This document shows positions 1-64,000 of a DNA stretch of 64,000 bases, one piece after another. The stretch is from Halobacteriales archaeon QS_8_69_73. Its GTDB lineage: Archaea; Halobacteriota; Halobacteria; Halobacteriales; Haloarculaceae. The DNA lies in NCBI GenBank assembly GCA_003022945.1, contig PXRZ01000008.1:8691-72690 (forward strand), given 5' to 3'. The number at the start of each line of letters is the position of its first letter. Position 1 is the first letter of the stretch. The notes beneath the pieces are model-generated. The model ran no database searches. It saw only the letters and a program-made list of their open reading frames with translations, and was not told the DNA's origin. A program made the position numbers and the translations under genes.

Positions 1-1994
1 AGTTCGTACGGGTCGAGGCCCTTCCGGACGCCGTCCAGCATCGCGAAGGCCTCGTCGGGCTCCAGGAAGTGTTCGGTGACGGCCCGCCCCAGCGGCGTCG
101 GCTCCAGGCCGTCGATGAACCCGTACTCCAGGAGCTTCCCGACGGCGTGTTTCGTCGGCACCTCGCCGACCATGCGGTCGTTCAGCCGCTTCGTCGCCGT
201 GCCGGCGACGGTGACGTTCGCCAGTGTCTCCTCGACGGCCGAATCCTCGTCGTAGCGGGTGACGACGGGCTCCATCTCGCCTTTCAGCAGTGTAAACGCC
301 ACCTCGTCTTCGCCGGCCTCCATGGAGTTGTGGTAGGTGCAGTCCGGCTCGACGAGGACGTAGACGGTGCCTCGGTCGTGGTAGTCCGGCCGGCCGGCGC
401 GGCCGAGCATCTGCTCGAACTCCTGGACCGAGAGCCACTCGATACCCATCGCCAGCGAGTCGAAGATCACCTGCGAGGCCGGGAAGTCGACGCCGGCCGC
501 CAGCGCCGCGGTCGTGACGACCGCCGACAGCTCCTGGTCACCGAACTGCCGCTCGACGCGCTTGCGCTGGCCGTTGTCCAGCCCGGCGTGATACGGCGCC
601 GAGTCGTACTCCAGCCGCCGCGATATCTCGTGACACCGCCGCCGGGAGTTGGTGAAGACGATGGTCTGTCCCCGGTAGCCCTTCGAGGACTTCGAATCGA
701 AGGCCCGCCTCACCAGTTTGTTCTCGATGTCGATTTTCTCCGAACCGTCCGCGAAGGTGACGTGTCGCTCGATTGGGACGGGTCGCTCCTCGAACTCGAC
801 GAGCTGGGCGTCGAGCTGATCGGCCAGTTGGCCGGCGTTGCCCACCGTCGCCGACAGGTACACCCACTGGCTGTCGCAGTCGTTCCGCCGGCAGTAGTGT
901 TTCAGCCGCGAGACGAACCCGTCGAGGCGGTGGCCCCGCTCCTCTTCGCCGAGGTTGTGCACCTCGTCGATGACGACCGTCCCGATCTCGCCGAGGTCCT
1001 TGCCCGTCCGTAGGGCGTGGTCGACGCCCTCGTAGGTGCCGACGATGACGTCCGCCTCGGGGTCGAAGCGCTCCCCCGACCCCCGGATGCGGGAGGCGCC
1101 GACCCGCAGCGTCACGTCCAGCAGGTCGCCGTACTCGTCGGTGAAATCCTCGTGTTTCTGGTTGGCCAGCGCCACCAGCGGGACGAGAAACAGCAGCTTC
1201 CCCTCGCCGCGCAGTGCGCGGTCGATGCCCGCCAGTTCGCCGACCAGCGTCTTGCCGGTCGCCGTCGCCGAGACGACCAGCTGGTCGCGGCCCTCCAGCA
1301 GCCCGTTGTCGACGGCGAGACTCTGCACCGGCAGCAGCTCGTCGAACTGCTCGAGACTCCCCGCCAGCTCCGGGTGGACGTCAAGCTCCTCGACCGGTAC
1401 GGGGTCGATCTCGTCGGTCGTCGCCGAGATCTCGTCGAACTTCGTCAGCTCGGGGTCCAGTTGGCCCGACAGCAGGTTCCGGACCCGCTCGAGGTCGCCC
1501 ACCTCCAGCAGTAGCTCCTCGAGGCGGTCGCGGGCGCCGGACCGCAGCCCCCGGTAGTTGGCCTCCCGCTCCAGCTCCCGCTTCGCACAGTCCGGGCAGA
1601 TGTGCTCGTCGTCGGCCTCGATGGCCGTCTCGGCGGTCAGCGGCGAGTACCGGCCCTTCCCCGCGCAGATGCGACAGGTCCGGACCTGCTTGGCCTCGAG
1701 CTGGTAGCCGTCGAGCATCGCCTCCAGCTCCTGTCGACCGCCGCGGGAGGTCTGCTCGGAGACCCGGATGCGCGCCGCACGGCGGGCCATCTCGACGAAC
1801 TGCTCCGGGCGACGCGGCACCTCGTCGTCGCCGTCCCGCACCCGGAACCGGCCCGGCCGGGGGCCGGCGTCGGTTTCCTTTAGCTCCAGCCGGCCGCGGA
1901 GCAGCCGCTCGCCGCCGCGGCGCACGACGACCGCGTGGTCGTCGCCGTCCTCATGGAGGAACAGCGTATCGACGTCGGCGACCTGCTTCGACAC
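1..1994 (-). CDS. DEAD/DEAH-box superfamily II helicase (3' end runs off the window)
   Basis: Reverse-strand translation contains SATATGKTLVGELAG (Walker A), VVIDEVHN (DEVH-type box), VYLSATVG and QMLGRAGRPDYHDRG motifs; GTG start at 1994. Confidence 0.85.
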   Translation of the reverse strand, partial: MSKQVADVDTLFLHEDGDDHAVVVRRGGERLLRGRLELKETDAGPRPGRFRVRDGDDEVPRRPEQFVEMARRAARIRVSEQTSRGGRQELEAMLDGYQLEAKQVRTCRICAGKGRYSPLTAETAIEADDEHICPDCAKRELEREANYRGLRSGARDRLEELLLEVGDLERVRNLLSGQLDPELTKFDEISATTDEIDPVPVEELDVHPELAGSLEQFDELLPVQSLAVDNGLLEGRDQLVVSATATGKTLVGELAGIDRALRGEGKLLFLVPLVALANQKHEDFTDEYGDLLDVTLRVGASRIRGSGERFDPEADVIVGTYEGVDHALRTGKDLGEIGTVVIDEVHNLGEEERGHRLDGFVSRLKHYCRRNDCDSQWVYLSATVGNAGQLADQLDAQLVEFEERPVPIERHVTFADGSEKIDIENKLVRRAFDSKSSKGYRGQTIVFTNSRRRCHEISRRLEYDSAPYHAGLDNGQRKRVERQFGDQELSAVVTTAALAAGVDFPASQVIFDSLAMGIEWLSVQEFEQMLGRAGRPDYHDRGTVYVLVEPDCTYHNSMEAGEDEVAFTLLKGEMEPVVTRYDEDSAVEETLANVTVAGTATKRLNDRMVGEVPTKHAVGKLLEYGFIDGLEPTPLGRAVTEHFLEPDEAFAMLDGVRKGLDPYE

Positions 1995-2069
1995 GCTACT
2001 GCGTAGAGCGGCGAGGTATTTTAGTGACCCGGGAGCGACCTACGTCGCGTGGGCTTGCGCCCTGCTGGC

Positions 2070-2480
2070 TCACTCGAGGACGCGTATCTCGTCGTCGCCG
2101 GCCGGCACCGCACAGAGAAACGCCCCCGGTTCGTCGCCCGGGTTGCGGTACCAGTGGACCGCCCCCGCCGGGACGTGCACGGCGTCGCCCGCGCCGACGG
2201 TGTACTCCTCGCCGCTTTCGGCCTCGCCGTCCGTCCGAGACCCTTCCGGCGTCTCGTCGATCCCGACGACGTACTCGCCTTCCAGGACGTACTGTTCGTG
2301 TTCGATTTCGTTAGTGTGTCTCGGCACCTCGGCGCCCGGTTCGAGTTCGAACCGCCGGATCGCGAGGTTCCCGCCGCCGTCGTCGAGGCCGACGAGGACG
2401 CCCTTTCGGAGCCCCTCGGCGGCGTCGACGGTCTTGTACTCGACGTCGGTCCCGCGACGGACGAGAGACGAGTCGGACAT
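2070..2480 (-). CDS. Cupin domain protein
   Basis: ORF with cupin motifs (EVPRHTNEIEHEQYVLEGEY...VHVPAGAVHWYRN); start MSDSSLVRRG. Confidence 0.75.
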   Translation of the reverse strand: MSDSSLVRRGTDVEYKTVDAAEGLRKGVLVGLDDGGGNLAIRRFELEPGAEVPRHTNEIEHEQYVLEGEYVVGIDETPEGSRTDGEAESGEEYTVGAGDAVHVPAGAVHWYRNPGDEPGAFLCAVPAGDDEIRVLE

Positions 2481-2640
2481 ACCCGTCAATTCGTGCCCGA
2501 GATACTCCAATCTACGGGCGCATATCTGCCGACGGAAGATAATACCGAGGTACGCTGCTCCGCCCCACCCCGAAGGGTGAAGCTACAGCCGTGCCGACGC
2601 GGCGGCCGGCGTCGGGGCGGCCAACGGGAGCGGTTGGAAT

Positions 2641-3114
2641 TTACGTATTACACTCGTACTTGGCGAGCGTCGTCGAGGTCTCGCCGTCATCGGACTTCCA
2701 GGTTATGCGGATCTCCTCGTTACTAACGATATTATTACTCGGAATGGCGCAGGAGTCGCCAGCACCTAGCTCGGTGCTGCTCCAGGCGTCACTACCCCAG
2801 TCGTCGTGCTGACAGCTGGACTAGGCTTCGGTGCTGGTGCCGCTGGTGGTGTTTGTGTCCAAATCGCCGCCCGTCACGTTCAGATTGCTCACGCCGACGG
2901 GCTGACCGCCGTCGTGTATGATCGTCAGGTCACTGTTGCTATCCTCACTGAAGATGAACTGAGCATTCGGTGCTGTATCCTGTACTTGCCCGCCGAGGCC
3001 GAGGACGAAGGTGCCGATGACGGCCGCGAGGATAACTGTGATTGCGACCATCAGGATGACCCCGATGACCGGCGATACCGCGTCGTCGTCCGCGAAGAGC
3101 TCGTGTAGCTTCAT
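2641..3114 (-). pseudogene. Type IV pilin (archaeal pilin N-terminal family) interrupted by an in-frame TAG at 2821-2823
   Basis: [42 protein letters not shown] identical to neighbours; after TAG the same frame continues SSCQHDDWGSDAWSSTELGAGDSCAIPSNNIVSNEEIRITWKSDDGETSTTLAKYECNT*, matching paralogs. Confidence 0.8.
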
Positions 3115-3494
3115 GATTGTGCCGGCAGTCTCTCGTCGGAAACGGTCGCGGGTGCCCATTCAACTCCGTCGGCGACCGGCCGCCAACGACCGCAAACGCC
3201 CCACGCCGTCTCTCCGATGTAGACTGTCAACGCCTCCAGGGACGATTGCCGGTATATTACTATTCCACCGATTTCACAACTCGATTGTATTTGCGATTCT
3301 CACCGATATCGCGAGTCTTAAACGCTCTGCGGGCCGTGCCGGCTGCTGATCGGTGCGAAATATATTGAGTATGTACGCGGCGTGATACGAAAGCGGCTCG
3401 ATGACTGACGCGACCCGAGTAGAGATAGCATTAACTCCCAGTCCGGATGCCGACGGCAGATTATAGGATGACCGACGGGAGTGGTCGGAATTTA

Positions 3495-3938
3495 TTAATT
3501 GTATTCGTACTTGGCGAGCGTGGTTGAGGTGCCGCCGTCATCGGACTCCCAGACGATGCGAACCGTTTCATCACTGCTAATATCGGTACTATCAATAGTG
3601 CAACTGTCTCCCGCTGAGAGTTCGGTTGAACTCCAGGTTTGGCTGCCTGCGGTATTGTCCTGACATTTATCGTTACTTACGTAGCTTCGATCAGGATTAG
3701 TCACCTTAACATTCGATACTGAGACAGTCTCGCCTCCATCGTGTGTCATCACGAGATTATCATTATCCTGGCTAAATGTGAACTGTGCGTTCGGTGCCGT
3801 ATCCTGTACCTGGCCGCCAAGACCCAGTACGAAGGTACCGATAACGGCTGCGAGGATGACTGTAATTGCGACCATCAGGATGACCCCGATGACCGGCGAT
3901 ACCGCGTCGTCGTCTGCGAAGAGTTCGTGTAACTTCAT
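3495..3938 (-). CDS. Type IV pilin, tandem paralog
   Basis: 147 aa; [27 protein letters not shown] prepilin hydrophobic domain; C...W..TELSAGDSC...[18 protein letters not shown]. Confidence 0.85.
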   Translation of the reverse strand: MKLHELFADDDAVSPVIGVILMVAITVILAAVIGTFVLGLGGQVQDTAPNAQFTFSQDNDNLVMTHDGGETVSVSNVKVTNPDRSYVSNDKCQDNTAGSQTWSSTELSAGDSCTIDSTDISSDETVRIVWESDDGGTSTTLAKYEYN

Positions 3939-4312
3939 GACTGTGCTGGCAGTCCCCCGTCGAAAGCGGCCGCGGGTGCCCGTTCAAGACCGTCGGCGAA
4001 TGGTCGCCGGTGGCCATAGGCGTTCCACGCCGTCTCTCCGATGTAGACTGTCAACGGCTTCAAGAACGATTGCCGGTATATTAACCATTCCACCAATTTC
4101 ACGACTCGATTGCGTTTACAATAATCGCCGATGTCGCGAGTCTTAGACTCTCTACGGGCCGTTTCGATTACTGATTAGTGCGAGACATATCGATATGTGC
4201 ACAGTACAATACAGGAGCAGCTTGACGACCGACATGATCCGAGCAGAAGTAGTGCTATTCTTAGGTCAGATGCCGACGGCAGATTATAATGACTGATGGA
4301 AGCGGTCGGGAT

Positions 4313-4789
4313 TTAGGTACTATATTCGTACGTGGCGAGCGTTGTCGAGGTGCCGCCGTCATCGGACTCCCAGACGATGCGAACCGTATCATCAGGGTCA
4401 ATCCTGTCATCCGGGACGATGCAATTGTCTCCTGCCGAGAGTTCGGTTGAGGTCCAGTCATTGGAGTTGCTGGGGTTGTCAGCGTCCTGACAGATCGTAG
4501 GCGAAGTTGTGTAATCTCCATTATCACTGACCACCTTAACATTCGATGTCAAGACGTTCTCGCCCCCATCGTGTGTCATCTTGAGGTCATCATCATTACT
4601 AGCAGCACCAGTATCCTCCTGAGTAAATGTGAACTGTGTGTTCGGTGCCGTATCCTGTACTTGGCCGCCGAGGCCAAGAACAAAGGTGCCGATGACGGCC
4701 GCGAGGATGACCGTTATTGCGACCATCAGGATAACCCCGATGACCGGCGATACCGCGTCGTCGTCCGCGAAGAGTTCGTGTAACTTCAT
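4313..4789 (-). CDS. Type IV pilin, tandem paralog
   Basis: 158 aa; same N-terminal domain and C-terminal motif, different central segment. Confidence 0.85.
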
Positions 4790-5166
4790 GACTGTGCTGG
4801 CAGTCCCCCGTCGAAAGCGGCCGCGGGTGCCCGTTCAAGACCGCCGGCGACCGTCCGCCGACGACCGCGGGCGTTCCACGCCGTCTTTCCGATGTAGACT
4901 GTCAACGCCTCCAGCGACAATTGCCGGCATATTAACCATTCCACCGATTTCACGACTCGATTGCGTTCGCGATACTCGGTGATTTTGCGGGCCAGAATCG
5001 CTCTGCGGGCCGTACCGGTTACTGGCCGGTGCAGGACGTATTGGATATGTACGCGGCAAAACATGAAAGCGGCTCGACGGTCGACACGACCCGAGCAGAG
5101 TGGTAATGCCCTCGGTTCGGATGCCAACAGCGGCACCGCGGGGTGACCGACCGGATTGACCGAGGT

Positions 5167-5607
5167 TCAGTACTCGTATTTAGCGAGCGTCGCCGAGGTG
5201 CCGCCGTCGTCGGACTCCCAGGTGATGCGTATGGTGTCGCCGTCGGTGAGTTCACCGTTGTCGAGAGTACAGGAATCACCTGCGGTCAGTTCAGCATCAC
5301 TACCGCTCCACTCGTTGCTGCCACCCCCGTCCGTTTGACAACCGAGGCTGCCACTGCCATCGTAGGTTACACTCATTTTCTCGACATCAACAGAGTCACC
5401 ATTGTCGTGTGTCATCGTGAGATCCCCATTATCCTCCTGACTAAACGTAAACTGGGCGTTGGGCGGATTATTCTGAAGATCACCCCCGATACTCAGAACG
5501 AAGGTGCCGATGACGGCCGCGAGGATGACCGTTATTGCGACCATCAGGATAACCCCGATGACCGGCGATACCGCGTCGTCGCCCGCGAAGAGTTTGCGTA
5601 GTTTCAT
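5167..5607 (-). CDS. Type IV pilin, more divergent tandem paralog
   Basis: [46 protein letters not shown]-terminal ELTAGDSC...[17 protein letters not shown]. Confidence 0.85.
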   Translation of the reverse strand: MKLRKLFAGDDAVSPVIGVILMVAITVILAAVIGTFVLSIGGDLQNNPPNAQFTFSQEDNGDLTMTHDNGDSVDVEKMSVTYDGSGSLGCQTDGGGSNEWSGSDAELTAGDSCTLDNGELTDGDTIRITWESDDGGTSATLAKYEY

Positions 5608-5990
5608 GGTTGTCTTGGCAGCCTCACATCGGATGTGCGGCCGCGGGAGTTCGTCGATTTTTTCCCCATCCCCCCTTTCGGATGGGGGTCGTTGCATGTC
5701 CCCCCTGCCGTCCCCCCCAATGTGGCTGCTCAGCCCTACACTCGCCCTCCTGCTACATTAAACATTCTCATGGTTCCGTGCGAATTCTGTCTTAAAATTT
5801 GCGTGCGTGTTGCTCGCCGATACGCCCCGAGACGCGCGGACTCCACGACCCGGCGTTCGACGCACGCTTCGCCGCCGCGGAACGCCGGTGGCGATCGCCG
5901 CCGCGAGGCCCGGGCACTCGTCGATCACCGCCTCGGCGTTCGCTCGACGGCCGCCAGCGCGAGGTCGCTCTCTGTGGACAGTCGGCTGGG

Positions 5991-6788
5991 TCATACCGCC
6001 GTCTCCAGACGCTCCCGGGCGACGTGCCCGAACTCCGCCTTGCGATGACAGGCGGGACACAGCGAGACGACGTTCTCGAGGTAGTGGGCGTCGGCCTCGG
6101 CGGTCGCCGGCGTCTCCACGAACGCCCGGACCGGCACGATATGGTGGACGTCCGGGTTCCGGCCGAGGTCCTCTCGGCCCGTCCCGCAGATGACGCACTC
6201 GTGGTTGTCCCGCTCGAGGGCCTGCCGCCGAACCCGGTTCCATCCTCGACCGTAGTTGGCCTCGGTACCGCCCTCCCAGTTCGGGTGCCCCTCGCCGGTG
6301 AACGCCTCCGAGAGCCACGCGTACTGGCACTCGTCGCTACAGAGGACGTGGTCACCGTCAGAGACGCTCCGATAACGGGTGAATGTAGCACCACATTCCT
6401 CGCATTCGAGTTCCTGCTCGCCACCGGACCAGCGAGGGTTCCGACTCCCCGTGATGTCCCGGTCGTGTCTCCACGTCTCGGTTTCGACACACGTCCCGCA
6501 GTAGTGTCCTGGCTTCTCCGACGGATAGTACTCGAACGTCGTATCACAGATATTACACTCCGTCGTCTCCTTCCCACCGCTGTAGTTCGGATTGTTCTCG
6601 CCCTCGAAGGAAACCGACGCGTTCAGACACTCCTCGGAACAGTACTTCTTCTCGTACTCGCTGTAGAACTCCGTCTCACACCGGGCACACTCCCGGTTCG
6701 GCAACCGTTCTCCGTGGACCGAGCTGTGGTGGACGCCCAATCCACGGCGTGTCTCGAAGCACCGCCCGCAACTTGGACAGCCGTGCAT
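5991..6788 (-). CDS. HNH endonuclease with repeated zinc-ribbon/NPxWxGG modules
   Basis: C-terminal CVICGTG...DVHHIVPVRAF...LENVVSLCPACHRKAE HNH motif; three Cys-pair modules each followed by NPNYSGG/NPRWSGG/HPNWEGG. Confidence 0.85.
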   Translation of the reverse strand: MHGCPSCGRCFETRRGLGVHHSSVHGERLPNRECARCETEFYSEYEKKYCSEECLNASVSFEGENNPNYSGGKETTECNICDTTFEYYPSEKPGHYCGTCVETETWRHDRDITGSRNPRWSGGEQELECEECGATFTRYRSVSDGDHVLCSDECQYAWLSEAFTGEGHPNWEGGTEANYGRGWNRVRRQALERDNHECVICGTGREDLGRNPDVHHIVPVRAFVETPATAEADAHYLENVVSLCPACHRKAEFGHVARERLETAV

Positions 6789-6883
6789 GGAGATACTTCT
6801 GCCCGTGATATGGGATAATATTTTGCCACAGAATGACCTACAGGCAGTAGTGGTTCGCCGGAGTTAGTGTAAATAATTTGTCA

Positions 6884-6955
6884 GTCCGGGCGCGGAAATC
6901 GAATCCGCTTCCCAGCCACCACAAGGCTGGAGGATACCAATACCCCAGCCCGGAC
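6884..6955 (-). tRNA. tRNA-His (anticodon GTG)
   Basis: Reverse complement GTCCGGGCTGGGGTATTGGTATCCTCCAGCCTTGTGGTGGCTGGGAAGCGGATTCGATTTCCGCGCCCGGAC folds as a cloverleaf; acceptor, anticodon (CAGCC-TTGTGGT-GGCTG) and T arms (GCGGA-TTCGATT-TCCGC) all pair; encoded G-1. Confidence 0.93.
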
Positions 6956-7067
6956 ACGCACCTGCAGGTAATCATGTAGAACTAAAATACGTTTCGACTC
7001 CCTTCGTGCATTCCGGCCGCACGCCGGTCCGTGGGTTTTTGCGCGCCGACCGAGTACGACCAGTAAC

Positions 7068-7517
7068 GTGGCTATCACCGACAAGATATACGTCAAGAAC
7101 CACCGCCAGCTTGCTTCCCAGCTGGACGCGTCGTTCCCGAAGAGCGCCTTCTCGGGGGCGACGCTGGACGTGCTGTTCACCGGCGACGGCCTCGCGAAGC
7201 TCGACGAGGCCTCCCGCGAGCGCGTTCTGGAGTTCGTCGAGGACTTCCTCGACTGCGACTGCCAGGCGCGGCCGCACTGCGGCCACCCCCAGCGGAAGTT
7301 CGTCGCCTATCTGCTGGAGCTGCGGGCCCAGGGGCTCGGGCCCGACGCCATCGTCGACGTGATGGGCGACGACTACATGCTGTACGCCTACCCCGGCGAC
7401 GTCCTCTCGTTTCTCGACGACTCGGTCCGGACGCTGGAGGCGGCCGAGCGACTGGCCGACGTCGACGGGCGGGAGGCGGCCGGTGAGATACGACGGGAGC
7501 GCCGCGAGCTGACCTAG
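7068..7517 (+). CDS. Conserved haloarchaeal protein (DUF5814-like)
   Basis: 149 aa ORF with GTG start; CDCQARPHCGHPQRKF...LGPDAIVDVMGDDYMLYAYPGDVLSFLD recalled as a haloarchaeal conserved family. Confidence 0.7.
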   Translation: MAITDKIYVKNHRQLASQLDASFPKSAFSGATLDVLFTGDGLAKLDEASRERVLEFVEDFLDCDCQARPHCGHPQRKFVAYLLELRAQGLGPDAIVDVMGDDYMLYAYPGDVLSFLDDSVRTLEAAERLADVDGREAAGEIRRERRELT

Positions 7518-7936
7518 CCGAGTCGGAACGGCTCCTCTTCGGCCTCCTCGTCGAGCTCCTCGAGCTGGACGATGTCCTCGGTTTCCCGTTCTTCGATCTC
7601 CTGGCTGAGACGGGTGACGTACTGCTTGTACTCCTCGAGCTGTTCGCGGAGGTGCTCGGCTTCGAGTTCGAGCCGCTCGTGTTCGCGGACGAAGCTCTTC
7701 GGAACCTCGACCTTCGGCGGGAAGCTCTCGCTCGGCGAGGCGGCCTCGGTGGCGCTGCCGCTTTTCAGTTCGTGCTCCGGGACGACCCGGACCTGGCCGT
7801 CGTGGGCGACCAGCGTGTCCACGTAGTCGCGGAACACCGCCGAAAGCGAGATGTCCCGCTCCTCGGCGATCTCCCTGAGGGTCTCGAAGGCCTCCTCGTT
7901 GACCCGAAAGGAGATGGTCTTGTTCTTGTTGCCCAT
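7514..7936 (-). CDS. Ribbon-helix-helix (CopG-like) protein with C-terminal coiled coil
   Basis: MGNKNKTISFRVNEEAFETLREIAEERDISLSAVFRDYV RHH pattern followed by a Glu-rich heptad region. Confidence 0.7.
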   Translation of the reverse strand: MGNKNKTISFRVNEEAFETLREIAEERDISLSAVFRDYVDTLVAHDGQVRVVPEHELKSGSATEAASPSESFPPKVEVPKSFVREHERLELEAEHLREQLEEYKQYVTRLSQEIEERETEDIVQLEELDEEAEEEPFRLG

Positions 7937-8037
7937 TCTACGTCGGACTGACCGGGCCACACGGATAAACGTTCGTCAGACGGGCGCATGCCGCCCGGCG
8001 GCCGGTCGTCGGCCGCCCGGCGGCCGGCGCTCGACCG

Positions 8038-8655
8038 TTACGCCTCGGCGGTGACCTCGGTTTCCTCGAGGTCTTCCAGCGCCGCGATGACCTGGTCGCG
8101 GTACATCGACAGGTCGGAGTCGTACTGCGTCTCGGCCATCGTCGCGTACTCGTCGGGTGCGGCGGCTTCGCCGCCCTGCGACGCCGCTCCGTCGAACGCC
8201 TCGATGCGCTCGAGGGTGCGGTCGGCGGTTTCGACGACCCACCGGTCCCGGGTCGCGGCGTCGACGATCGTGATCGACTCGGGCCGCAGCGAGACGTTCA
8301 TGTCGCCCTCGTCGGTCTCGAAGGTGCGGGGCTTGCCGACGACGGCGACGTAGGCCGGCGTCTCCGTCTCCCGGAGTGCCGAGGCGGCCTCCGGCTGGTA
8401 CTGGCCGGCGTAGCTGAAGAACGTCCCGGTGGGGTCGACGACCCGTCCCCGCCAGTACTCCGAGTCCTCGCCGACGTCTTCCGTTTCGGTGAGCGTTCCG
8501 ACGACGTACACGCGGTTGGCCCGCGCGCCCGTCGGCAGCAGCGCGTAGAGGGGCGCGCGCTCGTCGTCGGACTCCTTGAACGTGTACGATGCGTCGTTGA
8601 ACTCGGCCGCGAAGGCGCGTCGGGCGACCTCGCGGGTGGGTGCGGACTCGCTCAT
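8038..8655 (-). CDS. RPA-associated protein (COG3390-like)
   Basis: 205 aa ORF starting MSESAPTREVARRAFAAEFNDASYTFKESDDERAPLYALLPTGARANRVYVVGTLTE; overlaps the RPA gene stop. Confidence 0.8.
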   Translation of the reverse strand: MSESAPTREVARRAFAAEFNDASYTFKESDDERAPLYALLPTGARANRVYVVGTLTETEDVGEDSEYWRGRVVDPTGTFFSYAGQYQPEAASALRETETPAYVAVVGKPRTFETDEGDMNVSLRPESITIVDAATRDRWVVETADRTLERIEAFDGAASQGGEAAAPDEYATMAETQYDSDLSMYRDQVIAALEDLEETEVTAEA

Positions 8656-9581
8656 CACAGGGACCTCGCTTTGATCAGCACGTCTTCGGCGTCGGGCGCT
8701 TCCTCGAGCGTCTCCGTCTCGTTGGCGAGCACGTACCGCCCGAGCGTCGGCCCGGTGACCCGGTAGTACCGACCCAGGATGGTCTCGCGCATCTCCTCGA
8801 CGACGACCTCCGTGTCGAGGGCGTCCTTCGCCATCTCCTGGGCTTCCTCGAGACCGATGCCGGTCAGGGCCTCGGTGGCCTCCTGGTCGAAGATCACCTC
8901 GTGGACCTCGCCGCCGTCGTCGAGGACGCCCTTGATGCGGAGGTCGAACTCGCCGTCGACCTCGCCGTGCTCCGAACAGCGGCCGTTCTGGAGGACGCGC
9001 GTGCAGTCCTCGTCGGGACACCGCTTGATGAGCCCGGAGCCGGACTGGATGTCGACCATCGCGCCTTCGACCTCGGTGGCGTCGTCGCCGACCTCGATCT
9101 CCTCGTCGATTGCCTCGATGGTGGTCGTGGAGTTGAGCTTCACCGAGAAGCGGCCCTCGTACTCGTCGGTGACGAGGTTGCCGAGCCGGTAGACCCCGTC
9201 CTCCTCGAGTTCGGACAGGTCGCTCTTGGCCCACTTGGTGAACTTGACGGTGCCGGTCTCGTCGCCGAGCAGGCCGACCTGGGCGATGGAGTCCGCCCGC
9301 GGCTCCCACAGCTCGACCACCTTGGCGGTCAGGTCGAGCCACTCTTCGGGCTCGTCGATGTCGGCGACCTCGGCGGCCTGGTCGCCGTCGCTCAGCTGTT
9401 CGCGCTCCATGTCGGCCTCGTCGAGATACGTCGAGACCACGCTCCGGCGGGCCTCCTCGATCGGGACCCGGTAGTCGGAGACGAGCGTCTCCAGCCGCTC
9501 TTCGATCTCGTCGACGCCGACGTCGAGCTCGTCGGAGAACTGTTCGTCTACCTCGACTGCGTGCTGTCGCAGGTCTGTCAT
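8655..9581 (-). CDS. rpa: Replication factor A (RPA; OB folds plus zinc finger)
   Basis: 308 aa; OB-fold region and CPDEDCTRVLQNGRCSEHGEVDG zinc motif; adjacent RPA-associated gene. Confidence 0.85.
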   Translation of the reverse strand: MTDLRQHAVEVDEQFSDELDVGVDEIEERLETLVSDYRVPIEEARRSVVSTYLDEADMEREQLSDGDQAAEVADIDEPEEWLDLTAKVVELWEPRADSIAQVGLLGDETGTVKFTKWAKSDLSELEEDGVYRLGNLVTDEYEGRFSVKLNSTTTIEAIDEEIEVGDDATEVEGAMVDIQSGSGLIKRCPDEDCTRVLQNGRCSEHGEVDGEFDLRIKGVLDDGGEVHEVIFDQEATEALTGIGLEEAQEMAKDALDTEVVVEEMRETILGRYYRVTGPTLGRYVLANETETLEEAPDAEDVLIKARSL

Positions 9582-9639
9582 GAGTGTTCCGTCTCCGCGT
9601 GTTTTCGGTGGGAGACATAGAAATCCGACCGATGGCGGC

Positions 9640-10083
9640 TCAACACCGGTCCGAGTTTGCGTTCACCGGCATCCCCCGGAACGCTCCGTTGGAGTCTGTC
9701 CGGACGGTCACGGCGTGACAGCCACTTGCTTTGGAGTCCGGAAATGTTCGGCTGATTTCGTCGGTTCCTCCATCCAACGATGCGACGACGGTGTACTCAG
9801 CCTGCGCCGTTGGAACACCGTCGTCGGACGTCAAGACCGGCTGAGGACCATCGGCTGGCACCGTTTCCGTCGTTTGGAACGCCCTCTCACCGGACCGTTC
9901 GATGCGTAGTTTAACTGTGTGCGTCTCGTCGTTCAGATTGACCAGGACGACCTCTGCGATTTGGGTCTCGGGACTTTCGAGTCGTGACAGACACCCCGCC
10001 GCCGTACATGCACCTAGAACGCTGACCGAACGAAGGAGATTTCGGCGTGTTTCATTCCGATCAGGAACTGAGTAAACGGGCAT
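9640..10083 (-). CDS. Putative Tat/lipobox lipoprotein, hypothetical
   Basis: ETRRNLLRSVSVLGACTAAGC signal with lipobox. Confidence 0.65.
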   Translation of the reverse strand: MPVYSVPDRNETRRNLLRSVSVLGACTAAGCLSRLESPETQIAEVVLVNLNDETHTVKLRIERSGERAFQTTETVPADGPQPVLTSDDGVPTAQAEYTVVASLDGGTDEISRTFPDSKASGCHAVTVRTDSNGAFRGMPVNANSDRC

Positions 10084-10263
10084 GGAGTTCGAATTAAACC
10101 GAAGCACCTGCGACAGATGCGCTATGCAAGAATCTACGTCGTCCTTTCTGAGGTACGTCCCTCACAACTCGTATATACGAGTGACATGTGTTGAACTTGT
10201 TCGTTTTCCTCTCGAATTTTGGCCTGCGGTAAACTTCTTTTGTCCGCATATATACATACTAAC

Positions 10264-10548
10264 ATGAGCAACCGACGTCGCCTCGAGCGGCTCCTCCGGA
10301 CGAAGCTGCACTCGGCAGGCAAGCAGTACGAGGAGGCGAAGCGGGCCTACAGCGACGCCCGGACGGCCGCACAGACGGGACTGCCCACTGACGAGGAGGG
10401 ACGGGCGAAGATCGTCTGCCGGCGACACGCCGAAAAGCGCAGCGTCTCGCTGGACGAGGCCGCCCGTCCGGCCTGCTACGACGCCGACCACCGCGACTGC
10501 CGGGGCTGCGTCGAGGACATTCGCGAGGGCTGCATCGAAACCTGGTAG
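10264..10548 (+). CDS. Small conserved Cys-containing haloarchaeal protein
   Basis: 94 aa MSNRRRLERLLRTKLHSAGKQYEEAKRAYSDAR...CYDADHRDCRGCVEDIREGCIETW; TATA-like ATATATAC upstream. Confidence 0.65.
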   Translation: MSNRRRLERLLRTKLHSAGKQYEEAKRAYSDARTAAQTGLPTDEEGRAKIVCRRHAEKRSVSLDEAARPACYDADHRDCRGCVEDIREGCIETW

Positions 10549-10630
10549 CGTCCGGCTGCGACACCGTCGGCGTCGGCACCGACGTCGGCGTCGGTCGCCG
10601 AATTCACGACCGACCGCCTGCCGTCGCGTT

Positions 10631-11404
10631 TCAGAACCCGTTCTCGACGATGTCGCCGAGCCGTCCGACCCGGCCGCGGTCGTACGTCCACATCGCGTCC
10701 CACTCGTTCTCGTTCGGACCGGCCTCCATGGCCAGCAGGGCGGCCGGTTCCTCTCCCGGCGGCGGCCGGAAGACGACGAACCACGAGCGCCGGTAGCGCT
10801 CGCTCTCGCCGGCGTGGACCGTGATCCCGTCCACCTCCGGGACGGCGTCCGGGACGCCGTAGACATGCACCTCAAGGTCGCTTTTCGCCAGCCGCTCGTA
10901 GACCTTCGCGGTGCCGTACTCGTCTTCCATCCGCGACAGCTCCTGGAAGGCGACGTCGAGCCGCCCCTGGCCGGCTTCGAGAGCCCGTTTTTCGATGAAC
11001 CGCGACATCACGACCAGCAGGAGCTTCTCCTTGGCCGAGGCGGGAAACCCCCGCAGGGAGAACAGCATCTCGTCCATCGCGGTGAGCACGTCCGGCGCCT
11101 CGTAGCGGTCGATGCCGCTCAGCCCGGTCCGGTAGAGGTCGACGTTGACGAACAGCACCGCCTTCTGGAGCGCCTCCAGCGGCGAGGAAGCGACGATGGC
11201 CCCGTCCTCGGCGAGGACGACGAGGTTCTCTCCCATCTCCGGCCGGTGCCGCTGCTCGAGGTCGATCGAAAGCGACCCGAACGCCCGTTGCAGGAGCGAT
11301 TCGACCTGTTCGGGGCCATCCCAGTTGACGACGAGTAGCTCGCGTTCCGGCGCGCGCTGCGTTTCGAGAAACTCGCGAAAGGAATCGAGAACACCGTTCA
11401 ACAT
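10631..11404 (-). CDS. DICT sensory domain protein
   Basis: 257 aa ORF resembling the DICT domain family (LDSFREFLETQRAPERELLVVNWD...). Confidence 0.7.
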   Translation of the reverse strand: MLNGVLDSFREFLETQRAPERELLVVNWDGPEQVESLLQRAFGSLSIDLEQRHRPEMGENLVVLAEDGAIVASSPLEALQKAVLFVNVDLYRTGLSGIDRYEAPDVLTAMDEMLFSLRGFPASAKEKLLLVVMSRFIEKRALEAGQGRLDVAFQELSRMEDEYGTAKVYERLAKSDLEVHVYGVPDAVPEVDGITVHAGESERYRRSWFVVFRPPPGEEPAALLAMEAGPNENEWDAMWTYDRGRVGRLGDIVENGF

Positions 11405-11464
11405 CCGATGATTGATGATACGGCCGAAGCCGAATAAGTGACACAGTCGCGGAACCGAGACCGG

Positions 11465-12253
11465 TCAGGTGCTTCTCGTCGATCCGCCGTCGACCGGCAC
11501 GGCAGCGCCGCTGACGTACGACGAGCGCTCGCTGGAGAGCCAGGCGACGGTCTCGCCCAGCTCGGTCGGGTCACCGACCCGCTCCAAGGGGATGCCGTCG
11601 GCCCAGTCGGCCAGCCCCGCCTCGTAGTTTTCGGCGTCGCCCCGCTCGACGGCGTCCTCGACCAGCTCCTCGATGCGGCCCGTCTCGTGGGCGCCCGGCA
11701 GCACCGCGTTCGCCCGCACCGCCGGCGCGAACTCCCGCGAGAGCGTCTTCATCAGACCGATGACGCCCCGCCGCACCGCGTTCGACAGCACCAGCTCGTC
11801 GATGACCTCCCTCACCGACCGCGAGGTGATGCAGACGACGGTACCGCCGCCGTCGTCGGCCAGCGTCGGGTGGGCCGCCCGGACCGTCCGGACGACGCTC
11901 ATCACCAGCAGGTCGTACGCCCGGTACCAGTCCTCGTCGTCCATCTCGAGAAACGACCCCGACGGCGGGCCGCCGGCGCTCGTGACGACGTGGTCCAGCC
12001 CGCCGAACGACCGGACGGCGTCGCCGACGAACCCCTCGATCTCCTCGCCGTCGGTGATGTCGGCGCTCACGCCGAGCACCTCGCCGTCGCCGGCCGACTC
12101 CAGCCGCCGCTCGGCGTCGGCGAGTCGCTCCTCGTCGCGGCCGCAGACCGCGACGTCACAGCCCGCCTGCGCCAGCGCCTCCGCGCTCGCCAGCCCGAGC
12201 CCGGCGGTGCCGGCCGTCACCAGTGCCGCGTCGCCGTCGATTCCCAGGTCCAT
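11465..12253 (-). CDS. SDR family oxidoreductase
   Basis: TAGTAGLGLASAEALAQAG (TGxxxGxG-like), VVTSAGG, ...YVSGAAVPVDGG C-terminal motif. Confidence 0.9.
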   Translation of the reverse strand: MDLGIDGDAALVTAGTAGLGLASAEALAQAGCDVAVCGRDEERLADAERRLESAGDGEVLGVSADITDGEEIEGFVGDAVRSFGGLDHVVTSAGGPPSGSFLEMDDEDWYRAYDLLVMSVVRTVRAAHPTLADDGGGTVVCITSRSVREVIDELVLSNAVRRGVIGLMKTLSREFAPAVRANAVLPGAHETGRIEELVEDAVERGDAENYEAGLADWADGIPLERVGDPTELGETVAWLSSERSSYVSGAAVPVDGGSTRST

Positions 12254-12535
12254 GCCGGCCCGTCGGCCGCCGGCAACATAATAGTGGCCGGTAGCACGAT
12301 TTTCCCCCCGTTCGACACGGCGACGGAGCTCTCCGGTGCACCGGGGTGCACGCCAACCGCCGAAGGAGCTAGGGCGTTCGCAGATATTTTCGACGTCGCG
12401 CCGACCGAGGCGGCGAGTCCTGCACGACGGCGTTCCCGACGGACGGAACGAAGTAGTCGTCGGATGTGCCACCGCACCATCGCTCCGGCGACACGGCTGT
12501 CCCTCGGTCCTCCGTCGACGGTGGCGAAGGCGTAT

Positions 12536-12777
12536 ATGTCGTGGAACTGTAAAGAAGACGTGGACCAGATCAACATCGCCGACGTGGCGGAGCAGTTGGA
12601 CGAGAACGGAGAGATGGAAGCCGAGTCGATGCGCGAGGTATCGTTCAGCCTCCAGGTGATGCGGTTCGAGCCGGGCGACGAGGACCCGATGCACGCTCAC
12701 GCCGAAGAGGAGGTGTACGTCATTCATACGGGCGAAGCGACGCTCGTGACCGAAGACGAGTCGGTCGAGGCGCGCCC
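12536..12777 (+). pseudogene. Cupin domain protein, 3'-truncated at a mobile-element right end
   Basis: MSWNCKEDVDQINIADVAEQL...MHAHAEEEVYVIHTGEATLVTEDESVEA then abrupt loss of cupin similarity at the element boundary. Confidence 0.6.
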
Positions 12778-12787
12778 GCCGAGGGCT

Positions 12788-13243
12788 CTCAGGCCGTGTG
12801 ACATCCTCCGCGCCGTGAACGGAGAGGGACTGCGTCCCTCGGGCAGCCGGGCGTCGCCCGGCGACAGAGAGGGATCGAAGATCCCTCAGGCAGTCGGGCA
12901 GTGCCCGACGACAGCGTGGCGTCGGAGACGCCACGGGCAGACGGCGCGAAGCGCCATCGACGGCGGGATTCTCTCGCTGTTGACAGGAGTCGATCGGACT
13001 CGACAGCAGGAGCGGTCGACCCCGTTTCCGGTTCCTCCGTCCGGCTCGAACTGTACCCGATGGGCCGGTTCGACCCACCCGACGAATCGGGTCCGACTGC
13101 CGAATCTACCCGGCATGCTCGGCACGCCGCGTCGGACGAGGTCGGCGATACGCCGCGGGTTCCACCGCTACGTCGTCCGCCTCACGGAGCCGAGGCTCTC
13201 GCGACCGAAGTCGTGTAGAACCACTCGACGGGCGTGAACGCGG
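12788..13243 (-). mobile_element. Candidate non-autonomous IS200/IS605-like (PATE/MITE-type) element; boundaries approximate
   Basis: Reverse complement ends ...CGGGCACTGCCCG..GAGGGATCTTCGATCCCTC..CCGGGCGACGCCCGG..GAGGGACGCAGTCCCTCTCCGTTCACGGCGCGGAGGATGTCAC; shares this right end with 24.85 kb; no transposase ORF. Confidence 0.55.
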
Positions 13244-13696
13244 TCACTCCCTGACCTGGACCGACCCGTCGCCGGTGACGGTGACGGTGATGTCGCGGCG
13301 CACCTCGCGGCCGTGGACGGCGTCGCCGGCGTCGTCGCCGACGAGCCGTATCACCTCCGGCGCGGTCCGGGCGACCTTCACGCCGGCGTCGTCGCAGGCC
13401 GAATACACCATCTCCGGCACGTCGTAGAGGTCGGTGTCGGCCTCGACGGTCAGCTGGACCGGCGCCGACAGCGCCTCCGCGAAGGCGACCGTCTCGCGGG
13501 CCTTCGCGACGTTCTCCCGGGCGCTGGACTCGATGCTGGAGACGTTCGCCCGCGAGGTCCCCAACACGTCGGCGATGTCGGCCTGCGCGTGGCCCTCCTC
13601 GCGGAGCGCCAGCACCTCGGCCTGCCGCCGGGTGAGCGCGCTCGTCTCCGCCTCGAAGCCCGCCCGTTCGAGCAGTTCGTCGGCGGGGAGGCTCAA
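13244..13696 (-). CDS. Tfx family DNA-binding protein
   Basis: LTRRQAEVLALREEGHAQADIADVLGTSRANVSSIESSARENV HTH; TTG start overlapping the upstream stop. Confidence 0.8.
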   Translation of the reverse strand: MSLPADELLERAGFEAETSALTRRQAEVLALREEGHAQADIADVLGTSRANVSSIESSARENVAKARETVAFAEALSAPVQLTVEADTDLYDVPEMVYSACDDAGVKVARTAPEVIRLVGDDAGDAVHGREVRRDITVTVTGDGSVQVRE

Positions 13697-14097
13697 CTGC
13701 CCCAGAAGTTCTCGCGGCTGCCCAGCCGCTCGCGGTCGAGTGCCCGTTCGCGCTCGCTGCGGTCGTCGTCTGCGTCGTCGCCGTCGCCCGCCTCGTCGTC
13801 GACCTCGTCGGCGTCGTCCTCCATCGGGAGTCGCTCGATCTCCTCGGCACGGGCGTGGTTCGAGCGGACGTCGGTGATGCGCACCTTCGCGCGGGCCTCC
13901 GGCAACACGCCGTCGACCATCACGATGAAGCCGTCGTCCGTGCGACCCACCCCGGCGCCGGACTCGTGGATGTCGTCGACCTCGACGACGATCTCCTCGT
14001 CGAGCTGCACCGGCTGCTGCTTGAGATCGCGGATCGGCTGGCTGTAGTGAGAGCACCACTCGGCGCCGCCGCGGTCGCCGTAGTGCTGACACCCCAT
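13693..14097 (-). CDS. TRAM domain protein
   Basis: EEIVVEVDDIHESGAGVGRTDDGFIVMVDGVLPEARAKVRITDV TRAM signature. Confidence 0.85.
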   Translation of the reverse strand: MGCQHYGDRGGAEWCSHYSQPIRDLKQQPVQLDEEIVVEVDDIHESGAGVGRTDDGFIVMVDGVLPEARAKVRITDVRSNHARAEEIERLPMEDDADEVDDEAGDGDDADDDRSERERALDRERLGSRENFWGS

Positions 14098-14178
14098 CCC
14101 CTCGATCCGGGTTAAACGCTTGTGGGTCGACACCCCGGGAACGTCAGCGATTTACCGGCGCCGATCGAACGCGGCACG

Positions 14179-14829
14179 ATGAGCCGCCCGGTCCCCGAAG
14201 CGGCCCCCCTCGTCGGCCTCCTGCTGTCGTTCGCCTTCGCGCTGTTCGGCGTCCTCTTCTCGTCGGACCACCTCGCGACGGCGCTCGTCAGCGTCGCGCT
14301 GCTGTACCCGTTCGTGACGTTCGGCGTCGTCCGCTCCGAGGACCCGACGACGGCATTCCGCCCCGACGCCGTCCTCGGGGCCGGCTTCCTCGGCGCCGCC
14401 CCGCTGCTGCTGTACGGAATCGTCGTCGACCGACCGCTGTTCGGCGGCCTCGTCGCCGCCGTCGTCGCGGTCCCGCCGGTGCTCTATCACGCCCGCCACG
14501 GCACGTCGGTCAACCCCGCCTCGCCGTCGGCATCGCTCGCCGCCGGCCTCCTGGTCGCCCTCGGGTTGGTCGCCGCCGGCGCCGTCGCGGGCCTGCTGGT
14601 CGGCGCGCTCGCGGCCGTCATCGTCGGCCTGGCGGCGGTCGACTACCACCGCCAGCGCGGCGGTCACCTCCGGCGGCGCACCCGGACGGTCGGCGTGATC
14701 TGCTGTCTCGGCGGCGGCCTGGCCGTCTTCGGCGCCCTCGCCGCGACCGGCCGGCCGAACGACGGCCTGGCCGGCGGCGCGGTGCTGGTCGCCGTCGGCG
14801 CCGCCGTCGCACTCGGGACGTCAGAGTAA
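14179..14829 (+). CDS. Multi-spanning membrane protein, hypothetical
   Basis: Several hydrophobic segments in a 216 aa ORF. Confidence 0.7.
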   Translation: MSRPVPEAAPLVGLLLSFAFALFGVLFSSDHLATALVSVALLYPFVTFGVVRSEDPTTAFRPDAVLGAGFLGAAPLLLYGIVVDRPLFGGLVAAVVAVPPVLYHARHGTSVNPASPSASLAAGLLVALGLVAAGAVAGLLVGALAAVIVGLAAVDYHRQRGGHLRRRTRTVGVICCLGGGLAVFGALAATGRPNDGLAGGAVLVAVGAAVALGTSE

Positions 14830-15930
14830 CCCCCGGTTCTGGGTCGCCCGCTGGAGCCAGACGATCTCGCCCGACTTCAGCAGGAACGCGACCGTCTCGC
14901 CGTCGAGCCACCCGACGGCCGGACAGCACCCCGCCCGGTCGTCCGACAGTCCCCGGCGCCACCGCCGGCCGTCTCCGTCGACGGCGCCGACGGCCCGCCC
15001 CAGAACGTAGTAGAGCGCCTCCGGCCCGACGACGATGGCGTCCGGGCGAACGGTGGCCCCGCCCGCCCACAGTTCCGTCCCGTCGTCGGCGGCGACGACC
15101 CGGGTCCCGTCGGACCCGAGAACGGCCACCCGGCCGTCCGTCCCGACGAGCCCCCGGACCGCTCCGCTCGACTCCAGGTCCCACTCGGCGGTCCCGCCGA
15201 GGCCGATTCCGACGACGCTCTCGCCGGCGACGACGGCGCGGCCCGCCTCGACGGCCACCGTCGCTCCGGGGGCAACTGACCGTCGCCACCGCCGCCCGCC
15301 GGCGCCGTCTAGCGCGACCAGCGTCTCGCCCGTCCGGACCAGGAGGCCGCCGTCGAGCGCCCGGAGCGCGTCGACCGCCTCGAACGACCGGCGCCAGGCG
15401 ACCCCTCCGTCCCGGACGGCGGCGACGCCGTCGGCAGCGGCGACGTACGCGGTCGCTCCGGCGGCGACGAGGGGCGGGGTGGGGTCGACGACGGGAACGC
15501 GCCATCGCTCCGTTATCTCCGTCTCCGTCGACCCGTCGTCGTCGCCGCCGTCGACCTCCGTCGGCCCGACCGCGACGACCCGCGAGGCCTCGTCGAGCAG
15601 GTAGACGCCATCGCCGAGAGCCAGCGCACGTGCGTCGGACCGGTGGACGTATCCCCACTCGCTCGACCCGTCCCGGCCGACGACCGTCAGGTCCGCGCCG
15701 TCGACGAACTCGGTTCCGTCCGCCCCGAAGACGTAGTGGCGCCCGTTCGCCACGCCGACGACCCGGTCGTCGTCGACGGCGAACAGCGCCCCGGACACCT
15801 GCGGGCCGATGCCCCCCGGGTCGAGGCCCCCCGTTCGACGTACCTCGCCGCCGGCGGGGGCGTAGCCGCACCCCGCGAGCGCTCCGAGGGCTGCCGTCCC
15901 GACCGCCGCCAGCAGCCGGCGCCGTCTCAC
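14821..15930 (-). CDS. PQQ-like beta-propeller lipoprotein
   Basis: MRRRRLLAAVGTAALGALAGCGY signal/lipobox; repeated beta-propeller-like blades. Confidence 0.75.
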   Translation of the reverse strand: MRRRRLLAAVGTAALGALAGCGYAPAGGEVRRTGGLDPGGIGPQVSGALFAVDDDRVVGVANGRHYVFGADGTEFVDGADLTVVGRDGSSEWGYVHRSDARALALGDGVYLLDEASRVVAVGPTEVDGGDDDGSTETEITERWRVPVVDPTPPLVAAGATAYVAAADGVAAVRDGGVAWRRSFEAVDALRALDGGLLVRTGETLVALDGAGGRRWRRSVAPGATVAVEAGRAVVAGESVVGIGLGGTAEWDLESSGAVRGLVGTDGRVAVLGSDGTRVVAADDGTELWAGGATVRPDAIVVGPEALYYVLGRAVGAVDGDGRRWRRGLSDDRAGCCPAVGWLDGETVAFLLKSGEIVWLQRATQNRGLL

Positions 15931-16946
15931 GACAGCTCACCCGCCATCTCGCGGAGCCGCTCGATCCGCTCGCCGGTCGGCGGGTGCGTCTCCGGGAACA
16001 CGTCCGTCGAGACGAGTTCCTTGCCGCCGAACGCCCGCGTCTCCAGCGGCGCCGCGTACAGCGCCTCCGTTCCGCCGTCCAGCTCCCGGAGGTCCCGGTC
16101 GGGCACCGTCGGCATCGTCTCGTCCATCGTCCGGAGCGCACTCGCCAGTGCCGCCGGGTCGCCGGTCAGCGCCGCCGCCCCCCGGTCGGCGGCGTACTCC
16201 CGGTACCGGCTCAACACCCGGTGAACGAGGACGCTCGCCGCCCAGAACATCGCCGACAGCGCCAGCGTCAACACGGCGGCGACGAGGAGCACGAGTATCA
16301 CCTTCGCCGCACCCTCGCCGTCGCCGTCGGAAGTGCTGTCGCCGTAGCCGAACATCCGGGTGACCCCGTACAGCAGGTAGTACGACGCCGTCGCGACGTA
16401 GTACGTCGCCGTCGGCAGCAGCCACGCGACGGTCATCACCGTCGCGTCGCGGTTCTTCAGGTGGGCGATCTCGTGGGCGAGTACCGCCTCCCGTTCTCGC
16501 TCGTCGAGCCGCCCCAGTAGCCCGGTCGTCACGACGACCACCGGCGTCGAGGCCGGCCCCCTGACGGCCATCGCGTTCGGCGCTTCGTTGCTCGTCACGG
16601 CGACGTCCGGGGGTTCGATGTCCGCGACGGCCGACAGCCGGACCACCGACCCGTGGAGGTCCGGGTACGCCTCGGCGTCGGCGCGGTGCGCCCCGACCCC
16701 GTCCACGACGGTTCCGGGGCCGAACCGCGCCTGTGCGACGAGGCAACCGGCGACGACGAGGGCGGCTAGCCACGGCTCGACGTACACCCGGCCCGGATAG
16801 GGACCGTAGCCCAGCGCCTCCAGCAACGGCAGGAAGACGCCGTTGATCACCGCCACGAACACGTAGATGAACATGAACGGCAACAGCACGACGAGGGCGA
16901 TCGTCAGCAGCATCCGCCGCCGGAGGGAGGGGTCGTCGGGGAGCAT
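15927..16946 (-). CDS. htpX: M48 family metalloprotease HtpX-like
   Basis: VLAHEIAHLKNRDATVMT HExxH motif and N-terminal TM helices. Confidence 0.88.
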   Translation of the reverse strand: MLPDDPSLRRRMLLTIALVVLLPFMFIYVFVAVINGVFLPLLEALGYGPYPGRVYVEPWLAALVVAGCLVAQARFGPGTVVDGVGAHRADAEAYPDLHGSVVRLSAVADIEPPDVAVTSNEAPNAMAVRGPASTPVVVVTTGLLGRLDEREREAVLAHEIAHLKNRDATVMTVAWLLPTATYYVATASYYLLYGVTRMFGYGDSTSDGDGEGAAKVILVLLVAAVLTLALSAMFWAASVLVHRVLSRYREYAADRGAAALTGDPAALASALRTMDETMPTVPDRDLRELDGGTEALYAAPLETRAFGGKELVSTDVFPETHPPTGERIERLREMAGELS

Positions 16947-17075
16947 CGGGCGAACCTGTCTTCTCGTCTCTCTCTGTCGGGAAAAAATCTCACGGAGGCG
17001 TCCACCGGGATGCCTGACGGCCACAGATCGGCGATGCCGGCGGAACGAGAGCGGTAGTCGTTCTCGCTCCTGCCG

Positions 17076-19844
17076 TCACTCCTCGCGGTCGCGCTGTCGG
17101 ACCGCGAACACCGCGATCGCTATGACGACCAACACGAGCAGCGGGAACACCCAGTTCAGGGAGCCGGCCTGCTCCGCGCCGGTGGTCGCCGTGGCGGACG
17201 TCGATTCTGCGGTCGATGCCGTGGTCGGCGTCGACGTCGTGTTCGATGCCGTGGTCGGCGTCGGCGTCGACGCCGTGGCCGGTGGTGCCGTGGCCGGCGT
17301 CGGCGTCGGGGTCGCAGTGGGTGCCGGCGTCGCCGTCGCCGCCGTCTGCGACGGTGCTGTCGCCCTCCGCGGCGTCGCCGTCGGCGTCGGCGTCGCCGTC
17401 GTCTGCGCCGCCTCCGCCTCGTCGGGGTCGTCCCCCGCGACCCGGAACGTCTCCGAGCTTCGTCCGCCCTCGCCGCCGGCGTTGACGGCCCTGACCGTGA
17501 TCGTGTGGCTCCCCCTCGACAGGTCCGTCAGGAGTTGCCGGGAGCCGTCGAACCGCGTCTCCTCGCCGTCGACGCTGTAGTACCACTCGTCGATCGGCTC
17601 GTCGGCCCGCACGTCGAGGGTGACCTCGTCCTCGTACTCGGCGTCGGCCGGCTCGAGTATCTCGACGCTCGGCGCCGTCTCGTCGCCCGGATACACGTAC
17701 TGGCCGTTGACCCGCTGCGGGAAGTGGGTCGTCACCACGCCCACGTCGGCGTTGGCCTCGACGAGTCCTCCGTCCTCGACCCGGAGCTCCTCGACCTCGT
17801 TGTCCGGCGCCCGCTGTGGGTCCGCCCTCGTGTACTTCACCACGCCGCTGTCGTCGATGAACAGCAGCTCTTTGTAGGTGTCGCCGTTGACGTCGGCCAG
17901 CCCGACCGGGGCCTTCTTCGCGTTCGCGTCCGCGTCGTCGGTGAGCTGCTGGTAGTAGCTCGTGTCGCTCGCGTTGAGCACGCCGGGGTTGCCCGAGCCG
18001 TCGACGATGGGGAAGTACTTCGGCCCGTCCCTGACGATCGGCAGCGGCTCGCCGGCGCCGACGTTGCTGTCACTGCCCGGCGTCGTATCGAACGATAGTT
18101 CCCCGTCTTCGTCGCCGTACACCGTCCCGGAGCTCTGGCCGACGGCCATCACCCCACTGCTTGCGTCGAGCCAGACGATCTCCCGGCTGGCGTCGCCGAT
18201 CACGTCGGCCGACCCGAATATCGCCTGCGGGTCCGTGTCGTATGACTCGTTGCTGACGATGGTCTGTGGGTCCTCGTCGTGATCGACCCGTCGCAGGTCG
18301 CCGTTCGCCCGGTAGATGACGTCGAACCGGCCGTCGTCGTCGAAGTCGGCGGTCGCGATCTTTCCGTTGTTGATGCCACCCATCGCGTTCTTTTCGAGTT
18401 CCGTGGTCGACCCGTCGGCGACGTGGTAGAGTTCCAGCGGCGGCTCGTCCGTCTCGTCGCCGTCCTCCTTGACGTACGGGATCTCGAGCTGCCCGTCGGC
18501 GTCGTAGTGGATCGCCGGCCCCACCGCCCTGAATTCGCCGGACACCGACGTCTCTTCCCGCTCCTGGTCGGAGGTGATGTACGAGAGGTGGCCCGACCGG
18601 TCGTCGACGTAGACCGCCGTCGATCCCGACCGCCCGACGCCGAACGTCCGCTCGACCGTCTCGACGTTGCCGTCGGGGTCCTCCGCGTACACCGTCAGGG
18701 TGTACTGCTCGCCCGGGTCGAGGACGAGCCTGTCGAACTCGTCGGGGTTGAACGACCCCTTGTCGTCGCCGTTGATGCTGTACCGCCACTCCTCGACCGC
18801 CTCCTTGGCGCTCACGTCCAGCGGCACCCCCTTTCCGTCCTGAATGTAGGTCCGGTTCTCCGGCGCGTCGACGGTGACCGGCGGCGGCGTGAGGTCGATA
18901 CCCCGTCCGCCGGCGGCGCCGACCGACTCGTCGACCGAGACCGACGAGCCGTTGATCACCTGCGACGAGCCGCCACCCACCTCGACGAGCTTCAGCCGGT
19001 CACTGTTGCTGTCGACGTAGACGACCTCGCTGACGCCCCCACCGTCGAGGTCGGTCTCTCCGATCGGTGCTGCGGCGGCGTCTCCGCCGACGTCGGTCTT
19101 GGCGCCGTCGGCGTCGATCAGCGCGATGCTGTTTTTGCTCCCGTCGACGACGGCCACGCGGGTCCCGGAGTCTCCGTCGTAGTTCGCCAGCGGGCCGACC
19201 CCTGCGACGTCGCCGTACCCGGTGGACTCGACGGAGCCGTCGTCGTCGACGTACTTCACGCGCTGAGAGGGGCCGACGAAGACTGTTTCGTCCGCGCCGT
19301 CGCCGTCGAAGTCGCCGTATCCGGCGACGGCGGTCGCCTCGACGTCCGCCAGGGACTCTTTGGTCTCCCCGCCGCCGCTGACCCGCCAGATACTGCCGTC
19401 CGAGCTGTTCACGTAGAGCACGTCCGATACCCCGTCGCCGTCGACGTCGTCCACCGCGATGGCCGCCTCGGCGACGCCGCCGTCGACCAGCTGTTCGGTG
19501 GTTCCGGCCGGCCGGACGAGCTTGAGACCGTTGTCGTACACTACCGGTGCGTCGACGTTGCCGTCGTCGTCCAGGTCGACGGCGGTTCCGACGACGGCCG
19601 CCTGCTGATCCGTCGCGTTCCGCGTTCCCTCCTGGTCGATAAACTCGACGAATCCGTCCTCGTTGACGTAGACCGCACCGTTTTCGCTTGCCGCGGCCGT
19701 GCCGGCCGCTGACAGTGCTGCGGCGACGACCGCGACGAGCGCGACGGCGACGACGATACGGCGAAGGCGGTCCGACGACGGGACCAGCTTCTCGACTATA
19801 CCACCGCACGGCACCGCGTCCAATTTGCTTCGGGCACCCCACAT
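17076..19844 (-). CDS. Large secreted FG-GAP/VCBS-like repeat surface protein with Thr/Pro-rich stalk and C-terminal TM anchor
   Basis: Repeated DxDGDG blades (DVDGDGVSDVLYV, DFDGDGADETVFV, DFDDDGRFDVIYR), TPTPTATP-rich region, C-terminal LNWVFPLLVLVVIAIAVFAVRQRDREE; start codon uncertain. Confidence 0.8.
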   Translation of the reverse strand: MWGARSKLDAVPCGGIVEKLVPSSDRLRRIVVAVALVAVVAAALSAAGTAAASENGAVYVNEDGFVEFIDQEGTRNATDQQAAVVGTAVDLDDDGNVDAPVVYDNGLKLVRPAGTTEQLVDGGVAEAAIAVDDVDGDGVSDVLYVNSSDGSIWRVSGGGETKESLADVEATAVAGYGDFDGDGADETVFVGPSQRVKYVDDDGSVESTGYGDVAGVGPLANYDGDSGTRVAVVDGSKNSIALIDADGAKTDVGGDAAAAPIGETDLDGGGVSEVVYVDSNSDRLKLVEVGGGSSQVINGSSVSVDESVGAAGGRGIDLTPPPVTVDAPENRTYIQDGKGVPLDVSAKEAVEEWRYSINGDDKGSFNPDEFDRLVLDPGEQYTLTVYAEDPDGNVETVERTFGVGRSGSTAVYVDDRSGHLSYITSDQEREETSVSGEFRAVGPAIHYDADGQLEIPYVKEDGDETDEPPLELYHVADGSTTELEKNAMGGINNGKIATADFDDDGRFDVIYRANGDLRRVDHDEDPQTIVSNESYDTDPQAIFGSADVIGDASREIVWLDASSGVMAVGQSSGTVYGDEDGELSFDTTPGSDSNVGAGEPLPIVRDGPKYFPIVDGSGNPGVLNASDTSYYQQLTDDADANAKKAPVGLADVNGDTYKELLFIDDSGVVKYTRADPQRAPDNEVEELRVEDGGLVEANADVGVVTTHFPQRVNGQYVYPGDETAPSVEILEPADAEYEDEVTLDVRADEPIDEWYYSVDGEETRFDGSRQLLTDLSRGSHTITVRAVNAGGEGGRSSETFRVAGDDPDEAEAAQTTATPTPTATPRRATAPSQTAATATPAPTATPTPTPATAPPATASTPTPTTASNTTSTPTTASTAESTSATATTGAEQAGSLNWVFPLLVLVVIAIAVFAVRQRDREE

Positions 19845-20199
19845 CCCACGAGCAAAACTCTATTCGGAATGAATGAACATGTCGGCGTCAGTCTCCGGCC
19901 TATTAAGTTCCAAACGCTCGCTGCATCCCGGCCGGAGGTGGAAGGAACTCCCGACGGTCGCGCCGCCGGGTCGAGCGGAATCCGGGCGCAAGCGCCCGGA
20001 TGCTGCGGAATCTTTTCCGGCGTCGCCCGGTCGCCCGCGCCACGCCAGCGGCGCGAGTCGACGGCGACCCGCTCTCCGCTCACGGCGGCTTCGCCGCCGT
20101 TCGCACGGTCAGCGGGACCGCCGGTCCCGCTCGATTCGAAACCTGTCGACGAAAGAGATCGACGGCTCACTCCGTTCGCCGTCGGCGTCCGTGCTCGTA

Positions 20200-21154
20200 C
20201 TACGCCAGCGGCGTTCGCTCGACGACCGTCCCGTCGTAGGTTGGGTACTGCTCGACGATTTCGCCGTCGTCGACGTCGCCCTCCTCGATCATCTCCTCCA
20301 GCAGCCACCACGCCAGCTCGACGTGGTCGGACTTGACGGTGTAGTACTCCTCGGGGACGGCCGTAGACGAGCGTGCCGTCGTCGGTGACGTCGTCGAACT
20401 CCCGGCGGATGTTCCGGGCCATCCGCTTCAGCCGCGAGCGGTGCTGGGCGGCGTCCTTGAAGACGCTGGTACAGAAGTAGACCTTCTCGTGGTCGCCCAT
20501 CTCCCCGAGGACGTCGTGGCTGCCTTCGACCGCCGACATGTGACCGTCCTTCAACTCGAAGCCGGCCTCCTGCATCCGGCGGTAGTTGCCGTCCGACATC
20601 TCGAACTCGTTGACGTTGCAGAACTCGGCGGCGCCCTCGTCGAGAAACTCGAGGAACTCCGGCTCGGCGCGGATGCCCGGAATCTCGAAGGCCGGCGTCA
20701 GCCCCTCCTCGCGGGCGACGTGGAGGATCTCCTCCCACTCGGTGCCGTGCAGCTCGCCCCACAGCTCGTACGGCGGGTGGAACCGTATCTCATCGAGGCC
20801 GGCCTCCGACAGCCGGCGCATGTTCTCGCGGCCGCCCGTGATGCCCGTGTAGAGGTGGGTGTGGTGGTCGGCGCCGAACTCGTCTTTCAGGAGTTCGAGG
20901 TAGTGACAGGTCCGCTCCAGCGCCTCCTGCGGTTCGCCGCCGGTGATGGATGTTCCGAGGGCGTCCATCCGCTTTGCCTCCCCGAGGACGTCGGCGTCGG
21001 ACTCGACGGGCCGCTCGTTGGCGTACACCTGATTTACGTTCTTGCGGTTCTCGCCGAGCGGGCAGTAAAAGCAGTCGCGCTGGTCACAGTAGCCGTAGAC
21101 GAACAGCACCATCTTCCCGCCGACGGCGCACTGTTCGCAGCCCTCCGAGATCAT
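20200..21154 (-). pseudogene. Radical SAM protein with single-nt frameshift near 20360 (mutation or sequencing error)
   Basis: YGYCDQRDCFYCPLGENRKN CxxxxxCxxC motif; after ...DDVTDDGTLVYG the frame shifts and continues VPEEYYTVKSDHVELAWWLLEEMIEEGDVDDGEIVEQYPTYDGTVVERTPLA*. Confidence 0.8.
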
Positions 21155-21308
21155 TCGTTGTCGGCTGTATCGGTCCCAGCCGCAAAAGTCGTGCGTTACG
21201 ACTCCGCGCTGGGCGCTGCCGGACCGTTCCACGACGCTCCGCCGGTGGCGGAACCTACTATTCCAGTTTAGCGGAGAACATTCAACAGTTCACAAGAAGA
21301 TTCGAGAA

Positions 21309-21494
21309 ATGGCACGAAATCAGGAGCCAGTAAGTGAAGAAGAGATCAAGGCGATCCGCGAAGAGATGGATGAACAGCGCGAGGAAATCCGCGAGACACT
21401 AGCAGAAGATCTCGGCGGCGAGCCTGAGGACTACGACGCTGAAGAGTACCTCAGTAACCGCGCCGACGAGCCTATGACCGACGGCGGCGAGTGA
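21309..21494 (+). CDS. Small acidic hypothetical protein
   Basis: 61 aa acidic ORF MARNQEPVSEEEIKAIREEMDEQ... Confidence 0.5.
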   Translation: MARNQEPVSEEEIKAIREEMDEQREEIRETLAEDLGGEPEDYDAEEYLSNRADEPMTDGGE

Positions 21495-21691
21495 TGCACA
21501 TGGCCGCGTGCTCCCTGTCACCGGAAGGCGACTACGACCAGGCCGTGCGGAACGTCTTCGTCAAGTACTCCCACCGAACGGAGGGCGATGATGAGGTATC
21601 GACGTCGAAGGGTAACCCGCCGAAGTATTCCAGCACGTGGGAGACCGCCGACGAAACCGACCAGACCGAGGTGTCCTGCGACGGCGGATGA
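21491..21691 (+). CDS. Small hypothetical protein overlapping the previous ORF
   Basis: 66 aa ORF whose GTG start overlaps the upstream TGA; weak evidence. Confidence 0.3.
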   Translation: MMHMAACSLSPEGDYDQAVRNVFVKYSHRTEGDDEVSTSKGNPPKYSSTWETADETDQTEVSCDGG

Positions 21692-21766
21692 CCGGACTGC
21701 CGGACCGGTCAATCCCCGTCGCCGTCGGACGACGAACTCAATTGCACCGAACGCCTACACGAGTCT

Positions 21767-22423
21767 ATGGAGCCGACCCGACGCCGGTTCCTCGCGGGCA
21801 CCGGCGCCGCCGTGGTCGCCGGGCTCGCGGGCTGTTCCGGCCGGCCGACGCTCGAGGGCGCCGCCTTCGCGGCCGCCGGTGCCACGCTGCCGCGGGACGT
21901 CCAGCGGGAGACCGGCTACACTCACTACCGCACCGGCGAGACGACCGCTTCCCGGCGGTTCGAGCGGTTCGGGCTCGGCCGGACCGTCGAGGTGACGAGC
22001 GTCGTCGCCGAGTACGACCGGGCCGTCGAGCTGGGGCTGTTCGGACGGCGGGTGCAGGCGGCGGTGTTCGCGGTGCTTACGACGCCGCGGGTCCGGATTC
22101 TCGGCCGGGAGTACAACCCCGTCGCCGAGATGACGCCGACGGAACTGGCCGAGGCCGCCCAGCGGCGGTACGCCGACTTCGACGACGTCACGCCGGTCGA
22201 GCGTTTCGAAGGGACGGTCGGCGGTCGGCCGGCACCGGTGACGCGGTTCGACGCCGACGCCCGACTGCTGGCCGTGGGTCGCGGGGTGGACGTCCACCTC
22301 TACGTGAGCGGGGCGGTCGAACTCGGCGGCGAGTACGTCGTCGCGCTGGCGGTCCACCCGCGGGCGCTCGGCCGCCGGGCGGCGACCGTCGAGCGACTGA
22401 TGGCCGCCGTCGACGCCGCCTGA
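21767..22423 (+). CDS. DUF6517-like Tat lipoprotein
   Basis: MEPTRRRFLAGTGAAVVAGLAGCSG Tat/lipobox signal. Confidence 0.7.
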   Translation: MEPTRRRFLAGTGAAVVAGLAGCSGRPTLEGAAFAAAGATLPRDVQRETGYTHYRTGETTASRRFERFGLGRTVEVTSVVAEYDRAVELGLFGRRVQAAVFAVLTTPRVRILGREYNPVAEMTPTELAEAAQRRYADFDDVTPVERFEGTVGGRPAPVTRFDADARLLAVGRGVDVHLYVSGAVELGGEYVVALAVHPRALGRRAATVERLMAAVDAA

Positions 22424-22567
22424 CCGGGGCCAGGGAGAAGGGTCTTAACATATCGAGTGAAATTCACGCGCGATGAGTGATGCTCCCACTTCTCTGTGTC
22501 GACCCCAACTGTCGAGGCCTGGACGGGAGAAATCGATGCCGTACGGCGAAAATGTGTAGCGTGTAGA

Positions 22568-23206
22568 ATGCAGTATAGCGCGGCCGACACGACCGAGGCG
22601 TCAGCACACCGCCGCGACGGTATCAGCCGTCGGGCCGTACTGGCGACAGCGATCGCCCCGGTGGTCGGGACGGCCAGCTGTTCGTGGGCCGAAGACGACG
22701 AGGGGTACGACCGCTCGGATCACGAGATGACGTTCGACCTCGAGTGCGTCGACCCCGCCGCCGGCAAGTACGTCGTTCGCCTCACTTGGGAGTGGGCGGA
22801 CGGAGCCAACGGCTCGGCCCCGCGGGACGTGGTGCTCATCTACTGGGACGCCAACCGGTGGGAGTGGACCGGAGACGGCGGCGAGACGACCGACGCCGTC
22901 GCCTACGACTCGTGGTACTCGGACACGGAACGACGGTCCCGCGTCAAGTTCCTCCACCACGACACCGCCGCCGACGCCGGCCGGGAGTACGCCGCGGGCT
23001 ACAGGCTATCGACGGTCGGCGACGTGGCGCCGGCCGACAGGAGCGTCTTCGGAGCGTACGCCCACCGCACCCGGCCTCCCCGGGAAGGCACGCGCTACAG
23101 GCCCGACTACGAGAAGGGAACCGGCTGGACCGCCGAGGAGGCGACGTGGACCCGGACGGCCGAGTCCGGCCAGACAGCGGCCGCGTGCCCCGAGGAGGGG
23201 ACGTAA
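22568..23206 (+). CDS. Hypothetical secreted protein with Tat-like signal
   Basis: ISRRAVLATAIAPVVGTASCSW signal, 212 aa. Confidence 0.55.
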   Translation: MQYSAADTTEASAHRRDGISRRAVLATAIAPVVGTASCSWAEDDEGYDRSDHEMTFDLECVDPAAGKYVVRLTWEWADGANGSAPRDVVLIYWDANRWEWTGDGGETTDAVAYDSWYSDTERRSRVKFLHHDTAADAGREYAAGYRLSTVGDVAPADRSVFGAYAHRTRPPREGTRYRPDYEKGTGWTAEEATWTRTAESGQTAAACPEEGT

Positions 23207-23265
23207 CGCGGCCGCTGCAGGGAGAAGGAACTTAACCCGTCGCCGAGAACTGTGTACGACGACCG

Positions 23266-24363
23266 ATGCTCCTGGTCCTCTGTGTCGATCTCGACGACGA
23301 CCTCGGTCGGAAGACCGACTTCGAGACGCCGGTCGTCGGCCGCGACGCCGTCGAGGACGCCGCCGTCGCCCTGGCGAACACCGACCCCGAGGACTCCGAC
23401 GTCAACGTCTGCTTCCAGGGCGTCCATCTCCACGACGAGATCGACGACGACCGCGAAAGCGTCGAGGTGGCGGTGGTCACCGGCACCGCCAAGGCCGACG
23501 TCTCGGCCAACCGCACGGTCGGCGACGAGGTCGACACCGTGCTGGCGTCGCTGTCGACCGGCGAGGACGTCCACGCCCTCGTCGTGACCGACGGCGCCCA
23601 GGACGAGTCGGTGCTACCGGTCATCCGCTCGCGGGTGCCCATCGACGGCGTCCGCCGGGTGGTCGTCCGGCAGGCCCAGGACCTCGAGTCGATGTACTAC
23701 ACGTTCAAGCGGGTGCTGGCCGATCCCGAGACCCGCGGCACCATCCTCGTCCCGCTCGGCATCCTGCTACTCATCTACCCGGTGGCGATCGTCGCCGACG
23801 AGCTCGGCCTGCCGGGGTCGACGCTCGGGGTTATCTCGGCGCTTTTGGGGCTGTACGTCCTCTTCCGGGGGCTCGGGCTGGAGACCGCCATCGACGACCT
23901 CGTCGAGCGGGTCCGCGTCGCGCTGTTCGCCGGCCGCGTCCAGTTCGTCACCTCCGTCGTCGGAACGGCGCTCGTGGCGGTCGGCGCGGTCGGCGGGATC
24001 GAGGCGGTCGACGCGGTCGCCGACCCCGACCCGCAGGCGCTCGGCGCGACCGTCGCCTTCGTCTACGGCGCCGTCCAGTGGGTCGCCGCCGCCGGCGTCG
24101 TCGTCTCGCTCGGCCGCATCACCGACGAGTACCTCGGCGGCGGCTTCCGCTGGCGCTACCTCAACGCGCCGTTCTACGTCGGCGCCATCGCGCTCGTACT
24201 GCACGGCCTGACGGCGTTCTTCCTCGGACAAGGGTTCGCCGACCTATCGTACCTGGCGGCGACGCTGACGGCCGGGACGCTGCTGGGGCTGGCCAGCACG
24301 CTCACCTTCGCGGTCGTCGAGCAGCGTTACCCGCAGGACTCCGACTCCGGGCTGGCCGGCTGA
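23266..24363 (+). CDS. DUF373 family membrane protein
   Basis: MLLVLCVDLDDDLGRKTDFETPVVGRDAVEDAAVALANTDPEDSDVN N-terminus and C-terminal TM helices. Confidence 0.85.
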   Translation: MLLVLCVDLDDDLGRKTDFETPVVGRDAVEDAAVALANTDPEDSDVNVCFQGVHLHDEIDDDRESVEVAVVTGTAKADVSANRTVGDEVDTVLASLSTGEDVHALVVTDGAQDESVLPVIRSRVPIDGVRRVVVRQAQDLESMYYTFKRVLADPETRGTILVPLGILLLIYPVAIVADELGLPGSTLGVISALLGLYVLFRGLGLETAIDDLVERVRVALFAGRVQFVTSVVGTALVAVGAVGGIEAVDAVADPDPQALGATVAFVYGAVQWVAAAGVVVSLGRITDEYLGGGFRWRYLNAPFYVGAIALVLHGLTAFFLGQGFADLSYLAATLTAGTLLGLASTLTFAVVEQRYPQDSDSGLAG

Positions 24364-24394
24364 CCGGTCGGCCGGCTACCTGTTACAGCGAGAG

Positions 24395-24884
24395 AGTCTC
24401 GGCGTTCACGCCGGGCGTGAATCGCGTTCACTTTCGCTCCACTTGCCACGGATTTATGCCGGGCGGGGTCGCATACGGCGATAACTCAATCGCCGAAATC
24501 AATCCGGAAACACTGGGGTCCTTCCCGTCGAGACGCACCACACGGTGCTTACAGTACCCCTGCCCCTGCAACACGGGATGGGGTGACGACACGACTCAAT
24601 CCAACCCCGCCAGCGTGCGAGCCTGCCCACCGTGGTCGTTCGAAAGACGCCTCGCGTCTTTCGTGATGACGAGAATCGTTGATTCTCGAACCACAGAAAG
24701 GGCAGGCAGGCCGATGGCACGGCCCGTGTCCGGCCGCCGTCAAATGGCGGCCGGTCGCCCGGTGCGGTATCGGGCGCTGTGCGAGCGGATACCGCGTCCC
24801 TGGGGAAACCCCGGCGTCGTCGGGCAACGCCCGACTGCTTGAGGGAGCGTCGCTCCCTCTCCGTTCACCCCGGGGAGGATGTCA
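24395..24884 (+). mobile_element. Candidate non-autonomous IS200/IS605-like (PATE/MITE-type) element; boundaries approximate
   Basis: Left palindrome GTTCACGCCGGGCGTGAATC; right end cgggcaacgcccgactgcttgagggagcgtcgctccctctccgttcaccccggggaggatgtca as in the 12.8 kb element; no transposase ORF. Confidence 0.6.
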
Positions 24885-25664
24885 TCGGACCGCTACGGCG
24901 GTCACGTCCGACAGCCCGAGCGAGCGGTGTCGCCAGCCGTCGTCCGTCCGGACCAGGGCGGTCCCCGGCTCCGTGACGACGTAGGTCCCCTCGCCGTGGG
25001 CGACGCCCGCGACCGGCTCGGTCACCGGCAGGTCGACGACCCGCCAGCCGTCGCCGTCGCGCTCGTACAGCGCGTCGGCGGTCGCGGCGTGGGCTCGGTC
25101 GCCGTCGGCGGCGACGACGCGGAACGACCCCTCGACGTCGACCACCCAGCCGTTGGCCAGCCGGTACAGCCCCGCCGGGGTCGCGGCCAGCGGCCGCCCG
25201 GTCGCCGCCACGTCGGCGACGTCCTCAAGGCCGACGGGCGTCCCGTCGAGCCGGTGGAGGCCGTCGGCGGCCGCGACCAGGTCGCCGTCGACGGCCCGGA
25301 CGCCGGACAGGTCGGCGAGCGTCGCCCAGTCGTCGCCGTCGCGGCGGGCGACGCGGCCGTCGCCGGCCGCCACGAGCCCGTTGTCATCGTGGTCGTGGTA
25401 GCCGACCGCGTCGGCCGGGCCGAACCCCGTCGGTTCGAGGCCGTCGTCGGTCCCGACCAGCACGTCCTCGGCGGTCGCGACGGCGACGCGGCCCCCGACG
25501 GCGGCGACGTCCCTCGCGTCACACCGCCGTAGGAGGCCGAACTCGCCGACGATGTCGCCGGCGACCTCCACCCGGACGACGCCGGCGCCGGCGGCGACGA
25601 ACGCCGTCGTCGACCCCTCGCGGTCGGCGTAGACGCGCTTCTCGTCGATGCCGATGTCTTCCAT
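24882..25664 (-). CDS. HVO_0234-type beta-propeller protein
   Basis: MEDIGIDEKRVYADREGSTTAFVAAGAGVVRVEVAGD... propeller-like repeats; stop codon lies at the mobile-element edge. Confidence 0.75.
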   Translation of the reverse strand: MEDIGIDEKRVYADREGSTTAFVAAGAGVVRVEVAGDIVGEFGLLRRCDARDVAAVGGRVAVATAEDVLVGTDDGLEPTGFGPADAVGYHDHDDNGLVAAGDGRVARRDGDDWATLADLSGVRAVDGDLVAAADGLHRLDGTPVGLEDVADVAATGRPLAATPAGLYRLANGWVVDVEGSFRVVAADGDRAHAATADALYERDGDGWRVVDLPVTEPVAGVAHGEGTYVVTEPGTALVRTDDGWRHRSLGLSDVTAVAVR

Positions 25665-25722
25665 GACTACACTCGACGGCCCGACGCCGAAAGCGTTCGG
25701 ACGGAAGCGGTCGAACGAAGCA

Positions 25723-26484
25723 TCAGACCGGCTCCGACCGGGCGCGGTGACGCTCGAAGACCCGCTCGCCCCACCGGACGGCGGCCTCGTCGTCGGCGAA
25801 GACGGCGCCGGCCAGCGTCCCGTCGTCGTAGCCGAACAGCCCCAGCCGGTCGTCGTCGAAGAGCACGACCGCGAACGGCAGTTCGGCCTCGATTCGGCGG
25901 AGTTCGACGCCCGTCGTCGACCGGACGGCGTCGTAGTCGTCGTAGTCGGCCGCCAGCCGCTCCAAAGCCGGCCGCTCGAGCACCAGCGTCGCGGTCTGCC
26001 GGCCCGCCTGGACCCGCCCGTGGATGTCCGAGAGGTACCGCGGCATCCCCGACGGCGACAGACACCGGAGCCGGTCGGCCGTCTCCGCCAGCGCGTCCAG
26101 CCGCTCCAGCGGCCGCTCGGGGGCGTGCCGCCCGGGGACGTGGACGTGGCCGTGTTCGAACAGCGACAGCGGCAGATGGACGTCCGCCGGGACGGTCTCC
26201 AGCAGCCGCTCGGCGGCCGCCAGCCGTCGAAGCCGAGTCAGGTAGGTGTCGTGGCGGCGCCACGCCAGCCGGCCCATCCTCGTCAGCCGGTAGCCGCCGT
26301 CCCCGTCGACGACGAGCCCCGCCGCCTCGAGCTCCCGGAGCCCCTTGTAGACCGTCGAGCGGGCGACCCCGAGGTCGTCCCGGAGCGCCCGCTGTGTCGT
26401 GGGTCCGTCCGCGAGCGCCTCCAGCATCGGCGCGCGCTTCCGGAGAGCGTCGAGAAACGGCGGTTCAGCCTGCGGCTCCGTCAT
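25723..26484 (-). CDS. Winged-helix/HTH transcriptional regulator
   Basis: LEALADGPTTQRALRDDLGVARSTVYKGLRELEAAGLVVDGDGGYRLT HTH. Confidence 0.8.
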   Translation of the reverse strand: MTEPQAEPPFLDALRKRAPMLEALADGPTTQRALRDDLGVARSTVYKGLRELEAAGLVVDGDGGYRLTRMGRLAWRRHDTYLTRLRRLAAAERLLETVPADVHLPLSLFEHGHVHVPGRHAPERPLERLDALAETADRLRCLSPSGMPRYLSDIHGRVQAGRQTATLVLERPALERLAADYDDYDAVRSTTGVELRRIEAELPFAVVLFDDDRLGLFGYDDGTLAGAVFADDEAAVRWGERVFERHRARSEPV

Positions 26485-26524
26485 CGGTGGGTCGTTGGGA
26501 CGCCGGAAGTAAATCACCCCTGCC

Positions 26525-26570
26525 GACGCGTTTCGACCCCCGAAACGCGTCCGACGTCCCGAAACGCGTC
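26525..26570. promoter_or_regulatory. Candidate operator: three copies of CGAAACGCGT (one inverted)
   Basis: ACGCGTTTCG-acccc-CGAAACGCGT-ccgacgtcc-CGAAACGCGT immediately upstream of the HTH regulator promoter. Confidence 0.55.
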
Positions 26571-26698
26571 TCGGGAGGTAACCTGAAGAGAGTACGGACG
26601 AAAGCCGAACCGCACCCGCTGGCGCCGTGTCTCTCCGCCGGCCGGCCCGACGCGGCCGTGCCGGTATCACTTTGCCATCGGACCCCGACCTCCCGTGT

Positions 26699-28078
26699 AT
26701 GCACGTGTTCGGTTCGAGCGGCGTCCGCGGCCTGGCGGGGTCGGAGCTGACGCCGCCGTTCGTCGGCCGCATCGCCGCCGCCGCCGGAACCACACTCGAG
26801 GCGACGACGGTCGGCATCGCCCGAGACACCCGCACGACGGGGCGGCTGTTCGCCGACGCGGCCGCCAGCGCCCTGGCCGGCGTCGGCTGTGACGTCCACC
26901 GACTCGGCGTCGCGCCGACGCCGGCCGCCCAGGCGTACGCCGAGCGGACGGGCGTACCCGTGGTCGTCGTCACGGCCAGTCACAACCCGCCGGCGTACAA
27001 CGGCGTGAAGCTCGTCGGCGCCGACGGCGTCGAACTCGGCCGCGAGACGCTGAAACGGGTCGAAAAGCGGCTGCTCGAGGAGTCGTTCGAGCTCGTCGGC
27101 TTCGACGCCGTCGGCCGCACCCGCGAGGTCGACGGGGTCCGCGAGGCCTACGTCGACGGGCTGCTGGAGGCGCTGGCCGCCGACGGGGTCCGCGAGCGGA
27201 TCGCGGCCGCGGAACCCACCGTCGTCGTCGACCCGGGCCACGGCGCGGGCTGTCTGACCGGCCCCGACTTCCTCCGGCGGCTCGGCTGTCGCGTCCACAC
27301 GATCAACGCCACCCCGGACGGCCACTTCCCCGGCCGGGACCCCGAGCCGGTGGCGGCGAACCTGGCGGATCTCCGGCGGTTCGTCCGCGCGACGGACGCC
27401 GAGCTCGGGATCGCCCACGACGGCGACGCCGACCGCGCGGTGTTCGTCGACGAGACCGGCACCCACGTCGAGGGCGACTCGGCGCTGGCGGCGCTTGCGG
27501 CCGCGGAACTCGGGGCCGGCGACGTCGCGGTCTCGGCGGTCAACGTCTCCCAGCGGCTCGTCGACGTCGCCGACGCCGCCGGCGCCGGCCTGGAGCTGAC
27601 GCCCATCGGCAGCACGCACATCATCTCCCGGATGGAGGCCCTCCGGGCGGCGGGCGAGACGGTGCCGGTCGCCGGCGAGGGCAACGGCGGGATTTTCTTC
27701 CCCGGCTACCGGCTCGCCCGCGACGGCGCCTACATCGCCGCCCGCTTCCTCGCGCTGGTCGCCGACCGGCCCGCGAGCGAGGTCGTCGCGGCGTACGACG
27801 GCTACGTCAACGCCCGCGCGAACCTGGAGTACGACGGCGACGACGAGCGGGCGGCGCTGCTCGAGGCGGCCGACGCCTACGCCGCCGACGCCGACGCCGA
27901 GGTGACGACGCTCGACGGCTACCGGCTCGACTACGGCGACGGGTGGGTGCTGGCCCGCCCGAGCGGCACCGAACCGCTCGTCCGGGTGTACGCCGAGGGG
28001 CCGACCGACGACCGGGCCCGGGCGCTGCTGGACGGGATGTGCGAGGCCATGGAAGCCGGGCGTCAGGGCGGCTCGTAG
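26699..28078 (+). CDS. glmM: Phosphoglucosamine mutase/phosphomannomutase
   Basis: MHVFGSSGVRG, TASHNPPAYNGVKL, AHDGDADRAVFVDE, GEGNGG..F motifs. Confidence 0.92.
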   Translation: MHVFGSSGVRGLAGSELTPPFVGRIAAAAGTTLEATTVGIARDTRTTGRLFADAAASALAGVGCDVHRLGVAPTPAAQAYAERTGVPVVVVTASHNPPAYNGVKLVGADGVELGRETLKRVEKRLLEESFELVGFDAVGRTREVDGVREAYVDGLLEALAADGVRERIAAAEPTVVVDPGHGAGCLTGPDFLRRLGCRVHTINATPDGHFPGRDPEPVAANLADLRRFVRATDAELGIAHDGDADRAVFVDETGTHVEGDSALAALAAAELGAGDVAVSAVNVSQRLVDVADAAGAGLELTPIGSTHIISRMEALRAAGETVPVAGEGNGGIFFPGYRLARDGAYIAARFLALVADRPASEVVAAYDGYVNARANLEYDGDDERAALLEAADAYAADADAEVTTLDGYRLDYGDGWVLARPSGTEPLVRVYAEGPTDDRARALLDGMCEAMEAGRQGGS

Positions 28079-29235
28079 CGCTCCAGCGCCTCCGTCAGCC
28101 GGCGTCGCCGCTCGCGGGCGTCGTCGAGTTCCTCGGCGACCGCGCCGGACTCGAGCCGCCGGCGCTCCGCGTCGGTCAACTCGGCGCGGGCGACGGCGGC
28201 CTCCCGGAGCCGGTCGTAGTCGTCCTCGCGCGTTCGCGCCCGCACCGCCCGCACCGCCCGGACCGTCTCCTCGCCGGCGAAGCGGTCGACGACCGACAGC
28301 AGCTCCTCGCTGCGGAAGCGGAGCCGGTCGGCCGGCGGCGGCGGCCAGCCGACGCACAGCGGCGCCGCCGACAGCTCCTCGAGGTACGTCCGGTTCGTCG
28401 CGACCCGGCGCTTCAGCAGCGACGGCTCCTCGACGTAGTGCGAGAGCTTCGACGTCGAGTACTCCGCGTACTCCAACAGCTCCGGGACGGGGTGGTCGCC
28501 GGCCGGCGTCGACTCGACGTACGCCTGTAGCTCCGACGGCGGCGCCCGGACGTCGACGAGCGGGTAGCCGGCGGCCGTCCGGACGACGTCGAGGAATTCC
28601 CGGGCGGGCGCCTCCCGGCGGAATGCGTCGAACGCCTCCGTCACCGCCCTGTCGTAGCGCTCGACCGGCTCCCGCAGCCGCTCGACGGGTGCCTCGAGGT
28701 CGGCGTCGCCGAGCCGCCGCAGCCGCTCGAGGTCGTCGATCCGGTCGTCGACCTCGCGGCGCCGGCGCTCGGCGATCCGGTACGCCCGGCGGTAGCGGTC
28801 CTTGACGGCCGACAGTCCCTCGCGGTAGTCGGCGTAGCTCCGGGCCGGCGCCAGCGCCTCGCGGGCGGCCTCGAAGTCCGCCTCGGTCAGCGACGTCGAG
28901 ACGCCGCTCGTCTTGACGTGATTGTCGGCCGCGAGGAACGCCTCGCTCTCGGGGACGTCCTCGGGGATCGATTCCAGCGTCTCCGAGAGGGCGTCCCGGA
29001 ACTCGACGTACCCTTCGAAGTCGTCCCAGTCGGTGGCGCGGTCCTCCCAGCGGTCCAGCACCTCGGCGACGGACTCGTAGGCGTCGGCGACCGTGTCGAC
29101 GGCTCCGGGATCGGCCGGCGGCTCCGCGCGCAGCCCTTCGAGCCGCTCGTCGGCGGCCTCGAGGGCCGCCACGGGCGCCGTCTCCGGGTCGGGGTCGGAG
29201 CCGGAGTCGGGATCGGCGTCACTCCCCGTAGACAT
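28063..29235 (-). CDS. Conserved haloarchaeal coiled-coil protein (DUF7118-like)
   Basis: 390 aa ORF, charged helical composition, between glmM and hisI. Confidence 0.65.
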
Positions 29236-29587
29236 CGTCGGGATCGAAGACGCGGTCGCCGACGGTCTCGCCGTCGACGGTCCGGTGGAAGCAGCTCTCG
29301 AAGCCGGTGTGGCAGGCGCCGCCGGTCTGCTCGACGAGATACAGCAGCGCGTCGCCGTCGCAGTCGACGCGGACCTCCTCGACGCGCTGAGTGTGGCCGC
29401 TGGAGGCGCCCTTCCGCCACAGCTCCTCGCGACTCCGGGAGTAGTAGTGTGCCTCGCCGGTCTCGCGGGTCCGCTCGAGGGCCTCCCGGGAGGCGTAGGC
29501 GAGCATCAGCACCTCCTCGGAGTCGGCGTCCTGTGCGACGGCGGGTAATAGCTCCTGCTCGTCGAAGGCGAGGTGGGTCACGGCCAC
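29219..29587 (-). CDS. hisI: Phosphoribosyl-AMP cyclohydrolase
   Basis: [50 protein letters not shown]...[12 protein letters not shown]. Confidence 0.95.
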
Positions 29588-29619
29588 ATCTGAGCCGGTC
29601 GGGGAGATAGGCCTTTCCG

Positions 29620-30630
29620 TTAGAACCCCAGCGCCGATAGCAGTACGAACAGCAGGTCGCCGTACGACAGCGCCACGACCAGCCCGACGAACATCGGCAG
29701 CAGGAACGGCACGCCGGGCGTCAGCCAGACGACCTCCCGGTCGGGCTCGGTCAGCACCTCCAGCCCCGCCCGTAACTCCGCCGGGGTCGTGCCGTAGGCG
29801 CGGTGGGCCTCGAGGAACCGCTCGGCACCCCACGTATCGAGCGGCCGGACGGCTGGCTCGGGAGCGCCGCCGTCGGTCGCCACTCGGTCGCCGACCGACC
29901 CGTCGCCGGGGTCGTTGCGCGCCGTCGGTAGCGGGTGCCGGTACCGGTCCGGCGCCGCCCGTACGTCCTCGAGGGTCATCCCCCGCCAGCGGAGGTACAT
30001 CCGCAGCGCGTCGACGTCGAGTCCCCGGCGGGTGAACCCCGACGGCGACTCCAGCAGCCGGCCGTACTCCTCGACGATCTCCCCGACGGCGACCGGCCGG
30101 CCGATGAACATCGCCGGCGTGAGTTCCCCGCGCGGCAGGTTCCGCAGCGCCAGCACCAGCGGGTACGCCAGCCCCACCAGCACCGTGTTCGAGAGGACGG
30201 TCAGCGAGAAGACGCCGAGCGGGGCCGGCTGCAGCGGCAGCACCGTCGCGGCGGCGTCCGTCGCCTCCGACGGGTAGTACCGCGGGTTCGCCGGCAGCAG
30301 CAGCGCCAGCGACATCACCGCCTTGGCGTCGGCGCCGCCGAAGCCGCCCAGCCGCCAGAAGAGATAGCCCAGCGGCGCGACCAGCCCCAGCGACAGCCCG
30401 ACCCGCACGGCGAACAGCGGCCACGCCCGCCCCCCGGCGACCAGCACCGCATCCCAGGTGAGGGCGACGACGCCGGCGACGATCAGCGGGAGCCACGCCC
30501 GGTTCGGGACGCGGCGCGTCCGGACGTCCCGCAGCGCCGCCCACCCCAGCACCGGCACCGCGACCAACCGCAGCAGGTCGGGCCCGTTCGCGACTCCGAA
30601 GACCAGCGACACGGCTCGGGTTGCGGCCAC
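29620..30630 (-). CDS. Prepilin peptidase (A24 family, PibD-like)
   Basis: [13 protein letters not shown] and [16 protein letters not shown] catalytic Asp motifs, multi-TM. Confidence 0.85.
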
Positions 30631-30670
30631 CTCACTTATAAACTCGTGGCCTCCCTTCCGGTCCTAATTT

Positions 30671-30990
30671 AACTACGAGAGAGCCGGCCGGTCGGCCGAC
30701 GTCGGGCGGGACCTCGAACGGGGCCGACCGCTCGCCGGGTGAGGCCGAGCGAGCGAGAGGAGGAGCGACGACACGGGAGCGTGGTTCGAACGACGGCTCG
30801 CGGAGCCGTCGTTCGTCATACCGGAAGAGCGAAGCTCTTCCGTAGATCGCGGATCTCCGATCCGCTCACTCCCGGAAATCGCTGATTTCTGGAGACAGCG
30901 AGAGGGCCTCGTGAAAAAGCGGGCGGAAGGGGCGTTCGGGAACACCGCTACCACCGCCGAAATACATTATTCGCTCCCGACTAAACACTA
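30671..30990 (+). repeat. Dispersed intergenic repeat, copy A (with ~150 bp hairpin cassette)
   Basis: gagagccggccggtcggccgacgtcggg...gcggaaggggcgttcgggaacaccgctaccaccgccgaaatacattattcgctccc; shared with copies B, C, D. Confidence 0.7.
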
Positions 30991-31057
30991 CAGCGACCGC
31001 CGGTGCCGGAGGCGCCGAATCCGGGGAGTTATGACCGGACCGTCCCAACGACCGACA

Positions 31058-31735
31058 ATGGGAGTCCTCGAAGATAAAGCACGCGCACGGGTGTTCTACA
31101 GGTACCTGTCGAAGGTGTACGACACCATCAACCCGTTCATCTGGAACGAGGAGATGCGCGACCGGGCGCTGGAGTGGCTCGACCTTGACCCGGACGACCG
31201 CGTGCTCGACGTCGGCTGCGGCACCGGCTTCGCCACCGAGGGGCTGCTCCAGCACACCGACGACGTCTGGGGGCTGGACCAGTCGGCCCACCAGCTGCGG
31301 CGGGCCTACGGCAAGTTCGGCAAGCGCGGCGACGTCCGGTTCCACCGCGGCGACGCCGAGCGACTGCCGTTCGCCGACGACAGCTTCGACGCCTACTGGT
31401 CGTCCGGCTCGATCGAATACTGGCCGAACCCCGTCGACGCCCTGAAGGAGGCCCGCCGGGTGACCGAGCCCGGCCGTCCCGTTCTCGTCGTCGGGCCGGA
31501 CTACCCCGACTCCACGCTCATGCAGCGGCTCGCCGACGCGATCATGCTGTTCTACGACGAGACGGAGGCCGACCGGATGTTCGCCGAGGCCGGCTTCGAG
31601 GAGTTCGAACACCACATCCAGCAGCGCGCGCCGGGGACGCCGCGGGCCATCACCACCGTCGCCTACGTCCCCGAGAACGAGGACGACGCCGCCGGCGAGG
31701 AGACGGCCGAGGCCGAGACCGCCGAGGTCGCCTAA
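31058..31735 (+). CDS. Class I SAM-dependent methyltransferase
   Basis: VLDVGCGTGFATEGL motif I; IEYWPNPVDALKEARRVTEPGRPVLV. Confidence 0.88.
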   Translation: MGVLEDKARARVFYRYLSKVYDTINPFIWNEEMRDRALEWLDLDPDDRVLDVGCGTGFATEGLLQHTDDVWGLDQSAHQLRRAYGKFGKRGDVRFHRGDAERLPFADDSFDAYWSSGSIEYWPNPVDALKEARRVTEPGRPVLVVGPDYPDSTLMQRLADAIMLFYDETEADRMFAEAGFEEFEHHIQQRAPGTPRAITTVAYVPENEDDAAGEETAEAETAEVA

Positions 31736-32187
31736 ACCGTCGTCTCCAGCGTCGCGATCCGGTGGTCGCCGGCGTACAGCCGTAGCTCCACGGTCGCCCC
31801 GGCCTCGGGCGTCGGCCGGTTCGTCGAGGCGACCCGCAGCGACGCCGTCTCGCCGGCCGTCCACGGACCCATGTAGGCGCTGTTGAACGGCCCGGTCGGC
31901 CCGCTCTCGAAGCCGTCGGCGGCGAAGAACGGTACCGGGGGCTGCTCGGCCAGCGGTCGCCCGTCGACGCGGACCCGGACGCGGAGCGTCGACGGGTCGA
32001 CCGCCTCGCCTCCGCGGTGGGTGACCCGGATCTCGCCGTCCGCCGTCGCCGCACAGTCGAAGCTCGCCGTCGGGGCGGTCGCCGGCGGGTCGACCGTCAG
32101 CAGCGCGCCGAGCCCGGCGGCGGCGGCGACCGTCACGGCGACGAGCAGGACGACCCCGACGACCGGCACGGCGGCACGGTCGGTCAT
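31732..32187 (-). CDS. Type IV pilin-like protein (DUF1628-type)
   Basis: MTDRAAVPVVGVVLLVAVTVAAAAGLGALL N-terminal pilin-like hydrophobic domain. Confidence 0.75.
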   Translation of the reverse strand: MTDRAAVPVVGVVLLVAVTVAAAAGLGALLTVDPPATAPTASFDCAATADGEIRVTHRGGEAVDPSTLRVRVRVDGRPLAEQPPVPFFAADGFESGPTGPFNSAYMGPWTAGETASLRVASTNRPTPEAGATVELRLYAGDHRIATLETTV

Positions 32188-32229
32188 ACGGCCGGTGGCC
32201 GCGGCCTCCGACAAGAACGTTCGGCGGCT

Positions 32230-33444
32230 TCAGCCGGCGATCTCGACGCTGACCCGCTCGTCGTCGACGACCGTCACGTTCGCCCGCCCGCGGGGAGCGA
32301 CCGTCCACAACCGTTCGCCGTCCGTCGACCCGACGACGGTTCCGTCGACGGCGACGCGGGCGTCGACCCGCTCGCCGGTGGCGGCGTCGAAGGCGGTCAC
32401 GCCCAGCGGCCCGCCGGGGTAGGTCGTTTCGACGCGCACGCGGAGGGTCTCGGGGTTGGAGTCCGCGGTGACATTGCGGCTCTCGGTCGGGAGCGTCGCG
32501 ACCCGCAGGCGCTGGGTCTCCCTGACGACCCGGTTGGACCCCCCGTCGAGGTACGGCGTCAGCCGACCGTGGTCGTGTTCGTAGGTGATGCTGTACAGCC
32601 GGGCCGCGTCGGCGCTGATGAAGTTCGCGTCGGCGACGCCGACGTTGCCGTCGTTCACCCAGGGGTAGATCTCTCCGAGGCGGTCGAACACCGCGCCGAC
32701 GTCGCCCTCGTAGCGGTCGTCGGGACCGACGCCCCTGATCCCCGGATCGTATGCCTCGCGGAGGTAGACGGGGTCGCCGTCTTCGTCTTCCTGCACCGTC
32801 GCGAGGACGAGCCCGCCGGCAGCGGCCTCGGCGTGGACGCGGGTGCGCTCGCCGTCGAGGCCCTCGGTGATCTCCTCCCGGACGGGACCCTGTAGCGGGA
32901 CGAGACGGATCCGGAGCGCCGACAGTCGCTCGGCCTCGGCGTCCATTCCGAGGTCGGTCGCCCGGTCGCGGAGTTCCGCGGCGGTCGAACTCCGAGCCCC
33001 GGCCTCGGCGTCGATGGCGGCGAGCGTACGGAAGAGGTCTTCCTGGCTCGTCTCGCCGCGGGCGTACGCCTCGATGGCCCGTCGCTCGCGCCGCTCGAGT
33101 GCGTCGACCCGCTCGGCGAGCCGCTCGGTTCCGTTGCGGACGACCGCCCGGCGGTCGGCGTCGGTGTCGGCGTCGTCGTACGTGCGCCGGAACGACACCG
33201 TCGAAAACGTCGACCGGACCCCGGCGGCGTTGGCGCTGACGCTGGCGGCGACGTCGAGCGACGTCGTCTCCTGGCCGCCGCGCTCGACGTCGCCGGCGTC
33301 GGGAGCGAGGTAGTTGCTCGCGTCGTCGATCGGCTGGACCGTCATCGACGACGACTGCTGTGTCGTCGCCAGCGCGACGCCGCCGAAGGCACCGAGACAG
33401 ACGAGAAGGGCGAGGATGAGGACGACCGTCCGGGACCCGCTCAT
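32230..33444 (-). CDS. Secreted conserved haloarchaeal protein
   Basis: MSGSRTVVLILALLVCLGAFGGVALA signal peptide; 404 aa. Confidence 0.65.
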   Translation of the reverse strand: MSGSRTVVLILALLVCLGAFGGVALATTQQSSSMTVQPIDDASNYLAPDAGDVERGGQETTSLDVAASVSANAAGVRSTFSTVSFRRTYDDADTDADRRAVVRNGTERLAERVDALERRERRAIEAYARGETSQEDLFRTLAAIDAEAGARSSTAAELRDRATDLGMDAEAERLSALRIRLVPLQGPVREEITEGLDGERTRVHAEAAAGGLVLATVQEDEDGDPVYLREAYDPGIRGVGPDDRYEGDVGAVFDRLGEIYPWVNDGNVGVADANFISADAARLYSITYEHDHGRLTPYLDGGSNRVVRETQRLRVATLPTESRNVTADSNPETLRVRVETTYPGGPLGVTAFDAATGERVDARVAVDGTVVGSTDGERLWTVAPRGRANVTVVDDERVSVEIAG

Positions 33445-33597
33445 ACCGACCGTCTTGACCCGGGTGGATAAAAATCCGGCCGTCTCGTCGCCTCGGACAG
33501 AAACGACTGCAGAGACGCCCAGAGAGCGTATAACCACCGCAGACGTTTTATCGCGTGATGGAAAGCGTTTTGCCGCACCCGCGTGCATGCCACACGT

Positions 33598-34656
33598 ATG
33601 CGGTTCCGGGTCCCCCTCCTCTGTGCCCTCCTCGCGGCTGCCCTCCTCGCGGGCGCGGTGCCGACAGGCGCCCAGCCGCCCGCCGAGGAGACGCGGCTGG
33701 AGGTGCAACTGCAGAACGACGGCGACGCCCGGTGGACGATCGTCGCCACCGTACCGCTCGAGAACGAGGGGGACGTCGACAGCTTCAGATCGTTCGCCGA
33801 GGCGTTCGAAGGGGGCGAACAGGACTTCCGGCTCGGGGTCGACGTTTTCGAGCGGGCCGCCGCGGCGGCCACGGAGGCGACCGGCCGGGAGATGTCGGTC
33901 GGCGAGTCCAGCCGGTCGGCGGAGCTAATCGAGCGGTCGACCGACGACGGGACCGACCGGTACGGCGAGCTGCGCGTGTCGTTCGTCTGGGAGTCGTTCG
34001 CCCGGGTCGACGAGAACGGGACGATGTACGTCGGCGATGCGTTCAACACGACCGACGGGACGTGGCTCTCCGGGCTCGGCCCCAATCAGACGCTCGTCAT
34101 CCGGTCGGCGCCGGGCTACACCGCCCCGACGACGTCGCCGATCGGCGCCGACGACGGCGACCTCCGGTGGGAGGGGCCGGCGAGCTTCGAGCCGGGCTAC
34201 TTCGAGATCGTCTACCAGCCGGCGCCGGACGGACCGTTCGAGTCGCCGTCGACGGCGCTGCTCGTCGGCGCGCTGGCGCTGAGCGGTACCGCGCTCCCGC
34301 TCGGCGTCTACCTCCTGTGGCGCCGACGCGAGGAGACGGGCGTCGACGACGATGGCGACGGCGAGGCCGACGGCGACGGCGGGGACGACGACAGCGGGGA
34401 CGACGGCGACGACGGCCCGGCCCTCGAGTTGCTCTCCGACGAGGAGCGCGTCGAACACCTCCTCGAGCAGCACGGCGGCCGGATGAAGCAGGCCAAGATC
34501 GTCAAGGAAACCGGCTGGTCGAACGCCAAGGTCTCGCAGCTGCTGTCGTCGATGGAAGACGACGACAGGGTCGACAAGCTCCGTATCGGCCGGGAGAACC
34601 TCATCAGCCTCCCGAAGGAGGGCGTCACCGACATCGATTCCGGCGAGGACTCCTGA
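33598..34656 (+). CDS. Membrane-anchored HTH regulator (extracellular domain, one TM, cytoplasmic winged helix)
   Basis: Signal peptide, TM STALLVGALALSGTALPLGVYLLW, acidic linker, C-terminal HGGRMKQAKIVKETGWSNAKVSQLLSSMEDDDRVDKLRIGRENLI. Confidence 0.75.
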   Translation: MRFRVPLLCALLAAALLAGAVPTGAQPPAEETRLEVQLQNDGDARWTIVATVPLENEGDVDSFRSFAEAFEGGEQDFRLGVDVFERAAAAATEATGREMSVGESSRSAELIERSTDDGTDRYGELRVSFVWESFARVDENGTMYVGDAFNTTDGTWLSGLGPNQTLVIRSAPGYTAPTTSPIGADDGDLRWEGPASFEPGYFEIVYQPAPDGPFESPSTALLVGALALSGTALPLGVYLLWRRREETGVDDDGDGEADGDGGDDDSGDDGDDGPALELLSDEERVEHLLEQHGGRMKQAKIVKETGWSNAKVSQLLSSMEDDDRVDKLRIGRENLISLPKEGVTDIDSGEDS

Positions 34657-34734
34657 CCGCCCCTCCTGGCAGGCCCCGTCGCGTTCGGAAACGTTTAACC
34701 ACGAACGACCCCGACAGTTCGACGAACGATCATC

Positions 34735-35441
34735 ATGAAGGTACTCGTCACCGTCAAGGAGGTGGCCGAGGTCGACGACGAGTTCCGCATCTCGGGACTC
34801 GACATCGACGAGGGGTCGCTGGAGTACGACCTCAACGAGTGGGACGACTACGCCGTCGAGGAGGCCGTCCAGCTGTCGGAGGCCGACGAAACCGACGACG
34901 TCGAGGTCGTCACGGTCACGGTCGGCCCGGAGCGGGCCGAGGAGACGGTCCGGATGGCGCTGGCGAAGGGCGCCGACCGGGCCGTCCGCGTCTGGGACGA
35001 CGCCCTCGCCGAAACGCAGTTCCTCGACCTCGACGCGAAGGCCGAGCTGCTGGCGGCCGTCGCCGAGGAGGAGGAGCCGGACCTGGTGCTGTCGGGCGTC
35101 CAGGCCGCCGACGACGCCAACGGCGCCACCGGCGTCGCCCTCGCCGAGCGACTGGGCGTCGAGTGGGCCGCCGTCGTCAACGCGATGGAGCTGGACGCCG
35201 ACGCCGGCGTCACGAGCGTCCGCCGGGAGCTGGAGGGCGGCGTCGAGGAGCTGACCGACGTCGAGCTGCCCGCCGTGCTCACCTCGGTCTCGACGAGTCA
35301 GTCGTCGACTCGCCAGTCGAGCGGACCGACATGTACGAACCCGAGTCGGAAAGCAACGCCACCGTCTGGGAGGGTAGCCCCGAGGACACCGCCGAGTCGC
35401 TCGCGGAGTTCCTCCGCGACGAGGGGGTGGTCGACGCGTGA
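34735..35441 (+). pseudogene. etfB: Electron transfer flavoprotein beta subunit with internal deletion plus frameshift near 35282
   Basis: MKVLVTVKEVAEVDDEF...LPAVLT then, in another frame, [52 protein letters not shown]; conserved INEPRY-type segment absent. Confidence 0.8.
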
Positions 35442-36403
35442 GCGTCCTCGCCGTCGCCGAGCACCGCCGCGGCGACCTCCGGGACGTCTCCCTGGAGCTG
35501 ATCACCGCCGGCCGCCGACTGGCCGACGCGACCGGCGGCGACCTCGACGTCGTCGTCGTCGGCGGCGACGTCGACGCCTTCGCCGAACGGCTCGACCGCG
35601 AGGGCGTCGACACCGTCTACACCGTCGACGAGGGCGAGGAGTTCAACCACGGGGTGTACGCCGACGCCGTCGAACAGCTCCACGCCGAGCTGGAGCCGAC
35701 CGCGCTCGTGGCGCCGAACTCGGTCAACGGCCTCGACTACGTCCCCGCAGTCGCCGAGCGGCTCGACGTCCCGCTGATCACCGACGTCATCGACTTCGAG
35801 GCCGGCGACGGGATCGAGGTCACCCGCGAGCAGTACGGCGGCAAGGTCGAGACCACCTACGACGTCGACGCCGACCGGTACGCCGTCACGATCCGGCCGG
35901 CGGAGTACCCGAAGGCCGAGGCGAGCGGCAACGCGACCGTCGAGGCCTTCGACGCCGACGTCGGCGACGACCCCGGGACGACAGTCAACGGCTTCGAGGA
36001 GGTCGGCGGCGGCGACGTCGACATCACCGAGGCTGACGTCCTCGTCTCCGTCGGCCGGGGTATCGAGGAGGAGGACAACATCCCGCTGATCGAGGAGCTG
36101 GCCGACACCCTCGGCGCGACGCTGTCGTCGTCCCGTCCCATCGTCGACAATGGCTGGCTGCCGAAGAACCGCCAGGTCGGTCAGTCCGGCAAGGTCGTCA
36201 CGCCGGACGTCTACATCGCCGTCGGCATCTCCGGGGCCGTCCAGCACGTCGCCGGCATGAAAGGCGCCGACACCATCGTCGCCATCAACACCGACCCCAG
36301 CGCCCCCATCTACGACATCGCCGACTACGGCATCGTCGACGACCTCTTCGAGGTCGTGCCGGAGCTCATCGAAGCCTTCGGCGGCGAGGCGCCCGACGTC
36401 TAA
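35438..36403 (+). CDS. etfA: Electron transfer flavoprotein alpha subunit
   Basis: [76 protein letters not shown]. Confidence 0.95.
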
Positions 36404-36404
36404 A

Positions 36405-36465
36405 ACCCACTTTTTGCACTTCCCTCGCGCGCCTTCAGCGCACTCGGTCAGGCAAAAACTTGGGG
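36405..36465. repeat. Inverted repeat/hairpin 3' of etfA (CCCACTTTTTGC ... GCAAAAACTTGGGG)
   Basis: cccactttttgcacttccctcgcgcgccttcagcgcactcggtcaggcaaaaacttgggg; possible transcription termination structure. Confidence 0.4.
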
Positions 36466-36630
36466 AAAATATGCGCGCGTACTCCTTCGCGCGGCTTCGC
36501 CGCGCTCAGTCCGTGCGCGCTACGGCGCCTCCCTGCGGTCGGCGCCGCGAACCGCCTCGGGGGCGACCTGACGGACGCCCCACTCGGCGGATGCTAACTC
36601 CGAGTCGATGGCTCGGTTAGTGTAGAGAAA

Positions 36631-36909
36631 CTACTTCTCGTGTACCGTTTGCTGATACCGTTCTCCGGTGACAGTGTAACGGTGGTAGTCTGCGATTTCG
36701 TCGCCCAGTGGCGTCCGATTTCGCAGAACGCCATCGTGCTGCCCTTCGATAGTCTCAGTAACCCTCTCGATGGCCCGTTTCGAATTCTCATTCCCGTCTT
36801 CGTGGCCGATTGCCACCAGTTCTAACTCGGGTCGGTCGAACACGGGACGAATCACTCGAACTAGTTCGAGAGTCGTCGAGACGGCCCTCGTCGTCCGGCG
36901 AATCGCCAC
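36631..36909 (-). CDS. Small hypothetical protein in a lower-GC stretch
   Basis: 92 aa ORF MAIRRTTRAVSTTLELVRVIRPVFDRPELELVAIGHEDGNENSKRAI... Confidence 0.45.
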   Translation of the reverse strand: MAIRRTTRAVSTTLELVRVIRPVFDRPELELVAIGHEDGNENSKRAIERVTETIEGQHDGVLRNRTPLGDEIADYHRYTVTGERYQQTVHEK

Positions 36910-37067
36910 AGGCGGTTCGCGTTGGATTTTTCGGGGAGTAAGAGACCGGAGATTCCTCGGACCGTACTCGCGGGGCCGCGGCCCGCGAGCGGACGCTGCA
37001 GGTGCCCCGCGCAGAATGTCCGGGACGCATCCGTCACGTACTTCCGGGGACCCGCCCTACCCTTTTT

Positions 37068-37943
37068 ATGGAGTACCTCGAGCGGCGTCGGGCGCTCGTC
37101 GAGGAGCGACTCGAGCCAGTTCTCGAGGCCGCGGAGCCGGACGCCATGACCGAGCGGCTAAAGCACGTCTCCCTGTCGGGCGGCAAGCGGGTCCGGCCGA
37201 TGGTGACGCTACTCGCCTTCGAGGCCGCCGGCGGCGAGTTGGCCGGCGGGAGCGGTCGTCCGCGTCGGGCGGCCGACGACGCGGTCGACTTCGCGGTCGG
37301 GGTCGAGCTCGTCCACAACGCCTCGCTGGTCGTCGACGATATCATCGACGAGTCGGGGCTGCGGCGCGGCGTCGACAGCGCCTGGGCGGCGTTCGGCCAC
37401 GGGTCGGCCATCGTCACCAGCGACGGGCTGCTCGGGGAGGCCTTCGCGCTGTTTTCCGCCGACGACCGTGCCATGCGGGTCGTCAGCGAGGCGATGGTCG
37501 AGCTCGGCGAGGGCGAGGCGACCGAACTCGTCGCCCGCCCGGCCACCGAGGAGGAGTACATGGAGCTGGCCCGCCGGAAGACGGGGGCGCTGTTCCGCGC
37601 CGCCGCGGAGCTGGGCGCCATCGCCGCCGACGCCGACGCCTACACCGTCGAGTCGTTCGGCCGCTACGCAGAACGGGTCGGCATCGCCTTCCAGATCCGC
37701 GACGACGTCCTCGACGCGACCGCCGACGCCGACGACCTCGGCAAGCCCACCGGCCAGGACGCCGAGATGGAGCGGCCATCGCTCGTCCGGATCACGGAGA
37801 TGACGCCTGAGGAGACCAACGAGCGGGCCCGCCGGGAGTCAGAGGCGGCGCTGTCGGCCCTGGAGACCGCCGACGTCGTCGACTCGAAGGCCGTCGGCTA
37901 CCTCCAGGACCTCGCGGAGTTCGTCGTCGTCCGGGAACGCTGA
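37068..37943 (+). CDS. Polyprenyl (geranylgeranyl) diphosphate synthase
   Basis: GGKRVRPM, ELVHNASLVVDDIIDES (DDxxD), FQIRDDVLDATAD. Confidence 0.93.
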   Translation: MEYLERRRALVEERLEPVLEAAEPDAMTERLKHVSLSGGKRVRPMVTLLAFEAAGGELAGGSGRPRRAADDAVDFAVGVELVHNASLVVDDIIDESGLRRGVDSAWAAFGHGSAIVTSDGLLGEAFALFSADDRAMRVVSEAMVELGEGEATELVARPATEEEYMELARRKTGALFRAAAELGAIAADADAYTVESFGRYAERVGIAFQIRDDVLDATADADDLGKPTGQDAEMERPSLVRITEMTPEETNERARRESEAALSALETADVVDSKAVGYLQDLAEFVVVRER

Positions 37944-37988
37944 CCGCGAACGGCAACGTGTTTACCGACGGGCGCCGCAATTCCGTGC

Positions 37989-38822
37989 ATGATCGTGCCC
38001 GGCTCCACCTCCCAGGAGCTCGCGGCGGCGCTCGCCGCGGAGCTGGACGAGCCGCTGGCCGCCGTCGAGTACGACCGTTTCGCCGACGGCGAGCGGCTCG
38101 TCCGCGTGCCCGAGACCGACGACCGCGCCGTCGTCGTCTGTGCGACCGTCTCCGACCACGCCCACGTCGAGCTGCTCCAGCTGCAGGACGCCGCCCGCCG
38201 ACGGGCCGACGAGGTCGTCACTGTCCTGCCGTACATGGGGTACGCCCGCCAGGACGAGGCCTTCGAACCCGGACAGCCGGTCTCGGCGCGGGCCGTCGCG
38301 CGGGCCGTCTCGACCGGCACCGACCGCGTCGTCGTCGTCAACCCCCACGAGCGGGCGGTGTGTGACTTCTTCGACGCACCCTGCGAGGCCGTCGACGCCG
38401 CCGCCCGGCTGGCGGCGCCGCTGCCGGAGCTGGACGAGCCGCTGTTCCTCGCGCCCGACGCCGGGGCCGTCGCGCTGGCAGCGGCCGTCCGGGACGCCCA
38501 CGGCGGCGGCGAGACCGACCACTTCCAGAAGCACCGCGTCTCCGACACCGACGTCGAGGTCCGACCCAGCGACGCCCGGACCGCCGGCCGGGACGTGGTG
38601 CTCGTCGACGACATCGTCGCCACGGGGGCGACGATGAGCACCGCCATCGACCAGCTGTCGCGGCCGGCGCGGGTGTTCGTCGCCTGCGTCCACCCGATGC
38701 TGACCGACGGCGCCCGGACGAGACTCGCCGCCGCCGGCGCCGACGGCGTCTACGGCACCGACACCGTCGAGCGACCCGTCTCCGCGGTCAGCGCTGCCCC
38801 CGCCGTCGCCGACGTCCTCTGA
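37989..38822 (+). CDS. prs: Ribose-phosphate pyrophosphokinase
   Basis: RFADGERLVRV, VVTVLPYMGYARQDEAF, VVLVDDIVATGATM. Confidence 0.95.
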   Translation: MIVPGSTSQELAAALAAELDEPLAAVEYDRFADGERLVRVPETDDRAVVVCATVSDHAHVELLQLQDAARRRADEVVTVLPYMGYARQDEAFEPGQPVSARAVARAVSTGTDRVVVVNPHERAVCDFFDAPCEAVDAAARLAAPLPELDEPLFLAPDAGAVALAAAVRDAHGGGETDHFQKHRVSDTDVEVRPSDARTAGRDVVLVDDIVATGATMSTAIDQLSRPARVFVACVHPMLTDGARTRLAAAGADGVYGTDTVERPVSAVSAAPAVADVL

Positions 38823-38913
38823 GGGTCATCGCAGGGCCGACCGGAAGAGCCGCCAGCGGCTGCCACTCGACCTGCTTCACGCACCGACGCCCGGACCGGG
38901 CGAGCAGCGCGGG

Positions 38914-39201
38914 TCACCGCTCGCCGACGCTATCGGCGTCGAACTTTACGTACGCTTCCGTCTCGGCGTCCGGGAGCGCGGGGTCGTGGTGGCGGTACGT
39001 CCGCCGCGACCCGCACCACGGGCAGTCAGGCGTTTCTTGATCGTCCGTCGGCGCACCGTCGCCGTCGCCGTGGTGGCTGTTTGCGTCGCCGGCGTCGTCC
39101 CCCCCGCCGTCGTCATCGTCGCCGCCGGCATCGTCCCCTCCGGCGGTACCCGCCGACGGGTCGCGATGACCGCAGGCCGGACACACCAGAAAGCGGGTCA
39201 T
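38914..39201 (-). CDS. Small zinc-finger protein with Gly/Asp-rich linker
   Basis: MTRFLVCPACGHRD...CPWCGSRRTYRHHDPALPDAE. Confidence 0.65.
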   Translation of the reverse strand: MTRFLVCPACGHRDPSAGTAGGDDAGGDDDDGGGDDAGDANSHHGDGDGAPTDDQETPDCPWCGSRRTYRHHDPALPDAETEAYVKFDADSVGER

Positions 39202-41144
39202 CGCCGCCCCCACAGCAGCAGCGTCGCGGCCAGCGCCGCGAGGACAATGATAGGGCCAGGGGCAGCGCCGACCGCGTCCGTCTCCGTCGTCACCGCCCCG
39301 TCTCCTCCCTTGCCGGCGCCGGCCCGTTCGGCCGGGGTCTGCGACGCCGAGGCCCCCTCCCGAACCTGCACCCGCGTCGATGCCCGGTCGCCGGCCCGGA
39401 CGGTGTAGTCGCCGGGCGTCTCGAACGTCGTCGTCGCCTCGACGGTCGTCTCCCTGGTGACGGCCACGCGCGTGCCGGCGACCGGCTGGCCGTCGACGGC
39501 GAACTCGACGGTGCCGGCGGCCGGGCGGTCGGCCGCCGGGACGACGGTCGCTCGCAGCACCACGCTCTCGCCGGGGGCGGCCGTCTTCGGCGCGGCCGAC
39601 AGTTCCGTCACCCGCGGCTCGCCCGGCGGCTCGACGGTCGCCGTCGCCGTCGTCCCGCCTGCCCGCAGTCCGTACTCGCCCGGCGTCTCGAAGTCGCGGG
39701 CGAACGACAGCGTCGTCGACTCCCCGGGGGCGAGGCGGCCGCGGCGGGTCTCGACGAGGTCGCCGTCGACGGCGAACTCAACGACGTACCCGCCGGGGTC
39801 GGGGCCCTCGTTGCGGACGACGACGGTCATCTCGAGCCGCTCGCCGGCGACGAGCCGCGGCGTCTCGAGCGACTCCGACCGGTAGGGGCCGTCGACGGCG
39901 TACCCCTCGACGGACCGGGTGAACACCGCCCCGCCGAAGGCCTCGGCATGGGCCGCCCGATCCCAGGTCGGCGGCGTCGCCGTCGTTTCGGTGTACCGCT
40001 CGGCGTCCGCGCGGATATCCGCCCCGCCGGCGGCCTCGATTGCGTCCAACAGGTCGGCCTGCGTCACCTCCCCGCCGCCGAACTCCGCGACGACGCCGCC
40101 GACGGAGGCGTCGGCGGTCGCCCTGAGCCGCCGGTCCAGCGCCCCGTAGACGAGCGCGCCCTTCTCGTAGTCGGCCTCGTCGTCCCAGGTGTCCGGCTCC
40201 GCCAGCCGGACGTCCGCGTGGGTCTCGCGGTCGCCCTGCTCCAGCTTTCGCCGGAACGTCCCGTGGTCGATACGGCCGGTCTCGTAGCTGTACAGCGCCG
40301 CGTAGTAATCGGCCATCCCCTCGATCGTCCACCGCGTCGCCTCGGTCGGCTCGTACTCCTGCCGCGTGTGGACGTACTCGTGGACCCAGGCGTTGCGCGG
40401 GCCGGCGACGCGCTGGGTGTCGCGGACCCACATGTCGGCGTCGCCGCGCTGGAGGCCGGTGGCGGCCCACCCGACGGTCGTCGGCGCGGCGACGACGAAC
40501 ACCTTCCCGTCGGGATCGCCGAACGGGAGCCGGCGGGCGGCCTCGGCCATCGAGTCCAGGACCGTCTCGGGGTCGGTCCGCAGATCGGCCGCCGCGGGGA
40601 CGACCAGCCGGAGCCGCTGGTCAACCCCCTCGACGTCGCGGGTTCGGACCTCGGCCGGGCCGAGGTAGGTGACGTTCGGCCCGGCGACGCCCTCGCCGGC
40701 GACCGTGTGGCGCTGGTCGACCGCGAGCCGCTCCGTCCGGTCGTAGACGGCGACCCGCGGCGACCGGACGAGCGCCCATCCGTCGGTAGCGACGTAGGTG
40801 TACCGCTCGCCGGCACCCCGATCGACGGTGACGTTACCGGCCATCGTGTACGACAGCGTCGGCCGGTCGGTCGAGCGGGTCCACTCGTAGGTCCGCTCGT
40901 CGACCCGGGTGAACCCCTCCGTCTCGTAGACGTCCGTCCGCCGCGGGAGCACCACCGTGAGGCCGGCGGCGTCGCTCGGCGCGTCGACCGCCGTCGTCAC
41001 GTCGACCCGGCCGGGCTCGTCGGCGCTAACCGTGTGCTCGACGGGTACCTCCTGGGCGGCCGCCGGCGCCGCCAGGAGGGCCGCGCCGGTCGCCAGCAGG
41101 ATGAAAAGCGCGATCGCCGCGACCGGCCGCCGGGATGGGGGCAT
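39198..41144 (-). CDS. Secreted putative metallopeptidase with C-terminal CARDB-like domains and TM anchor
   Basis: Signal peptide; WVHEYVHTRQEY HExxH-like and EGMADYYAAL; C-terminal beta domains and TM. Confidence 0.7.
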   Translation of the reverse strand: MPPSRRPVAAIALFILLATGAALLAAPAAAQEVPVEHTVSADEPGRVDVTTAVDAPSDAAGLTVVLPRRTDVYETEGFTRVDERTYEWTRSTDRPTLSYTMAGNVTVDRGAGERYTYVATDGWALVRSPRVAVYDRTERLAVDQRHTVAGEGVAGPNVTYLGPAEVRTRDVEGVDQRLRLVVPAAADLRTDPETVLDSMAEAARRLPFGDPDGKVFVVAAPTTVGWAATGLQRGDADMWVRDTQRVAGPRNAWVHEYVHTRQEYEPTEATRWTIEGMADYYAALYSYETGRIDHGTFRRKLEQGDRETHADVRLAEPDTWDDEADYEKGALVYGALDRRLRATADASVGGVVAEFGGGEVTQADLLDAIEAAGGADIRADAERYTETTATPPTWDRAAHAEAFGGAVFTRSVEGYAVDGPYRSESLETPRLVAGERLEMTVVVRNEGPDPGGYVVEFAVDGDLVETRRGRLAPGESTTLSFARDFETPGEYGLRAGGTTATATVEPPGEPRVTELSAAPKTAAPGESVVLRATVVPAADRPAAGTVEFAVDGQPVAGTRVAVTRETTVEATTTFETPGDYTVRAGDRASTRVQVREGASASQTPAERAGAGKGGDGAVTTETDAVGAAPGPIIVLAALAATLLLWGRR

Positions 41145-44100
41145 CAGTCGCCGGCCACGGGCTCGATGGCGATCCGCACGTCGGTGCCCTCCACGTCCCA
41201 GGTCCGGTCGTGGCCGTCGGCGACGCCGCCGAATCCGGCCGCCCGTACCTCCTCGGCGATGAGTCCCTCGTGGTCGCGGACCAGCCCCGCGAGGCGGTCG
41301 TCCGCGACGTCGAGGTCGACGCGGATCTCCGCCTCGATGTCGAGGTCCAGTTCCTTCCGCATCTCCTGGACCCGGCGGACCACCTCGCGGGCGTATCCCT
41401 CCGATTCGATGGTCTCGGTCAGCGTCGCGTCGACGTAGATGACGCCGCGCTCCTCGCCGTCGACGTCGAAGGCGGTGCCCTCGACGCCTTCGGGCGTCTC
41501 GGCGGTGAACGACACCATCTCGTCGGTCAGCTCGACCGCGCGGCCGAGTTCGTCGGCGACGGCCGTCGACAGCGCCTCGAGGCTCGGCTCTTCGAGCGTG
41601 ACGGCGTTGATCGCGTCCATCACCTCGCCGGCCGCGTCGCCGAACTCGGGGCCGAGCACCGACATGTCTGCCCGGACGCCGTACCGCAGTTCCGCCCAGT
41701 CGGCGTCGGGCTCGACCAGCTCGATCTCGCGGGCGTTGAGCCGGTCACACAGCAGCGGTCGGTGGCGGTCGACGGCCGCGGCGGTCGCCTCGTCGTCGGC
41801 GGCGACGACGGCCCGCCGGACGGGCCAGCGGAGCTTCCGCTCGGCCCGCTGGCGGGCGTTGGAGCCGGCCTCCTCGACGGCCGCGACGACGCCGACGTCG
41901 GCCTCGAGTTGCGGGTCCCGGAGCGACTCCGTCGGCTCCGGCCAGTCGCACATGTGGACGGTGTCGAAGCCGTCGTCGCCGGTCAGCGTCCCGTAGATGT
42001 CGTCGGCGACGTACGGCGCGTAGGGCGCCAGCAGCTTCGTCGTCTCCACGAGCACGCGGTACAGCGTCGCGTAGGCGGCCTGCTTGCTCGGCGACTCCTC
42101 CTCTTCCCACATCCGCTCGCGGACGACCTGGATGTAGAACCGGGAGACGTCCTCGACGACGAACTCGAGCAGCGCGTCGAGGGCCTTGTCCTGCCGGAAC
42201 GACTCCCAGAAGTCGGTCATCTCGGCGACGGTGGTCTGGAGCCGCGACAGCACCCACTCGTCGACGGTCTCGAGGTCGGCGTCGGCCAGCGCCGCCGACC
42301 CGTCCGTGTCGGGGTCGAAGCCGTCCAGCCGCATGTACGGCAGCGGGAACCGGAAGACGTTCCAGAGGATGTTGAGCCGGCGTTCCATCTCGGCGGTCTC
42401 GTCCCAGGAGAACCGCATGTCGTCGCCCTGCGGCGTCACTGACAGCAGGAACAGCCGCATCGGGTCGACGCCGTGCTCGTCGATCACCTCGTGGGGGTCG
42501 ACGAGGATGTCCTTCGACTTCGACATGCTGCGGCCGTCGGGCATATTGGCGAAGCCGTGCATCACCACCTGCCGGTAGGGAATCTCGTCGAGGGCGGCCC
42601 CGCCCATCCCCAGCTGCGACCAGAACCACCCGCGGGTCTGGTCGTGGGCCTCAATGATGAGGTCGGCGGGCCACAGCCGCTCGAAGTCGTCGGTCTCCTC
42701 GGGGTAGTTCAGCGTCCCCCACGACGCCATCGACGAGTCCAGCCAGACGTCGAAGACGTCCGGTACCCGGGTGTAGGTGGTGCCGCCCTCGGTGATCGTC
42801 AGCTCGTCGACGGTGTCCTTGTGGAGGTCGACCGTCTCGGGGTCGACCGCCTGGTCGGCCCGCTCGGCCAGCTCCTCCCGCGAGGACACGACGATGGCGT
42901 CGTCGACGTCGCCCGACCAGTCTTCGGCGGCTTCGCCGCCTTCGTTCGAGGCAGTAGCCTCGCTATCCGGCGTCCAGATGGGGATCGGAATCCCCCAGTA
43001 GCGCTGCCGGGAGACGTTCCAGTCCGGCGACTCCTCGACGAAGTCCGTGAACCGGTCGTCCCGGGCCTCCTGGGGGTACCACTCGCTGTCCTCGATGAGC
43101 GACAGCAGGTCCTCTTTGATGTCGGTGACCGTGATGTACCACTGGTCGGTCACCATCTGGACGACGGGCGTGTCGCACCGCCAGCAGTGGCCGTAGTCGT
43201 GGTGGTGCCGACCGCCGTGCAGCAGCAGCCCTCTCGCCTCGAGGTCGTCGGTGATATCGGGGTCGGCATCCTTGACGAACTGGCCGGCGTAGTCGCCGGC
43301 CGCCGGCTCGTAGATGCCGTCGGGCCCCACCGGGCAGAACACCTCCAGGCCGAGTTCCCGGCCGCGCTCGAAGTCCACCTCGCCGTGGCCGGGCGCGGAG
43401 TGGACCAGCCCCGTGCGGTCGGTCTCGACGTAGTCGGCGGTGTACACCTGCAGGGCGCCGTCGCCGTCCGGGGCGTCGGGCACTGCCTCCCGAAGCGGGT
43501 GCTCGTAGCGCCAGCCGACCAGCTCCTCGCCGGACAGCGACTCCCCGAGCGTCCACTCCTCGTAGCCGCCCCGCTCCAGGGTCTCCTCGACGCAGGACTC
43601 CTCGAGGTAGAGCCGCTCGGTCTCGCCGTCGGCGGTCGCCTCGACGGCCCGGTAGGTGGCGTCGCCGTCGACGGCGACGAAGGTGTTGGCCGGGATGGTC
43701 CACGGCGTCGTCGTCCAGATGCGTCCCCGCTCGCTCGTTCCGAGGGCTCGCTCCGCTCGCCCTCGCGCTCCCGGTCGACGAGCGGGAACTTCACGTAGAC
43801 CGAGGGGTCCTCGACGTGGTCGTACTCGACCTCGTTGTTGGCGATGGCGGTCTCACACCGCGGGCACTGCGAGATGGAGCGTTTGCCCTGCTCGACGAGC
43901 CCGCGCTCGTGGGCCTTCGAGAATCCCCACCACGCCGCCTCCATGTAGGAGGGGTCGATCGTCCGGTAGGGGTCGTCCCAGTCCATCCAGACGCCGAACG
44001 ACCGGAAGTCCTCCTGTAGCCCGGCCAGCTGCTCGGTGGCGTAGGCCTTGCACTCCTGGATGAAGTTCTGCTCGCCGAACTCCTCGATGTCCTTCTTGTT

Positions 44101-44415
44101 GTCGAAGCCGAGCCGCCCTTCGACGCGGGTCTCGATGGGCAGTCCGTGCATGTCGTAGCCCGGCCGGTCGGTGACGTCGTACCCGCACATCCGGTGGTAG
44201 CGGATGTAGGCGTCCTTCAGCGTCTTGTTCCAGGTCGTCCCCATGTGGGCCGACCCGGAGGTGTACGGCGGGCCGTCGACGAAGAAGAACTCCTCGCCGC
44301 CCTCGCGGTGTCGCTTGGTCTGCTCGTAGGCGTCGACCGCCTCCCACCACTCGGCGATGCGGTCCTCGACCCCGCCGGCGTCGTACCGGTCGTCGACCGT
44401 CTCGAACCTGCTCAT
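41144..44415 (-). pseudogene. ileS: Isoleucyl-tRNA synthetase, reading frame broken at ~43725-43765 (possible sequence error)
   Basis: N-terminal ORF PPYTSGSAHMGTTWNKTLKD...YVKFPLVDRER; other frame IWTTTPWTIPANTFVAVDG...KSKDILVDPHEV...; frame switch within a palindromic insert. Confidence 0.88.
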
Positions 44416-44474
44416 ACGTCACGTATCCGGCCGCGCTGTTAAATGAGAATCGGTAGCCTGCCAACCGTTCCGAC

Positions 44475-44978
44475 TCACTCCAGTTGGATCTTCCGGACGA
44501 ACTCGAACCCACGGATCTCGTTTATTACCTCGCCGTCGAGCGGCCGATCGGTGACGAGATACAGCCGGGGCTCGTCGGTGAACTCCGGGTCTTCGCTTAT
44601 CGTCTGCCGGATCGAGATGCCGTGGTCGGCGAGAACGCCGGTCACCGCCGAGACGATGCCGTGGCGGTCGGCGTCGTCCGGCAGCACCGTCAGCACCGTC
44701 AGGTCCAGCACCGGCGCGAGATCCATCAGCGAGGGGATCGCCGAGATGTTCTGGAAGATGCGCCGCAGTTCCTCGTCGGCGAGGATGGCGTCGGTCGTCG
44801 CGTCGACGACGCGACGGTCGACGTCGATCTCCCGGGCGATGCCGGTGTTCGGGATCTCGATGCCCCCCGAGACGACCCGGCCGCCGTCGTTGACCGAGAA
44901 CCCCCGCTCCAGCAGAAGTCGGATGACAGCCTGCTGGCTCGGGCTGTCCTCGAATTTTCGCATAATTTCGTCGAACAT
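44475..44978 (-). CDS. ACT domain amino-acid-binding regulatory protein
   Basis: LDLTVLTVLPDDADRHGIVSAVTGVLADHGISIRQTISED ACT-like region; N-terminal HTH-like region. Confidence 0.75.
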   Translation of the reverse strand: MFDEIMRKFEDSPSQQAVIRLLLERGFSVNDGGRVVSGGIEIPNTGIAREIDVDRRVVDATTDAILADEELRRIFQNISAIPSLMDLAPVLDLTVLTVLPDDADRHGIVSAVTGVLADHGISIRQTISEDPEFTDEPRLYLVTDRPLDGEVINEIRGFEFVRKIQLE

Positions 44979-45323
44979 ACACGCCCCCTCGCGCGGAGGG
45001 GTGTTGTCAGTTACGACGGCGGTGGACGTGCGCCTCGGCCACCTCTCAACGGAAGCGAGAGCTCGTAGCGGGGGCACCGCACTTCGGAGCCCTGGCGGGC
45101 GCTGGGGGCCGTAGACGGTGCTGACGACGATTCACGATAGGGACGGGAGCGGCCGTCGGTGAAATGACGGCGTCCGTCGCCATGGCGTCGCGACGGCGGG
45201 GTAGCGAACAGGCGGTGCCGGCAGCGACGACCGGCGGTGCACCGCGCTCCCGCGAGACGCCGGTCGGTCGTGGTCAGCGCACACGACCTCTGGCCCCGTT
45301 TTGATATATAAAAGGTCGGCCGT

Positions 45324-47012
45324 TCAGTCGTCGGCCGACGCCGCGCCGCCGACGTTCGCGTCCGGGACGATACCGTCGTCGTTCCAGCCCCGCAGCTCGT
45401 AGTAGTTCGACAGCTCGGCGTCGAGCCCCTCCAACCCGTACGGCAGGTCGGCGTCGTCGGAGCGGTCGAAGCCGCGTCGGTTGTTGAAGTGCCGCTCGAG
45501 CTCGACGATCCGGCCGCCGACGTCCATCAGCGTCTCCCAGTCGGCGTCGAACAGCCGGGCGTACCGCTCGTGGGTCATGTTCGAGAAGGCGAACTTGCAG
45601 AGCACCCCCGAGTCGTGGACTGCGTTTTTGTTCTCCATCTCGACGAGCCGCTCGGACTTGCCGGCGACGCCGTCGGAGTCCAGCGCGCGGTCCGGCGCCA
45701 CGAGCGGGTACTCCAGCTGGTACATCTCGGCGTACATGTGGTCGGCGCCGCGGTTGGCGGTGGCGAACGACAGCCCCTGGCCGTTGAGCGTCCGGCCGTC
45801 GTGGGCGGCGAACTCCATGCCCTTCATCGTCCAGTTGTCGACGCCCAGTTCCTCGTGGAAGCGATCGATACCCTCCGCGAGCGTGTCGCCGACGCCCTCG
45901 CGGAAGGCGATCTTCTCGACGAGCTCGTGAATCAATTCGGCGTTGCCGAACTCGTCCTCGGCGGCGAGGTAGGCCGCGACGACGTCGCCGCAGGAGATGG
46001 TGTCCAGCCCGTAGCGGTCGCACAGTTCGTTGGATCGCATGATGGCGACGAAGTCGTCGACGGCGGCGTTGGAGCCGAACGACATCATCGTCTCGTACTC
46101 TGGGCCCTCCGTCTCCAGCCCCGACTCCTCGTCGCGGGTCGGCAGCTTGCAAGCGAAGGCACACGCCGAGCAGGTGCCTTTCTCGTACTTGTGCTCGATG
46201 ACGGCCGCCGAGCCGATGTCGTCGACCTCGTCGTAGCTGAGCTCCTGGAAGTACCTGGTGGGGAGCGCGCCGACGGCGTTGGCGTAGTCGGACACCGAGA
46301 CGGTGCCGGCGTCCTTCATCGGGCTGCTGGACTCGGCGGCCTCGGCGTGGATCTCCCGGACCAGCTCGTCGTCCAGTCCCTCGACGTCGGGGCGGGAGTC
46401 GCCGTCGAAGGCGAGGTACTTGACGTTCTTCGCCCCGAGGACGGCCCCCAGGCCGCCGCGGCCGAACGCCCGCGACCCGGAGGTGATGATGGCGGCGAAG
46501 CGGACCTCGTTCTCGCCGGCCGGGCCGACGACGGCGGTGTGCCCCTCGCCGAGCCCCGTCGACGTCTCGACGTGGTCGGTCGTCTCGCCGGTGGTCGCTC
46601 CCTCGAGGTCGGGAACGGGCTCGAACTCGACGCCCTCGTCGGTGACGACGAGGCCGACCAGCTCGTCGCTCTCGCCGGTTATCTCGACGGCCGCGTGGCC
46701 GGTGTCGTAGAACGGCCGAGAGGTGAAGCCGCCGGCGTTCGACGACAGCAGGCCGTCCGTCAGCGGCGACAGCCCGGTGCAGGACAGCCGGCCGGTGTAG
46801 CTCATCGTCGACGTCTGCAACGGGCCGGCCGCGAACACGAGGCTGTTGGCCGGGCCGAGCGGGTCGGCGTCGAAGGGAATCCGGTCGTGGGCGAGCTTCG
46901 TGCCGACGCCGCGGCCCCCGACGAACGACGCGAGCACGTCGTCGATCGCCTCCGTCGTCGCCTCCCGCGAGCCGACGTCGACCGACAGCAGCGTACCCTC
47001 TGCGTGTATCAT
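45324..47012 (-). CDS. Aldehyde ferredoxin oxidoreductase family protein
   Basis: SFVGGRGVGTKLAHDRIPFDADPLGPANSLVFAAGPL; CSACAFACK cluster motif; AFGRGGLGAVLGAKNVKYLAF. Confidence 0.92.
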   Translation of the reverse strand: MIHAEGTLLSVDVGSREATTEAIDDVLASFVGGRGVGTKLAHDRIPFDADPLGPANSLVFAAGPLQTSTMSYTGRLSCTGLSPLTDGLLSSNAGGFTSRPFYDTGHAAVEITGESDELVGLVVTDEGVEFEPVPDLEGATTGETTDHVETSTGLGEGHTAVVGPAGENEVRFAAIITSGSRAFGRGGLGAVLGAKNVKYLAFDGDSRPDVEGLDDELVREIHAEAAESSSPMKDAGTVSVSDYANAVGALPTRYFQELSYDEVDDIGSAAVIEHKYEKGTCSACAFACKLPTRDEESGLETEGPEYETMMSFGSNAAVDDFVAIMRSNELCDRYGLDTISCGDVVAAYLAAEDEFGNAELIHELVEKIAFREGVGDTLAEGIDRFHEELGVDNWTMKGMEFAAHDGRTLNGQGLSFATANRGADHMYAEMYQLEYPLVAPDRALDSDGVAGKSERLVEMENKNAVHDSGVLCKFAFSNMTHERYARLFDADWETLMDVGGRIVELERHFNNRRGFDRSDDADLPYGLEGLDAELSNYYELRGWNDDGIVPDANVGGAASADD

Positions 47013-47067
47013 CGCTGATCGGGACGGGGCGCCCCGCACACATAAATCGTCGCAAACGGAGCGGCGG

Positions 47068-48960
47068 TCAGCCGCCGCGACAGAGCGTCATCGCCTCGCG
47101 GACGGCGTCGTGCTCGCCGGCGAAGGTGACGCGGTCGCCGCGCTCGAGAACGAACTCGGCATCGGGGACGAGCGTGTTCTCGCTGCGGGTCACCAGGGCG
47201 ATGAGACAGCGGTCGGGGAGGGCGTCGCCGGCCTCGTCGACGGTGCGGCCGACGAAGTCGTCGTTCTCGACGGCCACCTCCTGCACGTCGCCGCCTTCCT
47301 CGATGTTCTCCGACCAGCGCTGCAGTGCCGGCCGCTCGATGACGTTGTCGATGGCCTGCGCCACCGCGTGCGACGAGGAGATGACCTCGACGTCGATGTC
47401 GTCGAACGCCTCGACGTTGTCGGGTTTGTTGGCCCGACAGATGACCCGCTCGGCGTCGAACTTCGTGGCGGCCAGCCGGCCGATGAGCAGGTTCGTGTCG
47501 TCGTCGCCGGTGGCGGCGATGATGGTGCTCGCGTTGCTGCCGCCGGCCGCCCGGAGCGTCTCCAGGTTCGTCCCGTCGCCGATTCGAACCGTGTACCCCA
47601 CCTCCCGGGCCGTCTCGACCGTCTCGTCGTCGCTTTCGATGACGACGACGTTTTCTCCTCTGTCCTCCAGCCGGTCGGCGACTTCGCGGCCGACCCGTCC
47701 GCCGCCGATCACGATCACGCGCATTGGGATCACCTCGAGGTACTCCGCGATGTATCTGGCGAGTCCGCCCTGCAGGACGACCGTCGAGAGGATGACCAGA
47801 AAGACCGTCCCGACCAGAAGCGTGGCGTTGGCCTCCGCCTGGGCGGCCCGTGCCACCTCGCCGGCCGCCCGGAGCTCCTCGGCCCGGTTCTGTAACTCGA
47901 CGGCGAACAGCGTCGCGACCGATGCCGGGATGATGCCGCGCGGCCCGACGAAGCCGACGAACAGCCGCTCGTTGAGCGTGAAGTCGCCGCCGACCGTCGA
48001 AAGGTACACCAGAAGCGGCCGGATGAGGGCGACGACCGCAACGACGACGACGATTCCGCCCACGTCGAGCGCGAGCAGGTCCTCGAACTCGAGCAGCGCC
48101 GCCAGCGCGATGAAGACGAACGACAGCACGACGAGGGTGATGTCGCCTTTGAACGCCGATATCTGCTCCTCGTAGGGGACCCCGAGGTTGCCGAGGACGA
48201 TGCCGGCGGTGGCGACGGCGGCGACGCCGGCCTCGCTGGCTATCGTTTCGGCGGCACCGAACGCGACCAGCGCCCCCGCCAGCACGACCAGCCGGGCGTT
48301 CCGAGGGGCGTCACCCGGCGACAGGTCGATGTACCGGAGGACGTACCAGACGGCCACGGCGACGATCGTCCCGATGAGTACGCCGCCGCCGACCCGCTCG
48401 ATGAAGAGGCCGAGAAACGCCGAGACGGTCGGCTCCTCCAGTCGGATGATCTTAAACACGACCACCGCGAGGATGGCCGCCGTCACGTCGTTGATTATGC
48501 CTTCCGTCTCGAGGGCCGCCGCGACCCGGTCCCTGACCGGGACGACGTCGAGTATCGGCGTGATGACCGTCGGGCCCGTGGCGACGAGCAGCGCGCCGAT
48601 GAGGAACGCGATACCCCAATCGGCGCCCAGCGCGAGACGAACCACGAGCGCCGTCCCGACGAGGGCGATGGCGGCGCCCACCGTGACGAGCCGGAGGCTC
48701 TCGCTCGTCGCCTGTCGGAGCTTCTCGATACGGAGGTGGAACGCCCCCTCGAAGACGATGATGGCGACCGACAGCCCGACGATGGCCGGCAGCGAGTCGA
48801 AGGAGCTTCTCGTGATGATGCTCAGCCCCTCCGGACCGAGCGCGATGCCGGCCGCGATGAGAAAGACGATACTCGGGACTTCGAAGCGATCGGCGAGTAT
48901 CTGTGCGGCGACGCCGATCGCGATTATCGCCGCCACGAGCGGGATCAGTTGACTCGCCAC
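47068..48960 (-). CDS. Cation:proton antiporter with TrkA-N/TrkA-C regulatory domains
   Basis: Multi-TM N-terminal half; MRVIVIGGGRVGREVADRLEDRGENVVVIE TrkA-N; C-terminal TrkA-C. Confidence 0.9.
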   Translation of the reverse strand: MASQLIPLVAAIIAIGVAAQILADRFEVPSIVFLIAAGIALGPEGLSIITRSSFDSLPAIVGLSVAIIVFEGAFHLRIEKLRQATSESLRLVTVGAAIALVGTALVVRLALGADWGIAFLIGALLVATGPTVITPILDVVPVRDRVAAALETEGIINDVTAAILAVVVFKIIRLEEPTVSAFLGLFIERVGGGVLIGTIVAVAVWYVLRYIDLSPGDAPRNARLVVLAGALVAFGAAETIASEAGVAAVATAGIVLGNLGVPYEEQISAFKGDITLVVLSFVFIALAALLEFEDLLALDVGGIVVVVAVVALIRPLLVYLSTVGGDFTLNERLFVGFVGPRGIIPASVATLFAVELQNRAEELRAAGEVARAAQAEANATLLVGTVFLVILSTVVLQGGLARYIAEYLEVIPMRVIVIGGGRVGREVADRLEDRGENVVVIESDDETVETAREVGYTVRIGDGTNLETLRAAGGSNASTIIAATGDDDTNLLIGRLAATKFDAERVICRANKPDNVEAFDDIDVEVISSSHAVAQAIDNVIERPALQRWSENIEEGGDVQEVAVENDDFVGRTVDEAGDALPDRCLIALVTRSENTLVPDAEFVLERGDRVTFAGEHDAVREAMTLCRGG

Positions 48961-49008
48961 TGCTCTCTGGAATCGATTCCCGTGCCAGTCTGATAAACCC
49001 GGGGCTTT

Positions 49009-49920
49009 TTATTGCGTGCCGCCGCCCTCGTCGAGGTACCGTAGGACGCCGCGGACGTTCATCGCCACCTCGCCGGCGGCCTTCTTTTCGCCCCACGCCT
49101 CGCCGACGTCGGCGGCCTCGACGAAATGCTCGACGACGGCCTCGTCGTCGTCGTCCAGCTCCGCGCGCTTTCGGTCGATCGCCTCCACCCACCGGGTGAC
49201 GACGTCGACGTACTCCGAGAGGCGGTCGTCGGCCGACACGGCGCCGAAGTGCGCGTAACAGAGCGTCTCCGGATCCAGGCCGGCGATCATCCGAGCGTCG
49301 GCGACGACCTCTTCGAGGTCGAACCCCGGCGGCGGCGTCGTCTCTCGGACCGCGTCGAACGTCGGGACGTAGATGCCGGCCGCGTCGGCGGTGTAGACGG
49401 CGTCGGCCGCCCGGTCCTCGAAGATGACCTGGTGGAAGGCGTGGCCGGGAGCGTGGTGGACCTCAAGCGTCGTCGACCCGAGGTCGACGGCGGCGCCGTC
49501 GCGGACCGACTCGACGGCGTCGGCCGGCACCGGCTCCGGTTCCGTGTAGTAGCGTATCTGGTCGCCGACGGCCGCCTTCGTCCCCTCCCACAGCGGCCCC
49601 GGGTCGGAGAGGAAGTCGGCGCCGTCGGCGTGAACGTACACGTCGGCGCCGGTCTCGGCGGCGATGAACCCCGCGCCGCCGGCGTGGTCGAGGTGGACGT
49701 GCGTCAGCAGGACGGCCTCCAGCTCCGCCGGCGCGATGCCGACCGTCTCCAGCCCCGCGAGCACCCGCTCGTGGTTCGTCCCGATGCCCGAGTCGACGAT
49801 CGCCGGCCGGTCGGCGTCCAGCAGGTAGACCGACCCGTACGCCGACGTCCCGTACATGCCGGTGTCGACGTGATAGCAGTCCGGCACCGCCTCGACCTCG
49901 ACGACGTCGCCGATCGCCAT
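49009..49920 (-). CDS. MBL-fold metallohydrolase
   Basis: LLTHVHLDHAGGAGFI (HxHxDH), HAPGHAFHQVIF. Confidence 0.9.
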   Translation of the reverse strand: MAIGDVVEVEAVPDCYHVDTGMYGTSAYGSVYLLDADRPAIVDSGIGTNHERVLAGLETVGIAPAELEAVLLTHVHLDHAGGAGFIAAETGADVYVHADGADFLSDPGPLWEGTKAAVGDQIRYYTEPEPVPADAVESVRDGAAVDLGSTTLEVHHAPGHAFHQVIFEDRAADAVYTADAAGIYVPTFDAVRETTPPPGFDLEEVVADARMIAGLDPETLCYAHFGAVSADDRLSEYVDVVTRWVEAIDRKRAELDDDDEAVVEHFVEAADVGEAWGEKKAAGEVAMNVRGVLRYLDEGGGTQ

Positions 49921-49949
49921 GCCGACGCTACCAGGTCCCCGGGTAAAAC

Positions 49950-50807
49950 CTACAGGGTGCTCCGGAGGACCGTCCAGAGGTCCTGCCGGCGCTTCTGGAG
50001 CAGCTTCACCGGCGAGACGACGCTGTAGCCGCCGTCGTCGGTCCGCTCGGCGAGGTCCTCCTGCTCGAGGTCCTCGAGCGTCGATCGGACGGTGCTCTCC
50101 GGGAGGACCGTCCGGCCGGCGATCTCCTCGGGCGTCCCCGAGCCGAGCGCCTGCACCGCCAGGTAGACCGACACCCGCTGGGGGGATTCCAGCACCTCCA
50201 CGAGCAGGTCGTTGACCAGGTTGCTGCCGGAATCCGTCGTGGTCGGCTCCGAGCGGACCATCTCCGCGTCGGTCAACGGCTCGGCCGCCTCGAGGGCCTC
50301 TTCCAGCACCGCGACCGCCGTCGTCCGGTTTTTCCCTTCGCGCTCCCGCTCGAGCAGCCGTTCGAGGGACTCCGGCTCCGTGACATCGGCGACCAGCCCC
50401 CGCAGCCCGTCGACGGTGTAGTCGGCCGGGTCGACGTCGACGAGGTCGTCCGGCCGGATCTCGTCGTCGGTGGTGAAGCCGACCTCGCCGTACCCTTCGA
50501 CCCGGAGCCCGAGTTCGATCTCGTGGACGCCGAGCCGGAGCCGGGGGCGGTCCAGCACGACCTGGACCGTCTCCGCGAGATCCAACGCCAGCGGCTCCTC
50601 CGGCGTCACCTCCGCGGCGGTGTACCGCTCGCCGTCGCGCGCGAGCGTGACGTCCCCGGGAGCGACGGCCTCGCCGTCGATCTTCGCGGTCGTGACGCCT
50701 TCGAACTCCGCCTCGATGAGCCGGTTCTTCAGCTCGAACTCGACCCCGCGTTCGGTGTTCTCGAGGCTCTCCCACGTGAAGAGCCGCTCGAGGTACTGCT
50801 CGATCAT
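49950..50807 (-). CDS. Hypothetical protein with C-terminal winged HTH
   Basis: [52 protein letters not shown]. Confidence 0.65.
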
Positions 50808-50936
50808 GCGCGGGGCAACGCCGGGCCTATACTTCGGTCTGTCGTCAGAGGGGCCGCCGTCTCGGGGTCGTCCGCTCCGGGAGCCGCTCTCACGGCACCG
50901 ATACGACTTTGCCCGGCCGCGGCGAACCGTCGGGGG

Positions 50937-52228
50937 ATGCTATCCAGGCAGTTCGTCAGGGACGATCCCGAGGCGGTCCGCCGCGCCCTCGAGACGAAGG
51001 GCGTCGACGTCGACCTCGAGGCGGTTCTCGAGACGGACGCGGAGTGGCGGGAACTGAAGGCCGAGGGCGACGACCTCCGGCGGCGCCGCAACGAGGTCTC
51101 GAACGAGATCGGCGAGCTGAAGCGCGAGGGCGACGACGAGGCGGCGGCGGCGGCCATCGAGCGCTCCGGGGAGCTGAAAGAGGAGCTGGCGGCCGTCGAG
51201 GAGCGGGCCGAGGAACTGGAGGCGGACCTGGAGCGGGCGCTGTTGCGACTGCCGAACGTCCCTCATCCCGAGGCACCGGTCGGCGACGACGAGTCCGACA
51301 ACGTCGAGACCGAGCGGTGGGGCTTCGAGGACCGCCGCGAGCTGCCGGCGGAGGTGACCCCGCACTACGACCTCGGCGAGGAGCTGGACGTGCTGGACTT
51401 CGAGCGCGGCGCGAAGGTGTCCGGCGGCGGCTTCTATTTCGCAAAGGGCGAGGGCGCCCGCCTGGAGCACGCCCTCGTGCAGTTCATGCTCGACCTCCAC
51501 CGCACCGAGCACGCGCCTACCGGGTCGGCGGCGACAACGACGAGCCACACGACGACGACGACCTCTGGCTGTTGCCGACCGCGGAGGTGCCGGTCACCAA
51601 CATGTACCGCGACGAGATACTGCTCGACGACGACCTGCCGATCAAGCACCAGGCCTACACCCCCAACTTCCGGCAGGAGGCCGGCGAGCACGGCACCGAG
51701 ACCCGCGGCATCGCCCGGGTCCACCAGTTCAACAAGGTCGAACTGGTCAACTTCGTCCGCCCGGACGACAGCTACGACCGCCTGGAGGGCCTGCTCGACG
51801 AGGCGACGGCGGTGCTCGAACGGCTCGGGCTGCCGTACCGCGTTCTCGAGATGTGCACCGGCGACATGGGCTTCAAACAGGCGAAGAAGTACGACGTCGA
51901 GGTGTGGGCGCCGGCCGACGACATGGCCGGCGGTCCCGACGTCGGCGGCCGGTGGCTGGAGGTGTCGTCGGTGTCGAACTTCGAGGCGTTCCAGGCGCGG
52001 CGGGCGGGGATACGGTACCGGCCCGAGCAGCACGAATCCGCGGAGTACCTCCACACGCTGAACGGCTCCGGCGTCGCGGTTCCGCGCGTCGTCGTCGCAA
52101 TCATGGAGTACTACCAGAACGACGACGGCACCGTCGAGGTGCCCGAACCGCTGCGGCCGTACATGGGCGGGACCGAGCGCATCGAGGGCGGCGAGAAGGT
52201 CGGCGAGTCGGCCGTCGGCGACGGATGA
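50937..52228 (+). pseudogene. serS: Seryl-tRNA synthetase with internal deletion plus frameshift near 51519
   Basis: [18 protein letters not shown]...[13 protein letters not shown] then other-frame [35 protein letters not shown]...; expected motif-1 segment missing. Confidence 0.88.
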
Positions 52229-52230
52229 GG

Positions 52231-52432
52231 TCAGTCGTCGACGAGCAGCCGGCCGCCGCAGGAGCCACAGCGGTCGTAGCCCGTCTCGTTGACCGCCCCA
52301 CAGCCGGGACACGTCACCCGGGAGTCGATCGACGATGGAGATGTACTCGAGGAAGCGGAACGGGAGCCACCCGAGCAGCGCCGCCGCCACGAGAATGAGC
52401 GCGTACGCCGCCAGCGCCTCCCAGGGAGCCAT
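52231..52432 (-). pseudogene. Small membrane zinc-ribbon protein with apparent frameshift near 52325
   Basis: MAPWEALAAYALILVAAALLGWLPFRFLEYISIV in one frame, IDSRVTCPGCGAVNETGYDRCGSCGGRLLVDD in the next. Confidence 0.6.
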
Positions 52433-52485
52433 GCGCGCGGTAGGGCGGCGGCGGAAATAAGGCTGACTCCGCGACGCCCGATAGT

Positions 52486-52635
52486 ATTTGATGAGGAGGA
52501 AATAGCGTGCTTCGGCGGTGACGAGGGCGTTTCCGAATGCCCCCTCCCGCTCGCTCGGCCTCGCCGCACGAGCGGTCGCCCCGTCCGAGATTCCGTCCGA
52601 CGCCGGCCGACCGGCCGGCTCTCGCGTAACTACAC
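52486..52635 (-). repeat. Dispersed intergenic repeat, copy B
   Basis: RC: GCGAGAGCCGGCCGGTCGGCCGGCGTCGGACGGAATCTCGGACGGGGCGACCGCTCG...GGGCATTCGGAAACGCCCTCGTCACCGCCGAAGCACGC. Confidence 0.75.
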
Positions 52636-52673
52636 ATGGCCCGGCGCCCGCGCCCCTGGCGCGCGCCCGGCCG

Positions 52674-53009
52674 TCAGCCACCGTCGGTGTAGGTCCGCAG
52701 TTGGGCGATGCCGTCGTCGCCGGCGAGGAAGACGTCGACGAAGCCGAACCAGTCGGTGCCGTCGGGCGCCAGCAGCCGTCCCTCGGCGGCCACGCGGTCG
52801 TCGGCCGTCGCCTCGTAGACCGCCTCGAGGACGTGTTCGGTGTCGGTCGCCGGCCGGCCGTCGCGCATGAAGGAGACGAACGCCGCCCGGCCCTCGATGG
52901 TCCGATCCGGCCGCTCGTGGACGAACCCGTCGGCCAGCAGCGCCGACAGCGCCGCGTAGTCGTCCTCGTCGATGGCGCGGTAGTACTCGCGGGCCGCCTC
53001 GCAGTCCAT
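52674..53009 (-). CDS. SnoaL/NTF2-like protein
   Basis: [48 protein letters not shown]. Confidence 0.75.
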
Positions 53010-53089
53010 GCGCGGGGTACGCCCGCGGTGCCGAAGTATCCGACGGCGGGCCCCGAGCGACTTTTCGGTGCCGCCGGCCAACGGGCACC

Positions 53090-53587
53090 GTGGAACTGCA
53101 CGTCCGCTACGAGGGCGACGACGACCCCGAGAAGTGCTCGGCGCGGAAGCTCGCCCGGTTCGACCTGGCGACGCTGCACCGGTCGGCCCGGGCGACGCCG
53201 CCGGGGGTCGTGCTGGATCCGCACGCCGACGTGGCGCTGTCGCCGGCCGACGACCCGCCCGGCGACCGGCTCGTGGCGCTGGACTGCTCGTGGGAGACCG
53301 CCGACGCCGAGTCCTTCCGGCTCGACGGCCCCCCCCGCGCGCTGCCCTTCCTCGTCGCCGCCAACCCCGTCAGCTACGGGACGCCGTTCCGGCTCAACAC
53401 GGTCGAGGCCTTCGCCGGCGCGCTCCGTATCCTCGGCCGTCGCGAGCGGGCCGCCGAACTGCTCGGCAAGTTCACCTGGGGCCACACGTTTCTGGAGCTG
53501 AACGACGAGCCGCTGCGGCGGTACGCCGACTGTGCGGACTCCGCCGAGGTCGTCGCCGTCCAGGAGGAGTACCTCGCCGCGGAGTGA
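53090..53587 (+). CDS. tsr3: rRNA aminocarboxypropyltransferase Tsr3/DUF367
   Basis: CSARKLARF...LDCSW...[34 protein letters not shown]...[11 protein letters not shown]. Confidence 0.9.
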
Positions 53588-53629
53588 TGCTGTCGGCTGC
53601 TACGTGAACCTCCACCGGCAGTACGAGTC

Positions 53630-54664
53630 TCACCGGAAGCCGGCGCGGTCGGTCGGCGGCTCCAGCGGACTCGTCGGCAGGTCGTCGCCGAGCGAGGCGG
53701 CGTTGTAGGCGCCCGGGGCGACGTCGTTCGGCGCGTCAGGGTAGAACAGCGACGCCAGCGTCTGTATCTGCCCGCGGCCGACGCCGAGCTCGAACTGCCC
53801 GCCCCCGTAGAGCGCGATGTCGCGGGCCTCGCAGTGGGCGATCGTCTCCAGCAGCGACTCGACGGTCCCGAACCGCGAGGGCTTGATGTTGAGCCACTCC
53901 GGGTCGAACGGCAGCGCTTCGACGCTGTCGACGCCGGTGATCGGGGCGTCCCAGGAGACGCGGTCGGCGACCGGCTCGACGACCGGCTCCGTCGTCTCGG
54001 TCAGTGCGGGGTCCTCGAGGAGGGCGTCGGGGAACGCCTCGACCAGCCGGCGGTACAGCGCGGGGTCGGTCGGGCCGTCGACGTCGGTCCCCTCGTAGTG
54101 GCCCTTCAGGTCGAGTACCTGGACGCCGCCGCGGTCGGCGACGGCCTCGACGAACGGCTCGTCCCATTCCTCCGTGGGGTCGAGCTTGAACTCGGCGCCG
54201 GGGTGGACCTCGCGGACGCCGTCGAGGCGGGCCGGCGTCTCCAGCCGCGTGCTGACGACGAACCGGACGGAATCGCGGTCGCGGCCCAGCGCGTCGCCGA
54301 GCGTCGTGTCGGCCTGCCGGAGCGCCAGGTCCAGCGCCGCGCTCTCGACGGCCCACCGCCGGTAGTGGCGGTCGGTCGCCCGCTCGGGCGGCGCCGGGAA
54401 CAGCTCGCGGTCGTCGAGTCGGGCGGCGAACGACCCGAAGGTGTACTCGCCGGCGAAATCGAGCCCGCCGTCGCCGTAGGTTCGTCGGAACCGCCGCTGG
54501 TCGTCGGCGCCGTAGCCGACGTCCTCGCCGCGGCCGCGCTCGCCGTCGCCCGACAGTGTCACCGTCGTCGAGACGCGCGTGAAGCCGCTGGAGGTCTCCA
54601 GGGAGGCGCCCTCGAGGTCGTAGCCGTCGACGACCAGCGGCAGGTCGGCCAGTCGGTCGTACAT
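53630..54664 (-). CDS. Enolase-superfamily (mandelate racemase/muconate lactonizing-like) protein
   Basis: 345 aa; [65 protein letters not shown]. Confidence 0.8.
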
Positions 54665-54809
54665 ACCGTTCGACGAGGCCGAAGAGCGCATCCTCGAGAA
54701 GATGATCTGCATGCGCTGCAACGCCCGGAACCCCGAGCGAGCCGACAGCTGCCGGAAGTGCGGCTACAAGAACCTCCGGCCGAAGGCCAAGGAACGTCGC
54801 GCGGCCTAA
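54663..54809 (+). CDS. rpl40e: Ribosomal protein eL40; normal start codon not visible (first in-frame ATG at 54702)
   Basis: [47 protein letters not shown]; CxxC zinc motif. Confidence 0.85.
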
Positions 54810-54869
54810 GTACGACGGCCGTTTGACCCTCTGGAACCGACTTTTATTCCCGATACATCCGTCGCGACG

Positions 54870-55745
54870 ATGCCCTCCAGACGGAGCTACCTCGCCGGCG
54901 CCGGGTCGATGATAGCCGCGGCGGCGGGATGCACGTCGGGCGGCGATGAGACGCCCGACGGCGACGTGACACCGACCGATGACGGAAAAACGTCGACCAA
55001 CGACGGGGAGACGCCGACCCCACCGCCCGACGGCGTCGAACTCGCCGACATCGGCGCCCGGAAGGCGGTCACCTACGAGTCGACCCTGGGGTCCGGCGGC
55101 GTCCTCGCCGCCGAGGGGCGGCAGTACGTCGTCGCGTCGGTCGTCACCGGCGTCGAGACCACCGCCGCGGCGTTCGCGCTGGCGGCCAGCGGCGAGAGCT
55201 ACGATCCCGGGTTGCCCGACACTGCCGGCGGCCTCAACCGGAGCGTCGCCGGCCGGAGCGGGCAGCCGCTCGGCAGCGGTGGCTTCGATCCCGGGGAGAC
55301 GGCGGTGCTGGCGTTCGTCGTCCCCTCGCCGCTGTCGGCGCCGGCCGCGGAGATACGGTACGACGGCGACGCGGGACCGTGGCCGCTCGGCGGGTCGGCC
55401 CGGCGGACGCTCGCCGCGCCGGAGCCGCGCTACGAACTCGCGTCGTTCGAGGCGCCGGAGACTGTCGACCAGGGTCGATCGCTGTCGGCGTCGGTGACCG
55501 TGCGGAACGTCTCCGACACGGACGGCCGGTTCCTCGCGGCGCTGTACTGGCCGACGGAGCTCGCCGACGACGACGAGTCGCACCTCCTGGAGCGGTCGGT
55601 CGCCGCGGGCGAGACGGCCACCTTCGAGCGGTCGATCGACACGCGGTACACGACGAGCGAGGACGGGCCGGTGTCGCTGCGGCTCCGCGGGCACGTCGCC
55701 GCCGAGCGGACGGTGCGAGTCACCGGCGCCGAAACGCCGTCCTGA
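54870..55745 (+). CDS. Hypothetical Tat/lipobox lipoprotein
   Basis: MPSRRSYLAGAGSMIAAAAGCTSGGDETPDGD. Confidence 0.65.
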   Translation: MPSRRSYLAGAGSMIAAAAGCTSGGDETPDGDVTPTDDGKTSTNDGETPTPPPDGVELADIGARKAVTYESTLGSGGVLAAEGRQYVVASVVTGVETTAAAFALAASGESYDPGLPDTAGGLNRSVAGRSGQPLGSGGFDPGETAVLAFVVPSPLSAPAAEIRYDGDAGPWPLGGSARRTLAAPEPRYELASFEAPETVDQGRSLSASVTVRNVSDTDGRFLAALYWPTELADDDESHLLERSVAAGETATFERSIDTRYTTSEDGPVSLRLRGHVAAERTVRVTGAETPS

Positions 55746-55755
55746 AGGGTGAAAG

Positions 55756-56367
55756 CTACTCGTCGGGGTACTTGGGCTCGCGCTTCTCGGCCCGCTCCAG
55801 CGCCGTCTCGACGACGTCGCGGACGTCGCCGTGGAAGACGTCGCCGTGGCCGGCGTACATGTGCTCGACGCCGTCGGGCATCCGCGCGAGGAGGGTCTCG
55901 ATGCTGTCGATGAGCCGTTCGCGCGACTGGCCGGCCATGTCGGTTCGGCCGAAGCTGCCGTAGTCGAAGGCGCCGTCGTCGTGGACGACGACGTCGCCGC
56001 TGAACAGCGTCGACCCGGAGACCAGCGAGACGTGGTCGTCGGCGTGGCCGGGCGTGTGGACGACGTCGAACGCCTCGTCGCCGAGGAGGACCTGGTCGCC
56101 GTCCTCGAGTTCATGCGTCCGGCGGGGGTGGTCGCCGAAGGCGTACAGCGGTGCATCGAAGGCGTCGAGCACCGCGTCGACCCGGGCGACGTGGTCGCCG
56201 TGCTGGTGGGTGAGCACGACGGCGTCGAGATCGTCGACCCGGTCGCGGACGACGTCGACGACGCCGTCCATCGCGCCGGCGTCGACCAGGGCCGTGCGGT
56301 CGCCCTCTGTGAGGTACGCGTTGCAGGTGAACGACTCCGCGCCGGCCGTCACGTTGGTGACGTTCAT
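55756..56367 (-). CDS. MBL-fold metallohydrolase
   Basis: VVLTHQHGDHVARVDAVL; HTPGHADDHVSLV; LFSGDVVV. Confidence 0.9.
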   Translation of the reverse strand: MNVTNVTAGAESFTCNAYLTEGDRTALVDAGAMDGVVDVVRDRVDDLDAVVLTHQHGDHVARVDAVLDAFDAPLYAFGDHPRRTHELEDGDQVLLGDEAFDVVHTPGHADDHVSLVSGSTLFSGDVVVHDDGAFDYGSFGRTDMAGQSRERLIDSIETLLARMPDGVEHMYAGHGDVFHGDVRDVVETALERAEKREPKYPDE

Positions 56368-56392
56368 ACGGGACGGTCGGTCGCCGCGGGCT

Positions 56393-57796
56393 TCACGCTG
56401 ACGCCTCCGCCTGCCGGAGCCGGAGCCTGACGACGGCCCCGTCGTCGGCGTCGCCGAACAGTAGCTGGCCGTCGACGCTTTCGAGCACCCAGCGGGCGAC
56501 CCACAGCCCGAGGCCGGTGCCGTGGTCCAGTTGGGTCACCGCCGTCTCGCCGCTGACGACGCGCCGCTCACGCTCGGGGATGCCGGGGCCGTCGTCCGCG
56601 ACGACGACGTCGACCCACCGGTCGTCGACCGGCTCGACGGCGATTTCGACCGTCGGCGTTCCGTCGTGGTGTTCGAGGGCGTTCTCGACGACGGCGTCGA
56701 CCGCCCGCTCGAGGAAGCCGTCGGCCAGCGCGGACGGGGGGTCCTCGGGCGCGGCGAACCGGACCGTCGCCTCGGATGTCTCGCGGTCGTGGCGCCGACA
56801 GACTCGCTCGGCGACCGTCGCGGGGTCGACCGGCGACCTGGTGCGGCCGTCCTCGTCGATGGCCTCCTCGATGTCCCGGGCCTGCTCGGCGAGCGTCGCG
56901 ATGCTCTCGACGTGGTCGTGGAGCAGCTCGGCGCGTCGGGCCGCCTCCCCGTCGGTCGTTTCGGCCAGCCGGTCGACGTGGCCCCGCATCGCGGTGATCT
57001 CGTTGCGGACGTTGTGCCGGAGCACCCGCTGCAGCACCTGGAGCCGGCGCTTCCGCCGCTTCCGGGCCGTGATATCGATGTAAACGGCGAAGCCGCGGGC
57101 GCCGTCGTCGGGCGTCGGGTAGCGGAGCCACCTGAACAGAAACGTCCGGCGCCCGCGGGTCGTCCGTCGTTCGACCTCCTCGATGTTGTGGCCGGCGGCG
57201 ACGGCCTGGCGGTCGATGCGGCGGGCCTCCTCGGCCCGCTCCGGTGGGACCAGCAGGTCGTTGATCGACTCGCCGCGGGCCTGCTCGGCGTCGTAGCCGA
57301 ACACCTCCCCGAAGGCGTCGTTGACCGACCTGACGACCGGCTCGTCGTCGACGAATTCGGCGTCGACGACGGCGTCCGGCAGCCCGTCGAACATCCGGAC
57401 GAACCGGCGGTCGTCGGCGTCGCGTGCCGCCCGCCCGTCGTCGGCCGCGGCCGCGACGACCCGGTCGGCGACCGTCTCGTCGTCGAGCGCCGCCGGCGTG
57501 ACGTACTCGGTGGCGCCCGCCCTGGTCGCCCGCGCGGCACGGGCGGCCTGCCCCGCGGGGTCGAAGACGACCACCGGAACTCCGGCTGCAGCGCCCTCAG
57601 CGATGGCGTCGGCCGGGGCGTCGTGACCGTCCCAGTCGACGAGCAGACAGTCCAGATCGGCGTCGCTTTCGACGATCGCGCCGTCGACGCGCCGGGGCGC
57701 ACAGCGGGCATCCGCCGCGAGCACGTCGGCGCTCGCGCCGCCGTAATGGCCGACCCGGACCGGCGGCTCGTCCGCTCCGGCACCATCCGGTGACAT
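56393..57796 (-). CDS. PAS-domain sensor histidine kinase
   Basis: PAS region, RVLRHNVRNEITAMRGH H-box, VVENALEHHDG N-box, VADDGPGIPE and GTGLGLWVARWV G-boxes. Confidence 0.9.
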   Translation of the reverse strand: MSPDGAGADEPPVRVGHYGGASADVLAADARCAPRRVDGAIVESDADLDCLLVDWDGHDAPADAIAEGAAAGVPVVVFDPAGQAARAARATRAGATEYVTPAALDDETVADRVVAAAADDGRAARDADDRRFVRMFDGLPDAVVDAEFVDDEPVVRSVNDAFGEVFGYDAEQARGESINDLLVPPERAEEARRIDRQAVAAGHNIEEVERRTTRGRRTFLFRWLRYPTPDDGARGFAVYIDITARKRRKRRLQVLQRVLRHNVRNEITAMRGHVDRLAETTDGEAARRAELLHDHVESIATLAEQARDIEEAIDEDGRTRSPVDPATVAERVCRRHDRETSEATVRFAAPEDPPSALADGFLERAVDAVVENALEHHDGTPTVEIAVEPVDDRWVDVVVADDGPGIPERERRVVSGETAVTQLDHGTGLGLWVARWVLESVDGQLLFGDADDGAVVRLRLRQAEASA

Positions 57797-57854
57797 GCGT
57801 TTCACACCGTGGGGGTCGAACTGAAATGTTTGGCGGCTACCCGCGGCGGTGCGT

Positions 57855-57990
57855 TCACTCGAGCGAGAGCCGACCGGTCGGCCGGCGCCGAACGGGATCT
57901 TGAACGGAGCCGACCACTCGTGGAGCGACCAGGAGGGAACATTCGGAAACGCCACTGTCACCGCTGAACTGCGCTACTCCCTTATGAGTG
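57855..57990 (+). repeat. Dispersed intergenic repeat, copy C (minimal form)
   Basis: gcgagagccgaccggtcggccggcgccgaacgggatcttgaacggagccgaccactcgtggagcgaccaggagggaacattcggaaacgccactgtcaccgctgaactgcgctactccc. Confidence 0.75.
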
Positions 57991-58048
57991 GACACGACCA
58001 CCCGCGGCGTAGCGTTTAAAACCACGTGGTTGATAACGTACCACGAAC

Positions 58049-58228
58049 ATGGGATTCGGTAGCTACGACGAATCCGAGCAGGAAAGCCGGGAGTTCGACA
58101 CCGACACCGACATCGACGACGACGCCCGTTCGACGCTCACAGCCCACGACGGCGAGGTGGAATTCGAGTACGACGACGCCTCCAGCGAGGACCTGCTGGA
58201 GACCTTCGAGGAGATCAAAGGAAAGTGA
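58049..58228 (+). CDS. Small acidic DUF5786-like protein
   Basis: MGFGSYDESEQESREFDTDTDIDDDARSTLTAHDGEVEFEYDDASSEDLLETFEEIKGK. Confidence 0.75.
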   Translation: MGFGSYDESEQESREFDTDTDIDDDARSTLTAHDGEVEFEYDDASSEDLLETFEEIKGK

Positions 58229-58229
58229 G

Positions 58230-58787
58230 GTGAAATCCGGGCGGCGCGCTCTCGGTATCGCCGAGTCGTACCGGGGGACCGACGACGAAGCGGCCACGAG
58301 CACGCTCGGGGGAGCGGTCGTCCGCGTCGACCGGACGGTCGACGACCTCGTCTTCGGGACGTGCACCGTCGGCGGCACCGACGCGACCGACACCGTCGTC
58401 GACTGCTGGCGCCGACTCGACCGCGAGGACGTCGCCTTCCTGTTTCTGTCCGGCGTCGCGCCGGCGTGGTACAACGTCGTCGACCTCGAGCGGGTCGCGG
58501 CGGCGGTCGACCGGCCGGTGGTCGCCGTCGGCTACGAGGACAGCGACGGGTTGACCGACGCCATCGACGCGGCCTTCGAGCCGCCGGAGCGGGACCGTCG
58601 GCTCGAGGTCTACGAGGCACTGCCGCCCCGACGGCGGCTCGAGGCGGGGCTGTTCGTCCGCAGCGCCGGCGTCGACGACGTGACGGCCGACCGCGCGGTC
58701 GGGGCGTTCACCCACGACCGCCGGCCCGAGCCGTTGCGGGTGGCGAAGCGGGCCGCCCGCCGGGTCGACGCCTTCCGGCGGGGTTAA
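58230..58787 (+). CDS. DUF99 family protein
   Basis: RALGIAESYRG...FLFLSGVAPAWYNVVDLERVAAAVDRPVVAVGYEDSDGL. Confidence 0.85.
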   Translation: MKSGRRALGIAESYRGTDDEAATSTLGGAVVRVDRTVDDLVFGTCTVGGTDATDTVVDCWRRLDREDVAFLFLSGVAPAWYNVVDLERVAAAVDRPVVAVGYEDSDGLTDAIDAAFEPPERDRRLEVYEALPPRRRLEAGLFVRSAGVDDVTADRAVGAFTHDRRPEPLRVAKRAARRVDAFRRG

Positions 58788-58811
58788 CTCGGCGCGGCCC
58801 CACGGAGGCGT

Positions 58812-59283
58812 ATGAGCGACGACGCCGACGTCGACATTGACGTCCACGATTGCACGCGGTGTCCGGTGCTGTGCGACAACCGAAGTCGCATCGTCAACGG
58901 GGTCGGGCCGGTCGACGCCGACCTCTGTTTCGTCGGCGAAGGGCCGGGCGAACGCGAAGACGAGCAGGGCGAGCCGTTCGTCGGTGTACCTCGAGGCCGA
59001 ACTCGACGCGGTCGACCCGGCGGTGGTCGTCGCCCTGGGGAAGGTGCCCGCCGAGCACCTGCTCGGGCGGTCGGTCGCCGTCACGAAGGAGGCAGGGACG
59101 CTCCACGACGCCCGCGTCGCCGGTGCCGCCCGGCGCGTGCTCGTCTGCGTCCACCCGGCGGCGACGCTGTACGACCCCTCACAGCGCGAGACGCTCGGGA
59201 CGGCGCTGGACGAGGCCGTCGCCCTCGTCGGTGACGGCGACGGCGGTGGCGGCGACGGCCAGTCGCGCCTGGGGGAGTTCTGA
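58812..59283 (+). pseudogene. Uracil-DNA glycosylase (family 4/5-like) with internal deletion near 58982
   Basis: DCTRCPVLCDNRSRIVNGVGPVDADLCFVGEGPGEREDEQGEPFVG then other-frame VYLEAELDAVDPAVVVALGKVPAEHLLGRSVAVT...; central conserved segment absent. Confidence 0.8.
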
Positions 59284-59390
59284 TCCGGCGCCGGAACTCC
59301 GAGGAACAGTTGTAATACCGACGATCATCGGACGGGAGCCGTAGTGTCCCGTATCAGAAGCGTTAAAAGGTGTTCAACACAGATGGAGAT

Positions 59391-60431
59391 ATGTTCGAGG
59401 GGTCCTCCGTGAACCGACGAACGGTGATCAAATCGACGGGCGCTGCGGGCATCTTCGGTCTCGCAGGCTGCGTCGGGGGGGACGGGGACGGGGACGGCGA
59501 TGGCGACGGAACGGCGACGTCGACCCGCGGGGGGAGCGACTCGTCGGCCGAGATTCGGTTCGTTCTCAATCCGGCGGAAGCGGACGTCGACATCGAGACC
59601 CAGTACCGGCCGATGTTCGACCACATCGAGGCGGAAACCGGCGTCACGATCGATCCGGTCACGACAGCGAGCTACAACGCGACCCTCCAGTCGCTCGAGG
59701 GGGGGCGGGGTGACATCGCGGACACCTCGCCGTTCGTTCCGGCGACCGCCGGCGACATCGCCGACGTCATCGGCGTCCGGGTGGCGTTCGGCGCCTCGAA
59801 GTACTTCTCGTTGGTCACGACGACGCCGGACGAGAACGGTGTCGACTCCCTGGAGGGAATCGAAGGCGAGACGATCGGGTTCAGCGACCGGCTCTCGGTT
59901 TCGGGGTCGCTCACGCCGCTGCTGATGCTGAAGGAAGCCGGGCTCGACATCGGAAGCGCCCCCGACGGCGATCCCAACGACTTCGAGATGCGGAACTCCG
60001 ATCACACGACCGCCGCAAACCAGCTGATCAACCGGGCCGAGGTCGCCGCGGCCGGGACGGGCGCGTTCGCGACGGCCTCCTACGTCCCACAGGAACAGTT
60101 CGACGAGATGTCGGAGGAGTTCGTCGAGTTCTCCTCCGAATACGACAGCGCGGGATCGGCGACCGACGAAGCCGAACTCGAGTTACTTGCCGTCTCGGAT
60201 CCCCTCCCCCGGGCGCCGCTCATGGCCAGAGCGGACTGGGACGCCGACGTCCGTGCGGACGTCGAGTCGGCCATCCTCGGCGCCACCGAGGAGGATCTCT
60301 CCCACGGGGAGGACTACGAGGGCGAGGAGCTGTGGTTCACCGGGGTCGAAGAGGGCACCGTAGACGACTACCAGCCGATCAGGGACATCCTCGAGCAGCT
60401 CGGCCTCGACCCCGAGGAGATCGCCAGCTAA
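59391..60431 (+). CDS. phnD: Phosphate/phosphonate-type ABC transporter substrate-binding lipoprotein (PhnD-like)
   Basis: Tat/lipobox VNRRTVIKSTGAAGIFGLAGCVGG; ADTSPFVPATAGDIADVIGV...; followed by phnC and phnE-like genes. Confidence 0.88.
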   Translation: MFEGSSVNRRTVIKSTGAAGIFGLAGCVGGDGDGDGDGDGTATSTRGGSDSSAEIRFVLNPAEADVDIETQYRPMFDHIEAETGVTIDPVTTASYNATLQSLEGGRGDIADTSPFVPATAGDIADVIGVRVAFGASKYFSLVTTTPDENGVDSLEGIEGETIGFSDRLSVSGSLTPLLMLKEAGLDIGSAPDGDPNDFEMRNSDHTTAANQLINRAEVAAAGTGAFATASYVPQEQFDEMSEEFVEFSSEYDSAGSATDEAELELLAVSDPLPRAPLMARADWDADVRADVESAILGATEEDLSHGEDYEGEELWFTGVEEGTVDDYQPIRDILEQLGLDPEEIAS

Positions 60432-60438
60432 CCCCCAG

Positions 60439-61245
60439 ATGACCGACATTACCGTCGACGGCCTGGTAAAAACCTACGGTGACGTCACCGCGCTCGACGA
60501 CGTCTCCTTCGAGATACCGGCGGGGGAGTTCGTCATCGTGCTCGGCGTCTCCGGGTCCGGCAAGTCGACGTTATTGCGGTGTCTCAACGGACTCACTCCC
60601 CCGACCGACGGAGAGATTCTGGTCGGCGACGAGACGGCCACCGGCCCCCGGCGGGACATGGCGATGATCTTCCAGCAGCACAACATCATCGGCCAGATGA
60701 GCGCCTACTCGAACGCGCTGACGGGGACGCTCGGCCGGACCCACTTTCTGGGGAGTCTCCTGCAGTTGCAGGACCGCGAGGAGAAGCTCATGGCGCTGGA
60801 GGCCCTGGAGACGGTCGGGCTACTGGACGAAGCCCGGCAGAAGGCTCGCCGCATGAGCGGGGGTCAGCAGCAACGGGTCGGTATCGCCCGCGCGCTGGTC
60901 CAGCAGCCGGACGTGCTCCTGGCCGACGAACCCGTCGCCAGCCTCGACCCGGGGAGCGCACAGCAGGTGATGGGCTATCTCCGGACGGCCGCCGAGGAGC
61001 GCGGTCTGACGACCGTCACGAGCCTCCATCAGGTCAACCTCGCCCGGAAGTTCGGCCAGCGGTTCGTCGGCCTCCGGGACGGCCGGAAGGTCTTCGACGG
61101 CTACCGCGACGAACTGACGATGGACACGATCGACGAGATATACGGGGACATCGACACCGAGGGGATGCTCGCGGAGACCGACATCGACGGCGACGACGAG
61201 GAGACGATCGATCAGCCGGCCGCCGGAGGTGGTCCGGTCGCATGA
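60439..61245 (+). CDS. phnC: Phosphonate-type ABC transporter ATP-binding protein
   Basis: GVSGSGKSTLLRCLNGL Walker A, RRMSGGQQQRVGIARALVQQPDVLLADEPVASLDP. Confidence 0.93.
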   Translation: MTDITVDGLVKTYGDVTALDDVSFEIPAGEFVIVLGVSGSGKSTLLRCLNGLTPPTDGEILVGDETATGPRRDMAMIFQQHNIIGQMSAYSNALTGTLGRTHFLGSLLQLQDREEKLMALEALETVGLLDEARQKARRMSGGQQQRVGIARALVQQPDVLLADEPVASLDPGSAQQVMGYLRTAAEERGLTTVTSLHQVNLARKFGQRFVGLRDGRKVFDGYRDELTMDTIDEIYGDIDTEGMLAETDIDGDDEETIDQPAAGGGPVA

Positions 61246-62285
61246 GCGCCGAGGCGCCGTCCGGCGAGGAACGCGAGACGGAGGAGCGTCTCGAGCGGAT
61301 CCGTCGAACCCGACTGTACGGGGTTCTGAAGGGAGTATCCTTCGTTCTGATCCTCGCCTTACTGTTCCGGGAGGCGCTGAAAGCCGCCGGCCTCATCCAG
61401 TCCGGCACCGAGTACAACACGCCGTACTTCCTCCGGAAACTCACGGATTTCATCCCGCTCACGACGTACCAGGGCGTCCCGTTCGTCGACTTCGGAGCGT
61501 ACCTCTCGTTCATCGGCGAACGAGATCTGCTGTTCGCGAGCGACATCAGCCTACTGTGGACCGACCCGCCTGCGCTGATCTCGGAAGTGGGAGCCATCCT
61601 CATTCAGGACGGGTTCTTCGCGCTGTTCGGCGTCGCCGGCATCACGCTCGCGGTCGGGTTCGCGGGGACCGTCCTGGGATTCCCGCTCGCGCTGCTGTTC
61701 GGTGTGCTCGGCTCCGAGCGGGTCCTGCCGTTCCCGCTGAACTTCGTCTTCCGCGGCACCATGTCCGCCATCCGGGCGATTCCGGCACTGGTGTGGATCC
61801 TCATCTACATCCCGCTGGCGGGCGTCACGCCCGTCTCGGCCGTCTTCGCCGTCGCGACCGACACCATCGGAAACCTCGGTCGTCTGTTCACCGACGAACT
61901 CGAAGAGATCAAGGAGGGCCCGATCGAGGCCATGGAGACGACCGGCGCGAGCCGCCCGCAGACGGTAACGTTCGGCATGCTGAGCCAGGTGACGACCCCC
62001 TACATCGCCTGGACGCTGTACATCTTCGAGATCAACGTCCGGATCGCGGTGTCGCTGGGCGTGCTCGGCGCGGGTGGACTCGGCTCCGTCGTCAAGACAC
62101 AGATCGGCCTGACTTACTTCGACAACGCGATGGCGACGCTTCTGTGTATCTTCCTGCTCATCATCTCCGTCGAGCTGTTCAGCCAGCGGATCCGCTCGCG
62201 GCTGCGCTCGGAGACCGAAAAGATGAGCCTCAGGGAGCTCGTCTTCGGGTTCCCCCGTCGGTTCGCGGAGTCGCTGATGCGATAG
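61242..62285 (+). CDS. phnE: Phosphonate-type ABC transporter permease
   Basis: Multi-TM; EAMETTGASRPQTVTFGMLSQVTTPYIAWTLYIFEINVRIAVSLGVLGAGGLG EAA motif region. Confidence 0.9.
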   Translation: MSAEAPSGEERETEERLERIRRTRLYGVLKGVSFVLILALLFREALKAAGLIQSGTEYNTPYFLRKLTDFIPLTTYQGVPFVDFGAYLSFIGERDLLFASDISLLWTDPPALISEVGAILIQDGFFALFGVAGITLAVGFAGTVLGFPLALLFGVLGSERVLPFPLNFVFRGTMSAIRAIPALVWILIYIPLAGVTPVSAVFAVATDTIGNLGRLFTDELEEIKEGPIEAMETTGASRPQTVTFGMLSQVTTPYIAWTLYIFEINVRIAVSLGVLGAGGLGSVVKTQIGLTYFDNAMATLLCIFLLIISVELFSQRIRSRLRSETEKMSLRELVFGFPRRFAESLMR

Positions 62286-62297
62286 CGGCCCCACCGT

Positions 62298-62482
62298 ATT
62301 CAGTTGAGCGATAGCCGGCCGACCAGCCCTTCTCGGGTGGGAAATCGAAAGGGGGCCGACCGCTCGCGGAGCGAGCCGACGCAAGCACGGCCGGAGGCCG
62401 CGCGCAGCGAGGCGCAGCCCGCGAGCGGGCGGGGGCTTTCGAGCACGTCCTCGTCACTGCTGAAATACACTAAATTATCTTA
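62298..62482 (+). repeat. Dispersed intergenic repeat, copy D (with hairpin cassette)
   Basis: gagcgatagccggccgacc...gggggccgaccgctcgcggagcgag...ggggctttcgagcacgtcctcgtcactgctgaaatacactaaattatctta. Confidence 0.65.
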
Positions 62483-62543
62483 CGTAAACACTGCGAGCGG
62501 CCTCATGGAAACCTACTTTGCTCGGCGCCGCCCAGTCGCGGAC

Positions 62544-63230
62544 ATGACCGCGAGACGGACGACCCCGGAGATCGTCCTCGTCGACTACGGGCTCGGGAAC
62601 CTCCGGAGCGCGACCCGGGGGCTGGAGCGGGCCGGCGCCAACGTCACCCTCACCGACGACCCCGCCGACGTCGACGCCGCCGACGGGGTCGTCCTGCCGG
62701 GCGTTGGCGCCTTCAGCGAGGGCATGGACAACGCCGGTCCCTTCCGGGACGCGCTGGTCGACGCCGCCGCCGAGGGGACGCCGCTGTTCGGCATCTGTCT
62801 CGGCATGCAGATGCTGCTGACCTCCAGCGAGGAGACCAACCGCGTCGGCCAGGGCGACGCCCGGGGCCTGGACCTCGTTCCCGGTCGCAACGTCAGGTTC
62901 GACGCCGACCGGACCGTCCCGCACATGGGCTGGAACGAACTCGACGTCGAGCGCGACCACCCCCTCGTCGAGGGCGTCGACGGCGGGACGTCGACGTCCC
63001 GGGCGAAGGGCGGCTCCGTGGACGGCGAGTACGCCTACTTCGTCCACTCCTACTACGCCCGGCCGGACGACGACGACGCCGTCGTCGCGACGACCGACTA
63101 CGGCGTCGAGTTCCCGTCGGTCGTCGCCGACGAGACGGGCACCGTCTTCGGCACGCAGTTCCACCCCGAGAAGTCCGGCGAGACGGGACTCCGCATCCTG
63201 CGGAACTTCGTCGATCTCTGTCTGTCGTAG
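62544..63230 (+). CDS. hisH: Imidazole glycerol phosphate synthase subunit HisH
   Basis: VDYGLGNLRSATRGLERAGA, LPGVGAFSEGM, FGICLGMQMLL, VPHMGWNEL, FGTQFHPEKSG. Confidence 0.95.
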   Translation: MTARRTTPEIVLVDYGLGNLRSATRGLERAGANVTLTDDPADVDAADGVVLPGVGAFSEGMDNAGPFRDALVDAAAEGTPLFGICLGMQMLLTSSEETNRVGQGDARGLDLVPGRNVRFDADRTVPHMGWNELDVERDHPLVEGVDGGTSTSRAKGGSVDGEYAYFVHSYYARPDDDDAVVATTDYGVEFPSVVADETGTVFGTQFHPEKSGETGLRILRNFVDLCLS

Positions 63231-63294
63231 CCGCGCGGTCGGCATAACCCGTTTCACGTGGTTTTATATTCGACAGTCGTGGGGATAATTCCGT

Positions 63295-64000
63295 ATGCCG
63301 GACGACGAAAACTCCCCGACGAGACGGAACATACTTCGAGCACTCGGCGCCGGCGCGCTCGTCCCCACGCTGTCGACGGCGGCGACCGCCGGGCCGGCGG
63401 ACGGGACGGGTGGGTTCTACCAGGACCAGGTGCCGTACACCTGCTCGGACTCGGAACGGAACTACGCGGAGGTGAGCGAGGACGGCTCCTACGACATCGA
63501 GAGTGCGACGGAGTACGTGGTCGATCTCGACTCCGAACAGGACAGCGAGAACGTCCAGATCGGGGTCGTCCGCCCGGATCCGGAGGCGGTCGACGACGCG
63601 CCCGTCATCGTCCGGGCGACGCCGTACGTCGGCGATATCCGGGACGCCAACATCGCCGAGTGCTGGGGAGTCAAGCGGCTGGCGTACAACTTCGTCCCGC
63701 ACGGCTACGCGGTAGCGGTGATCCCCGTCCGCGGGACCGGCGGTGCCGGCGGCTGCATGACGCTGTTCGGGCCGGCCGAACGGCGCGACCTCGACCAGGC
63801 GGTCGACTATCTCGGCGGGGCCGAGTGGTCCAACGGCAACGTCGCGATGAGCGGCGGCTCATACGACGGGACGACGCCGTTCGAGGTGGCGGCGATGGGC
63901 AACGACCACCTGAAGACCATCGTGCCGATGTCGGGCGTCCCGGACGTCCACGACCTGATGTACCGCAACGGCGTCCCGGAGACCCGGGGGCCACTCGTGC
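63295..64000 (+). CDS. CocE/Xaa-Pro dipeptidyl-peptidase-like hydrolase with Tat signal (3' end off the window)
   Basis: SPTRRNILRALGAGALVPTLSTAATA signal; GNVAMSGGSYDGTTPFEVAAMG nucleophile elbow GGSYDG. Confidence 0.8.
   Translation, partial: MPDDENSPTRRNILRALGAGALVPTLSTAATAGPADGTGGFYQDQVPYTCSDSERNYAEVSEDGSYDIESATEYVVDLDSEQDSENVQIGVVRPDPEAVDDAPVIVRATPYVGDIRDANIAECWGVKRLAYNFVPHGYAVAVIPVRGTGGAGGCMTLFGPAERRDLDQAVDYLGGAEWSNGNVAMSGGSYDGTTPFEVAAMGNDHLKTIVPMSGVPDVHDLMYRNGVPETRGPLV

Follow-up and report, generated by a model that had tools for sequence, protein, structure and literature searches.

A tandem type IV pilin array in a haloarchaeon: variable copy number and mosaic genes point to diversification of pilin heads by recombination at the H-domain

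The 64,000-nt stretch of haloarchaeal DNA analyzed here (the window) carries a run of type IV pilin genes that begin almost identically and then diverge. How does such an array come to pair a constant start with variable heads, and does recombination within it switch the pilin that the cell displays, as a first-pass annotation of the same DNA had proposed? The array lies on contig C8 of a draft assembly (76% complete) and consists of four units in the same direction on the minus strand. Their starts, at 3114, 3938, 4789 and 5607, are spaced 824, 851 and 818 bp apart, in agreement with the annotated period of ~820–850 bp, and a 300-nt block recurs in register in four copies with 62–89% identity to the reference copy, far above chance. 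The annotated count of four pilin genes stands for the units but not for intact genes, which number three, all on the minus strand: U2 (3495..3938, 147 aa), U3 (4313..4789, 158 aa, a mosaic unit) and U4 (5167..5607, 146 aa), the last being the vertical orthologue of unit 1 in the related genome G011 (88% at the amino acid level). U1 (2641..3114, minus strand) contains one in-frame TAG (2821-2823) that leaves only 97 aa open. Because conserved sites 3' of this stop have also changed (WESDDGG to WKSDDGE and KYEY to KYEC), U1 is a decaying copy. The Cys pair and conserved end that had been described as recurring are common to U2–U4, with a WESDDGG-type end. Elsewhere in the window, at 31963-32172 (minus strand), lies a further, divergent Pilin_N gene (E=3e-12), whose likely G011 counterpart is at C10:169962.

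The units are haloarchaeal PilA-type adhesion/type IV pilins. All four contain Pilin_N (PF07790; E ~1e-24, 84–86 bits against a cut-off of 25.2), array pilins score 43–50 bits with TIGR02537 (cut-off 20), and a profile built from 15 related pilins hits 8FJ5 with E=1e-47. A structural model of U2 (mean pLDDT 76) has a helix at residues 15–44 followed by strands, the long N-terminal helix plus beta-rich head of solved haloarchaeal pili. A fold search with this model returned 8FJ5, the Haloferax volcanii type IV pilus, as the first match (E=8e-11, with a TM score of only 0.53–0.58), followed by two Natrinema pili. The H-domain core is identical in all four units and directly follows the prepilin-peptidase site DAVS, one of the processing sites listed for the H. 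volcanii PilA pilins (PMC4371748). The H-domain protein sequence is nearly unchanged throughout haloarchaea. In H. volcanii it is almost fully conserved among six PilA pilins, each of which can form pili alone; these pilins differ in adhesion, and subsets have been reported for planktonic versus sessile growth (PMC4371748). PilA genes outside pilus operons occur as singletons or tandem genes and are prone to duplication (PMC4858521). In the window genome, T2SSF (PilC-type) genes were found on contigs C37, C18 and C9, none of them adjoining the array. A codon-level feature was also observed: the rare codon GTA encodes Val+1, the first residue of the mature pilin (codon 13), in 31 of 68 collected pilins and, by a hand count from tables, at ~65 of 225 order-wide H-domain sites, the baseline being 3.4% of Val codons in ORFs of the genus and 2.7% before TCG.

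Nucleotide alignment bore out the description of a near-identical start followed by a variable middle. The first 50 residues are identical in U1–U3 and differ at a few positions in U4. The H-domain DNA (nt 28–120 of each gene; 2995..3087 in U1, 3819..3911 in U2, 4670..4762 in U3 and 5488..5580 in U4, all minus strand) is 88–95% identical among all four units, and the variable head (nt 231–420) is 37–58% identical between units. The spacer conservation noted earlier for U1–U3 holds for the promoter and leader (-200 to -60, 80–86% identity) but falls to only 65–71% in the distal spacer (-340 to -200). The DNA upstream of U4 is unrelated to that of the other three (~45%) and is orthologous to the DNA upstream of unit 1 in G011. 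Since upstream DNA is common to U1–U3 and of another type in U4, the proposed amplification of a gene-plus-spacer unit holds for U1–U3, and U4 is an older, separate lineage.

Each of the four units is equipped with an ATG, a leader and a TATA-like box. The boxes, putative promoter elements read from the DNA, lie ~140–150 nt before the ATG on the minus strand: TTAATATA for U2 (4077..4084), TTAATATG for U3 (4929-4936), a weakened GTAATATA for U1 (3253-3260) and TTTAATGTA for U4 (near 5754-5762). In all four units the ~118 nt preceding the ATG are predicted to form a single end-to-end hairpin that stops a few bases short of the start codon (U1 3115-3232, U2 3939-4056, U3 4790-4907 and U4 5608-5725, minus strand); given the position of the boxes, almost all of the 5' leader would be taken up by this hairpin. 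It is predicted despite the unlike sequences of the U4-type and U1–3-type leaders, and it recurs in most units of this locus elsewhere (L037, L039 and L040). Folding z-scores for 13 leaders ranged from -0.5 to -5.3, unit B of G013 being the exception to the fold; 120 control upstream regions averaged -0.24. Covariation among six U1–3-type leaders did not exceed that in shuffles, so support for the hairpin comes from its folding energy and its recurrence in unlike leaders. An Rfam search of the leader gave no match up to E=1. The U4 leader also contains several runs of 4–7 G (5658-5722, minus strand) that are conserved in G011; by eye they do not form a canonical four-run short-loop quadruplex.

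Signs of exchange between units were found around the conserved start. Using a run test on six aligned units, with P values from 3000 shuffles, U2 and U3 were found to be identical at 34 polymorphic sites in a row around the start codon, between -60 and +15 (3924..3998 in U2 and 4775..4849 in U3, minus strand; P=3e-4, the floor of the test). A second candidate tract, 80 nt long and identical in U3 (4683..4762) and U4 (5501..5580), both on the minus strand, includes nine consecutive silent sites at which the two agree (P=0.007, uncorrected for the 15 pairs compared). The tract covers the three silent H-domain differences between U4 and its G011 orthologue, and at each of them U3 matches U4. The nearest relative changes repeatedly along U3, from G011 unit 2 in the distal spacer (78%) to U2 in the leader (53/53 identical), U4 in the H-domain (94.6%) and U2 again at the tail end (89%). 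U4 itself is 91–100% identical to G011 unit 1 in every gene segment. It has been inherited vertically since the split from G011, apart from the H-domain tract.

The array occupies a locus, between genes for an HNH protein and a cupin, that can be followed across relatives, each species being represented by one genome. Four units are present in the window, three in L037 (a relative labelled Haloferacaceae), two each in G011, G014 and G013, and one in G016. Pilins are missing from the locus in five other genomes: G005, G018, G003 and G002 retain the HNH and cupin genes, and G017 has neither HNH gene nor pilin there. Because related genomes hold from zero to four units at the same place, the array expands and contracts. 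A second array locus with conserved flanks has four units in G001, three plus a divergent pilin in G010, and three in G015. Broken copies were found outside the window as well, namely a G010 unit with a TGA and a G013 unit with a deletion in the H-domain. The G016 unit (L043:7374-7862) is internally duplicated toward the end of its head, where EGTLRVTWESDDGSNSGT occurs twice in direct orientation.

The HNH gene (5991-6788, minus strand) was considered as a source of an array-specific nuclease or dedicated recombinase. This candidate was rejected because the gene keeps the same position in the four relatives that have it without a pilin. Its product has a Cys-rich N-terminal part; the gene is conserved at the locus, evolves faster than its neighbors (dS 0.48) and is reduced to a fragment in G016. 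In G014, a gene that looks TnpB-like by eye (L040:10276-11649) lies between HNH and the next gene; it is absent from G013.

A chimaera was seen in the comparison of G014 with G013, two genomes separated by a dS of 0.02–0.11 in their flanking genes. In unit A, 748 of 792 sites agree upstream and 94 of 95 at the gene start, followed by just 91 of 172 in the head: identity of 94–99% falls to 53% inside the H-domain codons and returns at the gene end. The maximum chi-square of this breakpoint was reached in 0 of 200 shuffles. At the joint, unit A of G013 has lost 39 nt of the H-domain, and the chimaera may not be functional. The head of the adjoining unit B stays at 88%. No donor of the replaced G013 head was identified, the best match (G016) reaching only 47%. 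The last array unit of G001 and G010 shows the reverse pattern: identity is 51% to the left of the apparent breakpoint and 86% to the right (P=5e-4), with promoter, leader and first gene part at ~50%, the remainder at 86–93% up to the stop codon, and no similarity beyond it. In L037, units 1 and 3 have identical H-domains (93/93) between flanks of 74–75%, and dS in the pilins of this genome is 0.03–0.13 for the start plus H-domain versus 0.87–1.36 for the tails of the same genes.

Silent sites give a broader view of this homogeneity. Silent codon identity in the H-domain averaged 0.62 for units of the same array (42 pairs), 0.46 for pilins at another locus of the same genome (21 pairs) and 0.45 between genomes (2214 pairs). 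Because other loci of the same genome reach only 0.46, the codon preference of the genome does not explain the identity within arrays, even though protein constraint and codon preference account for part of the H-domain similarity. Concerted evolution by gene conversion, with paralogues closer than orthologues at silent sites inside short tracts, is seen in the window (U3/U4) and in L037 but not in every array: the signal is weak or absent in those of G001, G015 and G010 (0.28–0.62), so homogenization is not equally active everywhere. In a nearest-neighbor test of array clustering, H-domain silent sites (16 of 55) did not outperform the tails (18.5 of 55). Between U4 and its G011 orthologue, dN/dS is 0.76 in the tail, 0.17 in the N-terminal part and 0.10–0.22 in flanking genes, a tail value that indicates relaxed or diversifying evolution and is not proof of positive selection.

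We consider it likely that gene birth and loss, together with homologous recombination anchored in the H-domain, diversify the pilin heads of this array over evolutionary time. Three elements can be read from the assembled DNA: copy number changes at a conserved locus, units contain mosaic tracts, and relatives have breakpoints within or close to the H-domain. In the mechanism that we propose, the invariant N-terminal helix would build the pilus core and fit one shared assembly machine encoded elsewhere, and the variable C-terminal domain would form the exposed head. Recombination between copies would multiply and remove units. The homology arm would be the near-identical H-domain DNA, together with the promoter and leader that units share on its upstream side and with the conserved WESDDGG end. 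Short gene-conversion tracts would pass through this arm, and through it a new head, taken from a neighboring unit or from incoming DNA, could be joined to an existing start. The outcome would be an interchangeable set of pilins that have the core in common but differ in their surfaces, among them broken copies like U1. The agent would presumably be homologous recombination of the RadA type. Homologous recombination is plausible here because gene conversion between genome copies is efficient in polyploid haloarchaea, H. volcanii among them (PMC11276520). Surface diversity might in turn pay off through adhesion specificity or escape from pilus-binding viruses.

Several other explanations were weighed. 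Plain duplication and divergence, in which protein function and codon preference preserve the H-domain, point mutations and indels change the head, and recombination plays little part, fits the frequency of tandem PilA duplication (PMC4858521), the near-constancy of the H-domain protein across haloarchaea and the existence of arrays without homogenization. We nevertheless regard it as unlikely, since in G013/G014 and G001/G010 identity shifts abruptly at the H-domain, with no gradual transition, the sharing inside tracts extends beyond amino acids to silent sites, and silent identity is higher within an array than at other loci of the same genome. The mosaics might instead be artefacts in which assemblers joined metagenome strains at the shared ~90-nt block: the drafts of the window genome, G013 and G014 consist of multiple contigs and are incomplete (76%, 82% and 72% complete), and the joints fall at a repeat. 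However, exchange is also seen in the last units of G010, a 2-contig assembly, and G001, which is 97% complete; the 39-nt deletion at the G013 joint is unexpected from a simple repeat mis-join, and copy-number differences occur on contigs with both flanks. An artefact of this kind therefore seems quite improbable. A conditional repertoire, in which separately regulated pilins serve different conditions and the array merely holds them, stands at about an even chance in our judgement. It has a precedent in the six H. volcanii PilA pilins, which differ in adhesion and reportedly in use by growth mode (PMC4371748), and it suits the separate promoter-like boxes and leaders. It leaves the mosaic tracts unexplained, but it is compatible with recombination-driven diversification and not a strict alternative to it.

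Taken as programmed antigenic or phase variation, the switching idea of the first-pass annotation would have one unit expressed, the others, U1 included, donating heads, and frequent conversion within a growing population. The constant start, variable head, tandem donors, stop-bearing copy and short conversion-like tracts of the array are what such a system would look like, as are the broken copies in G010 and G013. Yet no single expression locus was seen in the array. A start codon, a leader and a TATA-like box are present in every unit, the defect of U1 lies in the head and is not a 5' truncation, no silent 5'-truncated cassettes are present, and no dedicated recombinase was found beside the array. 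U4 and its G011 orthologue have diverged vertically at the rate of the flanking genes (dS 0.11, compared with 0.02–0.19 for flanking genes other than HNH), unlike a busy expression site. Switching of one expressed pilin from a silent store is therefore very unlikely. Inversion-type or site-specific phase variation was also considered and set aside: no inverted repeat pair of at least 30 nt flanks the units, and the HNH gene is the only candidate nearby. What survives of the annotation is the type IV pilin identity, the amplification of gene plus spacer in U1–U3, recombination using the conserved block, seen in the window tracts and in the breakpoints of both pairs of relatives, and a faster turnover of the variable parts than of the flanks, seen in the G013/G014 head and the U4 tail. 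The comparison with relatives that it had proposed thus uncovered variable copy number and chimaeric pilins rather than the same four units throughout, free of recombination and with variable regions no faster than their surroundings.

It is a speculative extension, to which we give little credence, that H-domain-anchored head exchange is frequent enough within populations to form an active archaeal counterpart of pilin antigenic variation directed at viruses or surfaces, and that the leader hairpin helps to select the unit that is made. The recombination signals described here are between species. They turn the matter into a testable question: are pilins shuffled in archaeal populations, and does shuffling track surfaces or pilus-binding viruses? 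A literature search, with subscription journals largely outside it, found no report of archaeal pilin antigenic variation by gene conversion.

The Neisseria pilE/pilS system combines one expressed locus with promoterless, 5'-truncated silent copies and works by recombination between paralogues. The window array resembles it in its constant start, its variable head and homologous recombination between paralogues. It differs in having neither a single expression locus nor promoterless truncated copies. With a start codon and a promoter-like box in each unit, the array gives no support to a programmed switch of the Neisseria type, and that label is best avoided. Within the archaea, the Sulfolobus islandicus pilins PilA1 and PilA2 vary within a population, with virus escape suggested as the pressure, but they belong to another lineage, number two and diversify at the level of residues, not by module exchange (PMC7217056). 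The cell-wall island of Haloquadratum walsbyi is a haloarchaeal case of surface genes diversified by homologous recombination, for which virus avoidance has been proposed; it concerns S-layer and large surface proteins, with tracts from ~250 bp to many kilobases and no tandem pilin array (PMC4535781). The closest relatives are PilA1–PilA6 of H. volcanii (arCOG02416) and the 8FJ5 filament, which are of the same family, with the same H-domain and a similar size, and whose genes also lie apart from those for assembly (PMC4371748, PMC4858521). The aligned 8FJ5 chain lacks the head Cys pair present in the intact window units, and the window differs further in that its four units form a single array marked by shared upstream DNA and by mosaic tracts. 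Tandem PilA genes with a common H-domain were already known from haloarchaea, and the archaeal survey of Makarova, Koonin and Albers (2016; PMC4858521) describes singletons and tandem genes outside pilus operons in a text from which the word "recombination" is absent. To this picture the present analysis adds chimaeras anchored in the H-domain and a copy number that varies at a single locus, and it suggests that conserved H-domain DNA may serve also as a recombination anchor, combining one pilus core with different heads.
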